Shown here piece by piece: positions 1 through 64,000 of a stretch of DNA of 64,000 nucleotides. The DNA is from Fistulifera solaris (taxonomy: Eukaryota > Bacillariophyta > Bacillariophyceae > Naviculales > Stauroneidaceae). Within the stretch, counting starts at the first letter, position 1, and each line of letters begins with the position of its first letter. Both the position numbers and the translations under genes were made by a program. The stretch covers positions 1,388,132 through 1,452,131 of the forward strand of contig AP026130.1 in NCBI GenBank assembly GCA_030295235.1, given 5' to 3'. A model generated the notes under the pieces. The model was not told the DNA's origin. It made no database searches and saw nothing but the letters and a program-made list of their open reading frames with translations.

Positions 1-329
1 TTCAGTCACATGATTAGAAATTTCGTCTACTACAAAAATGAGAGTCGTGTAAACACAAAGAGAGGGTTCAACGGGCGCGCTTGTGCGGCGCGGTCCTCTC
101 TTTTGCGGCAAATGCGGGTCGGCGGATTTCGCAACAACAACAATACCAAGAGCAACAAACTACAACAGTCTTTCTCTTGCTGCGCTGCTGCTCGTATCGA
201 TATCGTCCTTCTCTTGAGTTTTGTCACTAGAAAAGGCTGCATCTTATCTGTTTCGAAAGGCATCAAGTCGAAGCGCGCTCCAAGTTTAGTTTCAATTAGA
301 TTCATTCATTTTGAATTCAAATTGAAAAT
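1..329. other. 5' flank of the ankyrin-AAA+ gene
   Basis: I see no convincing gene here. It is the upstream flank of the AAA+ gene starting at 330. The open frames on both strands are low in recognisable content. The last 30 bases before the start codon are A/T-rich, as expected for a leader. Confidence 0.4.
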
Positions 330-2133
330 ATGTCAACGGATACAATAATGCACGATTTGTGCAAAGGCTTTGGTGCCTTGTTGATGCGCAGTAAGGTGAG
401 TTTAAAGAAAAGGAAAAAAGTGAAGAGCCGATACTCTGATTTACTATCCGCTTCACTCAATCTGCATTCAAAATCGCTCGTCACTCAAACTACCAATCTT
501 TCATTTATCGCAGGAACCGTCTTTTCCTGAAGAAGCTTCGCGTGTCAATGATCGCGGAAATTTGCCTTTGCATGCAGCTTGTAGTTATCAAGCTTCGCCG
601 GATATTCTAGAAGCTTTAATTCGAGCGTATCCGGCCGGTTGCAGTCATCCGAATAGTACAGGAAATTTACCCATTCATCAAGCTTGCATGTGGCAAATTC
701 CTTCGGAATCGCTGGAACTATTATTGCACAAATATCCTGCCGGAGCGGCCGTGCGCAATCAGTACGGAAGTCTTCCTCTTCATATGGCTGCTTCCAATCA
801 AGCATCGCCCGAAAACATTCGTCTTCTCATTGATGCGTATCCCGATGCATTGCATTTGCAGAATGATGACGGCATGACACCCTTGGATTTGGCACTGGCG
901 GATCAAGAGGCCGTGAGTGATGCGGTCATTGCACTCTTGGAGGGACGTCCGGCACCTCCGGAACTCACCAGACGTCAAAAAGCGGAAAAGTATCAAGAAC
1001 GGGCGGCCGCCATAGAACGCAAATTGGCTTCCTTACAGAACACCGGATCGCGTCGTGACAATGATGTCAAGGTTGTACTGGCTGCCGTGCGACGCTTGGC
1101 CGATCGGATTCCGCATGCTCTCTATGTCGCTGGTGTCGATCCCAATCAATTGGAAGTGGCTCTTTCGGAAGCATCGCCACAGAGTGATCCGGATATCATT
1201 CTGCTCGAAACGATCCGTAAACGTGGCAGTGGTGTTCGTGATCGCGTTGAAGATCTTTTGGGTACCATTGTCGGACTCGAGCACATTAAATCACAAGTTC
1301 GTGGTTTGCGTCGTTCCGCGGAATTGAGTGACTTGCGTACGTCTCTCATGCCCTCGAAGAATTTGGTGCACTTGTTGCCACCCGCGTTAGCACAAGAGAC
1401 TGCGCGACCGGCTGCGAGTGCCATGGTCTTTTGTGGAAATCCGGGTACTGGTAAAACAGCTGTTGCGCGTTTACTGGCCAAAGTATACCACGAGCTGGGT
1501 GTCCTGCGCAAACCGAAATTTCTAGAAGTGGAACGAATGGATCTTGTGGGAAAAGATGTCGAGCAAACCAAGCTGAAGACGAAAGAAGTGCTAGAAGAAG
1601 CGGCGGGAGGTGTGCTGTTGATTGATGAAGCATACACGTTGGGGATGGCTAGTCGTCGGAACAAGGTGGATGCGGGTGCATCGGCCATGGCAGAACTCGT
1701 GTACGCGATGCAAGACAATTCCAACAATCCCAGCTTCCCTTTGATTATATTGGCGGGCTTTACTTTGGAAATGCAAGCCTTCTTGGCATTCCAACCCGAA
1801 TTACGAAAATGTTTTCCAGCTGTGTACGAATTCCCAGACTACTCATGCGCGGAGTTGGGCCAAATCTTTGGTGATTTGGCTGCTTCGAAAGGCTTTGATG
1901 TAGAAGAATCGTTGACATCATCGTTCATTGCAGGCCTTTTGGAACGCGAAACGACTCCAGCATGGCGGTCCGAACGAAATGGCCGTGTATGTGAAATGTT
2001 ACTGACAGGTGTGCGTACACAAGTGCGCAAACGTATGCGTGTCGCACAAATGGAAGGAACGGATGACCAGTTTGATCCGCACTTGATATTGAAAGAAGAT
2101 GTGGAGAATGTGATGAAGAGTGATTTCAAGTAG
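330..2133 (+). CDS. Ankyrin-repeat AAA+ ATPase (CbbX/CfxQ-like), two exons
   Basis: Predicted 561-residue protein, join(330..395, 514..2133). The first exon encodes 22 residues; the 118-nt intron has a GTGAGT donor and a TCGCAG acceptor, and splicing keeps frame. Residues ~35-150 hold three to four ankyrin-like repeats (GNLPLHAAC, GNLPIHQAC, GSLPLHMAA, GMTPLDLAL). A short charged linker follows, then one AAA+ module with Walker A GNPGTGKT (~residue 330) and Walker B GVLLIDEAY (~388), followed by an Arg-containing region (PELRKCFP) and a C-terminal helical lid. This AAA type matches CbbX/CfxQ/SpoVK ATPases, which remodel protein partners; in red-lineage algae CbbX is a Rubisco activase. No plastid presequence is visible and the ankyrin repeats suggest a cytosolic adaptor-ATPase, so I infer a remodelling role and not Rubisco activation. 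Ankyrin-CbbX fusions are common in stramenopiles and oomycetes. Confidence 0.9.
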
Positions 2134-2361
2134 TAGTAACTGATTTTTAAAAAAACTTGACAACGATATATGTTTGTTTACCCCTTTCAAATACTCGTCA
2201 GCTTTGAAAGTCCGGCAATATGACCGAGAGCTGATGGATCAGAAACGAATAAAGCAGCGAAAAATAATCGCATCAGCAGAAATGGGTTATTGTCATTAAA
2301 CCGCGAACTTTTAAAAAAAATCTAGGGGAATATAATCTTTTCCGCGTAGAGTCAACCTGGC

Positions 2362-2500
2362 CATGATGTGTAATTCAAACGCTGCTAAAGACTGTTTCAT
2401 TGCAACAGCGACAAAGAGGTTCATGATGTTTTGCTGAACGAACGAATTGTCGGCAGCACTGTAGCCCAAAAGAATATGCATTCATGACTGAAGTGCAGTC
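2362..2500 (+). repeat. Direct repeat, copy 1 (~139 bp)
   Basis: This segment is matched by 2580..2718 at an offset of exactly 218 bp. Both contain the string GCTGCTAAAGACTGTTTCAT and continue with GTTTTGCTGAACGAACGAAT. There are a few scattered differences and no indels, which suggests a fairly recent local tandem duplication with an unmatched ~79-bp spacer. Confidence 0.85.
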
Positions 2501-2579
2501 GTGGCGAATACGAACAACACTTTTATCCATAGTAAATACGGAAAGACGACGTTTCGCAAGATTCTTCGACGTAAAATAT

Positions 2580-2718
2580 CATGGCGTGTAATGAAAAGGC
2601 TGCTAAAGACTGTTTCATTGCAACAGCGACAAAGGGGTTCATGATGTTTTGCTGAACGAACGAATCGTAGGCAGCGCTGTAGCTCAAAAGCATATGCATC
2701 CATGACTGAAGAGCAGTC
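2580..2718 (+). repeat. Direct repeat, copy 2 (~139 bp)
   Basis: Second copy of the 2362..2500 segment, collinear over its full length. It has no coding signal. I do not recognise a mobile-element family. Confidence 0.85.
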
Positions 2719-2979
2719 AGGGATAATTTGCGCTCATACACTTTCGACCATAATACTGTTTTGGTAGTTTGAGGCAGACGGAAATTCCGCCTTATGCCTA
2801 AGATGTCAAACCTTTTATAGTTCAATAAACAATGTCAATTCATTCATTCATGTTCATGTTCATGTATACCAAAGTCGATAATTATTCGATTTTATTTCCT
2901 TTATAGCGCATCTTTGTATTTCGTTTATTAAGACTAAAGTTTGCTTATTCCGAAAGACGACGCCGTTTACAACATAAAC

Positions 2980-4406
2980 ATGACAACGAACGACTCTCCG
3001 CAGCAGGTGATGCAAATCATTGCAAATTCCGACTTGTGGTCGCATCATTTCCTTCCCTTTTTAACATTTCAAGACGTCGCTCATTGCGAGCAAGTGTTTC
3101 GTTGCATTGATAAAGAAAGAACATGGGAACGTTTGTGTGCTCGAGACTTTTCATTGCATACACAAGAAGCACCAGATAATTCCTTTCGAGCAATTCGTCG
3201 AGACATTAAGGAGTGGAAACAAATCTATCGACGCTGGCGGGCTTGGCACATTCATACGCATCACGTGACAACAACTCAACAAGGATATGATGCGATACAA
3301 CTGTATCAGGACATACAAGCTTTCTACATCAGGCAACAGCAACAACAAAGACAACCAAGGTCTTATCAAGAGTCCCTGGCTCCTGCCTTAAACAAGAAAA
3401 CGCTGCAATCGTGGGCGGAGCACCCGCTTGTACCATCGGATCTCGTTGCTTGGTATGCCGTATGTGGAGGACAGCACACGCTTTCGAGGAATAACAGTGA
3501 TGAGGACTTCTGGGCAGCATTTCTGGGCTGTTACACATGCTATGATGCTTATTATGCTATGCGTCTTGTTGATGCAAAAATGGTTGGACCCATGGGTGTG
3601 CACAGCCAATCCAATTATCCCAACATTCATGTCTTGGTAGCTGTTTGCGTCGGGAATCCCAGGCTGTGTTTGTCGGTGAAAAAGATCCTGTGAACGATCC
3701 GCATGGTCGCCAAGTGCGGATGCATCCCTTTGGTGAAACCGACCAGAACTTTATCGTTGTTGGGGATCAAGGCATTTTGCATTATTTACAAGAGTACGTG
3801 AAACGATTGACAACGGGAATGTTTCCGATTGCGCCCCCACCACAAGGACCAGGTTTCGTGCTCTTTCCAGATACTGGAGATGCTGTGTCCGTTTCTATCA
3901 CTCACGGAATTGAAATCCGAGCAAGCGCACGGTGGTTTCCTACATTCAGCGACAACAATAATCAGCCATGGCAAGAAGACGAGGAAGGATTGAACTTTGG
4001 CTACAGTTTTCGTATGCGAAAGGTGGATTCTTCCTTCGGAGGAACTTGTCAACTTGTATCGCGGCATTTTGAGTTCGTCAATGGCCACGGTGTAGTGCGG
4101 CGCATTGACGGAGACGCAGTGGTGGGGAAACAACCTCTCCTCTTTTATACCGGATCTGACGGCAGGGATTCGTTTGGGTATCATGATATAGGACCTGCCG
4201 GAGACAATCTAGTTTATTTGGATACGGTGTTTACCTATCAGAGTCAAACAGGCCCCACCGCTGGAACCACGCGTCAAGATACGCACGGAGCACACGTAAG
4301 GGGATACTTTCGTTTTATTCCAGGAACTATCGAAAAACCCAATGGTCCAACGTATGACGTTCCTTTCAATCCTTTTCCTTTGACAGTTCCATTTCCCTTT
4401 TACTGA
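2980..4406 (+). CDS. FBXO3-like F-box protein: F-box, SUKH (SMI1/KNR4) and ApaG domains
   Basis: About 475 residues if one frame break is bridged. Domain order is an F-box-like N-terminus (~10-55, around LPFLTFQDVAHCEQVF), a SUKH/SMI1-KNR4-like region (~140-250, with VPSDLVAWYAVCGG), and a C-terminal ApaG (DUF525) domain (~300-450, with HGIEIRASARWFP and RHFEFVNGHG). This order is that of animal FBXO3 and plant SKIP16, substrate adaptors of SCF ubiquitin ligases. The frame changes between 3640 and 3690. One added T in the run at 3648-3650 gives continuous sequence (VLVAVLRRESQAVFVGE). A 26-nt GT..AG segment (GTAGCT to CCCAG) would also restore frame, but it would be extremely short for an intron. 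I favour a one-base sequencing deletion. The start is the ATG in ACATAAACATGACA. Confidence 0.85.
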
Positions 4407-4552
4407 GGTTACCGTGCTGATGCTTTACCTGCTCTTGCTTGTCTGGAGTCTGGAGCACCCCCAACGAACTAAGAGTGTCTTCGATCGAAAGGACAAATTT
4501 TTGAATATGCAAGTAAATATCTTTGATTATGTATTAGAAATCGTTTCAGCCT
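4407..4552. other. Convergent intergenic gap
   Basis: 146 bp between the stop codons of two convergent genes. It must hold both 3' ends. I see no other feature. Confidence 0.5.
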
Positions 4553-5773
4553 TCACTGTAGATCTTGAACAGCTGGGTGTCGCTCATGGTCATTCAGTTC
4601 GTTCCAGAGTTTCACAAGCGAATCAGCTCCCCATACCACGGAATTCCACGCCATCTCCACCGTTTCTACTGGATGAGTGACCCGATCGAGTGCGAAACCC
4701 CCAACGTTTTGCAAGATTGTCCCGACTCCTCCATGACGCTCCAATTGCCTCAAAAGAAGTCGTTGAGCCTGTCGACGAAGTAGTTTATTGCTGATATGCA
4801 TCAATCGAGTTGTATGATACAACTGAGCTACAACGCGCTCCAGTCCTACCATGAGCGGAGCATCCTCAAAGTTGCTGTACACGTGTTGAACTAAGCCGTC
4901 TACAAGTATGATCGGACAGCCGATGAGTGCTGTCATAGCAGCAACGGGCCAAAGAGTCATCCCTAATGCAACAGCTAAGAGAGGTCGATCTTTGGCAGCA
5001 TCTGTACCCCATTGTAGTGTAGAAGCAACAGCAGGGCCCAATGGAGGCCATAGAACTTTCATACGATCCTTTCTCCTTTTCGTCTGTTTTGCTTGTGGCT
5101 TCCCATCATGTGTCTTCTGACCAGAGCTCGTGGATGATGGTGAAGCATCTGTTTCATCAAGAAATTCGATATTCGACGATCCCTCAATCGGTTGCCGCAT
5201 CATGAGATCAGCTGGAGTGACTGTCGACACAAAGGATTGCAACGAAGCGATAAAGATTTGTGCAACAGTCAAAGCCACGTCCGCAAGCTCTTCAGCTTCA
5301 TCTCTTTCGATCGCCCGCAATGTTCCCTCAACATCTTTGAGTAGTGACGCTGCTGCGTGTATTGCCTTGGTAATGTCGCTTTCTGTAACTTCGCTCATCT
5401 TATTCCATTGTGGTGTCATTTCCGTGTCCATTTCACGACCATCTACTCCATCAACTTCTAACAGTAAAGAATGATGTTGTCGCATATCTTGTAAGCAAGC
5501 TTGTGCGAGTAATTTTCGTTCATCGTCCGTCTGATTATTTAACTGTGTCGCAACGTGCCCGACGGCATCTGCTAAACTCTCGGTCGTTCGCATAATTGCC
5601 TCTCCCAGCTTGCCGTTACTTTCAATCTCATTTAACGTACGATCCGCATGATGTAAGAAGTTCGCTGCTTCTTCGATGATTCTTTCTGCAACGTTTTCGC
5701 GCTCCTTTTCCATGTGAGCGGCTTGCTCCAAATCGGACCTCATGAGGGAGCTTGTGTATAAAGGTCTATTCAT
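4553..5773 (-). CDS. Conserved hypothetical protein with a hydrophobic hairpin
   Basis: Uninterrupted 406-residue protein that I do not recognise. The N-terminal half (~1-200) is polar and rich in Glu/Ala/Leu heptads, so probably helical or coiled-coil, with two similar helical segments (SLADAVGHVATQL and ELADVALTVAQIF). A low-complexity Ser/Thr stretch and a Lys/Arg cluster (KQTKRRKDRMK) follow. A hydrophobic pair of segments lies at ~275-310 (LLAVALGMTLWPVAA and MTALIGCPIILVDGL), which could form a membrane hairpin. The C-terminal ~100 residues are amphipathic helices. It is divergent from the ABC transporter gene across a 626-bp spacer. A membrane-anchored role is inference. Confidence 0.75.
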   Translation of the reverse strand: MNRPLYTSSLMRSDLEQAAHMEKERENVAERIIEEAANFLHHADRTLNEIESNGKLGEAIMRTTESLADAVGHVATQLNNQTDDERKLLAQACLQDMRQHHSLLLEVDGVDGREMDTEMTPQWNKMSEVTESDITKAIHAAASLLKDVEGTLRAIERDEAEELADVALTVAQIFIASLQSFVSTVTPADLMMRQPIEGSSNIEFLDETDASPSSTSSGQKTHDGKPQAKQTKRRKDRMKVLWPPLGPAVASTLQWGTDAAKDRPLLAVALGMTLWPVAAMTALIGCPIILVDGLVQHVYSNFEDAPLMVGLERVVAQLYHTTRLMHISNKLLRRQAQRLLLRQLERHGGVGTILQNVGGFALDRVTHPVETVEMAWNSVVWGADSLVKLWNELNDHERHPAVQDLQ

Positions 5774-6399
5774 AGCGTATTGTTAACGTCTATCTTTCTG
5801 CTTCAAAAATGGTTGTGTTTTTCTTGGAGAGATCGACGATCGACGCGAGAAATAAAGCGCGAGAGAAAATTTGAGAGAACTGCGTCTTTCGTCGTCATCA
5901 TCGTGACTAATTCGAATCTCTGTGACCCAAAGTGTATGTTACTTTTTGCACGACTACAGTTCAGTCACAAGTTTATTTTTTCTTCCGAGCTAGGCAGCTT
6001 CGTGACCTTTCTTTATTTATGCATAAATCATAATTTAGATGTTTCCTTACAGAAAGGAAACACTCTTTTGTAGCATTTGGATTGCACCAAAGGTTTGAAT
6101 GATGGCAAATTCTTACCAATACTAAGTAATTACCTGGTAGGATCGTCGTCATGTTATTTCAGTCATGACCTGATGATGTGATCATTCCGGCACTCGAGTG
6201 TTACCCTTAATGTAGGTAGTCAGTACCGCTTCTCCCGAATTATCGACTGACTTGTTTTCTCGTTTTCTCTTTCTCTTCGACCCGCCAGCATCGTCATTAT
6301 TTCGATCGATCGTATTGCCCATCGGATGCTTTTATAATATCATCTCTTCTTCCTTTCACTTGTTTATAACACAAATACTGTGTGATTCTCCTGTAAAAA
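5774..6399. promoter_or_regulatory. Divergent promoter region
   Basis: 626 bp between two divergent start codons, so both promoters must lie here. I see no canonical TATA box that I would defend. Pyrimidine-rich stretches (TTTCTCTTTCTCTTCG near 6265) precede the transporter start. Confidence 0.4.
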
Positions 6400-9300
6400 A
6401 TGTGCCCGAATCCTCCCGAGTCGCTCGACGCAGTGCCTGCAAACGAAAGCAAAAGGAATGTAATGTTTCGTCTCCATCTATTTCAAACAAAAATGAAGGA
6501 CGCGAAACTGCTGCTTTCCATAACAACAACAACGACGACGACGACAACCGAGCCGTGCGATCACCCAATCCTCTGCAATCAGCTTCCTTTGTATCGAAAT
6601 TGTTCTTTTCCTGGCCATATCCCTTATTGCAACTGGGAATGAAGCGTCCTCTAGAAGACGCCGATCTAAGTGAGATTATGGAAGTCGATTCAAGCGCATT
6701 CAATGGAGCTTACTTCCAGCGTATGTGGCAGCGCGAAAAGAAGTCAGCAATACAAGCAGCACGATAGCGCGATTGCATCACGCCTTCTTTTGGGACTTTC
6801 TACGAACCTTGTGGTATGTGCAGCCATTCATGGCGTTGGGTTGTGCGGCACGAGTCGTACAAGCCGTAGCGCTCGGATTCTTTATCGATTCGCTGGAAGA
6901 CAACACTCGCGATAATGACACTCAAGTTATTGGATACGCAGCGCTCATCTTGGCTTGCGGGTGTATAGTGTTGATGGAGCATCATCATGTATTCTTCTGG
7001 AACTGGAGGAGAGGCATGCAATATCGACTGTCAGCAGTGGCTGCTATTTACGAGAAAAGTCTTCGTTTGCCTTCGCTTTCCTCGTCGGAAAGCAAAGTCT
7101 CAATATTGAATTTGGCTTCAAATGATGTCGACCGGTTCCTTTTAGCATCTCTTTTGCCGGGCATTTGTTTTGGGCACCGTTGCAGTCCCTCGCTATCTTA
7201 GCAACAGGTGTGGCTTTGATGGGTGTCGCTTTTCTAGCGGGATTTGTACTACTCCTTGTGGTATTTGTGCCTCTGCAATTCTATTTGAGTCGAAGATTCG
7301 CGTCGTTGCGACAACACATTGCAGGTTTCACTGATCAGCGCGTTCATCAAGTCAAAAATGCACTGAAAGGGATTCGCGTCATTAAATGGCAAGCGATGGA
7401 GTATGCATGGCAAAAAAGAATTCAAGCGACGCGAGCGCAAGAAATGGAAAAGATTATTTACGCTAATCATCTCAAAGCATGGAACGAAGCGCTGTTTTTG
7501 TTACCAACATTGTCGTGGCGATGACTATCTTCTTTGTGCATGTCATCGTGTTGGGGAAAACGCTTGAACCTGGGCATGTTTTTACAGTTTATTCGTTGAT
7601 GAATATCCTTCAGTTAGAAATGACCAAGCACGTCTCGCTAGGCGTCATGGGCGTGAGTGAACTGTCGGTGAGTCTGACGCGACTGCAAGCCTTTTTCGAA
7701 CTGCCGGAGTGGTCTAGTAGCGCGCAAGCTGTTACAAATAGGGAGAAAGACGACGGCAGTCACGTCGGCAATGCTGACAACAACAAAGAAGTAAACGATG
7801 CGACAAGTCAAAGTAGTTTGGTCTTGTCGTTGCGCAATGTTACGTGCCATTGGAATCATAACTTTTCTAATGATCTCGCATTGGGCGACCCCGTGGTTGC
7901 ATTGCACAATATTACCTTGGATTTTCCAGCTGACTCTCTAACCGTCATTTTGGGAGCAGTCGGTGCTGGCAAGAGTGCGTTGCTACAATGTTTAATTCAG
8001 GAGTTACCAGTGGCCAGTGGAACTTTTCGACGGCAACAACGACACGATTTGACCATGGCGTACGCAGCGCAGGATCCGTGGATGATGGATGGAACTGTTC
8101 GGGACAACGTTTGTATGGGATTGCCGTACGATCATGAATTTTATGACGAAGTCATGACAGCTTGTGCATTGCAAGAAGATCTTCGACAATGGCCGAAGGG
8201 AGATTTCACGTGGGTGGGTGATCGAGGTGTACAGTGTAGTGGAGGACAACGTGCACGTATTTCGTTAGCTCGGGCACTTTATCGTCGAGCGCAGCTACTC
8301 ATTTTGGACGACCCTTTAGCTGCTGTCGATGCTGCAACAGGATTTCATTTGTTTCAATATGCGATCTTGAAAGTCGCTCGACAACATTCTTTATGTGTTG
8401 TCTTGGCAACTCATCAACATCAGCATTTGATGACCACATCATCCTCATCAGATTCAATGGACTATTGCCGCTGCGTGTGGATGAAGCAAGGAACAATTGA
8501 ATGCGTCGGAACATACGATGAATGCATGGCTAAAGCGTATGGTACCGAAATAGAGACAAAAGCCGTCGTATTCGAAGCCGAAGCCAAACAGATCACTCGA
8601 TCGAAAGCTATTGATGATGAGAGCGATCACCTTTCACGAAATAAAGACGATGGCGACGAGGACGAAATAGCAGACCATCCTTCGAGCGCAGAAGAAGATG
8701 GCGCAACGAAAGAGAGAGAAGGGGACGAGGATGATATGAAGGAAGCCAATGTTCAAGGATTGGTTCGTCTAGATACTTACACTCGGTACATCAAAGCAAT
8801 GGGCGGTTTGTGGGTTGGTGCCTTTCTTTTATTTTGTTTAGCATCACGCAGGGCAGTGTCTTGGTCACTGTTGCGACTTTCGGACGATGGGCGGAGAGCA
8901 ATGACCAAGATTCGTGGGATATTGTAGGTTTAGCGTTAGGTTTGACTGGAGCTGTGGTTGTATTGGGCATTTTCCGGGCATTTTTGTCGCTTAACTTGAC
9001 AGTTAAAGCATCGCAACGTTTGCATGATCAGATGACCGAGTCTGTATTACGCGCCCAGATTTCATTTTTTGATACCAACCCACTCGGTCGGATTTTGAAT
9101 CGCTTCAGCGCCGATGTCGGTTCAAATGATGACATGCTACCACCTACTCTCTTCGACTTTAGTGTTGTTCTGTTCATTGTTCTTGGTGCTTTGGCCACCA
9201 CCGTAACCACGCTGCCCTTCACGCTAATTGCTATCCCACCGCTGCTGTGGTATTTCTGGTGGGTTCGACGCATTTTCGTGACAAGCACCCGTGAATTGAA

Positions 9301-10533
9301 ACGTCTCGAAGGCTTGGCACGTTCCCCACTTTTGCCATGCTAAATGAAAGTGCCAGTGGCATCGCCACATTACGTTCTAATCACGGTGCGGTGGACTTTT
9401 TTCGTCGCAAATTTCAAGATGCACACGATGGACATACACGGGCGTTCTTCGCGTTCATTGCGGCTTCTCGATGGCTTGGTTTTCGTATGGACGCGATCCT
9501 GTTTCTCTTCCTGTGCATAGTCACAATTTTGTCGGTTGTTTGTTTTCTGACTGGTTTTCTATCGATTGACCCTTTGATTTTGGGACTGACCTTGAGTTTG
9601 CTGTTACAACTGGCTGGCTTGTTTCAGTGGTGCATTCGACAAAGTGCGGAAGTAGAGAATCAGATGGTGAGCGTCGAGCGCGTTTTGGCTTTTGGGCAAT
9701 TGCAATCTGAGGCACCGCTAGAGCAAGGGAAAGATGCTGAGCTTTTGCGCCAGGGCTGGCCTTCAGCAGGCTCCTTGGAATACAAAAATGTGACGGTGCG
9801 CTATCGACCCAGTCTGCCTCCAGCGTTGCACGGTGTGTCTTTTAAGGTTCCAGCAGGTGCGAGAGTAGGAATTGTGGGGAGAACAGGAGCAGGAAAGAGT
9901 AGCTTAGTACAGTCTCTCTTCCGATTGCTGGAAGCTGAAGATGGTCAAATTTTGATTGATGGTGTAGATATTCGGCCGCTTGGTTTGCATGCTTTACGAA
10001 AACGCGTCTCGGTCATCCCTCAGGCACCGACTTTGTTTAGCGGGTGTTCCGTGCGTGAGAATGTGGACACAGAAGGCACTTGCAGCGAGACAGAATTGAT
10101 TCAAGTGATGGAGACGTGCCATTTATCACATGCGATCTCAAAATTGCCGAATGGTTTGGACTCTCTGGTAGAAGAGAATGGTGCGAATTTTTCCGTTGGT
10201 CAGAGACAGTTGCTCTGCTTGGCTCGGGCTCTCTTGAAACGCAATCCGATATTAGTGCTAGACGAAGCAACAGCGTCGGTCGATCGAAAGACTGATCAGT
10301 ACATACAGGAGGCTTTGAAAAAGTTCTACAAAGGGACGGTTTTGGCAGTAGCCCATCGTCTTGATACAGTCATCGAATGTGACTTAATTCTGGTACTGGG
10401 ACAGGGGCGTGTACTCGAATTCGGAGCGCCGGTAGAGCTGCTTGACAAGATTAATGGCGTGTTCACTCAGATGGTGCAAGACACAGGAGATCGGATGGCT
10501 CAAGAATTACGATCGCGAGCGTTACATAGGTAG
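6400..10533 (+). CDS. ABCC-type (MRP) full ABC transporter, frame-broken in the assembly
   Basis: About 1,379 residues: an Asn/Asp-rich N-terminus, the ABCC-typical 'LFFSWPYPLLQLG' segment, TMD1, NBD1, an acidic linker, TMD2 and NBD2. NBD1 has Walker A GAVGAGKS, signature CSGGQRARIS and Walker B LLILDDPL. NBD2 has Walker A GRTGAGKS, signature FSVGQRQL and Walker B ILVLDEA. The Asp-Asp Walker B in NBD1 is the degenerate ABCC pattern, with only NBD2 fully catalytic. ABCC pumps export glutathione conjugates and organic anions, often into vacuoles. The frame breaks six times: A4 at 6451, A4 at 6736, T4 at 7152, T5 at 7495, T4 at 8832 and T4 at 9330. Each is repaired by adding one base to the run, and family-typical sequence then continues across the join (SLFAGHLFWAPLQ, RSPLFAMLNESASG). 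I read this as an intact gene with homopolymer deletions. AATAAA lies about ten bases past the stop. Confidence 0.9.
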
Positions 10534-10674
10534 AGTTAAGGCTGAATAAAGGAACACTAGATTGTTTATTTTTAAATTTGGGTAGTACTTTTTCACTTCG
10601 CCACTTCTGTTTTCGACTGACAATTTTCAAACACCGAGTCGGACCAGCTAAGTTTCGATAGCAGTAAACAATAG

Positions 10675-10992
10675 AGCGAATCGTGCTTAAGTCTGCCTCA
10701 ATCAGCATTCAGTGCTCTCCTGTACGTCTACACTGGCGGGTTGTTGATTGATGAGATCTACGCCTTCAATTGCTTTTATCGGGAAGCCCCGGGCTTGGTA
10801 CACGTGCCGCCGTCCGAAATACCATTGCTCATGGCCACCGTCTTGCTACAAAGCGCCACGAACTACTTTCAGCTTTCGGCCCTTTTGTTAGCAAATCTCC
10901 CGGATGCCTTGCTCGAGCTCATTGATGTTGAGCCTAAGGACGACGCAGGCGGCGGGGACGAGTCGTCTTTGCAAGCGGAAGATAGTCGGTAA
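10675..10992 (+). pseudogene. BTB-domain-like fragment
   Basis: An open frame ending at 10992 encodes 'SALLYVYTGG' followed by helical, Leu-rich sequence (VLLQSATNYFQLSALLL, NLPDALLELID). This resembles the middle and C-terminal part of a BTB/POZ fold. There is no upstream ATG in frame; an in-frame TAG lies at 10672, and CATTCAG just before 10712 could be a splice acceptor. Only ~140 bp separate it from the ABC gene's stop, leaving no room for a full BTB N-terminus. It is best read as a truncated relic or the last exon of a lost gene. The protein end is acidic and low-complexity. Confidence 0.5.
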
Positions 10993-11198
10993 TGGCGAGG
11001 GAGATTGTAGCTCCAATAGTGATTACTTTTGCAAGTCAACCGCCGAGATCGGTGACATTGCCATTCGAAAGAAGAGTGATTTGCCAAGCTACAACTTTTC
11101 GAGTTCTTGTAAGAAATGCCATTCCCAATGTCTTTAGAAACGATACTTTGTATTATATGATGTAGACTATTCTATACAAGATTTATGTGCATCTATTT

Positions 11199-12832
11199 CT
11201 ATACTGCCACAGGAACGAACTTGACATTTTTGGTAGCGCAGACAGGACAGGTTTCCCCGAGTCCTTCCGTGACGCAAGCTTCGCAAAACGCGTAATGCAT
11301 GCAGGGTGCCGCGATGTGAGAGCGCGTACCGAGTCCGCATACTACACAAGGTGGCAGCGCACCGGATTTCGTGGAGGACATGGTAGACATGTCGTGTGCG
11401 ATATCGTTATGAGCAGCTTCTTTTGACTTCTTTTCAATGAGACCCGGTGGTCGCTGTTCGAGCGCTCTTTGCCGCGCCAGATATTCTTGACGCTTCTTCT
11501 CGATCCGTTGAAACTCTTCTAGTTCCTTTTGTTGCATTTTCTTTTGCAGTGCACTATCCGATAGTTCCTCTTGCAAAACTTTCTCCGCCGCATCCGATTT
11601 GCTCTGCTTGAAAATCCCCAGGAACGAACTGCGATGTTTCGAGTTAGTTGCACTGTCACTCGTCGTCTTTTGCTCCGTCGGAACCGTTTTTGACTGGGCC
11701 GCTGGAAACATTCGTGACGTAAATCCTGGTTTCGTCCCCGATTCCATTCTTTGCCGTCTTTGATGACGATACCATTGTCGTTCCGCTTGCTCTTGTTTGA
11801 TGACTAAAAGCTTATCTGTCGTCTTTTGGGTTCTCGAAAGGTTTTTCGTTCGTGTGCTTTCAAGCCATCTTCCGTGAGACGCATGACACCCCGAACCGGG
11901 CCATTGACAAGCTCTGCATCTTGAACACCCTTGGGTTGCAACGACTCGGACATTGTCGTAACCGTATCATCTTCTTCAGGACCCAGCAGCTTCAGTCCCA
12001 CTAGCGGACTGAATTCAGATCCCTCACTGCAATAGGATGAATTATCTCGTGCTTTGGGAGTCGTCACATGTTCGGGTAATACAAATGGCGCTTTGGGTGA
12101 TTTGACGTCGGCTCCGAATCGTAATTTTGATGCATTACTTCCGCGCTTGTTGTTGTTTGAGTCTTCCGATGCCGTTCGTGGTCTCAGAATACTAGGAAGT
12201 GATTTCGAAGATGCCGTGAATGGCTTGACAGGCTCATCCCGTGACGGCTCCGAAAATTGAGCCGAGCGAGACATTGAAGACGCTTTCGCAGGCGCAGTTG
12301 AGTCGTCTTTAATTGAAGCGTAAACATCCCGAAGAGGTTGCTGCTGGTTCTTTTTGGGTGAATCACAAACAGGTTCGAAGCGACTGTAGGAACAATTCTT
12401 GTGTTCTGTAGGCAGATCATTCGGTTCCGCATTACTATTCTTTGCGTCATCTGCGTCCAGAGAACGCAAAGGAATGACTTTGTTTCGTTTTTGAGAAGCA
12501 GAGGAGGAAGCAGGAGACGGAGAAGGCTTTTCGTTGGGACTATTACCGATTCCCAAGCGCACATTTTGTTTGTAAGCGTTTAATTGATCTTCGATATCTG
12601 TGACATCCAAAAGATTGCGTCCGCTGGCTCTCGTGTTTGCCTCCGAACGTCCCGTACATGTCACTGCATCAGGACTTGTGAATATAGATCCAGCTCCGAC
12701 GGTATCGTCATCTAAAAGTTCAAAAAGACCCTTTCGAGTTGTCGTATTGTTGTGACGATTGTGTTTCTTCGAACTTTTTCCTTGTGAAGATTCTTTCCCT
12801 TTTCGAGATCGACTGCCGTTTTGAAACCACAT
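11199..12832 (-). CDS. RING-finger protein (putative E3 ubiquitin ligase)
   Basis: About 544 residues when one frame break is bridged. The N-terminal ~340 residues are disordered, rich in Ser, Lys and Asn, with basic clusters at the very start. A charged helical, coiled-coil-like region follows (ALQKKMQQKELEEFQRIEKK). The last ~45 residues form a compact C3HC4 RING: CVVCG, CMHYAFCEAC and CPVC, ending VKFVPVAV. C-terminal RINGs of this kind are found in MULAN/IAP-type E3 ligases. The break is at the run at 11824-11827. Adding one A on the coding strand joins REPK to KTTDKLLVIKQEQAERQWYR and on into the RING part, so this is one gene and not two. The substrate is unknown. Confidence 0.85.
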
Positions 12833-13180
12833 AACTATTGTAAATGCTGAGTAGAATGTTAAATATGATTATAACAAGGCATTAAGAGAGGTGATGATAA
12901 AGAAGAAGAAGTTGAATGATGGAGTTGCACATTCGACCGACGCGAAAGACAAAACGGTGGCCGAAAAATCATTCGGTGGTTTTTCACTTTCGCAATGAGG
13001 GCAGAAGGAGCATTTTGCGGACAAATTTGTGTCACACAAACAGGCCTAGCACGCCGTCACGGCCGAACGACTCAGTTACTATGAAACATTCACAAGTAGA
13101 CGTTTCCTGTTTAATAGATGTTTGAGTCTTGTTTGCTAAGTAGAAAGGGGTAGAAAACTTGAATCACGATAATCTGTGAT

Positions 13181-13400
13181 ATCATTGGTCGCCCGCCCCT
13201 TCCCAAATAAGAGCACGACTGAGATGACGTGACACAGAAAGTTCCAAATTACTCGGAGTCTCATGTCGCTCCGGGTCCTCTGATATCCGGGTTACCCTCT
13301 GTCGATAAATTTCCCTACGGAGCCTACGTGAAATGCACGTAGGCATTCGCAACAGTGCATTATTCCTTTTCTCTCTGTTTCTGCACCAAATCAATTTACT
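13181..13400 (-). repeat. Solitary satellite monomer, inverted
   Basis: Read on the minus strand, it contains CGTAGGGAAATTTATCGACA, then GAGGG and CCCGGATAT, the same order as the satellite half-unit at 23.9 kb. Just upstream on that strand is a hairpin, CCTACGTG-5 nt-CACGTAGG, equivalent to the satellite palindrome. It is a lone, diverged copy in the opposite orientation, about 10 kb from the array. Confidence 0.8.
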
Positions 13401-13586
13401 AAACCTAGCTTATAGTTGTTGGGAATGGCTAGCAGAAATAATAATATGACTTCATAGTTTGTAAACGCATTGATTGGATTATGTAGAATTACACATTATC
13501 CGGGTCTCCTTTGATCTGCGCTAACCTTAGTCTACCTGGTCGGCGCGCGGCGGGACGACACGACACCACCATCGCACGCTTTTATT

Positions 13587-13594
13587 TATTTTTT
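13587..13594. repeat. Left target-site duplication TATTTTTT
   Basis: The eight bases immediately outside the left terminal inverted repeat. The same octamer follows the right terminal repeat at 18689..18696. The sequence is low in complexity, so a chance match is possible, but the register against both TIR ends is exact. Confidence 0.65.
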
Positions 13595-13619
13595 GGCAGT
13601 TGAACCATGCTGGTGGACC
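13595..13619 (+). repeat. Left terminal inverted repeat (25 bp)
   Basis: Perfect reverse complement of 18664..18688. It begins GGCAGTTG and ends GGTGGACC. Similarity stops abruptly after the 25th base. Confidence 0.9.
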
Positions 13620-13996
13620 TTTTTGGACCGTACGTCGTCCGATTTACATAGGAAAACGACATGCCAGAGCGACATTGCCATCCAAATACTTTTTGGATCC
13701 AGCCAATCAGATGGCTTACATCCAAAAAGTCGAGCCAATCCAGCCAATCACAAGCGTCCCATCCAAAAGAGACTTTTAGCCGTCTGCTAGTTTTCCGCGT
13801 TGAGCAATCGATAGCCTACCGGTACTCACTGTACAGTAAATCGAGGTTTAACCTTAAGCACTCTCAATGTAGCTGGCCAAAAGAATGCATCCGTTCCAAT
13901 TTTTGGCCGATAATTATTTCTGCAAAAGAATGACATCGGCACAAACGAGAATAACTCGTCTCATCTTTTCGATTGCAAAGTTATCACACGAAAAGA

Positions 13997-16900
13997 ATGC
14001 CAGGAACATCAAAAAGAGGTCGGGGCCCCGACAAAGTCCAGCGAAGTCGCTCGTCAAACAAAAAGATTAGTTTGAAAAGATGGAGCTCGAAAAAGCAAAG
14101 AGAAAAGAGCAAGCTAGTGTGGATGCCACGTCCGCTGTAATGCACTCTTTTTTAGGCATAAAGGTTCCCGAAAAGGCCACCCCTGTAGAAGAAGAAGTCT
14201 GTGAAGATGTTGACATGACTGGCGAAGAACTAGAAAAGCAATTTACTGAGCGTCTTGTGATCGATGATACAACAGGTCAACCTGGCGACGTCGGCGTCGG
14301 CGATGATGACGACGACGCTCTTGGCTTCCGAGGGAAGACGGGGACTATAATGAGGATAGCAATGAGTTGAACGACGGCCGGCATCATGTCAAATTATCTT
14401 TCTAAGATTCAGACGAGGCTGAGAGATGAAACGCGTTGTCACTTCAAAAGGGGAGACGAGAAAATTCCTGACGATCAGAAATGGCTTCTGAAAATGCTTG
14501 AGGAGCACCAGTTCTCTCTTCCGTGGCAGCTTGCTTCAACACTGTGCAACAAGCTTGGGATAAATTCGGCTCCTTCTGCGTACTATTGCACTGTACATGT
14601 GTGGTTACCAGATGTCCAATTCAACAAAATGCCACCTTGCGGAGAATGCAAGTCAAATGCCCATGTTGGTCGTCATGCATTTGATTCCAGTTATCCTGGG
14701 CTGCCGATATCTGGCTTAAAAAAGGACGAGAATGCGTTATGACAATGCGGTATTGTTGTTCGAGGTGCAAGAGCGGAGAAAAGTCCTACACGTTTCGCGG
14801 ATACAATCTGAAAAGTTTGGAATTGATGCCGCTTAGTCGAAAGATTTGCTTCCCGGCTCTCTTAACGCACAAAAGCGGGGTCACTATGGAGCTAGCTCGA
14901 CTCGTTCGCTCACTTGTATCGAAAAATGTGCGTTCGAATTCTCTTGCTGCAATAATTGCGGAAATGCACCAGCTCGAGCACAAGCAGCAAATGTTGCTCT
15001 ATGAGTTGGAGGTAGCAGCTTCGCTTCTACCCGAACAGATGACAATAAAGCACCATTGTTTAGCGACTTCAATGATCGGAAAGGATACAATGGCCGATTG
15101 ATTACCGGGAAGTACATTCAGAGCATCTATCAACGCCTCATTCACTCCTTCCGGGAACTGGCTGACGACACGAAGAAGAGGGATTCTGAGATGATTAAGA
15201 TTGACGCATCTTATAAATTCTGAGGCGTTTGAAACGGGTTGGCGGCGAAAGTGTTTGATGGTCTAGTCACAGTGATGAATGAATTTAAAGAGATTCGTTC
15301 GCATTTTGTAATCTTTGGAGAGAGCCACGACCAGATGCGGCCGCCGCTACAAGCCATGAAGGCGACAATGGATTCAAATGGCCAAGCCGGCCCCAAACTT
15401 GCTTTCACTGACAGCCCCAAGCGAGACGGCCGACATGCTTATTTCCGTTTTCGATTCCTTGGCAGTAACTCAAGAGGCTTATAATACAATTGCAGAGGAG
15501 GAAAATAAGCAGCTAGGAGACAAGTCGGAACCCACTGAGTTGCTCAAGTCAGCATGGCAACGTCTTCTCACGACCGTCGCTTCCAATCTGTTCGATTAAG
15601 CATCATAATTATTCAGTTATTGAGGCTGATAAGGACATTACAATGTTTGCAGGAACCGCCATGGATCTGATGAAAGACAGGCAGGCAGAAAAGCGTATCA
15701 TGGCGCTTGATCTTGAATGGCCGGTCCACTTCAATAACAACGGTCGCATCAAAGGACAGGGAAAAGTTGCGACCATACAATTGTCATATCACACCTGTCA
15801 GGGCAACCTGGATAACGACATTTGTACTACAGTCATTCGCGTTCAACAGACAACAACTAAATTGAATGCAACACTTGTGCGTCTACTGAGCGAAGACTCT
15901 ATCCGATTTGTGGGTGTGAATGTTGCTGGTGATGTGACCAAGCTAAAAAAAGATTTCGCCAACATGAACAATGTGTCTGTAAACAAGATTGACTTGAGGG
16001 TCATGGCAAGGCGTCGTGGTGTTGTGCCACGGAATGGATCGTATAGTCTTGTTGCACTAGTCGAAGCCCAGCTGAAGGAATCGATGGAAAAGGATCAGAG
16101 AATGTCCGATTGGTCGGGTCCACTACAACCAAAACAGCAGGACTATGCCGCCTTAGATGCAATCAAAAGTCTGCAAGTATACGATTCTCTCGATAAACTG
16201 CCAGATTTAACAAGGGAACTTCAGCAAGGAGATTTTAGCTGGAACTAAGGTCACTATTGTTGCAAGTAAGGGCAGTAAGGCATCCATTCCGACGCCCGGT
16301 GCAGAGGGGGAGATACTTTCTCAAAAACAGATCTGGACAGCACCAAAAACATTTACATTCGTTGAAGGCCGGAAGCAAACCAGGCGGTCAATTTGTACTT
16401 GTTCGAATTAAAAGGTTCTGGCGCCGGGCTTGATAATGGATGGTTATAGGAAAGGCAGGAAAGGTGTCTCGCTGGGAGATTTTGTAAAAACCTTTGCAGA
16501 TGGCGATTTCGTGATGATGGTTAATCTTTCACAGTTGCGCTCTCAGCACCAGCAGGAATCATCGTCCAGCTCATCAGACGCTATCAACCCGAATCCGGTG
16601 ATCCATACTACAGAGCTCAACGAGGTGAATGCGAGTATAGTGAACGCTGACAACGAAACAGCTACAACGACCGGTTTCGCGAGAAGATGATTTGTTTACC
16701 CACGATTACATATTTGAACACGAGAATGAAGAAGATATCAGCCCTGATCCTGATTCTACGGATGCTTTTGACGACTTCTCAGAACTTACCCCTGCTAAAA
16801 TCCGAGAAATCGATGATATCATAAGGCGCGGTCGATAAGATGGGCCCTCTTACTGCACAGGACGGAGAAAAATACCTGGATCCGCCGCCGAAATCGATAC

Positions 16901-18439
16901 CGATTTGCTACTCCGCTGTGCTCGGAGACATTATACACGCAATTATGCGAATAAAGGTTCCAGCAAAGCACGAATGCCGCAAAGCTTACTCTGCTGCGCT
17001 TGTACGAGCGTTTTTAGAATGGGATCCTGAACGGTTAAAAGAGGTCAAAGAAGCATTGGTCAAATTAGGTGTTTCCGAAAGGAGATAGAGGCACGATTGT
17101 ACTACAACATACAGTGGTTCGCAGCATGTGTCGGCGAGCCCTTCCTCCGCATCTCCTTTATTGGCGTGTTCGTGCCGTTCTATCATACTTTGGCGACAAA
17201 ATCGACAGCGTGTCCAAGAAGCCTCTCTTCGGAAAAAATGAATGGAACAAGGCCAAAAGTCTGCTCTCCGACATACGGAAAGGATATTATTCCGACCCAC
17301 CCGGTGTATCATTCTACCGATATAGAGTGGATGGTCGGGGACAAATAATTCGCGACCGGAAAGGATTTGCGCTTCTTACGTGTACCAGAGGAACAAACGA
17401 TGTCGAGAACGAACATAGGAATCTCCTTGGGCCGATCGGAAACTCGCCAGTGGGACTTGAAATGATGGACTGTCTTTTGACCGATATACGTCTCCGAAGA
17501 AACATGATTTCAGCCCGAAAGTACCGACTGAACTTTCCAGACATTCGACATTTTGATCCCTGGTTAGTAGACGAATTACAGATTCACGGGTAGAAGAGGG
17601 TCGCAAAGTACTATTGTACCCGAACTGGATAAACTCATGTGATCTTGCAGAGACCCCGGAACGTTTTGGTTTCGTCGGTCTTCCCAGATCAGAGCTGACC
17701 GACGCAATAAATGAACGCGCTGCAACAATTGAGAACCTTGAGAATTGTGTTATCGAGAAACGTCTTTCGAAAGACATGCAGTATATAGCCAAATGCATTG
17801 GAACAAAATTGCCGTATCAACCTTTTTCGACTGCCGAGGAAATATCGATGTACGCACAACTGCGAATCAATGTAACCGAAAATCAACGAATCAAGCCAGA
17901 TGACCCGAACTTTGAGCTAGCTATTTGTCATGCCATTGTACCCCGTGTCGATGGAATTCGGATTTTTCCAAAGACGCCCCATTTATGTTCGGCAAATGGA
18001 AAAGAGATATCTTGAGAGGAAACGGATAGGCTCAGCCGTGAAGTATGTACAGTGCATTGGACGCACTCAGTAGTCTGAATGAAGCCACATCTACCATAGC
18101 AATCAACGCTTTGTCCGCCTCAAATGCATTGCAGAGCGGTGAACATATCGAAAAGGACGACAGCACCCAGATGCGAAAACTCTGCCCTCCTATCTTGCTG
18201 CCGAGACCAATCTTCGGCGTGAGTGGAAACATGATACAACGGGCGTGAATCTGTACCAATCGCACAGAAAAGGCAAAGCCGACCCCCAAAACGTGGCCGG
18301 TGTGGATAAGAAACCACGTCAAGGAAGACATTGCAAAACTTGTAAGCGTCCACTTGCCCAATGCCCTGCTGCCGCAGTAAGTAAGTCGGCTAAAAGGGTG
18401 TGCACTTACATCGAAAACACAGAAGCACAACAAATATAA
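13997..18439 (+). pseudogene. Transposase-like protein: DUF6729-like region, DDE core, DEDDy 3'-5' exonuclease
   Basis: One protein of ~1,450 residues recoverable across about fifteen frame breaks. In order: a basic start (MPGTSKRGRG), an acidic stretch, a Cys-rich DUF6729-like region (CGEC..CCSRC, then FPALLTH), and an RNase H-like core with Asp in KIDASYKF (15203) and Asp in AFTDSP (15410). A DEDDy exonuclease follows (ALDLEWP, GVNVAGDVTKL, YAALDAIKSLQVY). Next come RAVLSYFGDK and RGTNDVENEHR, whose Glu (17404) could complete a DDE triad, then HFDPWLVDE and a Cys-rich tail (CKTCKRPLAQC). From memory, fungal and protist proteins share this whole order. Breaks include single-base gains and losses, some outside homopolymers, so true decay is likely in part. 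Terminal repeats make it the element's own gene, and transposase function is inferred. Confidence 0.8.
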
Positions 18440-18663
18440 TCATTAATGGCTGCATGTTAAATAAAAATATCGTTTCAATTTTCATTGACGTATTCCTAAC
18501 ACTGGCGGCATTCCTATGATGCAAATCGTGGACTTTACTGAAGGTCCCGTGAGGGTCGCTACCGCACTCATCGTGTACATAGAGACTACTATCTCGGAAA
18601 GGGATAAAGCATTTTTGCGTCTGAAGTCGCTCGCTCCGCTCGCGACTTTTAAAATTTCCAAAT

Positions 18664-18688
18664 GGTCCACCAGCATGGTTCAACTGCC
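18664..18688 (-). repeat. Right terminal inverted repeat (25 bp)
   Basis: Perfect inverted copy of 13595..13619, ending CAACTGCC on the plus strand and followed directly by TATTTTTT. Confidence 0.9.
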
Positions 18689-18696
18689 TATTTTTT
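18689..18696. repeat. Right target-site duplication TATTTTTT
   Basis: Octamer identical to 13587..13594, directly abutting the right TIR. The run continues with a further T, so the exact length could be one more or less. Confidence 0.65.
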
Positions 18697-18866
18697 TGTT
18701 CCGTGTTCTTTTTGCACAGTTCGCTCTCACGACGATAAGGAAGTGTGAAAGTGATGGTCATTATTGTTACAAAGTCTTCATCATTAAACGCATAACTTCT
18801 CCCTCGTTTCATTCACTGATCTTCACAGCTCATCTTTCAACTAAAACGAACGAAAGAAATAGGCAA

Positions 18867-20306
18867 ATGGACGAAAAACTCTTGAATAACCATCTCGAAG
18901 GAGACGAGTACTTTTTACAAGAACAACACGGCAATTTGCTTTCCCCGTCGCCTCTTTTGACAGTACGAACTGATGTATCTTATCCAAATACACAAGAAAA
19001 ACCCGCTCGTGCGTATCGCAATCAAGGAGCGGCTTTGTTATTTCTGATGCACATGGCGGTCGTTTTTTATTGCGCTTTACAAGGAGGATGGCCCGTCGCC
19101 GTCGAACAACGATTGTTGGGTCTTTTGTTCCTCACAGGATGCACGGCTGTCGCTCTTTCGACAATAGCGTGGTATGCTATGACGCAGTATTCACAACACT
19201 TTGTTGTCGTGGCGTTAAGTTCGACTTTTGCGGGGCATTTCTTTGCTGCCGGTGTCTTGATTTATTTTCGTTGGTGGTCGGGTGTGCTTCTAGCTATCGC
19301 ATTTGCCGCGGTTACGTTAATTTACTTACGGACTGTATGGGATCGGACGCATGTAGCGGCAGCACAGTTGCAAGTTGCGCTGCAAGCCATTGAACGTAAT
19401 AAAGCAGTGCTGTCCCTGACCTATTTCATATTACTTTCACTGCAATTGTGGGTGTTGATATGGCTCATGGCTTGGCTAGGATTTTATAATTTGACTTATG
19501 GAGAAAACTGTTCGGATAATAATGACAACGACGATCAAGGCTATTACTGCATAGTTCGATTGGGAGGACATGGTGGTGTTCTATTTTTCTTTTGGCTGTC
19601 TTTTTTCTGGACGACTCAAGTCCTCCGCAACGTGTTGCGTGTGACCGTAGCAGGTGTGGTGGGCTCTTTTGTCTGTCGTCCCGAATATCCAGCGGTAGGG
19701 GAAGCGTTTCGGCATGCAACGACGTCTTCCTTTGGTTCAATATGCTTCGGAAGTCTTCTGACGGCATTAATTCAAGCGTTGTATCAAATTTGCCGCATGC
19801 TTCAGAGGACGTCATCTTCCTCATCAGGAAACTTTCTCGTTTGCATCGTCGACTGTATTGTGGGGTTTTTAGAGCGACTAACGGTTTACTTCCACAAATG
19901 GAGTTACATCTACATTGGCCTTTATGGGGACGACTACTTAACCGCAGGACAGAATGTGCTGCAACTTTTTCGGGAACGTGGTTGGGATACGATCATTACC
20001 GATCAACTCGTTGTAAGAACGCTGCAGTTGTTTGCGACAATGGTAGGCGTTAGTACAGGTGCAGTTGCACTGTTGATGGGGCCGTCTTTGCATTGGTCGA
20101 AACTTGTTACATTTGCTATACCGGCGCTACTGGGAGGAACTCTGTCTTACATTTTATTTCTCAGTGTCGTCGGAGCGGCTGTAGACTCCATCATAGTTCT
20201 CTTTGCGGAAGCGCCGCTCGAACTCGAGCGAAATCATCCAGGGCTCTATCGGCAGATGGTAACAGCTTGGTCCCAGCTGTATCCCGACGAATTCCGTGCC
20301 CCCTGA
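18867..20306 (+). CDS. Choline transporter-like protein (SLC44/CTL/PNS1 family)
   Basis: Uninterrupted 479-residue polytopic membrane protein. The start is the ATG in AGGCAAATGGACG. The frame is open further upstream into the transposon, but that stretch is not protein-like. A polar ~60-residue N-terminus precedes about nine to ten hydrophobic segments. CTL hallmarks are visible: ATTSSFGSICFGSLLTALIQ in the conserved C-terminal half, then YIYIGLYGDDYLTAGQNV and a final LYPDEF. Family members move choline or related substrates across plasma or organelle membranes, and plant and fungal roles are less settled. The TIR element ends 178 bp upstream, so the promoter is probably interrupted or replaced. 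It is convergent with the carrier gene ending at 20573. Confidence 0.88.
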   Translation: MDEKLLNNHLEGDEYFLQEQHGNLLSPSPLLTVRTDVSYPNTQEKPARAYRNQGAALLFLMHMAVVFYCALQGGWPVAVEQRLLGLLFLTGCTAVALSTIAWYAMTQYSQHFVVVALSSTFAGHFFAAGVLIYFRWWSGVLLAIAFAAVTLIYLRTVWDRTHVAAAQLQVALQAIERNKAVLSLTYFILLSLQLWVLIWLMAWLGFYNLTYGENCSDNNDNDDQGYYCIVRLGGHGGVLFFFWLSFFWTTQVLRNVLRVTVAGVVGSFVCRPEYPAVGEAFRHATTSSFGSICFGSLLTALIQALYQICRMLQRTSSSSSGNFLVCIVDCIVGFLERLTVYFHKWSYIYIGLYGDDYLTAGQNVLQLFRERGWDTIITDQLVVRTLQLFATMVGVSTGAVALLMGPSLHWSKLVTFAIPALLGGTLSYILFLSVVGAAVDSIIVLFAEAPLELERNHPGLYRQMVTAWSQLYPDEFRAP

Positions 20307-20572
20307 ATGCATCAAACAAGGTTGGATATAATGTAAAATTATATTGTCTACAACAATCGTTGCAATTGAAGACTCCGTTCATCATATCTTGCTTCTCCCG
20401 TCGAAAAGTACTAGCGAAGGAAAATGTACTTGCTAACAGTTCATCCACGACACAACTCTAGTAGGCACAAAATGTTGAAGTTTCGATTCGGCAGGAAATT
20501 GCGGTTATACTTTGTTATATTTCCCAACCTTGAATTGTTTTAGCAACGAATCTCTAATCATTGATGCAATCT
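20307..20572. other. Convergent intergenic gap
   Basis: 266 bp between two convergent stop codons. It is A/T-rich, and I see nothing beyond the 3' ends. Confidence 0.5.
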
Positions 20573-23224
20573 TTATTGTCGTTTCTTCAGCTCGACATCT
20601 ATATTGTGACGAATGAGACCCAAGTCGGCACTGACCATTGCCCACCACGCCGCTATGGTGGTGCATAAGACTAAGATCGGTGGGAAACCGAAAAGGTTTC
20701 TTTGACCGTCTAATTCTTCGACATGTAGCAAGTCCAATGTCTTGTTCAAGAAAGATACGAGGAAAGCGGCACTTCCACCGCCCCAACGATTTGCTAGTGT
20801 GTCCACGATAGGCTTTGCCTCATACCGTGCTTCGTTCGACAGCCCTCGCCATAACGATTCTCGAACAGGTTTTGCAACGGCCATGTTCATCACTTTACAG
20901 AACTCGTCAACAATCAGGAACATGTACAGATTGGGCGGTTTTCCATTGTACGCATTGTGCCACCAAGCTAGATAAAGCGCCCCCGCAAGACGTGCCATGG
21001 GCATCAGCGATAGCGTTCCCCTCGGGCCAAACGTGGCAGCAACAAAAGAGCCTGCACCTGTAGCTTGTAATACAAAAATAGCCACGGAAGACGCCATGTT
21101 TATATTTGCTAAGAAAGCTGTGTCTTCTTGAACACTGCTTTCTTTTGTACGACCTGCAACAAGCTCAGCGCGCTGAAAACTGAGGAGCACGTTGGTGCTC
21201 GCATAAAGCGCATTATAGGTGAAGATTGCCATCAATAGCCGCGAGCGAAGAATCGTTTTAGCTCCTCGTAAAAGGCGTTGTGAGAACGTATTGTCCTCAA
21301 GGTCATTAGAGTTGTTTTGTGAGTGATTGGATGAAAGGTCAGAAGCGGACTTTACCCGTGCAATGGAATTCCCGGACGCAACGCGTTTCATGGTGCCTAG
21401 CGACGACGATCTCTTCATACTGGAATCTAGGGATGTCAGGTCGTTGTTCGATTGGAACAACTGTTGTTCTTCCCAGTGTTTCTGCATTACTCGACCTAAT
21501 TCTATTGATAATTCAGCTGATACCTCGAGCAAGGCTGCCGATATCAACAATAGACCGGACAGTCTGAGAAGCTTGGCGAAAATAGACGTCACGAAGCTGT
21601 AATAAGCAACGGAATTGTAAGATTGAGACAGTACTGGATACTCCAAATCGTCAACAAATACGTTTTCTCACCTTCCTAGAATGCCACCCACCGTTCCACC
21701 AAAACTGACAAGCGCCATTCTTTGAAGCCGCGTTTTAGTCTGTTCCACCACTGTCTTCTTTTGTGCAACTTCCTCATATTCCATGGCTTCCGTAGTAACG
21801 CCCCACATTAACGAAATAGAGTGCAGCTTCATCAAGTGCACAATGAGGAAGAAGGCTACATACATTGCAAGTGCCAGAGTCTGCAACACCGGAACCGGAA
21901 GATTATTTAATACAGGTCTCATCCATGCATTTATTTTACCACGGTTCTCTCCGTTCGAATCTAGCAGATGCATTAATTCAAATACAGCGGCATACGAAAC
22001 CAGAACGAAAGCAAAGCAACGGTAAAATAGCGCGAGCGAGGTTCCTTGCGTTTCTCCACGAGTCAGTCCCATTTTCTTCCATAATCTCCGACGAGACGGA
22101 TCTGGTGCTTCAAACAACCATCCAATTGGCACGGAACTGCAAAATGCCATAAGCATACTTAATAATGTCAGTTTCGGAACGTGGGCGACACCTATTTGCA
22201 GAGCAATAGCATCTCGCATTGGAGTCAGCACATGATTGGCACAGGTGACATGTAAAAGAGCCCAAAAGCCGATCCAAGTAGCGGTGGTGAATGGTGTATA
22301 GTGTAGCCGTAACAAGTATTTCGAGAGTGTTGCATAAAGATATGTTGACTTGTACTGCGGGATGAAAGCAGCAGAGTCATCCTCTTTCTTTCTTCGAAGA
22401 GGACTGTTTGGTTTGAGTTTCGTTGCTTCTTCTATCCTCTCCGCTTCTTGAAGCAGGGCCTGCATATTGTCCCAGCTTTTGATGGTTGGCGGTAGCGGTA
22501 GTTGCGTTTTCTCTGCTGCTTTTGCCAGGCGCTTATGATGGTCGCTGTCTCCTTCTTCAGTGAGATCCTTTTCTTCGGCAATGATGCTGGGTTGTCGGGC
22601 ATGTTGACGATGTAATTGTAGCTGTTGCTTAAGCCAAGTATCTGTTTCGCTTTCGACCGCAGAAGAAGATAATAACTGGGGTTGAGAAGGCGGCATTGAA
22701 GTTGATGATGCATTTTGAGTTCGTAAAATCGATCTTTCCATCTCTAATGGAAAAGGGAGGAAAGAAGATGAGGAAGATAACTCCATTTCTTCCATTTTGC
22801 GTCGAAGCTCATCGTCCTGATTGTCGAATGATGACGTCTGATTCGATTCGAAAAGCGACGCATGCTCTCCGGTCGACTCTGAGCAATTCCTGGCAACATC
22901 ATCGGAAGTGTATGTAATTGTTGTATCTGCAACAGGCGAATTTATAGTTTCATTCACTAGCGAACTCTCTTGCGCGCGCTCATTAGAGACAGTATTGTCA
23001 GGAGTAATTTTAATGAGCACCGTGTCGCGAATTAATTCCAGAGCAGTTAGTTCCTCATTCTCTGTGACTTTAGAGCACGTTTGATGTTCCACATTATCTT
23101 TTATGCGAGTCTCATCGTTTGCAATTGTGCTGTGGTGAAACGCCGGATTTTCCGGGGAAATGCTGCCCGATGTCGCGGTCGTCCATTCCTCTTCGTCGCT
23201 TGTTTTTTGCGTCGTGTCTACCAT
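20573..23224 (-). CDS. ATP/ADP-translocase-like (TLC/NTT-related) membrane carrier, two exons
   Basis: About 858 residues, complement(join(20573..21596, 21672..23224)). The 75-nt intron has a GTGAGA donor and a TTACAG acceptor and joins GGILG to S-FVTSIF in frame. The N-terminal ~330 residues are disordered and Ser/Thr/Glu-rich. The rest has about ten to twelve membrane segments with a Ser/Asn-rich loop between halves. The motif KPVRESLWRGL..EARYEAKPIVDTLANRWGGG resembles the region of bacterial and plastid nucleotide translocases where KPTREMLY and YKAK occur, so I place it in the TLC/MFS nucleotide-transporter relatives. Diatoms have several such carriers in plastid envelopes, but no bipartite presequence is seen here. 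An in-frame ATG at 23284 would add 20 residues; I prefer MVDTTQK at 23224. Confidence 0.8.
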
Positions 23225-23599
23225 AGTGCATAAAAACCAAAAATCAAAGCGTGAATCTAGGAGCTTGAAACGCTCACAAATCATATTGCAACAGCAAAGA
23301 CACTGAGTAAGGTTTCTCTCGACTAATTATGTTGTTTCGATCAATTTTTTCATTGCACCGCAAGAAGCAACTGATGTGCGGAGTATCATGTTAAAGGCTT
23401 ACCGGTACTGAAACGTACGTACGTTCTATAACGAAATACGTCCAACACGTCGACCTCTTGCATTGACAATCGACAGAAAAGCTTTGAGAACGCGAGGTCA
23501 AGAGTCATCAGTTTTGAAAATAAAACCTAGTAGGTAATCCTTCATTTTAAAAGGACATGGATATTATGTGCCAGGAACGATAATCAAAATCAAAACATT
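23225..23599. promoter_or_regulatory. Upstream region of the carrier gene, leading into the satellite
   Basis: No gene is seen. It holds the carrier promoter, and similarity to the satellite begins in degenerate form near 23600. GTACGTACGTT near 23417 is a short alternating stretch of no clear meaning. Confidence 0.4.
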
Positions 23600-24964
23600 A
23601 CAAGAACGAATGATGCAACGGTTCCACGTTCCACTGCACCGTCAACGCGTACTGTGGTTTACGTAGCCGCCGTGGGAAATTTATCTCTGTAGGGGTACCC
23701 GGAGATTGTGTTTTCCGACATCACACAATTACTGGATTTCCAGTGCACAGATGTCAACGTTTCCTTGTCCAACATATTTGCTTCGTATCGAGAAGCAATA
23801 ATCGCTTTCGATTTGAAAACAAAATGTTGATGGAACGATTGATGCAACGCTTCGAATGTCTACGTGATATCACGTAGCTCTCGTAGGGAAATTTATCGAC
23901 AGAGGGAAAACCCGGATATTGCGCAATTTTGATGACACGATTTTCCGCGTCTTTTGGACACCCATGTCACCAATACTTTGCCCATTATCGCTTATGCGTG
24001 CCATGAAACATTCATCGACCTTGATCTGACAGCGATACATGAAACAATAAAAGGATACAACGCTTCCAATGTCTACGCGTAATGTACGTAGCAGCCGTGG
24101 GAAATTTATCTCTGTAGGGGTACCCGGATATTGTGTTTTCCGACATCACACAATTACTGGATTTCCAGTGCACAGATGTCAACGTTTCCTTGTCCAACAT
24201 ATATGCTTCGTATCGAGAAGCAATAATCGCTTTCGATTTGAAAACAAAATGTTGATGGAACGATTGATGCAACGCTTCGAATGTCTACGTGATATCACGT
24301 AGCTCTCGTAGGGAAATTTATCGACAGAGGGAAAACCCGGATATTGCGCAATTTTGATGACACGATTTTCCGCGTCTTTTGGACACCCATGTCACCAATA
24401 CTTTGCCGATTCTCGCTTATGCGTGCCATTTAACATTCATCGTTTTTGATCTGACAGCGATACATGAAACAATAAAAGGATACAACGCTTCCAATGTCTA
24501 CGCGTAATGTACGTAGGAGCCGTGGGAAATTTATCTCTGTAGGGGTACCCGGATATTGTGTTTTCCGACATCACACAATTACTGGATTTCCAGTGCACAG
24601 ATGTCAACGTTTCCTTGTCCAACATATATGCTTCGTATCGAGAAGCAATAATCGCTTTCGATTTGAAAACAAAATGTTGATGGAACGATTGATGCAACGC
24701 TTCGAATGTCTACGTGATATCACGTAGCTCTCGTAGGGAAATTTATCGACAGAGGGAAAACCCGGATATCGCGCAATTTTGATGACACGATTTTCCGCGT
24801 TTTTGGACACCCATGTCACCAATACTTTGCCCATTCTCGCTTATGCGTGCCATTAAACATCCATCGTTTTTGATCTGACAGCGATACATGAAACAATATA
24901 AGGATACAACGCTTCCAATGTCTACGCGTAATGTACGTAGGAGCCGTGGGAAATTTATCTCTGT
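23600..24964 (+). repeat. Satellite array A, ~425-bp units (about 3.2 copies)
   Basis: Tandem units repeat at ~425 bp: the box TAGGGGTACCCGGATATTGT or a one-base variant recurs near 23690, 24115 and 24540. Each unit is a dimer. AACGCTTCCAATGTCTACG and CAACGCTTCGAATGTCTACG occur 212 bp apart, each followed by a CTACG..CGTAG inverted repeat, then GGGAAATTTATC and CCCGGATAT. The first copy is degenerate and the last is cut by the element at 24965. Open frames across the units, such as the 77-86-residue ones, exist on both strands and look like by-products, not genes. Confidence 0.9.
23860..23877. repeat. 18-bp perfect palindrome within each satellite unit
   Basis: CTACGTGATATCACGTAG is its own reverse complement. 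It recurs in most units, for example at 24285-24302 and 24710-24727. Some units have CTACGTACTTTCACGTAG, keeping the CTACGT/ACGTAG arms with a different centre. Confidence 0.85.
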
Positions 24965-26843
24965 GGGTCGATCTTATCGAAATTTTTTCTGGCCATCTGG
25001 CCAGCCATTTCTCCACATGGCCGTCGAAATGGCTCGATGCGTTTTACCGGAAAATTTTTGCCGGCCACAAGCCATCTGAACAGTTTCTATACGACATCGT
25101 AATGACTAAGTAAAGATTTTCGTTTTTACCTTACAATTGCTTTGGAAATCAAGACACATTCTCATCGAAAGACGTCGACCTACATATGTTGATATGAAAC
25201 TCATTTTGATGTCTTATAAATCATAAATACTCTCTTGTAATCAAGAATCAATCAAGCTGCATGATGAAGGGGTATGTCGCAGGAGCGAAGAGCGACCCGT
25301 TAGCGGGAACGACGAAAAGAAGCATGTAAATTATCGACGAGATCAATATGTTTATTGCGAATCAGTTGCGGTGGCATTGAACGAGGAACTTTACTCTTGC
25401 GTATCGTAGGAAGGAACACTTAGAGTCAATATTCATGTCTTATTTTTGGCTTTTCATTTATCGGACAGAGCTGTGAGCGACACCTAATCCTCCGTGAGGA
25501 GAGCGCGGTACTTTTATATGTCGGCTTATATCGCCGACGCTGACTTTATGCCCTCAATCTTCATTAATCTATTCGATAAAAATACTACCTCGAATACTTG
25601 TTATAATATGTAGTCACACAAAGTGCTTCGTGAGCGCAATATCAAAGCAGAATACTAGAACTTCCATCTTGATCGCTTTGCGATTTAATCACTAGAAATC
25701 TTGCAAGCAATCTTACAGTAAAGTAACTAGCTAGATCTTGCAGCTAGATCTTGCAATCGCGCCCCTTTCCCACATGAGGCATACGAACGACGCAAGCTCT
25801 ATCCAGTTAAGTCAACAGTAGAGGCTGAGAAATAGTTTAGCTTTGCAAAAGAATATCTTGTCAAAATCTCAGGACCATTACTCTTCAGAACCAATAGCAC
25901 ATGTATAACGAAGCATCTGGCACAATATCGAAGAGCCCGAGATGATAGGAAGCTCCATTTCATCGTTTTTTCGCCTAAAATAGGCGAAAATAATCGAAGT
26001 TTTGAAAAACGCGGCGGCGTCACAATCCATCATTTCTTTGACGGCCAGATCAGATTGAGCGTCATAGCCGGAACCAGTAGTGAGATCCTTGTTGCAATGT
26101 TTACATCACAGAGAGAAAGGCTAACACTTGGCTCTGTTGGCGGCTGTCTAATTTATGGTCGGCCGGCGAAAAAGATTCCATCGTCGTCGTTGATTGCGCT
26201 TTTTATTCTCCCGCCCCCGCTTCCTCTTGTACGACGGACATGCCTTCTACATGTAGCTGCATATTTATCTGTATCTTTTTTCGATCACTGGTATGAGAAA
26301 GATTTCATAATTCTCAGAAGAAACAAGTTGACGGTAGACCAAGAGCTCTTTTGATCCTCCGCTTGAGCGCCTTAAAGCGCGTATCGCAAAGCCACTGACT
26401 CCATGGGATCCAACACACTTTAAAAGTATGCTTCTGAGCCTTATTGATGGATATACATGCAGAAGCGATGAAAAAAGTTGAATAATGATAACGGTCTGCA
26501 GGAGATACGAGACCAAAAGACGGTTGTTTGTCGGGAATAATATGGGCAGGAAGACGCAGTCTTTTCCCGATTGCTCCCTATAACGGATAGAACATTTGTA
26601 AAGCAAAATTCTGGCGGAAGATTCATTGATCGAAACATTTGATGACAATGGTAACAAATGGTCGTGTTGAAAAAGATGAAAAATCTTGAAATGGCCGCAT
26701 GGATGCGAGATGGCCGAGAAAATGGACATGTCCAAAATCTCGTCCATGTGGCTCGGCAGAAATGACCGGAACGGTTGAGAACAGACGATTTTTGGTGGCT
26801 AGTGGCCAGATGGCCGGGGTTTTTTGTCCGACAAGATCGACCC
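24965..26843. mobile_element. 1.88-kb non-autonomous TIR element inserted in the satellite
   Basis: The left end reads GGGTCGATCTTATCG and the right end, inverted, GGGTCGATCTTGTCG. Both ends then carry GGCCATCTGGCCA a little further in. TGT flanks both sides (24962-24964 and 26844-26846), and removing the element plus one TGT exactly restores the satellite sequence CTCTGTAGGGG. The interior has no recognisable transposase; the longest open frames (~100-160 residues) have no family features I can name. The 3-bp duplication with GG-starting ends is reminiscent of PIF/Harbinger or CACTA-type elements, but TGT is not the usual Harbinger TWA target, so I leave the family open. Confidence 0.8.
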
Positions 26844-28387
26844 TGTAGGGGTACCCGGAGATTGTGTTTTCCGACATCACACAATTACTGGATTTCCAGT
26901 GCACAGATGTCAACGTTTCCTTGTCCAACGTATTTGCTTCGTATCGGAAAGCATTAATCGCCTTCGACTTGAAAACAAAATGTTGATGGAACGATTGATG
27001 CAACGCTTCGAATGTCTACGTGATATCACGTAGCTCTCGTAGGGAAATTTATCGACAGAGGGAAAACCCGGATATCGCGCAATTTTGATGACACGATTTT
27101 CCGCGTTTTTGGACACCCATGTCACCAATACTTTGCCCATTCTCGCTTATGCGTGCCATGAAACATCCATCGTTTTTGATCTGACAGCGATACATGAAAC
27201 AATAAAAGGATAAAAACGCTTCCAATGTCTACGCGTAATGTACGTAGCAGCCGTGGGAAATTTATCTCTGTAGGGGTACCCGGATATTGTGTTTTCCGAC
27301 ATCACACAATTACTGGATTTCCAGTGCACAGATGTCAACGTTTCCTTGTCCAACATATATGCTTCGTATCGAGAAGCAATAATCGCTTTCGATTTGAAAA
27401 CAAAATGTTGATGGAACGATTGATGCAACGCTTCGAATGTCTACGTACTTTCACGTAGCTCTCATAGGGAAATTTATCGACAGAGGGTAAATCCGGATAT
27501 TGCGCAATTTTGATGACACGATTTTCCGCGTTTTTGGACACCCATGTCACCAATACTTTGCCCATTATCGCTTATGCGTGCCATGAAACATTCATCGACC
27601 TTGATCTGACAGCGATACATGAAACAATATAAGGATACAACGCTTCCAATGTCTACGCGTAATGTACGTAGCAGCCGTGGGAAATTTATCTCTGTAGGGG
27701 TACCCGGAGATTGTGTTTTCCGACATCACACAATTACTGGATTTCCAGTGCACAGATGTCAACGTTTCCTTGTCCAACATATATGCTTCGTATCGAGAAG
27801 CAATAATCGCCTTCGACTTGAAAACAAAATGTTGATGGAACGATTGATGCAACGCTTCGAATGTCTACGTGATATCACGTAGCTCTCGTAGGGAAATTTA
27901 TCGACAGAGGGAAAACCCGGATATCGCGCAATTTTGATGACACGATTTTCCGCGTTTTTGGACACCCATGTCACCAATACTTTGCCCATTCTCGCTTATG
28001 CGTGCCATGAAACATCCATCGTTTTTGATCTGACAGCGATACATGAAACAATAAAAGGATAAAAACGCTTCCAATGTCTACGCGTAATGTACGTAGCAGC
28101 CGTGGGAAATTTATCTCTGTAGGGGTACCCGGATATTGTGTTTTCCGACATCACACAATTACTGGATTTCCAGTGCACAGATGTCAACGTTTCCTTGTCC
28201 AACATATATGCTTCGTATCGAGAAGCAATAATCGCTTTCGATTTGAAAACAAAATGTTGATGGAACGATTGATGCAACGCTTCGAATGTCTACGTACTTT
28301 CACGTAGCTCTCATAGGGAAATTTATCGACAGAGGGAAAACCCGGATATCGCGCAATTTTGATGACACGATTTTCCGCGTTTTTTGG
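26844..28387 (+). repeat. Satellite array B, ~425-bp units (about 3.6 copies)
   Basis: Continuation of array A beyond the inserted element, in the same orientation and register. The TAGGGGTACCC box recurs near 26847, 27271, 27696 and 28120. Two units share the CTACGTACTTTCACGTAG variant and TAAAAACGCTTCC, and the block from 26.9 to 27.5 kb is nearly repeated at 27.8 to 28.3 kb. This indicates higher-order duplication of two-unit blocks. The array ends abruptly after CGATTTTCCGCG. Confidence 0.9.
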
Positions 28388-28609
28388 ATGTTTTGAAGTA
28401 GTTATCAACTTTGACTTGCGGAAGGTTTGAATAGCAGCACCAGTTAAATGCACTTTTATTTGTCGATTGAAAGGACCAGCAATGTAACAGAACTACTTAT
28501 CATAGCCACGTTGCAAAATAATTCGTAGCTAATAGTAAAATTATTGACCTAAGTGTTGGCAGTGTACAGGGGCAAGACGAGCCGGAGAAGGCGTCTTCTC
28601 GGTGTATGT
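28388..28609. other. Gap between satellite and plastid-protein gene
   Basis: 222 bp without a gene. It contains the 3' end of the minus-strand gene that stops at 28610. No repeats were noticed. Confidence 0.4.
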
Positions 28610-29591
28610 TCATTGTTTGGTAAAAGGAGAGCTCAGCTTTCCAAGTCCAATTTTCATTTTAGACAGCTGTCGTAAATGACGATACCGTGCAAGAGCGCTT
28701 CGGGCTTCATTAGGATTGTTTTGCACGAAGCTCATCACGTTTTCATCGTGATGAACGGGGTTGAAAAGCAAGTTTTGCATGTCGTTCTCAAGTTGTTGCG
28801 TGATGCGTTGGAGATCTTCGGATGAGAGGTTGCCGCGCTTGTTGGGACTTTTGTTGATGCACAAGTGATCAACCATAGCATTCGTAGCGCAAGCTCTTTC
28901 TAAAATTTTTGACCGATTTTCGCAGCAATCACTTCTTCTTCGCAGTCTCGCGACGCCTCTACATCCAATGCAGCAGCATACTTCTCCCAGACTTGCTCGT
29001 AAGACATGCCTTGCGTTTGAAATTTGCCGTACTTGCGGTACTGACGAAAGCCATCGTACAACGAAGCTGCTAAACGATACGGCCAGTAGCTGCGCTCACG
29101 TGCATATAGTTTCGCAGCCACCCGTGCTTGATACGCCAGGGGAGCAAGATCTGTCGCAGCCGAGCTCCCTTGTTGATGTGAATAATAGCGATGCAATTCT
29201 AACAACGCCTTGGGTAACAAAGACTTATAAAGAAGCCGCGCACTCGATGCATCCAAGTCTCCCCAAACACTGTTACGATTGCCTCCGAATGTTTCTCGTA
29301 AAGCATCAACACTCGCATATTTCCGAGCCCATGCTTCAGCGGGTTGCCCAGGCCCTAAAAACTTCCATTCCGTTTCTTGCTTTTGTCTTAAATCTTTCTC
29401 AGTTTGCAGTTCTTTATAAAGGTCCGGATAATCGTGAAAAAGGGCCGAGAAACACTTAAACTCGGTATCATGAAAGCCTGACTCCGGTGTAATAAGCATA
29501 AGGTAACAAGCATCAACAGAGAAGGAAATCTCCCGCGAAATGATGTGCTCGCGGGAGACGAAGTTGTTCGAGGACGTTTGCAGTTTGTCAT
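28610..29591 (-). CDS. Plastid-targeted protein of unknown function
   Basis: About 327 residues once two frame breaks are bridged. The chosen start is the ATG at 29589-29591 (MTNCKRPRTT). A basic, Ser/Arg-rich lead and hydrophobic core (LLMLVTLCLL) end in HRSQA, followed by FMIPSLSVSRPFF. This is the A-F cleavage context of diatom bipartite plastid presequences, with an Arg/Ser transit-like segment after it. The mature part is helical with aromatic and Arg-rich stretches (RSYWPYRLAASLYDGFRQYRKYG) and a Leu/Gln/Asn-rich tail. I do not recognise a domain. Adding one T (coding strand) to the five-T run in CCCTTTTTCACG joins the presequence to HDYPDLYKEL. Adding one T at plus-strand A4 28902-28905 joins KIGQKF to LERACATNAMVDHL. 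Confidence 0.7.
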
Positions 29592-30703
29592 GTTGTTTCG
29601 TAATGCGCCCCTTTCTATGCTTTCGTTGCGTGGTTGCACTAACTCTGGCTTTGCTTGTCAAAAGCAGTCGAATGTAGAGATTATGAAAGGAAGAAACGAA
29701 ACGAAAAGCCCGATGAACGAAGTGATGTTTGCCCGATCCGATCAGCTCTCTTTTGTCAGAATTTGAGACGGAGTTTTTAGTGAGAAATAGTTGCGGAGCG
29801 AAAGCAAGAAAATCTGCGTAGAAAATCTACTTGAAGTCAGTACCGCGTCACCACCGACCAACCAGTCAGCTCGGAATTTGATGCAGCTGTCCTCCCAGCG
29901 GACAACTGACTGAATCTGGGTGTCAACAACACGTGGTAAACAAGTGTCTTAGTGGTTCATTTACTTAATCCAAATAATGACGACCTCGGTTTATAGATAG
30001 GGAGAATGTTGAAGCGAAAATGACTGCAGTCGAAGAACTGCTTCGTCATGCTTCGGCCGGTTTTCTCCGTGCAATTGCATGGATTTTTTGGAAGTCCCCA
30101 CAAGATTCAAGACTCAAGTTAGTTGCTCGGACGCGCACATTGATCGCGATAAAAAAGATCTTCAACGAAGGACCCGGAGACTGATGCAGTCACGCAACCA
30201 CATCCACACTCGGGACTGGGGATTTAAAAAAAGATTTACATGAAAGCCTGAAAATGTTCGATGAGCGCCGAACGTGAAATGAGCAGTCGTCTTTATTACA
30301 CGTCAATCGTTACTTGTAGTCATCAACACATCGGTACTTCGCATCCGTAGTTTCAAAGCTGTTTGAAGCATTGGGATTCGTTCAATGAAGACAGAGTGCT
30401 CCTTCATACCATCGACTTTTTTTCTTTCTGACAAATGGATACGGAGTATCGATCAAGACTACCCCGTTGAACTTTCTACCGGTCTATGCTAAATTGGTAG
30501 AATACAAAGTAGATATCAAAATCTTTTCATGTTTTTTAAATGATGTTACTACAGAACAGTGGATGCCGTCAAACAGCCGCAAATCATGTTACGTCACATA
30601 ATACGGAATGGCTTAATAAAAGTCTCAAGCGATATTAAGGGTTGGTACTTTGACCACTTTGACCGTAAGGTTCGCAAACTAGATGGTTGTTATGGCTAGC
30701 TAC
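29592..30703. other. 1.1-kb intergenic region
   Basis: It lies between the start of the plastid-protein gene and the stop of the IQ-motif gene, both on the minus strand, so it holds one promoter and one 3' end. I found no further coding frame, tRNA or repeat that I would support. Confidence 0.45.
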
Positions 30704-33700
30704 CTAGCGTCGGCGCGATGTTTTAGATGGCTTGGAAGATTTGCGTTGCATACGGTCGGCCTGGCGTCTTTCACGAGCATTTTGTATCTCGGTATCAATC
30801 CAAGCTTCTTCCAAACAAAAGTCTTCGTCCAGCTCGGAGCGTTTAAGTCTGTGCACGCGAGGCGGTGGCATCTTGTAGTAATAGGTGGAACTCACTTCAC
30901 TTGAAACCGTTTCACCATCCTCGTGTCTCGACTCTTTGCTCTTTGTACCACGGTGTTTAATGAGTCGGCCCTGACGAATAAATGCAACCCCGCGATATTC
31001 TTCTGGGACAGCAATCATGTGAGGGTCATTCGATGCTTTGACAAAGTTGTGAGGAGTGGATTGGTCCGGGGGTCGAGTCTTATTTGCCGGACTAGCCGCC
31101 ACATTCTTGAATACATTTTCAAGAAGTGCATCTTCTTCATCGTCTCTCTTGCTCCTCTTCTGCCGCCTCTTGAGCTTTCGCTGAAGACGTTTCTCTTGGT
31201 GACGAATCTCGCGATCAACTTCGGCTTTCACCCACAAAAAGAATCTTTGTATTTTACGCGCAGCATTCTCTCGCTCCTGCTGACGCACTAAAACTTCAAA
31301 ATCTGGGTTGTCGCCGGCGATAATATTTCGCGCCTGCTCAAAGATACGTTTGAGAACACGTCGATTTTCATATTCTTTCAAAGCCAAATACTTGCGAGCG
31401 ACGGTTTGAACGACAATGACGGAGCCAATAAACTCAAGATATTTCATCTCCGCAAAAAATCGTCTGGACTGTCTTTGGATTTTGATACAGGCGAGATTAG
31501 TACGCGCAGAGTCCACAACTTGCTCTCTATAGGTCGAGCGCACCGAATACCCTCGCCAGGATCGTTGTATAGTACGAGCCGCTGCGTACTTGTGGAACGG
31601 CTTGGTGCATAGATATGCCCGAGCGTAACGTTGAATGATCCGTGCTGCAGCACGCTTCCAGAAGCAAAAGCGAATCAAATAGCCACGGACCATAGCCTGA
31701 ATTTTGCTGGCTGCAAGGTACTCTTTGTACGCTATTCGAACAACGTATGCTCTCCACGAAGCTTGAATCAATTGGGCCGCCATGAATTGACCATAGGCTT
31801 TTCGGACTACGTATGCCCTCCAAGTCTTTTGTATAGCCGTACTGGTTGCGACCTGACCCTCGCCGAGAGCAGAGACTGCCAGCAAAACATTGTCGCTGGT
31901 GTGACTTGCACGCTCGCCATTGCCACGAAGAACAGCTTGGATCTTAGACGCTGCTAAACTCTCGAGATCCAACCGTTGCTTAGCAAGATGACTTCTCCAA
32001 AATGTTTGGATTTTTCGAGCCGCCAAGTAAGTCAAGAATGCTTCCCGGCCTTTTTTGTACGCTGTTCGAATCACATGGCCGCGGAAATGGGCCTGAATTA
32101 AGCGACAAGCCAGATAGTCGACGCATAATCGGCGCACAGTGGCGCCTCTCCATCTCGTTTGAATCACACAAGCTGCCCTGTTGTCATCGACCTTAGAATA
32201 CAAAATTTCTTTTGCGGATTGACTGACACGTTGAGTTTGTCGTAGTTGAAACGCTTTGATGGCATGTTGAATAGCAATCACTCCCGATAAAATTGAAGCG
32301 TAGCGTTGTTTGGCCTTAAAGCCACGAAAGGTAGACTGAATTGTCATTGCACTGTCGAGAGAGATAATGAAATTGGAGAAATGCCAAAATCGCCTCCACT
32401 GTGCCTGAATTAGAGTCGCGGCTCGATGTTCGTATTTCATGATCAAGTACTCCGTCTCCGCAACGAACCGGCGCCAATACCGCTGGATTGTGACTGCTGC
32501 ATCATGGCGCTGCTGCTCTTGCATGTCACGACGGCGCCTGATTGCTAACCATCTGCGTGCAACACTTTGAACAATCACAACATCAGCGATTGCAAACATG
32601 TAGTCTGCATACGCGACAAACCCTCTCCAAACCTTTTGAATCCGCACAGCAGCCTGCAGGCGCTGCAGCTTCGTCTTGCAAAGCCACATCCTTACACCTG
32701 CTTGTAGCGTAATAGCGTGCCGATGACGCAGCGTGTTGGTTACTCTTCGTGCTTTCCATCTACGAACAGCAGACTGAGCGATCAATACATCAGCCAGGAA
32801 GTGCAAGTAGTTCATTGTGCAATCGTAAGATCTCCACTGAGTTTGGATAGCAACGGCTGCCTGGTATTCACGCTCATAGCGCTTCGCATTGGCCAGTTTC
32901 TGTGCTTTTCTTCTTAGCCAAACACTCTGGATTATTATGATATCCAATAAATCAAGTTGATAGTGGAATCTTCCAATGAAAGAGCGGTATGACGTTTGGA
33001 TTTTGGTGGCTGCAGCCCGCTTGACCGCTAGCTCTTTACGAACTAAAAACGTTCGTGCCACCGATTGAATTTGAATAATGGAAACCATCCGATCCATGGC
33101 TTTGTTCATTGCCAAGAACTTCCGAACTGCAGTTTGTATTATAGTGATGTTGTAAATTTTCTCGTAGACATCGAGCGTCGCCAACAGACCTCGAACATGG
33201 CGTTGGATTTCGATCGCACAACACTGTTGCAACAGTAACTGGTCTCGCTGAACACCGGCGCGATATAGCGCTTGGATCTTGGTCGCAGCATCATGTTTTA
33301 CTTTCATATCTGATTGAACAAACCAACGTCGTGCACATGCTTGTATCATGACAATGGCCCACATCCGCGTCAGAGCTTCGCGGAGCGCCAAATGTTTGCG
33401 CACAATGCATTGAATAGGAATAACGGCCGCCGATAGCAAGCGCAGTCCTGCTCTTTGCATGGGGTCGTTCTCGTCGAATGACATGGCTGTAGAATGCACC
33501 TGCACAGCGCTTTCTACCGATGGCCTGCCATTTCTTCGTAAAATGCTTCTCAGTCTACGGATGTCCGAGCCCACTGACGATAGCCTTTCGGGTGCATTAC
33601 GTTGTTTGGTGACCGAATCGGTCTCCAACAATGAAGTCGCCAAAATTCCGCTCGGTTCTGATCGACGATTAATTGACTTCTTGACTAAGGGAGGTTCCAT

Positions 33701-35189
33701 GGCCTCAGACGCTCGAGAGGGTACATTCCGTTGATTGAACAAACCACGACGAGCGGCCATAACTTTTCCGTGATCCTGTCCACGAAAACGATCAAGTCTA
33801 GGCTCCGGTGGCTTGGGAACTATCGGAGAGGCGGGAGTTGCTCGTGATTTTATCGCGGGTGAAGTGGGCACAGGAGATGATCGCGGTGAAAAGCGGTGCG
33901 CAATACTATTCCGTGAAGTTCCTACCATAGTCAAGGAACTATTTCTCGATGGAGAATCACTCATCCTACGTCTTGCTGGAGAAGCATCAGCCACTTTCAT
34001 CGAATGGAATGTGCTAGGTGACGGGGACCTTGTACGATGGCTTTCGGGTTTGGGTTCGGCTCGAGATTGACGTCTCTTCCGGACCATATCTTGCTTTGAT
34101 ATTTCCTGTTTTCTTACGTCGTCGCCTTCGTCTTCATCAGAAGTAACATCGACACAATCGAGGGCAGGATCATCGGCTGCGTTCCTTTCGCTCACGATAA
34201 TATGGTTGTGAAAGTGTTCAGCGAAAGGGTCTGCAAATATTTCCAGAGTCTCCGGATCAGATGATGTGTCGAATCGGTCAGCAGTGAACGGCGATATGCT
34301 AAAAGGGTCAACCGTTCTAGGGGCGAGCGTTATTCTCTTTTTGTTTTGAAAGAAGGAAGGATTTGTTAAACCACTGACTTCTGTTTGATTTGCAGGAGAA
34401 GTGGGTCTTTTCAAGAAGAAGCCGGATGCTTCCGGAAAAACGTCATCTTCCTCTGATACGGCCGTGTCTGAAGAATAAAGACGTTGCTGCGCTGAATTTG
34501 AAATGAAAATAGAGTGATGTGCGACCTCTCGCTAAGAATGGTTGAAAAAACACCCGTGAGAAATTGATGACAAAGTCGTGTCGTTTCTCTGTCGTGAAAA
34601 TACGTACCCCAAACGTGCTTCTGCTTGCTACTTGCTGTGCGAATCCACGAGATCGCTGGTCATGTTGCTTCTGCTGCCTCGCTAATATATCTTTTTCTCG
34701 CGTACGCAAAGGATCCTCTTCGACTGCAATAGGATTTTCACGTGAGCCGACTCCATCCCAGCTATCGGTAAAACGACCCTGCCAGGGATCCGTCAGATCA
34801 GCTGGAACAGCCCATTCCGTGGTGTTGATTGCTTGATTTCTTGGTTTCAAGAAGAAACCGTCATCTTCCTCTGGCCAGGTAGCTTGCGACCACGGATCCG
34901 AGGTTGTTGAGAGAGGAAACCTTTGATTGCGAGACTGAGCTGCAGCTGTTTCGTGGACTTGCTGGTTCACGCAGCTTCCCGCGGATACACTGTTCGAAAC
35001 TAATTTACTCTTGTTGACTGGGAGCCCGTGATTATTATCTTTTCCGTGGCTTATTGCTCGTTCAGTACGCTTATTGCTGATAATATTTCGAACTTCGGGC
35101 TGCACGACACTACGTCCGTTGCTTTTGCTTCTTACTGTTGAACGTGTGCTCCTTTCTTTTTTGCCCCCTAGAGCAGAGAAGAACTTCAT
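30704..35189 (-). CDS. IQ-motif-rich calmodulin-binding protein (~29 IQ repeats), two exons
   Basis: About 1,456 residues. Exon 1 is 34608..35189, the intron 34492..34607 (GTACGT donor, AAATTCAG acceptor), and exon 2 30704..34491. Joining in frame needs one more G at the four-G run before the donor, giving STFG-AQQRLYSSDTAVSEED. The N-terminal ~500 residues are disordered and Ser/Pro/Arg-rich, and both exons carry a similar acidic-GFFLK motif. Then come about 29 IQ-type motifs (for example ARKIQTFWRSHLA, AVRIQKVWRGFVA), in part alternating with degenerate I-I-Q-S-x-x-R-R forms. The C-terminus is strongly basic. IQ motifs bind calmodulin, centrin or myosin light chains; ASPM and centrosomal or myosin-like scaffolds have such arrays. 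There is no motor or calponin-homology domain, so a cytoskeletal or spindle scaffold is inference. Confidence 0.8.
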
Positions 35190-37118
35190 TGCTTAATTCG
35201 AGGATAATAGCAATGGCGTTTCAAGTTGTCTATTTCACTGTCATTGACTTTCCTCTTGCTTCAATTGAGGACGAGAGATGCACGGCTCCGTGAATGCGGA
35301 TTTGTATTCGTTCCACACCAGCGAGAGCGATTCACGGCGACTTTCCGTTAATCAATACATAGAAAATCAAACTACTTCCTTTCTTATTGTCATGAGTGAG
35401 TCTGTGTATACTTAAACTGTTCGTTCTTAATTATTCGTAAATTTAGCGAACTAGATAGTGGTACCGGCGACCAACGGATATCCGTTGAAACTAATTTTCG
35501 ATTACTTCGTCTAAATAGCACCTTTGTGAAATCGTTCAAACTCAGTATTCAGAAACATTGAATTTTCGAAATTAATAAACCTTTCGACTGTAGCGTTGAA
35601 TGTAGAATTGTTTAGTGACCGAATTACACCTCAGTCCCGGATTACTATTAATCACAACCACGACCACAACTTTTACCAATTTAACTTGCCAATAGGATAC
35701 TTGTAATGGACCATGTTTCACTGCTCATTGTGTCCCGTGAAAGTTATGTTTGTTGCTGGTAACACCTGTCTATGAACAAGTGGTGTTAATTTCAATTTTG
35801 CTGGACTGTCTGTGAACAAGTGGTCTTTTACAGCAAGCTTGTATGTTCACTACAAATAAAAGCACGGAAAATTCATTTGTTGCTAATAAATAAAGGACAG
35901 AAAATTCAATGGTTGCTAGTATAGAATGTCTATGAACAAATAATGGTGTTCATTACTTCAAAATAAAAAATTCTTGGCGTCTGTTCTGCCAATAGTAGTT
36001 GTTCACTACAAAATAATGGACGGAAAATTCGATGGTTACTGGTATTGGTATAGGGTATAGGCAAATAGTAATGATTAAAACACAGATCCCAAATATCTGA
36101 AATGCCCACAATATCTCCGTTAAATACAAAAAAAACGATTCCAGAATTTTTGGAACGACTGCAGTATCTTGTTATGACCCAAACTTACGATTCCAGAATT
36201 TCTGGAACAACCACAGAAATTCGGTGAGACCCAAAACAATGATATTGATTTTGATATTCCAGAATTTTTCTGGAATGACCCAAGAATCTCCGTTAGGTAC
36301 CATATACCATATAACGATTCCTTCCAGAATATCTGGAACGACTAAAGAATCTTGGATGTCCCAAACTTACATTTCCAGAATATCTGGAACGACTGCAGTA
36401 TCTTGTTATGACCCAAACTTACGATTCCAGAATTTCTGGAACAACAACAGAATCTCGGTTTGACCCAAAACGATGATTTCAGAATTTCTGGACTGACCCA
36501 AGAATCTTTGTTAGGTACCAAAAACCGATTCCAGAATATCTGGAACGACTACAGAATCTTGGTATATCCATACTTACGATTCCAGAATTTCTGGAACAAC
36601 CACAGAATCTCGGTTTGACCCAAAACAATGATTTCAGAATTTCTGGAAATGATCACAAACTTTCCGTTTGACCCAAACTAACGGCTAGTGATGCATAATG
36701 GTGTGCTCGATGCTTGTTGTTTTCGTTGGAACAGATAGTCCGGCCGGCGGCCGGCAGGCGCAGGGCGTTTGACGAAAGACGAAAATGAACAGTGCCCGGT
36801 CGACGGGACTGATGACGTCAAAGCGACGCGACAAAGGGGTGTAGTGTGTAGTTGTAGTGTGTAGCAATGAGTTATAACAGTAGGTGTGTAACTCTGTCCT
36901 CCGTCCTCCTTTATCATGTCCTTAACCTTAACTTTTCCGCGTCTCATCCATCATTTATGGCTCTGTACGTCTCACGTCTCTATCGCATCATTGCTGCGCT
37001 ACGGATTTTTGCCGCTCCGCGACCATCGCAAACTTTGACTGCAAGTATTACGTAGACCTACTCCGTATCATACTACTTGGTATTATCTTTTTGTGATTTC
37101 TTCTTTTTTATAACAACA
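35190..37118. promoter_or_regulatory. Divergent 1.9-kb intergenic region with repeats
   Basis: It separates the divergent IQ-protein and nucleoporin-like genes. From ~35735 to 36060 there are loose repeats (GTCTATGAACAA, GGAAAATTC, ATGGTTGCT, each two to four times). An ordered palindrome array follows at 36139..36648. A G/C-rich stretch with nested CCGGCCGGCGGCCGG lies near 36732. The immediate nucleoporin leader is A/T- and pyrimidine-rich. I see no gene. Confidence 0.55.
36139..36648. repeat. Array of ten TTCCAGAATNTCTGGAA-type palindromes
   Basis: Copies begin near 36139, 36191, 36257, 36322, 36373, 36425, 36477, 36530, 36580 and 36632, about 51-66 bp apart. Each is an inverted repeat centred on AATATT- or AATTTCT-like sequence. 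Spacers also repeat (CGACTGCAGTATCTTG, GACCCAAAAC, GTTAGGTACCA), so the array grew by tandem duplication. Each palindrome contains TTCnnGAA pairs, the core of heat-shock elements. Confidence 0.85.
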
Positions 37119-40100
37119 ATGTCGGTGTTACCGTCACAGACACTTGCAGTCTTTCACGACGATGAAGAATGGCTATCGCGCATCATCGCTGACGCACAAG
37201 CTCTCGAAGAGTTTCCTTCATCTGTTTTCATCGACCGTTTCTTGAAGGATCGATATTCTGAAACAACTTGCTGGACCGAATGGGTTACACAAGCGGAAGC
37301 GTACGGATTCGTCATACCCCGTGATATCTCGTTTATTCAATCATATGATGTTCCTTCGTCTGCATCGACAGAAACGCCGCTTCCTGCGCGTTTATCTGAG
37401 TCTTTGTCCGAGCGATAACGATCTTGCTGAATGTGTCTCGCGACACCGCGATAGAACTCACTACGACAACTTTGGCGACGTCTTCCGTCGATATTTCAAA
37501 TGATGAGTTTGAAGCTGGCTTAGATCTTGTTTTAAAGGTAGTCGAGTGCTACCACCGTCAACGCATAGCTCGCTTGGGTGTGCTTACAGAACTGTTGCGA
37601 ATCGAGCAAGCGGCTAACTCAGATAGTACCAAACAGCAACATGCTCATTCTACCCCGAGCCGCTCAAAAGCCGAAGGAATTGTTCAACAGCTTGAACCCT
37701 TCAACCTATTTGCGATTCTCCTCATGGCAGCCGTTTCACAGAAAGATAATGAAGTGCCCTCAACTTCTCTTTCTCGATCCCAACGTGACGCACTACGAGA
37801 TTTGCCTAAAACAACCACATTTGCTTCTTTTATTACCAATCTGATGCAAGTTCAAAACATGTTTGCGAAAGAGCAGCAAAGCAAGGCCATGGAAGCACTC
37901 GTCGCTCTATGTTACGAGCGTGTCACCATACAACGCGCTCATTTGATCGTTTTGTCCGTAGCGTGTTCCGAAACAACTGACCATTTGGTAGGAATGTTGG
38001 GAGTTGAAGGGCTGGCACTCTGGAAGGAAACACCAGATCATCCACTCCTGCAAGGCGCTCAGGCACACGAGGAGCTAAGGGCACTCGCAAAAGTGTGGCA
38101 GCGACAATGTCTCGTATCGAAACCCTTCACGCTCATGGTGCTGGGTCTCGGTCTACTCGTGCAGGCAGCAAAATTGCCGGAGAGTTCAACTTTATTGGAA
38201 ACAGCGAATGAGCAAGACGCCTTTGGTTATTTGTATGAAGTTTTGAGGCAACTTGTTCGGCCTGCTTGCTCGTCTCCTGATGAAAACGCAGAATTGGATG
38301 CGTCGAGCCTTATGTATGCTGGCATTGGGCGGGAAGTTGTCTCGGCGGCAATAACGGCATTTTCCCAAAATTTGGAAAATGCCAACAATGTCGACATCTT
38401 TTGTATGTTAGCGGCCATTATTACGCAAAATAGTCCTACCATGACACAGCAATTCTGGGTCGATTGGTCTGTCTACACAAAAATGTCCGAAGAGAGACCT
38501 TTTTGTGTGCTTTTGGATCACGCCCATCAACTTGCTCAACGAATGTACCCTTTGCCCTTGTTAAGAATGGTCACTTCCCTTGTCTCGACTGCAGAATCGG
38601 TCCGCGTCGTCTTAGAGGACTTTGTTCCGCCAAATCTATTTTCTCAGGCTCTGTTAGGCAAAGAGAAGAATGAAGACTCTCTGGTAGTAGTTATTGAGTG
38701 CGTCCGCGTATTTGCTCATCATGCTAATACTGCCTCAGCGCGGCGTTTGTTGTGTCGAGCGATTGACCCAAAGCTGCTTTGCCAAGCTGTGCTGGAGACT
38801 TCCAGCGAAAATGCCGGTGCAGCCGGAATGGAATCGCTTTCAATGCTGTTGCATGACAATGCTGAATGGACCCGAGTTATTGCAGACTCTTTTCACTGGA
38901 TCGTGGGCGAACGTTGGCAAAACTTGGTGTTCCGCGGGAACCTGACCGCTGGAGCGGCCGCTCAGTTTTTGAGTCGTTTCTTTCGGAATATGACAGCGGT
39001 GTTTTTGCTCACGATACGGATGAAACGTTTGTTCTTAGTTTTTTAAGTTGCTTCTACCAGGCACTCATGACACTCGTATCATTACTGGCTTCGTCTGTTC
39101 CAGTGCTTTCGAAGCCGGCCTTGGTCGGACAGAAGCAACTGACGTACAAAAGCGCCATTTCTATAATGGAATGCGTACACACCACCTTGCAATATGCCGG
39201 GCCCATGGAAGCGCTGCACCCGTCTTTTGCCGTAACACAAGCTGTTTCTGATTTTCGTTGGAACATCATTTCATCGATACCTGGGAAATCTATCATTTTC
39301 TACGCAACAGTACCTGTCTCATTGAGCATTGCCCGCTTTTTAGATGAAGAGATCCGTGACGCGCAATTTATTCGGTTAAAAAGACATTCTAATTTGTTCC
39401 AGACTTGGCTCTCCACCGCAAGCACGGACGCTCTACCGAATGGCGAATTTCAGTCCTTAGTGATGGAGTTGCTGGAGAATTCCGACCTATTGTCCTTCGA
39501 CTTTTCGGATATGACATTTCAAGACGGTGATACATTGAATATGCCCATACAAGCGGCTTCGACTGCCATCAATATACTTATTATATGGTGTAGTGTGGTG
39601 GACTCAAGGCGTCAACGTAATGCAGAGGCTGTAGACTCGGAGTACCCTCATGTTCTCTTGTCGGCACGAGGGGATCTCCCACACCTGAGCCCTACTACGT
39701 CCCGAGCAGTTACCGCGGTTTGGAATGCAGCGTCCATATCATATGCAGACGTATTTACTGGATATATTCAGGTGCAATCAATGTCTGACGGTGATACGTC
39801 AATTTCCGAGAAAGGAATGAATCTTCTCGCTGTTTTGTCTAAGCGCGCAGCATTGGTAAAGGACGATTCCTTCTTTCGAACCGTTTTAGACTCGACATCT
39901 CTTTCTGCGAAGCTCCGAAAGCAAATTGAACTCTTGTCAAGGTTTGAAGGAGATTGCGATTACAAGGTATTCACGCATGCTTTCGCTATTTTGGCTCATT
40001 GTGCACGTTTCAATCTTGAAGGCGTTACCAAAGCTTTGTCCAGTAGCTCTATCAAAACGATGCAGATGATTATAAAAAATACCTGTTCTGACTTAGTAAA

Positions 40101-43100
40101 GTTGAAACAACATGGGGCTGATCCATCAGCAACACACCAGAATCAACTTGAAATCGCGACAGGATGCCTACAGCTGACTTTGTCGTTACGCCGAGCAGGC
40201 TTTTGCATTGACAACAATCCCCATGAAATATATTCAGGAGTATTGCGCGATTTGCTTCATTTTCTGTCTGTCTGTGTTCCTTCAGAAGATGGTTCCATAC
40301 TTGCTGGACTTCTACCCAACTTTAGGTGCCTCGCTGTGGATTTGATCACTTTCGAGCTATCGATTTTACCGGCTCATCGTATGAACGAGCAGCGAATAAA
40401 GCTGATTTCTGATTTTAACACAGTTTTTGGCCATAGTTTGTCGGGTCTTGTCACGTTGTCGAAGCACTATCTTGAACTTCGTCATCTGGATCAGCTTCTC
40501 GAAGTCTACGACCGCCATTTCGGAAAATTCGAAATTGTGCGAGGAAAGTCTGTTGAGCAAATAATGGGTTACTTCGTCAACATAGTGGGTGAAAATGGTC
40601 AAGAAAATCTCGACATGAGTTTTGCTTCGTCGTGGCTGGCTGCTTTTCTATCGGAAAACTCGATTGCGCTGAATGATCTCGCACTCACGTACTCCCGGTT
40701 TCTTAGCGAAAACTGTTTGTTGGTGTCGTGGAAGTCGCTTTTGACCTTCATGTGTATCCAAGAGGATGCCATTGGACGAGGACCTGAGCAAAGTCATGTG
40801 CTTGGAACACATATGAAACTACAGGCACTTACAGCAATGTTGCGGAATTTAGAGGCTATGGAACGGATCCAGCCGGACTTGGTGCGGGATACGAAACACA
40901 GAGTCGTTACAACCTTATCCTTCATATCATTTCATTGCTTTCACGGGGGTGAAGATTGGGCTGAAATTATAAGTCTAATAACAGCTTGCTGCCGAAAGAT
41001 CGTTCAGATCACAATCAATATCTCTGCACCAGTACGTCGATATTGATCTGCATGCTGACTATCTGCTTGAAAGTTTTCGTTGCTAACACGTACTCTCTTC
41101 TTTCCCTAAAGGATGTGTTTGCCGGGATAGAGCAGTTACTCGCGTATGCTGCCACGCTCCTTAATGCGGTTCGACCGAGATTCGCCGATAGCTCTGAAAC
41201 CGTTATTCTCATATCGTTAGCTGAAATTGCTTGCCAGATAGTCGAAATGATAACAGGCTACCACACATCGTCGGGAAATCACGGTAACCATATCCCATGC
41301 TTGACAGTTTGTTTATCTGTACTTGTCGCATTGATAATCCAAGACGAGCCATCCAATAAGCTGTGGAGAGGGGGAGTCCGAGTTTCGCGAGCGCATCCTC
41401 CAGCTACTCAAGGAATATGATGTGATTGAAAACTTGGCCGGTCGAATTAGTTTTGCGACAATTGATGGAAGTTCTACTGACCAGAAAGTAACGAGCCACT
41501 ACAATACGACTCATCTTGTGCTTGCACTCCTCAGCAAAATCGCGAGCATTGGTGATGCTGATCTGTTATCGCTCCTCGTGCGAAGCGAGTTAGCACGTCT
41601 TTTACCTAAACGTATTCAATTTTTGACTCACTCGATTGGTTGCTTTCCCATGCGAGGGTATATCACTGACTCTAAATTATCACAAAAAGGCCATTTACGT
41701 TACGAAAGACAGTTGTCACACAATCCAAAAATCTCTTGAGCGGGGAAGAGACGATCCGCGACACAAGGTCTGGAGGGCTAGCATTAGTTTCCTAGCGGCT
41801 GGTTTGCGTTCGGCGACTTCACAAGACTGCGATGAGGCAACGCGAGAAAAATACGTCATTCTGGCTCTCGATTTTCTCTCTGCCAATGCAGAGACAATAA
41901 GAACGTGTCTTAAGCAGTGCAGTTCGATATTTTGCAACCAGGAATACCCAGTTCTCACGATGAACTTACTGGAAGAAGCCGGTCTCATTTTGTCGTTGAC
42001 GGGGGAGCTTTGCTCAATTGATACACTGGAGACTTTTCAAAGAAAATACAAAGGCCTTTACAACATGTTCTTGGACTTTTGTAAAACCCTTCTTGCAAGT
42101 TTGAGTTCCTTTATTTGTTCTAGCTCAACTTCAAGGGAACTTTTCCGCTGCATCGACGAAGTAGAAGACGCTGATGCCATGGCTCTTGATTCCATCACAC
42201 ATATATCGGACTTAGGTATTTTGTTTTTCACATTAGCTGGCGGTATTTCGAATGCTCGCCACGAAGCCATTAGACATTCACATTTTGCGTCGGTGAGTAT
42301 TTTGGATTACTGTTGCTGAGCCTGCTGACCAACATCTAACAAATTGTTCTGGATAGCGATGCTCAGCACCGGTCACTCCGGATGACGTTTCAAAGCAGGC
42401 TTCATTTCCACCCGGATTTGAGCCAGACGTGCGTTTGCGAACGAACTCCGATCCAAACTCGTTGTATTGTTTAGAGCGCAAATGCAGAGAAGCTGTAAAT
42501 AATACTTTCTCGTTGCAGATGGAGCTCCAAGCCGCACGAGTTCTGTTTCATGTTGTTCATATTTTATTGCGATCTCATCCAGCTGCCACTTCTTTGGTGA
42601 TGCTGTCTGATAATGCTCGACATGACACGGCGCCAATCATTCGAGAGGGATCTCACGTTGCGTTGCAGGTTGAAGCTCGATCGCCCGCTATCACACTTGC
42701 TGAAGTTGTACGATGCGACACTGTGAACCGCCGATGGGAAGTTTGTTCACGGCAAAACGGCTCTACAATTTACTCCGTAGTGTCTCGAAAACAAATTGTT
42801 GGTGTAGAGGACGTATCTCTAAGACACGCAATACTTGGCAGTGCCCCTGCCCCGCGATCTTCTGCGGAATTGGCGAAATTAGTAGGTGCAGCTTCCCTCG
42901 GACATTTAATCTTGGCTCTTCGCTGGTGTCGATATTCGGACATGGTAGAAGATGGCGACTTCGTGGCAAGAAGGCTTGCAGAGCTGTGTACATTTCTTCT
43001 AACGGCCGAAATTTCAATGCATCGTGAATCAGGAACATTATCTTCTACCGAGACTTTTTGTTTGCAGCTCATGGATTTATATGGAGAAAAAGATGATTTC

Positions 43101-43308
43101 GCAACGTTGCTAAAAAGATTTTTCGGGGCCATTGTTCGAGGATCGCAGAGGTCAGCTTCAACCGATTCTAAATCAAGAGGTTTGGTGTATGGCGCGCGAG
43201 CAGCTGCACGATGAATTACACGAGGCCACTCTGCGTACGCAACAGCGTGTCCACGGACGCGGACATTCTTCGATCGCCCGCAATTCTCCCAGGAAGCCCG
43301 AGTTTTAG
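37119..43308 (+). CDS. Nup205/Nup188-like giant nucleoporin (solenoid), frame-broken in the assembly
   Basis: About 2,000 residues, starting at the ATG in ACAACAATGTCGG. It is almost wholly alpha-helical solenoid without enzyme motifs. The segment YPLPLLRMVTSLVSTAESV resembles the family's 'y.p.LrlLtsLa' repeat, and total length matches human NUP205 (about 2,000). Such proteins form the inner-ring scaffold of nuclear pores. Two introns are clear: 41032..41111 (GTACGT to CTAAAG) and 42293..42356 (GTGAGT to GGATAG). Frame breaks near 37400 (T3), 38970 (T5), 41372 (G5), 41650-41665 and 43170 (A3) are each fixed by one base. The last extends the C-terminus from 43214 to TAG at 43306-43308, through AREQLHDELHEATLR. 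A small beta-rich segment (VEARSPAITLAEVVRC) interrupts the helices near the C-terminus. Family assignment is from size and style; no diagnostic motif is decisive. Confidence 0.6.
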
Positions 43309-43373
43309 CAAAGAAAGTATATGCGTGAAATGGCGGTGTTAAAGTCCATTAAATGTTACATTGAGTATTACAG

Positions 43374-45827
43374 TCATTCTTTTTCGAGCTGCTTGAATCG
43401 TGTCATCCACGCAGGAGCACCGTTGAGAAATGTATTAGACGCATCGTTGAAATCGTCGCCTTCCTGTAAGGGCTTTTCTTCATCATGCATCACGCCTGGC
43501 CGTCTCTTCAGCCACAAAGGGATTTCATCATTTATTGCGTGTGAAGCGTCATCTAGAGAAGCGTTTGTATTTTTATCCCAGTTGGCCGACGGGTCGCCAT
43601 TCAGCTCGCAAAATATCCGGCTGACGGGTTCGGCGACTTCTTCTTCTTCCAATGGTGATTGAAGTGAAGTGGAACTTGTCGTCGATTGCTGCATTTCAAC
43701 GTTTAAAGCCTGATCGTCGCTTACCTGCTCCTCTGCGTGCAGTATTTCCTGCCGTTTACTCAGCCACAGGGGTTTGCTAGACACATAGTCATTCAGACAC
43801 GACAGTGGGGTTAAGAAAACTGGTGCCGGTTCATCATTTCTGATCGGGTTCTGTGAAAGGTGTTGCTCTATGGGAGCTGATTTTGGAACACCGGCCAGCG
43901 ACTCTTGAGAATGTAAAGCGCCACAGACTTTACTGGTATCGTTAGCTGCTTTCTTCGATGCTGATAGAGGTCCATCTGTTTCGACCCCTGGACCTTCCGA
44001 TCCACAATGAAGGAGCTGTTGTATTTCACATTGTTGCTCTCTTCGCCTCATAATCTCTTGTCGCTTTATCATCCATTGAGGTACAAATTTGCTGCCCGCA
44101 TTTTGATCGGCATTTGTCATCCCGTTTCTAACCGTCTGCCTTATCGTAAATTTTTGGTGGCAAACAGTGTCTACTTCTCTCCCCTGGTTTTGAGCTTGAC
44201 AAGAAATTATGGACGGTCGGAGCGGCTCGGTCAAATCAGAAGACTCTTGCGAGCACTTTTCGATGCACTGGGTGCTGCTTTGATTACTTTGCTCAAGCGG
44301 CTGTTCTCGTTCGCGGCCACACGATTCACCGGGAATCCATTTCCGAAGAGCCGAGATAGCAGAGTCTTGCGACTCTTCTGTACAATCGCCATTGCTTGCT
44401 TGACTCCGTGTACAAGTCTCATCGGTCCATTCACTCTCTTCCACAGATTCGTAGTCATCAGTCAATTCTACTTCGACCAGGTTGCTGGCTTCGGCACTCT
44501 CTGAGTCGGCTTCGTCAACGAAGTATCCTTTTTCTGGAACTAAATCATCAAACGTCGCTGTCTTAAAATTCGTAATCCCTTCTGAGTTGTACGGTGTAGC
44601 ATATTCTGTTGCGGACTTATTTTTGGCTCTTCGAACACAGTGAAACCAAGTTACTAAACAGACACACACCGAAAGACTGGCCATGAATACAGCGCAAAGG
44701 AGAACCACAGGGGTCTGTCGTCATCGACCCTACCCGCTTGAAAGTTCATTAAACTCTCTAATTCGTCTGCGTCAGTAACAACATGGCAAGAAACTGTTGT
44801 CGAGAAAACATCAAAAGGCATTTGCTCAAGCGATGTCAAGTAGTCGGCGTAGAAAGCTCCTCCATGTTTCATTCCCTCTTGTACAACATTTTTTACCTCA
44901 GCGATTGCTGGAGCCGAAGAATCGTTTGTCGCTTGAAACAAGGCTGTTATTTCAAACTGGATCATCCGAGAACTGATGGGTTTGTATCGCTGGACCTCTA
45001 ATCCCTCAAATTTAATCGTCTCGACACCTTCGAAAGTTTTTGCGTACATGTTATCCAAAAACTGTTCTGTCAAATGAACCAGATACAAAGTCTCTACTTC
45101 ACTTGGCAGCTTATTGGACCGCGTGCTGTAATCAAAAGCAAGAACTTCGATCGGTCGACCAACGATGTTTATATTGCCGTCCTCTGCAAAATCAAATCGG
45201 AAATGTCTGAGTGCCGTCAAACAGGGAATACAATGCTTTGTAAAATACGGTTAATCCGCAGTATATACCTTCGTCGTTCAGTGAAAAATCTTGCGTATCG
45301 TACACCCTTGACAACACTGATTGATTTTCAACTACTGTAGTTTCATCGTTTTCGCTTCGTTTTTTGAAAGACCTTCGTCCATTCTTCGACTTTTTGCCTT
45401 CGCTGTCGTGAAGCTCCGGATGTACTTCCGCGCCTTTCGGGTGATGACTGTGGACAACTTGTTTGATAGCCTTATTACTAGCTCCTTTCGCATCGCTAGT
45501 TTCACTGTTCGGATCGTCTTTCTCTGCAGCTTTTGGATGATGACTGTGAACGATCTGCGTCTCTTTTGGCCCTATTTCTCCGACTGCAATAGATACATCA
45601 GCGTGCTCCAAATTACCATTCTTCTTGGACGACTTTTTAGACCCTTTGGCATACGAGTTAGTGTTCTTTCTCCCCGCGTCGTCTATTGCCGACGACGATT
45701 CATGTTTCTTTTCCAGGATTCTTCGAGGTGAACGAAGCGCGTAATCCCCGCGAAGAAGTGTGCTTGTTGCCGAGCCGAGAAGTGCAGCGAAAAGGATAGC
45801 AGGACATTTGATAAACTTCGATTTCAT
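43374..45827 (-). CDS. Type I membrane protein with repeated W-[LM]-x-[KR]-R cytoplasmic motifs
   Basis: About 817 residues after bridging two frame breaks. A signal peptide (MKSKFIKCPAILFAALLGS, start ATG 45825-45827) precedes a basic, disordered segment with two HSHHPK repeats and a folded ectodomain (~200-370; SEVETLYLVHLTEQFL). One transmembrane helix follows (VVLLCAVFMASLSVCVC, ~375-396), then HCVRRAKN as positive-inside anchor. The ~420-residue acidic tail carries four spaced motifs: PQWMIKRQEIM, PLWLSKRQEIL, PLWLKRRPGVM and PAWMTRFKQLE. Breaks: a three-C run near 45212 (one extra C) and the C4 run near 44712 (one missing), the latter joining DDDRP to PVVLLCAVF. I do not recognise the family. 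The tail motifs could bind a cytoplasmic partner. The gene ends 65 bp from the nucleoporin-like gene's stop, convergently. Confidence 0.7.
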
Positions 45828-46272
45828 GGTGTGTATTGTAATTGATACGACTCTCGATTTTCTGTTTTTCTGTGAAAAGGATGCGCTCACATTTTGAATT
45901 GGTCGCCCAAAATTTTTTGGAAAATAGGCGTTGGAGGTTGAGTCCCTAATTTTCAAATTTTGACTACTGGTACTGGTTAATCACAAATGTCTTACAAAAT
46001 GTAGGATTGGCTTCCGTTGAATAGATCTGACTATACAGTAAGAATGTCCTACTCACCAGTCGCACCCGCACTGGATGATGAGCTTCTTGCTGCGATGTTC
46101 GCCTCCTCCTATTTTTTTTACCGGAAAACACGGACACCGCACATCGTTATGATGAAGTCGGACACGAACGACTTTTGATTAAACTTAACCAAACGACTGT
46201 ACATGATCATGCACTAAGAGTTCAAAAGCTCTGTCACGAGCAAAAGGAGATTATGTGCTACTTTTTTATTTA
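45828..46272. other. Intergenic region, 445 bp
   Basis: Between the start of the membrane-protein gene and the stop of the next minus-strand gene. It is presumably the former's promoter. No repeat or RNA gene was noticed. Confidence 0.4.
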
Positions 46273-47502
46273 TTAGTTTACGTGCTGAGCGATGGAGACC
46301 GATCTTCGACAAGAGATTGATCTCGCCAGTTTCGGTGAGCCTCCATCACGACGTCCAGCCTCGACAGTAATGAAACGAGCTGATTGATTGTGCAAATTGT
46401 GAGCAAGACTTTCAGGATCACTGCCTTTCACATGGGCTGAACGAGTCCTTCTTAGAGAACCGGGTTGTGATGCCGATTTGAAAAGACCACTTTGTTTGTG
46501 CGGATCAATTGTATTTTGGTCCGTTTCTTTCAAACCACGACGTATAGAGTTTTTCCGCGACAACAGACTGGGCTGTGGGAGGGATCTACATGAATTATCA
46601 TCTTTTTGATGCCGTTGGAGGTCTCGACGAGTTTTATCGCTTCTTCTTTCAACATGGCTACTGGAAGAGGTGTAAGACCGTGAACGTTGCGGAGGTAGCA
46701 ATTGTTGAGCATCCTCTTTTGGAGCTGGATCCGTTGAACGACGATCATCACCTGGATCTTGACGGATGCGGCGTATCGATGTTTTCCGGGTCAAAGATCT
46801 CTGTCGAGGTAGAAATTTGGAGAGGTTTTCCTCGTCGTCTTGATCGCTTTCTGAACCCAAAGAACTCATTGACACCAACTGGGAGAAGCTCTCCGAGAAG
46901 CTCTCTATCAAATAGGCAGCAGCATCGTCTGCATCAGTTTGAGCAAGCTGACGGGCTTCCGAGACAGCACGCGCAGAGGCTAGAGCATACATCGTTTCAT
47001 CTCTGTGAATCAAGATGGATTGCTTCGCCAGCTCTGATACACCTTCGTTAGATAGCATGCGCTCTAAGCCTCTGTAGCTGAAATGGGACGTTTCATCCAT
47101 TCGACCATCGAGTTTCGTCATCTTCGCCATTTCAAACATTTCGTTCTTCATCTCTTTGTACTCGGACTTTGAGAACCAAAGCGCACGCTTTTCTGCGTTG
47201 CTCGAGGCCATCTTAGGTACACTGTAGGTTCTATGGCTTTCTTCACTAAAGGACACTTTGCGGGGAACGCCAATTCTATCAGTGGATCTAGAAGAAACAG
47301 AACGAGAGGGCAGAGCTGGCCTTAAAGATAGGGAGCGAGAAGGTAGCGACTTTGGACATGATGCAAGAGAGCGACCGGCAGCCGTAGATTGACTGCGGGT
47401 ACTTTGCGTTTCATTTTCTCTGGACTTTTTTCGTTGTTTTTTAGTCGCGGCTAGAAGCTGCTCAAGTGGTAGCTTGCGGCGCGACTCCATTCTCTCTTTC
47501 AT
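46273..47502 (-). CDS. Basic Ser/Arg-rich protein with diatom-type ALWFSKSEY motif
   Basis: 410 residues from the ATG at 47500-47502 (MKERMESRRK); the frame is open a further 29 codons but lacks a better start. The N-terminal ~100 residues are basic and Ser/Arg-rich. At ~110-150 stands VRKVSFSEESHRTYSVP-type sequence leading to ALWFSKSEYKEMKNE. As I recall, this arrangement (VxF.., a spacer, then W[FY]S..[ED]..) is shared by many diatom proteins of unknown role. A helical part follows (RGLERMLSNEGV, ARAVSEARQLAQ), then Ser/Arg-rich repeats (SLLSRKNSIRR, SLTRKTSIRR), which look like basophilic kinase sites. No catalytic domain is seen. The lineage link is from memory. Confidence 0.7.
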   Translation of the reverse strand: MKERMESRRKLPLEQLLAATKKQRKKSRENETQSTRSQSTAAGRSLASCPKSLPSRSLSLRPALPSRSVSSRSTDRIGVPRKVSFSEESHRTYSVPKMASSNAEKRALWFSKSEYKEMKNEMFEMAKMTKLDGRMDETSHFSYRGLERMLSNEGVSELAKQSILIHRDETMYALASARAVSEARQLAQTDADDAAAYLIESFSESFSQLVSMSSLGSESDQDDEENLSKFLPRQRSLTRKTSIRRIRQDPGDDRRSTDPAPKEDAQQLLPPQRSRSYTSSSSHVERRSDKTRRDLQRHQKDDNSCRSLPQPSLLSRKNSIRRGLKETDQNTIDPHKQSGLFKSASQPGSLRRTRSAHVKGSDPESLAHNLHNQSARFITVEAGRRDGGSPKLARSISCRRSVSIAQHVN

Positions 47503-48049
47503 CTTGCTAGGAAATCTAATGTATGTAAACACTTTGAAAATGAAGCAAAAATTTGTTTGGTTTCGGCGTGTTGCAGTGGTTATGAACAATAGGAGTAAGG
47601 TAGTGAGTTATGCTGCAAGAGAGACGAGAACTGACCGTTCTTGCGAGTTGCGAAGTGGCAACACAGGCTTTGAAGTTTGAAGCAATAAAATGACTGGGTG
47701 AGAGGTGTGATAGGTGAGAGGTGAGAGGTGTTTCAGCGAGTAATCAGTAATCAATTTTCCAATGACCGTTGTTCCTTCCCGGATCACAATTCACAATGTC
47801 AACAAACTAAGAACTAAGCATATAGCATATCAACTATCAACAAAGAACCGGATTGGCCAGTTCCGGCATCCGGTGTCTATCCGGTCATCCGATCTCTATT
47901 TTTGTACAGATTTCGGAGTAACTTCTTCTCCTTGATCCGTGTCCCGTGTCCTTCGAATCACACTTTACTCTCTAGAGAGTGAAGAGTCCAGTGCGCGTTG
48001 CGCGTATAGCCCAGGAGTGCGGACACAATAAATGAATATACGACATTTT
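47503..48049. other. Intergenic region upstream of the duplicated block
   Basis: Promoter side of the previous gene. A short low-complexity tract (GGTGAGAGG repeated near 47700-47730) is present. No gene is supported. Confidence 0.4.
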
Positions 48050-49795
48050 GTATTTCGTTCAATCATTGATCATCATTGGTCATAAAATGAGTCATTTATG
48101 GTCATGTTCCACACTTTTTCATGCTTATAAAGCCGGAAACACCTATCCTCTTTATCTTTAGGTCTATTCCGTAATATCTAATTCGCAATCCGCAAATCTT
48201 TGCTCTTCGCTCAAAGAAAAACAATCGAATCTCTCTCTCTCTGGCTAGTGGCTAGCCTGTCTCTAATAAGTGGAAAAAGAGTGAATTTTAGGAATAGTCA
48301 TTGTTCATCGTCGTCTTCTGTTGACTTCGACCGCTCACTAGAGAGAAATTGGTCCACTGTATCCAAGACTGGATTGTAGCCACGGGCCACGGGAGAGGAA
48401 AATTGTTGATAGCAAGCGTTTGGTGGTTCTCGAACACGAGCTTATCAATCTGGTTCCAACACACGTTTCTTCTTAAGTTTTTGAGTTGTGTTTTCGCTTG
48501 CAACCATTACTATTGACGTCGAAAACTCGTTCGGACTATTCCTTAACATATTACTATAGCTACAAATGGTTCTCCAAGACTGGGTTTCAGTCACGCGCTA
48601 ATATCGGCGCCACTGCCACTGGCCCTGGCCGCGCTGTGTGACAAAAAAGTGACAATGATGCGGTGAAACAGGAGATGAGAGATGAGAGATGATGCGTGAT
48701 GATTTTTATTCATCAGTTCCTGGCATCAGGCTTTTACAATACAAGGAGTTAACTTGCTACAAGCTTCTTGAGTCCTCCCTTTCCTTCGTGCCTTCTGCGA
48801 GAGCAGCCGCTACAATTATTCTTCAACAGTAAGCGTTCGCGAAGTTCGTAAAGCGATATCAAATGATATCAAATGCCTTCTTACAACATACATAAGCCCG
48901 TCCGATCTCATGAGCCAAACCTGGTTCGTATCTAGCCAATACTCTAGCCTGAATCTTGTTGAAGGGCGAACGTCTAAATCGAAAACTACATTCGCCACAA
49001 CTCCGACAGCAATCCGCATCGAAATCCGGTCGACAAAGATAGTCCAGGACACGTACGACATTGCCCCGTAAGCTGCGCCAACACGAGGCCTAAAAGATCG
49101 CAGAGCGACAACAAACCAATGCATTGCGCTCCGTCCCGTCAATTCATCCGTTCCATCTGAATAATCGGAAGATCTTGTCAAATGATAATATTGGCAGCTA
49201 CAGCAATCATCCCTGTTTATGGCTAGCTAATTTCCGTGGCGACGGAAACTTAAAGTCGAATTTTTAACACGTTCCGATGGACTACCGACTACCGGTCTTG
49301 TCAAATTCTTCTGTCGACAACTCCGTTTCATTTTCCTGGATTGGTTGATGTCGGCAGTTGCCTCCGACAAACTTGACTTTCACAATTTTCAAGACTCATC
49401 AAAGGATTAGAGCAGACTCCAAACGCCAAACGAAACAATTGAAAGCAAAACTATGATTCGTTTTTCTCTACTTTCCCTGACTTTCTACATGATGCTCATG
49501 CCCAACGTCGAGTCGCATGGCGGTCTCATCTCACCGCGCAGTCGTAATGAGGTGGCTCGCGAGGAAGGTTCAAATGTTGCCAGTCCTGGGGTTCCGGTAA
49601 AAGAGTACTGCTGGCATTGCTTGAACCGCAACAATGGTATTTGCGGAAAGGTTGACGGAAACGATTACGACGAATGGCTCGACTCGTCCGGAAACCCGAT
49701 GCCTTGGAAACCAGAGGCGACTTACCAACGCGGCGACATGATTACTATCGAAACTGAAATCACGGCTCACCACTGGGGACACGGATGAAGCGAGT
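48050..49795 (+). repeat. Tandem duplication, unit 1 (~1.75 kb)
   Basis: Collinear with 49850..51760. Shared landmarks in order are ATAAAATGAGTCATT, AAAGCC(G)GAAACACCTA, CAAGACTGGATTG, ACTATTGACGTCGAA, CAAGACTGGGTTTCAGTCAC, then the LPMO promoter and 5' coding part. The match ends inside the LPMO gene at the second active-site His region. Homologous noncoding parts are more diverged than the coding part. Confidence 0.85.
49453..49788 (+). pseudogene. Truncated LPMO copy
   Basis: 111 codons, nearly identical to the first 111 of the complete gene at 51424: signal peptide ending NVES, mature N-terminal His (HGGLISPRSRN), and EYCWHCLNRNNGICG. The frame ends at HHWGHG-stop, where the full copy continues HIELRACPN. 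It therefore keeps both candidate copper-ligand His regions but lacks the rest of the fold. At the break, CACTGGGGAC and GTCCCCCAGTG form an inverted repeat that is not in the full copy. It is probably non-functional, though a small secreted peptide cannot be excluded. Confidence 0.85.
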
Positions 49796-49849
49796 CCCCC
49801 AGTGATTTCCCCCTTGTAACAGGTAACAGCGATCATCAATCATCAGTCA

Positions 49850-51760
49850 TCAGTCATCAGTAATAAAATGAGTCATTGTCATTGGTCATCATTGCATTCT
49901 TTTTTTCGTATGCATTAAAGCCGAAAACACCTAAAAACTAAAAATTACTCTATCAGACATCCAGACGCCAGACGTCGGGAAGGACGTTAAAATTCTGCTT
50001 CTCAGTACAAGTTTCTACGTAGAGCCTACGGCGAGGCTGAATTTTAACGTCGTTTCCACGTATCAAAAAGTCAAGTCGGCAATCCGCACGTCTTCGCTTG
50101 TCGCTTGTCGCTCGTCGCTCAAAGAATAACAATGGTGCCAGTATAATCTCTCTATCTCTAGAGATAGGACGACTCTTCTAGAGAGAAAGAATCTTACGAG
50201 AAAAGAACACAAAAGAGTCTATTTTTGGAAAAGCCTTTGGTCATTGTCGTCTTGTGTCGAATTCGACCGGTAAGCCTTAGAGGTACAGTAGCGAAAAGTT
50301 TATGTCGATTGTCCATTATTTCCAAGACTGGATTGCAGTCACGAGAGAAGAAATTATAATAAAAAAATGATGGCAAGCGTTTAGTGAATTCGGTATACCC
50401 GCTAATTCATCTGGTTCCAGTAGACGGTTTTTGAGTTTTAAAAAGCTTTTGTAAAACCAATACTATTGACGTCGAATACTCGTTTGGGCTATTCGTTAAC
50501 ATTTTACTATAGCTACGAAGTGTATTTCGTTTTCTCCAAGACTGGGTTTCAGTCACGCGCTAATATCGCCGCTGCTGGCCGCTGCTGGCCGCTGCGTGAC
50601 AAAAAAGTGCGAGGAAAGTCTTCATGTGATGACAATCGCAATGGAAAAGGAGACGATACGAACGATTGATTGCATTGATTTTGGTTCCGCTCACCTCCAG
50701 GCTCTTGTGTCGAATAAAATGAAGAATTTTACTTGAATAAGCTTCTTAAATCCTTCCGTTCGATTTTCTGCGAGAGCAGCAGCTCCAAATTTTGTAAACA
50801 TTTCAAGCCCCAGAGAGCGTTCGCAAAGTTCGGCAAGCGAAATCAATTGCCTCCTCACATATACTTAGGCCCACCCGATTTCTTGTGACAAACCCGGTTC
50901 GTAACTAGCCAAATCGTTAGCCTGAATCTTGTTGAATGGCGAACATCATAAATGGCAAACGTATAATCGCCACAACTCCGATATAGCATCGAAAAGCGGC
51001 CATGACGATAGTCCAGGATAGTTACGGCATACAACATTGCCCCGTAGCTGTGCCAATACAAGGCTTAAAGGTCGCACAGTGACAACAGACCAATGAATTG
51101 TGCTCCGTCCCATCATTTCATCCGTTCAATCCTTTCAATCGGAAGATCTTGTCAAGGAAAATTGTGGTAACCACAGCAATCGTCCCTGTTTACGGGTAAA
51201 TAATTTCCCGTGGCGGAACTTGAAATCGAATTTTTGACACGCTACGATGGACTGCCGATCTTGTCAAATTCTTTTGTCGACAACTCCGCTTCATTTTTCC
51301 TGGATTGGTTAATCATGTCGGCTGTCTCCTCCGACAACCCGACTTGTCACAAATTTCAAGACTCATCAAACGACAGCACGAGAACAGACCCTTACGCCAA
51401 ACGAAACACTCGAATGCAAAAATATGATTCGTTTTTCTCTTCTTTCCCTGACTTTCTTCATGGCGCTCATGTCCAACGTCGAGTCGCATGGCGGACTCAT
51501 CTCACCTCGCAGTCGTAATGAGGTGGCTCGCGAGGAAGGAACAAATGTTGCCAGTCCTGGGCTTCCTGTAAAAGAATACTGCTGGCATTGCTTGAACCGC
51601 AACAATGGTATTTGCGGAAAGGTTGACGGAAACGATTACGACGAATGGCTCGACTCGTCCGGAAACCCGATGCCTTGGAAGCCGGAGGCAATTTACCAAC
51701 GCGGCGAGATGATTAACATTGAAACTGAAATCACGGCTCACCACTGGGGGCACATTGAGC
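49850..51760 (+). repeat. Tandem duplication, unit 2 (~1.9 kb)
   Basis: Second copy of the 48050..49795 block, with the complete LPMO gene running out of its 3' end. It also holds extra sequence not in unit 1, notably the 69-bp hairpin segment at 49983..50051. Confidence 0.85.
49983..50051. repeat. 13-bp perfect inverted repeat around a 43-bp loop
   Basis: GACGTTAAAATTC at 49983 is the reverse complement of GAATTTTAACGTC ending 50051. The segment lies in unit 2 only. It could be a tiny foldback insertion. Confidence 0.8.
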
Positions 51761-52757
51761 TCCGCGCCTGTCCCAATGGTCGCCAGTCCACGCAGAGCTG
51801 TCTGGATTCTCATCCGTTGGAGTTCGTGCAGGACGTGAATTATGCAATGCCTCAGGATCCGAAATTTCCAGATCGAGGATATCTTGCGGATCGATACCGT
51901 TCGTATAACATGAAGTTTCGCTTGCCCAGCAACTTGGTGGGAGATCAAGTTCTTCTTCAGGTACGTCGTCGTAGTTATTGCTCATGATACTACCAACCGG
52001 AACTAGCTCACGAGCTTCGTTTAACACGTCGACTGAACAGTGGCGCTACATCACGTCAAACTCGTAAGTATTCGTGTACTAGATGAACATCCATCTTTTG
52101 TCTAATCTGATTCTCAAATTCCTTCCCTTTGCTTTCATTTATTTTTCAGTTGTCTTCCTCCAGGATATGTCGACTACTATACAAACATTCCGAACGATGT
52201 TGGCCGCAGCAACCTGCGTTTGAGAGAGTGCTCGCTCCCTTATTCAAATGATGGCCTTGGCTATCCTGAACAGTTCTGGAACTGTGCTGAAAGTAGGTAG
52301 ACACAATTCACACAACGAGGATAATGTCACACAAAACTTCCTAACAACGCTAAAAAATCCCTCCTTTTTTGCAGTTTCAGTGATTGATGGATCCGGAGGC
52401 TCGACGCTTCCTCGTACGCCAGTCAAAGCTCCTACAAAAGTCACCACACCGGTAGTAGCTCCAACGCAGTCACCTTCAGCGAGCCCAGAGAAAAGAGCCG
52501 TCGAGTTTCCTGACAGTGTGAGCGACAAAGGTTGCTGTTCGTTCGATTTCAAGAATTGTATCACGAACTCGTATTGGTGTGGAACGACGAAATCGGATTG
52601 CCTGAGTTGTGAATCCAAAATGAACTGGCTTCCGAGCGGCGCCCTTGACGATCAGAGTTGCGCTGCCCGCTACCAGACTTGCACCGATCAAGCATGTTGC
52701 CCTGGATTGATTTGCGAATATAAAAACGCCTTCTATTCGCAGTGCAATGCTCCTTAA
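51424..52757 (+). CDS. Secreted lytic polysaccharide monooxygenase (AA15/AA10-like) with Cys-rich C-terminal module
   Basis: 361 residues in four exons: 51424..51960, 52041..52063 (only 23 nt), 52150..52292 and 52375..52757. All junctions are GT-AG and keep frame (DQVLLQ-WRYITSNS-CLPPGY; NCAE-ISVIDG). A signal peptide of about 21 residues ends in VES, leaving His as mature residue 1, as copper LPMOs require. The second His lies in ITAHHWGHIELRAC. WRYITSNS and YPEQFWNCAEI match the C-terminal part of the fold. A Pro/Thr/Ser linker then leads to a Cys-rich end (CCPGLICEY, FYSQC), similar to CBM1-type cellulose-binding knots. LPMOs oxidatively cut chitin or cellulose outside the cell. The substrate is not deducible, and the AA15 versus AA10 assignment is uncertain. 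Confidence 0.85.
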
Positions 52758-53084
52758 GATTGTGATTCCCTGTGATTGATTTGGCACGAACCGCTCCCAA
52801 AGCATATTTCTTGGTAGCCAAATAAGTGTTCTATAAAAGCAGTCACTATTTAGTGAACACGTAAAAGGTAGGGTTTCTTTTCGCCAAGCGCAAAGCCAAC
52901 TACTATTGCGAGAAAAATTGCATTCAAAGTTGATGATATATTATTATTAATTAAAAACTATGAATGAGATCATCGTTGAAGGACGATGCAAAGTTCATGC
53001 AATGCGAGCCGTTTACGAGAGCCGATAAAAGTATGCCGTCTTCTATCGAGTTGCTGTAACCCATATGGATACAAGTGATATGAA
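52758..53084. other. Convergent intergenic region
   Basis: Between the LPMO stop and the stop of a small minus-strand gene. A/T-rich, with AGCAGTCACTAT near 52838, which also occurs near 57079. No gene is seen. Confidence 0.4.
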
Positions 53085-53471
53085 TTAAACTTTCTGAGGA
53101 CGACGACGTCCACGCGTTTTCGATTTTGGCGGAGCACCAGACATGACCGCAATTTCTCTCGAGTCGGTAGTCATACAAGTGAGTTCATCTGGTTCGAAGC
53201 CGAATGAGACGGCGCTATCGTTCATAAACGAGTCATTCATCTTTCCCAAAGCTGCTCCGAGCGAAGGCTTTGTCGAGTGGCTGGTCGTTTTGCGGCCGCC
53301 TCGTTTGCTAGAGGGCTTAACAGGATTGGAGACGCCCTTGTCGAGTTGCGGCCCTAAAGAATCATTTGTCACTATCGACTCATCGCTTGCATGAATACGA
53401 GGGCCTTTTCTGTGGTTCTCTACGAAGTAATCAAGCGACATGGAGGAGTTGTTGTTTACCGCAAAGTTCAT
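53085..53471 (-). CDS. Small basic hypothetical protein
   Basis: 128 residues from ATG 53469-53471 (MNFAVNNNSS). The frame is open upstream but without ATG, so a short upstream exon is possible. A polar, Lys/Arg/Ser-rich middle is followed by a hydrophilic acidic segment (SFGFEPDELTCMTTDSRE) and a C-terminal SKTRGRRRPQKV that looks like a nuclear-localisation or nucleic-acid-binding tail. I recognise no domain. It is intact. Confidence 0.5.
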   Translation of the reverse strand: MNFAVNNNSSMSLDYFVENHRKGPRIHASDESIVTNDSLGPQLDKGVSNPVKPSSKRGGRKTTSHSTKPSLGAALGKMNDSFMNDSAVSFGFEPDELTCMTTDSREIAVMSGAPPKSKTRGRRRPQKV

Positions 53472-54150
53472 TGTGAATGTAGTAACGACTGGAACTAAAT
53501 AGTCGTTTCTTGTTGCTTTTGGTTGTTGTTGTTTTTGTTTTTCATTGCTTCGTGAGTTGGGTTTCTCGTCCGTTCTCGACACTCAAAATCGGTATCGTGA
53601 AGGGCGAAAAGCGCTAAGTAGAAAATATTAGTTGTGAAAGTCATTTCAGCTTTACTGGCTTACGGCGTCTTAATCACTGGGTCATTTGTCATTTGATAAT
53701 CTAAAAGTACTACAGTAGTACATACACTAACTAAACAGGAAACCAAGACTGTTACTATATTGCCTCAGTCCCATTACGATCAGGAGTTTGTCTAATAGAA
53801 CTCAATCAACCATACAAAAACTGTCCATCTATTTCTTTCTACTTATTGCTACTTAAGCCCGTGACCTCTATCTCGAAAAACCGTTATCCCTTAACCCTTA
53901 CTGTGCATCTTCAATTTTCGTCTCCGTTTTCTTTTGGCCTCACGTCTTAAACCGTGCGTACGTCGAAGCTCGTAGGCCCCAAAAGAGGCCTTTTCTGAAT
54001 AGCCACTGCAATCCGCAACCGACCGCCGCGTCTTTTTTTCGATGTTGCGTCGCTGTTGCGTCGACGACGATCGACGACCATCGACAATGCTCCTTCCTTT
54101 CGATTATTATTTCATTCTTTCTCAATCGAAAACTTCATCAATAAGCAAAG
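53472..54150. promoter_or_regulatory. Divergent intergenic region
   Basis: 679 bp between divergent starts. It is pyrimidine-rich, and ACGTCGAAG and GACGACGATCGACGACCATC lie near the DHHC gene leader. No gene is supported. Confidence 0.4.
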
Positions 54151-56148
54151 ATGGAAGCAATATCTTTAACTGGTGCTACGATGGTCTCCAACAGCCCCAC
54201 AGACCCTTTAGCTTCGCTTTTCGAAGGCACCGATAATTCGAACGGCGTCTCCGGAGCAACTTCTCCCGATGCATGGCTTCATCCTGCTGTGGAAATGACA
54301 GCAACGGCTATAGCAGGACAAAGTAATCATCATCATCATGAAGATTGCTGTCACAATAAGCCAGCGCCGATTCTCTGGCAGCCAGCACTGCATTTGCAAA
54401 CCTCCCGCAGAAACTTGTAGCATCGTCATCGAGCGAAGACATTCTCAAAGTCGTCTGGCAGTTAATTCGATTCGGAACTTTTGCGCAGTTTAAACAAGTC
54501 ATTGATGCGTGGAGTCAACAGAAAGAAAACGAAGGTGAAACAGCGCCACAGGAAAGCGTTCATGCAATTGTACGCGAATGTCGTGGTCCGGCAGGGCACA
54601 CTCTTTTGCATTGGGCTACAAAGCGATTTGATGACATTCAGTTTGTTCGCTTTTTTGGTTCAAACGGCTAGATGCGATAATCTACCTGCAGCAGACAGCA
54701 CGCAAATGACTCCGCTTCACTGGGCTTGCACGCTTCCTTTCGATCAAGTGACGGAGATGCTGGATATTTTTCTGCAACAATTTCCAAAACAGATCGAAGC
54801 AAAAGATTCCACCGGTTGCACTCCACTGTTAATTGCAGCACAGCACGGACAAGTTGAGATTGTGGCGTACTTATTCTATAAAGGTGCAAGTTTGCAGGCT
54901 ACGGATCATCACGGGGACTCGGCGGTGCACTGGGCGGCTTACAAAGGCAGTGATACTGTTTTGGGATTATTGGCCTACTTTGATCAAACGCGACATTGGT
55001 GGACTTCACCTGATAACTACGGTCAAATGCCGCTTCATTTGGCGGCTTTGAGGGGTCATGTGCGAACCTGCCGCTTCATTCTGAAGCAAGTCGCCGATCC
55101 GGCCTTGTGCTTGCAACACAAAGACACCAATCAACGAACACCGCTCGAACTTGCTAGACACAAAGAACAGGCTGCAGTTGTTGTCTTCTTGCATCGTGCG
55201 CAAGTGCCACGACATGTGTGGCTGCGTCAGAAATCTGTGAATTGGTGGGCTTCGAAAGCAAGGCAGTGGTTGCAGACCTTCTTCTCGAGGCACGAATGGC
55301 AAATATGGCTGGGGTTGGCGCCAAGCGATCAAGATGAATCGCCTCTCTTCCCATACTATTATGTCATGGCGCACTGTTTCCTCAATGTGATGTTCTATTT
55401 TTCGGTTTTCATGCCGCTTTTTCACACGGAGCGTGGGATTCTGTGGGACTGGATGGGCGGGCACATTGTCAATGCGCTTCTGATGGCTTCCTGCATCTAT
55501 TTTTATTTTCGAACCACTTATACCGACCCGGGAAAATTGACCCAGAGACATTCTCGAGTTCAGTATTGGCGTGATTTGTATGGAAAGACACTGGAGAGCT
55601 ACGCCACGCAACCGAAAGCCAAGCGGCCTCAATTGTGCCATTCCTGCCACATTGCACGCCCGCCCCGTTCAAAACACGATCGCTACACCAACGCATGTAT
55701 TGAGGTGTTTGACCACCATTGCCCCTTTGTTGGTGCTAGCGTGGGTCTCTACAACTATCGATTCTTCTTTCTGTTTTGCTTGACAATGATGCTATACTTT
55801 GTCGGATTCTGGATCATGTTACTGACTTGGTGGTTCCGTGTTGACAATCCGCCTGTTTCCACATTACTGTTTGGGATGTTCTTGGGTGTACATGGAGGGT
55901 TTCCGGCAGGCATGATTGTGTATCACGTTCAGCTCATTGCGGCAAATCTAACGACGAATGAACACATTGGTACCACCAAGTATGATTACTTGTGGCAAGT
56001 CAAAGATGGGATGAGAAAATACAACAATCCATGGGACAAGGGGTTTTGGGAAAACATCCATGATAGATTTTTCCCGAGTGCATCGTCCTATCACGTGGAC
56101 ACAGAATCAGAGATGCAGTTGTTGATGGCAACAGAGGAGACTGTTTGA
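54151..56148 (+). CDS. Ankyrin-repeat DHHC palmitoyltransferase (AKR1/ZDHHC17-like)
   Basis: About 665 residues after bridging two frame breaks. A disordered, His-rich N-terminus leads into about five ankyrin repeats (GHTLLHWATKR, QMTPLHWAC, GCTPLLIAAQHG, GDSAVHWAAYKG, GQMPLHLAALRG). Then come two membrane segments, the cysteine-rich catalytic domain with CHSCHIARPPRSKH and DHHCPF (active Cys ~524), two more membrane segments, and a TTNEHIG (TTxE-type) motif. These are the standard parts of Akr1/HIP14 S-acyltransferases of the Golgi and endomembranes, which attach palmitate to substrates recruited through the ankyrin repeats. Breaks: one missing base near 54362 (NKP to SADSLAASTAF) and one extra T in the six-T run near 54652 (FVRF to LVQTARCDN). 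Confidence 0.9.
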
Positions 56149-57268
56149 GGTTTAGGCTTTTTCAAAAATTGTGCATGCGTCGTGACAGTTTTAAAATGAT
56201 AGGTAGCAAAGTTGACATCATGGCAAAATTTTTGATAAAAGGGTATATGTAGGCGTCGTTGATGTCATGGGTTGCAGCATCACAGCTTAGATTTTGAATG
56301 AAACAAGTTCTGGTTCTTAATAAGCAACTAAGGTAATGAATGAAAGTTGGTTCAATCTAAATATTTTCTGTTGTTTCACCATACAACGGCATTGCGCCAT
56401 GGTCGACTTTGACTTCGAGCGTTGTGCTTGGTACGCTTGACAATCTTTGGAATTCGTCTATGCAGCGTCCATCGTCTTGCTCGTTCGTTTGGAATTTCTT
56501 GGAATGAATCTTTGGAAATCGTATGTCCGTTGTTCTAGCATTCTCTTTCGTTGTTTTTTTGTTTTTCGATTATCAAAAGACGAAAACGCATGACCGCGCA
56601 ATGGCGATGGCGTGCATCCAGCGTCAAGATGATAATATCAGCACTATGAAAGAGCTTCTGTCTCTCTTTTCTTTCTACAATGTATAATATGATTTATTAC
56701 ATTATACTACGAAAGATTTTGTTAGAAACGCGCCAGTGTCTTTTCTCCAGTGATGCCGAAGAGCGTTAAAATACACTGCCGACCATAGGGTTCAAATATT
56801 GTCGTCCGGGGGCCACTTTTCTCAAGTTTTAAGAGTTTCTTGGAATGAAGTCTACGTCATGCCACGATTTGGATTATCTTTGGTAATTGTATGTCTGTTG
56901 TTCTAGCATTTTTGTTTGTCAGTAGTTGCTTTTCATTTTTTGGTTATCAAAAGACAAAAGGCAGCGTGGCCTTTACAGCAACAATGAGCATCCATCTGTG
57001 TCAAGATGACAATATCAGCATCATGAAAGAGCTTTTGTCTTTCTTTTCTTTCTACAATTCATAATATGATTTATTAGAGCAGTCACTATCTCCTGTTTTT
57101 GTAGAAACTCGGTTCATTCTTCAAAATTGAAATGAAAATGCCCCATAACCCATTTTTTGTCAAAATATTGGTCGTCACTATCTCCCAACGGCGAAAGAAA
57201 CAATCAGACATGTCGTAGCTATTCTGAAAGTATTGTCCAATGTTCATCCACCCCCTTCTCAAATCTGA
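56149..57268. other. Intergenic region with a ~210-245-bp direct repeat
   Basis: No intact gene. Segments 56493..56699 and 56832..57075 are diverged copies, sharing GTTGTTCTAGCATT, TTATCAAAAGAC, GTCAAGATGA and ATAATATGATTTATTA in order. They may be remnants of an element or subtelomeric repeats. Confidence 0.65.
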
Positions 57269-58020
57269 ATGGAAACACGCATTTCCATTGATCACAAAAA
57301 ACATGAAGTCGAAGAGTCGCGCAAATTGTTAAAAGCATCAGAAGAGGAGGAGGATGATTACAAATTATTTGCAGCTGCACAACAATCTATTCAAGCACAA
57401 GCTATGATTATTGATGAGCTTGCCGCGCCTTCGGAAGATGCAGAAATGGGCAAAGATGACAATCGGAAGCTTCCACGGAGAAAGCGTCGCATTTTTAATG
57501 CTGCCAAAGTTTTGCAAATGATTTATCACCATTATACCGGTCCAACTCCTCTTTTTGATGACAGACATTTCGCAACAATGTTTCGCATTTCCCGCCAGCG
57601 ATTTCAATGCAAGATGGAGGATTTTGCGGCATCGGAAATTCCTTATTTTCAGCTGACGCTTCCGACGAATTCGCCCGTCGTTGAAAGCAAAGCTTCTCTA
57701 TTCATTGAAGACCCTGGCTTTTGGCGCTTCAGTTCATCAATTCTCAGACTACTTTGAGATGTTGGTAGAGGCATGCAGACAGTGTCTATTTCAGTTCGAC
57801 GGCGCCATGCGCAGAATTTATACTGCTGAGTACCTTTGACACCCCACCGCCGATGACCTTGCCTCCATCACTTCAACTACATAAGAGAGTACACCATGTT
57901 GATGGCATGTTCTGCAGTCTTGATTGTACCCACATTGTGTGAAAAACTGCCCAAAAGCTTGACAGGGCTTGTACAAAGGCAAAGAAAAGAAGTGCACCAT
58001 GTGTTTTTGTCATGCGTCGT
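57269..58020 (+). pseudogene. PIF/Harbinger-type (plant transposon protein, ALP1-like) transposase relic
   Basis: The first 162 codons give an acidic N-terminus, a basic cluster (KLPRRKRRIF), and PLFDDRHFATMFRISRQRF, typical of the start of Harbinger-like nucleases. After the stop at 57757 the same family continues in other frames: HHVDGMFCSLDCTH at ~57893-57934, then KNCPKAWQGLYKGKEKKC at ~57942-57998. The first Asp of the DDE triad (SLDCTH) is visible. The rest is lost where the minisatellite starts. Several frameshifts and truncation make it non-functional. Whether terminal repeats survive is unclear. Confidence 0.75.
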
Positions 58021-58055
58021 TTCGCTACCCTGGAACCGTAAGCGGCAAAAGTATC

Positions 58056-58755
58056 CTTCAGTTTTAACTTACACTTTTGAAAACTTACGCTTTTGCACAC
58101 TTACGGCTTTTGCAAACTTATGCTTGTGCTTATGAAAACTTACACTTTTGAACACTTACGCTTTTTGAAAACTTACGGCTTTTGAATACTTACTCTTTAG
58201 CAAACTTACGCTTTTTGAAAACTTACGGCTTTTGAACACTTACACTTTTGAAAACTTGCGCCTTTGAAAAGTTCGCTTTTGCACACTAACACTTTGGAAA
58301 ACTTACGGCTTTTGAATACTTACGGCTTTAGCAAACTTACGGCTTTTTGAATACTTACGCTTTAGCAAACTTACGCTTTTGAAATTTTACGGCTTTTTGA
58401 ATACTTACGGCTTTTGCAAACTTACACTTGTGCTTTTGAAAACTTACGGTTTTGCACACTTACGCTTTTGAAAACTTACACTTTTGAATACTTACACTTT
58501 TGAAAATTTACGGCTTTTTGAATACTTACGCTTTTTGAAAACTTACGCTTTGATAACTTAAAGCCTTTGCACACTTCCGGCTTTTTGAAAACTTACGGCT
58601 TTTTGCGCCGGCTTTTTGAAAACTTACGGCTTTTGAAAACTTACACTTTTGCAAACTTATGCCTTTGCACACTTACGCTTTTGCACACTAACGCTTTGGA
58701 AAACTTACGGCTTTTGCACACTTATGCTTTTGAAAACTTATGCTTTTGAAAGCAT
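58056..58755 (+). repeat. Minisatellite of ~16-18-bp units
   Basis: About forty imperfect copies of ACTTACGGCTTTTGAAA-like units, with variants CTTACACTTTTG, CTTATGCTTTTG and CTTACGCTTTTTG. It abuts the Harbinger relic and ends at GAAAGCATTTTTC. Open frames across it are repeat artefacts. Confidence 0.9.
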
Positions 58756-59156
58756 TTTTCACATTAGCGGAATTTTCCACTGTTTTTCTCTTTTGTCACA
58801 AATATTTTGATCCGACCTGGCACTTTGCTGAGTAAGTTTTAGGACATGAGAGCCCTAGTGCTAGTAGAGGGCAAGTCCAGAGCCCGTTCCCAATTAGGGG
58901 GGAATCGTCTTGGCATTCCTTCTCTTGGATTCCGGGGAAGCATGCTAACCGACCGAACCAGGGAAAGACTCATCCGCGCTCTTATGAACCCACAAATCTT
59001 TGAGTAAAATGGCTTGTTCCACTTCCGCTGAAGTTTCCTTGCAAGTTGTCTCAATGCTGAAATAGCTTGCTGTACCATCATACTGTCAATGGAGAAGACC
59101 AAGGAAGTGAAATCACGTCCATACAAGCTCTGCTTTTCACGCTCTTGAGAAGCCAA
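58756..59156. other. Subtelomeric unique sequence, no gene recognised
   Basis: A minus-strand frame of 105 codons spans much of this stretch but has no recognisable features. I do not call a gene. Confidence 0.35.
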
Positions 59157-59440
59157 AGGTTAGGGTTAGGAATTTGGGAATTGGGATATGGAACCTGGAA
59201 CCTGGAAAAGGAAAGCGTAGAAGTAGGAAGTAGGAATAAGAGAAGTGAAAATGTAGGAAGTAGGAATAGAAGAAATAGGAATTTAGGTAGAACTAGAGGT
59301 AGGGAAAAAGGAGAAATAGGAACAGAAGGGAAGTAGGAGAATGTAGGGGAAGAAGGAAAAGGAAGGGGAGGGAAGGGGGGAGATAAGGAAAAGAGGAAGG
59401 GAGGGGAAAGGAGGAGAAAAGGGAGTGTTTCGGGTTTTGA
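59157..59440 (+). repeat. Interstitial telomere-like and purine-rich tract
   Basis: It starts GGTTAGGGTTAGG (about two telomere units), then grades into G/A-rich repeats (GTAGGAAGTAGGAATA, GGAACCTGGAACCTGG) and a long purine run with many GGGAGGGG groups. A 35-bp piece (GGGGAGATAAGGAAAAGAGG and onward) recurs at about 60180..60214. Confidence 0.8.
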
Positions 59441-59576
59441 GAACCAGTGTGACGGTTTTGCAGTTGAAAGAAAATTGAGTACCGGTGTGCTGCGATTGTC
59501 GCAGTCTGTCTGTCACTCGGCATAGAACACGGAGAGAAAAAGGAGTACCGGTAGGATACCAATGACGCGGACGTCT

Positions 59577-59652
59577 GTCTGTCACCCCTTCATGAATATT
59601 CTCATTGCGATGCAATCTGTCACCCCTTCATGAATATTCTCATTGCGATGCA
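59577..59652 (+). repeat. 38-bp perfect tandem duplication
   Basis: TCTGTCACCCCTTCATGAAT through GCGATGCAA occurs twice head to tail. Confidence 0.9.
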
Positions 59653-60345
59653 AGAAAAAAAGATGAAAGAGTTGATGTTTAGGTGAGAAAAGGTAATGTG
59701 GAAGTATCACTCATTAGTAACTTGAGGTTTTATTTGATAAAATAGAGTGTTGATGACTTAATGAAAAGAAATGAGGAGAAAAGGATGCCGTTTCATTGAG
59801 TTATGGCCAAAAAAGCGATGGTATTTGTTGTTTGCAACTCATTGTAATGAATTTTCCACCAAGCTGTGATTCAATGATAGCGGGAATTCTTGTACTGAAA
59901 AATCTTGTAAAGATCACTAGATTCTATCACAAAGAAGGGGTTGAATATGGTTCAATTTTGAGCGAGAAATCGGTGTTATAGTGACTTTTTGTTGATGTTG
60001 GAGGTTATAGAAGCAATTTTTTGGCATGCCGAGGACCGTTTCTTTTCAAGCTTTCTTCATTGATGCAATTTAAATAGTAAATAAGAGTTTATGAGAGAGA
60101 AATCGCACCGAATGATATGAAGTTGGTGTATTTATTGACACTTTAGTTCTGTAGAAATCCTTGTTGTGCTCATTGGGTAGGGGGGAGATAAGGAAAAGAG
60201 GAAGGGAGGGGAAAGGTGTTGGAATTCACCCTGATCTGCAACGCCCGATGGTATTCAACCTGGCCAGACTTTCAGTTGGGATCGGTAATAGAGTAAATAG
60301 GTCTAGCGATGTTCTTTTAACTGGTCTTGCTTATCTTTATCGTAG
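59653..60345. other. Subtelomeric A/T-rich DNA without a supported gene
   Basis: A few 60-80-codon frames occur but have no features. The purine-rich segment at about 60180-60214 duplicates part of 59377-59411. Confidence 0.4.
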
Positions 60346-60545
60346 ACTGGATTCATCCGAAGAATGCGGTCTTCCGACCAGCATCCACATCGGCTGAATT
60401 GGCGTTGAGCTTTCCCAGCCACTAGATCTGCCCAGGTGACCAGCACTGGATTCATCCGAAGAATCACGGTCTTCCGACCAGCATCCACATCGGCTGAATT
60501 GACGCGTTGAGCTTTCCCAGCCACTAGATCTGCCCAGGTGACCGG
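60346..60545 (+). repeat. ~99-bp tandem duplication
   Basis: ACTGGATTCATCCGAAGAAT starts both copies (60346 and 60445) and both end in CCCAGGTGACC. There are small indels in copy 2. The pair lies just downstream (in element sense) of the Copia remnant and could derive from its 3' LTR, which I cannot prove. Confidence 0.85.
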
Positions 60546-60789
60546 CGTGGCTGGTCTGCTGCTACCTGTTTACTGTTTCCTTTTACCCGCTTACTAGGAT
60601 CTTGTCCCTTTGCCTCCGGCTCGCCAATCCGCGGAGCGTTAGTGATTCTGATGACGTCCGTGAAGGCGGGATTCCGGTCACTCGGGAGTACAGCCCAATA
60701 TCGTTCGACATTCCAACACGGCTCTCTCGACTTGATTAGGCGGGATCTCGCGTAACGAGGTCGACATGCTTATACCCTAAAATGACATC

Positions 60790-63700
60790 ACGGAACTTTC
60801 GAAACAAACCACCATTCAGAGGTTTAGGTGAAGAAATCCGCCAACATCACCAATGTGGGACAATGCGGACCCGGATCTCCATGTCAGTGGTCCTATCCTT
60901 GATCCAAAAATATCGAATGTCAATATGTCGGGATTTTTGACCCGCTGATAACCTTCCATTGGTCTCCCATACGAATTCGCTCTCGTTGTCCTGTTCAAAA
61001 ACTATCTCGGTCATCTTGTGTCCCTGCGGCTTCCATGAATAATTTCACCCAAATTGTGTGTGGCAGATAGTCACTTGCTCCCACTAACTCAGCTTCCGTC
61101 CGAACTCCTGGTATTCAGCTTTTGCTTTGCCGATTTACAAGCGAGACCTCCACGTCCGAAGAAGTGATTCCTCCCGTGTGACTTTTCATGTCTGGGTGTA
61201 CGCGAACGCTGCATCCACCCAAGACTGCATTTTGTTCAAACTGTCAAGCCCATCGTATATGTCAGATCTAGCGTTCCTTTGACATACTCCAGTACCCTTT
61301 TGAGCTTAGCTCGATCTTGTTGGGTACTTTTGGTTACTTCGGGTGCATAGAAAAGATACCGGGAGCAAAATGTCCATTCGGGCTCTCACTGCGACTTAAA
61401 GAAGTTTTGCTACTGCAGCGAAAAACTTGAAATCGTCCCCTTCAATGCCGGCTGATGCCTGCGTCTATGTCAAATAGGCTACTTCTTGCCGGTGTTGTTG
61501 CCTCACGCGTAATATCAAGCTTTGATTCGTCTATGCTCTCTTGTAAGTATTCCCTCATCTGCACCGTCCGCGGTATTGTTGGGTTGAAACTCTATGTTCA
61601 TACCTAAGAACTTGTGTCGCGAACCACGGGTGACCGACATTTTTCGAATCGACTTTCAATCTCCTCTATCCGCGCTAGTCACTCGGCAGGGTCAACATGG
61701 GAAACCTTCATATCATCGACATACCAAGCGATTGTGCACTGTTTTCCGTTGATCATCTTATTTGCTATGCAGGTATCATAGGGATTGAGTTCAAAACCCA
61801 TGTCCTGAAAGCGCGCCGGCAAACATTTAGAGTACCATAGTAAAGCACTACACACACATCCATACAGCGCCTTCAGCAGTTGTACGTACAACACCCTTTT
61901 TCCTCGCCGACAGCAACAAAAGCTTCGTACTTCGGATTCATTTTGCACATGATGTCTACCGACTCTCCGGTGAATTTTAACAAAGTGAAGTCCTTCATAT
62001 TCGCTTTTAAATCGCCCCACAACATCCGCTATGGCAGCGTCCGTCCTTCGTGGCGTCAACAATCAACGACAGTAACAAGCATCCGTCCGAAGCGATTAGG
62101 CGGCGCCCGTTCGCGATTTGTGGTACATATCCTTCTGTACACTTCCGTCGGCTACTGTTCTTCCTTTGATGCGTCCGTGGCGCTTTTTTGTGACCAGGTT
62201 GATGGCTCGAAGTGCCGATTTCTTTGGGCCCGCGTCAAATTTTCCGCCCTCATTGCCATGAAGACCTGTTCGAGGTCGTCGAGTTGAGCAAATTCTTTCA
62301 TGAGGGCCTGCACCGCGTCCTCGCCGTACAGTTTGATCGCCGCTTTTGCGGTCAATTGAGCGAACACTCGTCCAAAGATGATTTTCTGCAGCTGCTTCAT
62401 GTTCATCTTTCCTTTCTGTCCTTCTTGGTCGATTGTGTTCAATGCCGCCTGGACAAGGATGGTTTGAAAAAGAACCGTCCGGGGTCTCGTACGCTTTTGA
62501 ACTGTGCGGTTCATCCATGGACTCTGCTAGTCTTGTGGGAGCGCGGAGATTTTCGCGGTTTACGCCCAGGTTGTATCGTGCTTCCTGTATTTGTGGAGCC
62601 GGGTTGTTGTCTGTTTCTCTTTGTTCTTAGTTGTCAAAAGCCGCTCCTTCTTCTGCACCGACTAAGTGTTCAACTTCTTGGTGCGTTTGATCTTCGTTGT
62701 TTTCAAATTCTGGCTCCTTGGGCTTCGAGCGCTTCTTGATTGATGTTTACTTGGTCTAAAAATGCTTCCTCTTGCGCTCCTTGCGGCGCATCGATTTATT
62801 CATTAATGTAGGCTTCGAGTGTTTGACCGCTTCCTCGTCAAACATTGCCTCTTCTGTCTCGCTTTCATGATCATGATTGTGTACTGCTTCGTGCATTTGA
62901 TTGTGGTCTTGAGTTTGCGTCTCCGTTTTCGTATTCATTTTAAGTCTTGATTTTTCTTGGTTGTGATTGTCTTGGTTGTCTTGGTTCTCTTAGTAGGCAA
63001 AGAAAAGGTTCTCCGCTCCTTGATCCAGATCATGTATTGGGAATGGATCATCAATTTCGTCGGGGAAAAATTAAGTAAATTTGGTCGGGATCTCCCCATT
63101 CGACAATTAATCCCGTGGTTTGAATAAGTGGCTGATTGTCTGCAAGCTCGCCGAGAGCAGCCATTGCGCAATAACTGGGTCGCGAATGGGGCATATGGTC
63201 CACTAGTGGCGAACTATGACTTCCCCTGATGCCAAGGAGAGGAAATAGTAAGCGCACGCCCGTGGTTACCAGTCGGTCCGAGTGCTATGGCGCCATGAGT
63301 CGCGAGCGGGGTGTGTTGCTGGGGAATTCGGCCGAATCATATACTTGCAGCGTAGGCCCCAAATTCAATCCGCATCGTGTTGTAATCCGGGCTCCGGGGA
63401 CCCTGTCATGATAGTTTCTGGGGATAGATGCGTCCCGGAGCGCCCGTATTTCCGCGGAAAAATGTTCAGCAGATGGACAGCGTTCATCATGAGGTGTTGG
63501 ATGAAAACAACAGGGAGGCGGGTGTCACGGCAGTCCGTGAATGGTTATGCGTGCCCGCTCCTTGATTGTCGCGATTAGACCGTTCGATCACCGGGGACAT
63601 GTGTGTTTGGGCGGCGATGTCAAGTCTCCACGGGACCAAGATCGTCGCGCAAACATGCAAAGTCGTTGTCCCCGTGAATTGCGGTAACAGGGAGTCCCCG

Positions 63701-63812
63701 TCCTTTATAAATCTCGAGAAGACGGCGTAATTCCTTTAGCATGGTGGCTTTTTTGGCAATTGGAGCGCGGGTGCTATGGTTAAACCATCCAATAGTGCGC
63801 GAAATGGTCACC
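60790..63812 (-). mobile_element. Ty1/Copia retrotransposon pol remnant, 5'-truncated by the telomere
   Basis: Read on the minus strand from the telomere inward, fragments in several frames follow Copia pol order. Integrase core: AIHGDNDFACLRDDL near 63650-63690, then IEFGAY- and GAIALGPTGN-like pieces. A connecting region contains NQPLIQTTGLIVEWGD near 63105-63150. Reverse transcriptase follows (TKKRHGRIKGRTVADGS near 62165-62215; LLKALYGCVCSALLWYSK; FELNPYDTCIANKM; WYVDDMKVSH near 61700), and RNase H-like pieces near 60800-61350 (LKRVLEYVKGTLDL, ADFFTK). Diatom genomes are rich in Copia (CoDi) elements. Stops and frameshifts make it dead. Gag, protease, the start of integrase and the 5' LTR are absent, because the telomere starts at 63813. 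Confidence 0.85.
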
Positions 63813-64000
63813 TTAGGGTTAGGGTTAGGGTTAGGGTTAGGGTTAGGGTTAGGGTTAGGGTTAGGGTTAGGGTTAGGGTTAGGGTTAGGGTTAGGGTTAG
63901 GGTTAGGGTTAGGGTTAGGGTTAGGGTTAGGGTTAGGGTTAGGGTTAGGGGTTAGGGTTAGGGTTAGGGTTAGAGGGTTAGGGTTAGGGTTAGGAGTTAG
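63813..64000 (+). repeat. Telomere, (TTAGGG)n
   Basis: About 30 units of TTAGGG, uninterrupted until ~63945, then variant units near the terminus (TTAGGGG, TTAGAGGG, TTAGGAG). The G-rich strand runs toward the end of the window, as at a true right-hand chromosome end. The variants at the outermost bases may be read-end errors. Confidence 0.98.

Follow-up and report, generated by a model that had tools for sequence, protein, structure and literature searches.

A 5,094-bp element in the genome of Fistulifera solaris is most probably a Dada-type cut-and-paste DNA transposon, belonging to the branch with an exonuclease inside the DDE core and having terminal inverted repeats (TIRs), 8-bp target-site duplications and insertion sites that are not aimed at small RNA genes. 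The element spans positions 13595–18688 of the 64-kb stretch of DNA analysed here (the window). It has defined ends, flanking duplications, internally deleted derivatives and sister chromosomes from which it is absent, and the DDE, DxxH and DEDDy residues are conserved in its protein family. We rate this family as a TIR-bearing, exonuclease-bearing Dada-type lineage with protein relatives in five diatom genera.

The boundary features of the window copy were as follows.
13587–13594, unstranded: left target-site duplication, TATTTTTT, exact match to 18689–18696
13595–13619, + strand: left terminal inverted repeat, 25 bp, perfect, also found at the ends of further copies
18664–18688, − strand: right terminal inverted repeat, 25 bp, reverse complement of the left end
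18689–18696, unstranded: right target-site duplication, TATTTTTT, exact match to the left flank

An earlier note made from the letters of the window had described perfect 25-bp inverted ends and an 8-bp flanking match, and both were confirmed at the correct coordinates. The two ends are reverse complements with zero mismatches, and the arms lengthen to 29 nt at 97% identity when the pairing is extended. Shuffles of the window gave a mean of 0.00 matching end pairs with up to three mismatches allowed. The flanking match was exact, and 8-mer pairs drawn at random from the window matched at a rate of 7e-5, a value that applies to the average 8-mer, T-rich words of the TATTTTTT type being commoner than average.

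The 25-bp end occurred nine times in the host genome (51.7 Mb, 61 contigs) at three or fewer mismatches, compared with no occurrence of the reversed 25-bp pattern in the same search. A genome query with the left 106 bp returned 17 rows, all of them left ends except for one right end. Two further full-length copies lay head to tail on contig C39 (7272–12358 and 12366–17450) and were 96–97% identical to the window copy over the whole length. The gene is present in three copies in the host genome, all with the same ends, identical over 25 bp. In addition to the full-length copies, at least seven internally deleted copies carried related ends; the one on C30 measured 1,202 bp, and the others retained at most approximately 190 bp at the left and, in copies with an identified right end, 50–70 bp at the right. 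Two end types were distinguished, GGCAGTTGAACC and GGCAACCAC, the latter being a variant carried by several deleted copies and seen only on elements without the gene.

Duplications were tallied for the 10 of 16 copies in which both ends were readable; L014, L016, L019, L020, L022 and L023 were left out as cut or unclear. Five of the ten had an exact 8-bp duplication, namely, the window copy (TATTTTTT) and the copies on C30 (GAAAAAAA), C3 (AAAAAAAC), C2 (GTTTGGTG) and C9 (GGTACTGG), and two others (C39b and L018) had an 8-bp duplication with one mismatch. A 7-bp flank match was found in C39a and L013a, both members of tandem pairs, and a flank match was absent in L013b (one of ten); the flank values for C39a/b and L013a/b come from head-to-tail pairs. 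Insertion sites were A/T-rich in about six of the ten copies.

Fistulifera solaris has been described as an allopolyploid (PMC5935921), and its paired contigs fit this description, with divergences of 10, 16 and 21% for C11/C12, C30/C31 and C38/C39, respectively, in the stretches compared. Sister chromosomes without the insertion are present at three loci. C12 is the sister of the contig that holds the window; there, genes from both sides of the element align and the element is absent, and 329 bp lie between the aligned flanks, as against 316 unaligned bp plus the element on the window contig. The alignment of the right flank on C12 reaches within 4 bp of the junction, and the left intergenic part is too diverged for base-by-base alignment. 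On C38, the sister of C39, the flanks adjoin, one target-like sequence is present and the element is missing, and on C31 the deleted copy of C30 is absent, with 83 bp between the aligned flanks.

A pairing of the ends by chance around a host gene is hardly credible. The low copy number of the gene (three) is the sole point for it; the other copies, which share the ends and show 8-bp duplications, refute it, and the 0.00 expected end matches and the sister chromosome without the insert speak against it as well. The earlier note had proposed a genome search with the 25-bp end and an alignment of the copies, and had named gene copies lacking these ends, or an end pair unique to this site and without an empty-site allele, as contrary to its reading. 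The search gave nine occurrences versus none for the reversed control, the aligned copies had shared ends and mostly 8-bp duplications, three of three gene copies carry the ends, and sisters without the insert exist at three loci. Its link between this protein family and a mobile TIR element was thereby upheld.

The gene and its predicted features, all on the + strand, were placed as follows.
14080–18436, + strand: transposase gene, broken in the window copy (16-piece read-through; likeness to protein P0001)
14638–14771, + strand: N-terminal CCCC zinc region (C-x2-C then C-x2-C), DUF6729-like (motif placement, Pfam)
15197–15220, + strand: predicted first catalytic Asp (D1), KIDASYKF (D in 44 of 44 homologs with a residue there)
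15404–15427, + strand: predicted second catalytic Asp (D2), FTDSPKRD (approximately 70 residues past D1 in homologs; D in 47 of 48)
15643–16248, + strand: DEDDy 3'-5' exonuclease, WRN type (201-aa open frame; Pfam DNA_pol_A_exo1, 1.6e-11)
15706–15720, 15922–15936 and 16144–16167, + strand: exonuclease motifs D/E, D and Y/D, respectively (motif placement)
16921–16941, + strand: DxxH motif, LGDIIHA (H in 55 of 55 homologs, D in 52 of 55)
17387–17416, + strand: predicted catalytic Glu, RGTNDVENEH (E in all 54 homologs that cover this column)
18332–18403, + strand: C-terminal four-Cys cluster, C-x2-C-x6-C-x12-C (such a cluster in 36 of 55 homologs)

A single gene filling the element had been claimed previously; its extent (14080–18436, + strand) stood, whereas an intact gene did not, the reading being interrupted by stops and frame changes that required 16 pieces for a read-through. 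The closest protein was FisN_19Lh006 (P0001) of F. solaris, a predicted protein of 1,187 residues with 91% identity over 80% of the query, and its gene model may skip the breaks. The 86 private substitutions of the window copy included 25 A-to-G, 14 C-to-T, 12 T-to-C and 9 G-to-A changes, and decay of the gene mainly through C-to-T mutation was set aside in view of this spectrum. Private indel events and private substitutions numbered 25 versus 86, 32 versus 31 and 18 versus 15 in the three copies, the two kinds of counts being taken from two different alignments. Given these counts, the share of indels was taken as high, and the broken frames may be partly assembly error.

The combination put forward in the earlier note, that is, a DDE-type core with a Cys region resembling DUF6729 and a DEDDy exonuclease of the WRN type, was found both in the element's own gene and in its homologs. 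Three protein searches yielded 55 relatives (P0001–P0055), several of them partial. The family has the order CCCC zinc region (DUF6729), D1, D2, DEDDy exonuclease, DxxH and E. The distance between D1 and D2 was 70 residues in 39 of 43 homologs, and that between DxxH and E was 161 residues in 44 of 54. The exonuclease D/E/D/Y/D residues were invariant across homologs with a residue at those columns, and the exonuclease was assigned to the WRN family by both profile and fold. Likewise, the four N-terminal Cys columns held Cys in every homolog with a residue there (38–39 of 55). In 35 of 38 homologs the second Cys was separated from the third by 34 or 35 residues (C-x2-C-x34/35-C-x2-C), and the last of these Cys lay 143–179 residues from D1. 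In the 36 of 55 homologs with the C-terminal cluster, 16 had the form C-x2-C-x10-C-x8-C.

In the Pfam scan, which covered 32 near-complete proteins out of the 55 at E ≤ 0.1, both DUF6729 and DNA_pol_A_exo1 were matched in 32 of 32, in agreement with the DUF6729 link proposed earlier. The DUF6729 match in the window piece (E 3e-4) was under the curated cut-off, as were those in P0001 and P0002. The RNase H-like domain of ZSWIM1-3 was matched in six of the 32 homologs (best E, 0.0029), and no other transposase domain, a hAT domain included, was among the matches of these 32 proteins at that threshold. These results bear on a further reading, in which the TIRs are owned by another transposase (e.g., hAT) and the exonuclease gene is a passenger. 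The two end types, with GGCAACCAC confined to gene-less elements, and the duplications of approximately 8 bp given by P and hAT elements (PMC3706591) are in its favour, but the gene holds a full DDE–DxxH set and fills the element, its three copies all have identical ends, and the 32 scanned homologs bear no transposase domain at E ≤ 0.1 beyond the ZSWIM1-3 match. We consider this reading very unlikely.

Only seven of the 55 relatives were from named organisms, and all seven were diatoms of five genera (Fistulifera, Skeletonema, Thalassiosira, Cyclotella and Discostella). A repeat protein search from the first alignment gave four matches, each already known. The three protein searches named no relative from fungi or Ectocarpus, so that the fungal relatives mentioned in the earlier note did not surface; this absence says little because two of the searches scored only the roughly 8,000 candidates with most words in common. 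In a scan of species genomes, a single distant relative turned up, on a contig of 7 kb assigned to a bacterial MAG. Its best segment was 25% identical, and D, D, the exonuclease, DxxH and RGTN..E were retained as read by eye in the translation; a TIR-like pair was absent among 25 of the 31 inverted-repeat pairs of this contig. The TIRs of the exonuclease-bearing family are observed in one genome, that of F. solaris. The scans of viral contigs found neither a relative nor the exact 25-bp end, and a viral origin, being without support, was set aside.

In the whole-model fold search, the matches listed were only exonucleases, polymerases with such a domain and Egalitarian-BicD entries. The core was therefore folded separately. 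In its predicted fold, the D1–D2 piece resembles the cores of integrases and transposases, at modest Foldseek scores, and its best match was the ISCth4 transposase (PDB 6xgx), which we take to be of the IS256 family. The ISCth4 transposase is bacterial and small and, to our knowledge, has no exonuclease. Dada is itself stated to resemble IS256 (PMC3706591), in line with this match. No hAT chains were among the matches listed in the core fold searches, a result that excludes nothing.

The element thus characterised appears to be built, and would be expected to work, like an exonuclease-bearing Dada. The zinc regions would bind the TIRs, and the DDE core would cut the ends and join the element's 3' ends to the target with an 8-bp stagger between its strands. 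The exonuclease may trim 3' ends arising during transposition, as Kojima and Jurka suggested for the processing of cleaved 3' ends by the Dada exonuclease (PMC3706591). Its substrate would more likely be the donor break than the element's own ends, because the ends stay exact in full-length copies; their identity over 25 bp in all three argues against free trimming of the element.

If the element is of the Dada type, it would suggest that small-RNA targeting is not general in the Dada group, which has been singled out by the absence of TIRs (PMC3706591) and by insertion into small RNA genes (2013 and 2022 descriptions). TIRs, 8-bp duplications and unaimed insertion would also bring Dada nearer to hAT, P and MuDR. 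With the ends of an exonuclease-bearing element exactly defined, the role of a 3'-5' exonuclease inside a DDE core can be tested on a known substrate, and a function is suggested for DUF6729 and for diatom proteins labelled hypothetical or 3'-5' exonuclease.

Among other DNA transposons, hAT elements bear TIRs, and we know of no exonuclease insert in them. Like the diatom element, they have duplications of approximately 8 bp and the C/DxxH motif, which is described as shared by the group of hAT, P, MuDR, Kolobok and Dada. KolobokD, likewise a DDE transposon of this group, carries a DnaQ-like 3'-5' exonuclease (PMC9587614). However, its exonuclease is described as DEDDh (TREX/ERI1 type), in contrast to the DEDDy (WRN type) of the diatom family with its YAA(L/K)D motif, and Kolobok duplications are given as TTAA (4 bp), whereas those of the diatom element are 8 bp and none is TTAA.

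The closest likeness lies with Dada. In the 2013 description, the Dada transposases of Laccaria bicolor (Dada-1_LB and Dada-2_LB) and Ectocarpus (Dada-1_ES) have a DEDDy exonuclease placed after the second D and before DxxH, and its authors placed such elements within Dada (PMC3706591); a 2025 Ectocarpus survey counts 15 copies, one of them intact, in its one Dada family. Dada-U6_DR has Cys residues at 389, 394, 429 and 432, catalytic residues D567, D635 and E811, DxxH past the second D, a C-terminal CCHC and a weak HHpred likeness to retroviral integrases (PMC3706591). The diatom family, compared through these printed descriptions rather than by sequence alignment, shares the large single protein, the order of CCCC zinc region, D, D, DEDDy exonuclease, DxxH and E, with DxxH between the second D and E of the triad, and the weak resemblance of the core to retroviral integrase. 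Relative to Dada-U6_DR, the gap between the second and third Cys (34/35 vs. 34) and the D1–D2 distance (70 vs. 68) are close, and the last Cys lies 143–179 rather than 135 residues from D1. The first Cys pair differs, being C-x2-C rather than C-x4-C, and Cys stands in place of His of the Dada C-x2-C-x9-H-x8-C in 36 of 36 diatom clusters. Given that this domain order was printed in 2013, the protein gives no support to the undescribed, distinct superfamily that the earlier note had proposed. Our literature search found no paper on DUF6729, and among the matches listed for Dada in diatoms, only a white-rust genome paper uses the word Dada.

The ends and targets set the diatom element apart from printed Dada families with definable ends, a contrast drawn with these families rather than with the Laccaria and Ectocarpus elements. 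Such families are described as lacking TIRs, with 6–7-bp duplications and small-RNA-gene targets (PMC3706591), and a 2022 survey of fish Dada likewise gives duplications of 6 or 7 bp, with many elements aimed at small RNA genes; the diatom element has perfect 25-bp TIRs, mostly 8-bp duplications and no small-RNA-gene target. No tRNA was detected by ARAGORN in the window and 17 loci, and no Rfam family at the gathering score in the window and three loci and then in nine loci, both searches being run without a positive control. The differing end and target features, together with the retention of the motifs in at least 55 exonuclease-bearing members, of which the seven named ones are diatoms of five genera, would suit a separate superfamily sister to Dada, marked by TIRs, by duplications of 8 bp and by a DDE core that an exonuclease splits; the Laccaria and Ectocarpus members might join it. 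We regard such a superfamily as unlikely, as the domain order, the DDE–DxxH set and the N-terminal zinc spacing agree with printed Dada and the 2013 authors kept exonuclease-bearing elements inside it. It is doubtful, too, that the family forms a deep sister superfamily of Dada in diatoms, with TIRs and 8-bp duplications, whose Werner-type exonuclease, lodged in the DDE core, acts in transposition, and for which DUF6729 is the DNA-binding zinc region, as it would be in related transposases. The family may formally belong to Dada, but its ends and targets differ from those printed and the comparison is by description. For the preferred Dada-type reading, what is new relative to the 2013 description (PMC3706591) is the TIRs, the duplication of 8 bp and insertion without a small-RNA-gene target, on a protein plan that was already known.

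Beside the window insertion lies a gene with a PF04515 match, whose listed open reading frame starts within the right end of the element:
window 18516-20306, choline-transporter-like gene
Comparison with the sister contig, C12, placed the likely start codon ca. 180 bp downstream of the element's end; the sister copy of the gene on C12 is without the element.

Elsewhere in the host genome, copies of the element were found in head-to-tail pairs, 7 bp apart, at two loci:
contig C39, 7272-17450, first head-to-tail pair
contig C11, 545000-549000 (locus L013), second head-to-tail pair
The copies in one of these two pairs were 99.4% identical. In the two full-length copies on C39, private indel events were about as numerous as private substitutions, and several private indels in the three full-length copies fell at CG-rich spots. 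These indels could possibly represent unpolished long-read errors in repeats.

A variant end, GGCAACCAC..., was found on the deleted elements at loci L013, L015, L017 and L018 and partly on that at L021, with target duplications mostly of 7–8 bp. No gene-bearing counterpart carrying this variant end came to light.

Among the relatives of the transposase, a 1,922-aa protein with the same motif order was encoded on a contig of a Rhodobacteraceae metagenome-assembled genome (L042, JAHDDY010000130.1); this contig is probably eukaryotic contamination. Another relative (P0055) carried an Ulp1-type peptidase domain (PF02902) in addition to DUF6729 and the exonuclease. All 32 relatives scanned with Pfam had a DUF6729 match (PF20499), which lay at or adjoining the N-terminal zinc region wherever the match range was inspected. 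DUF6729 may be a DNA-binding region of transposases.
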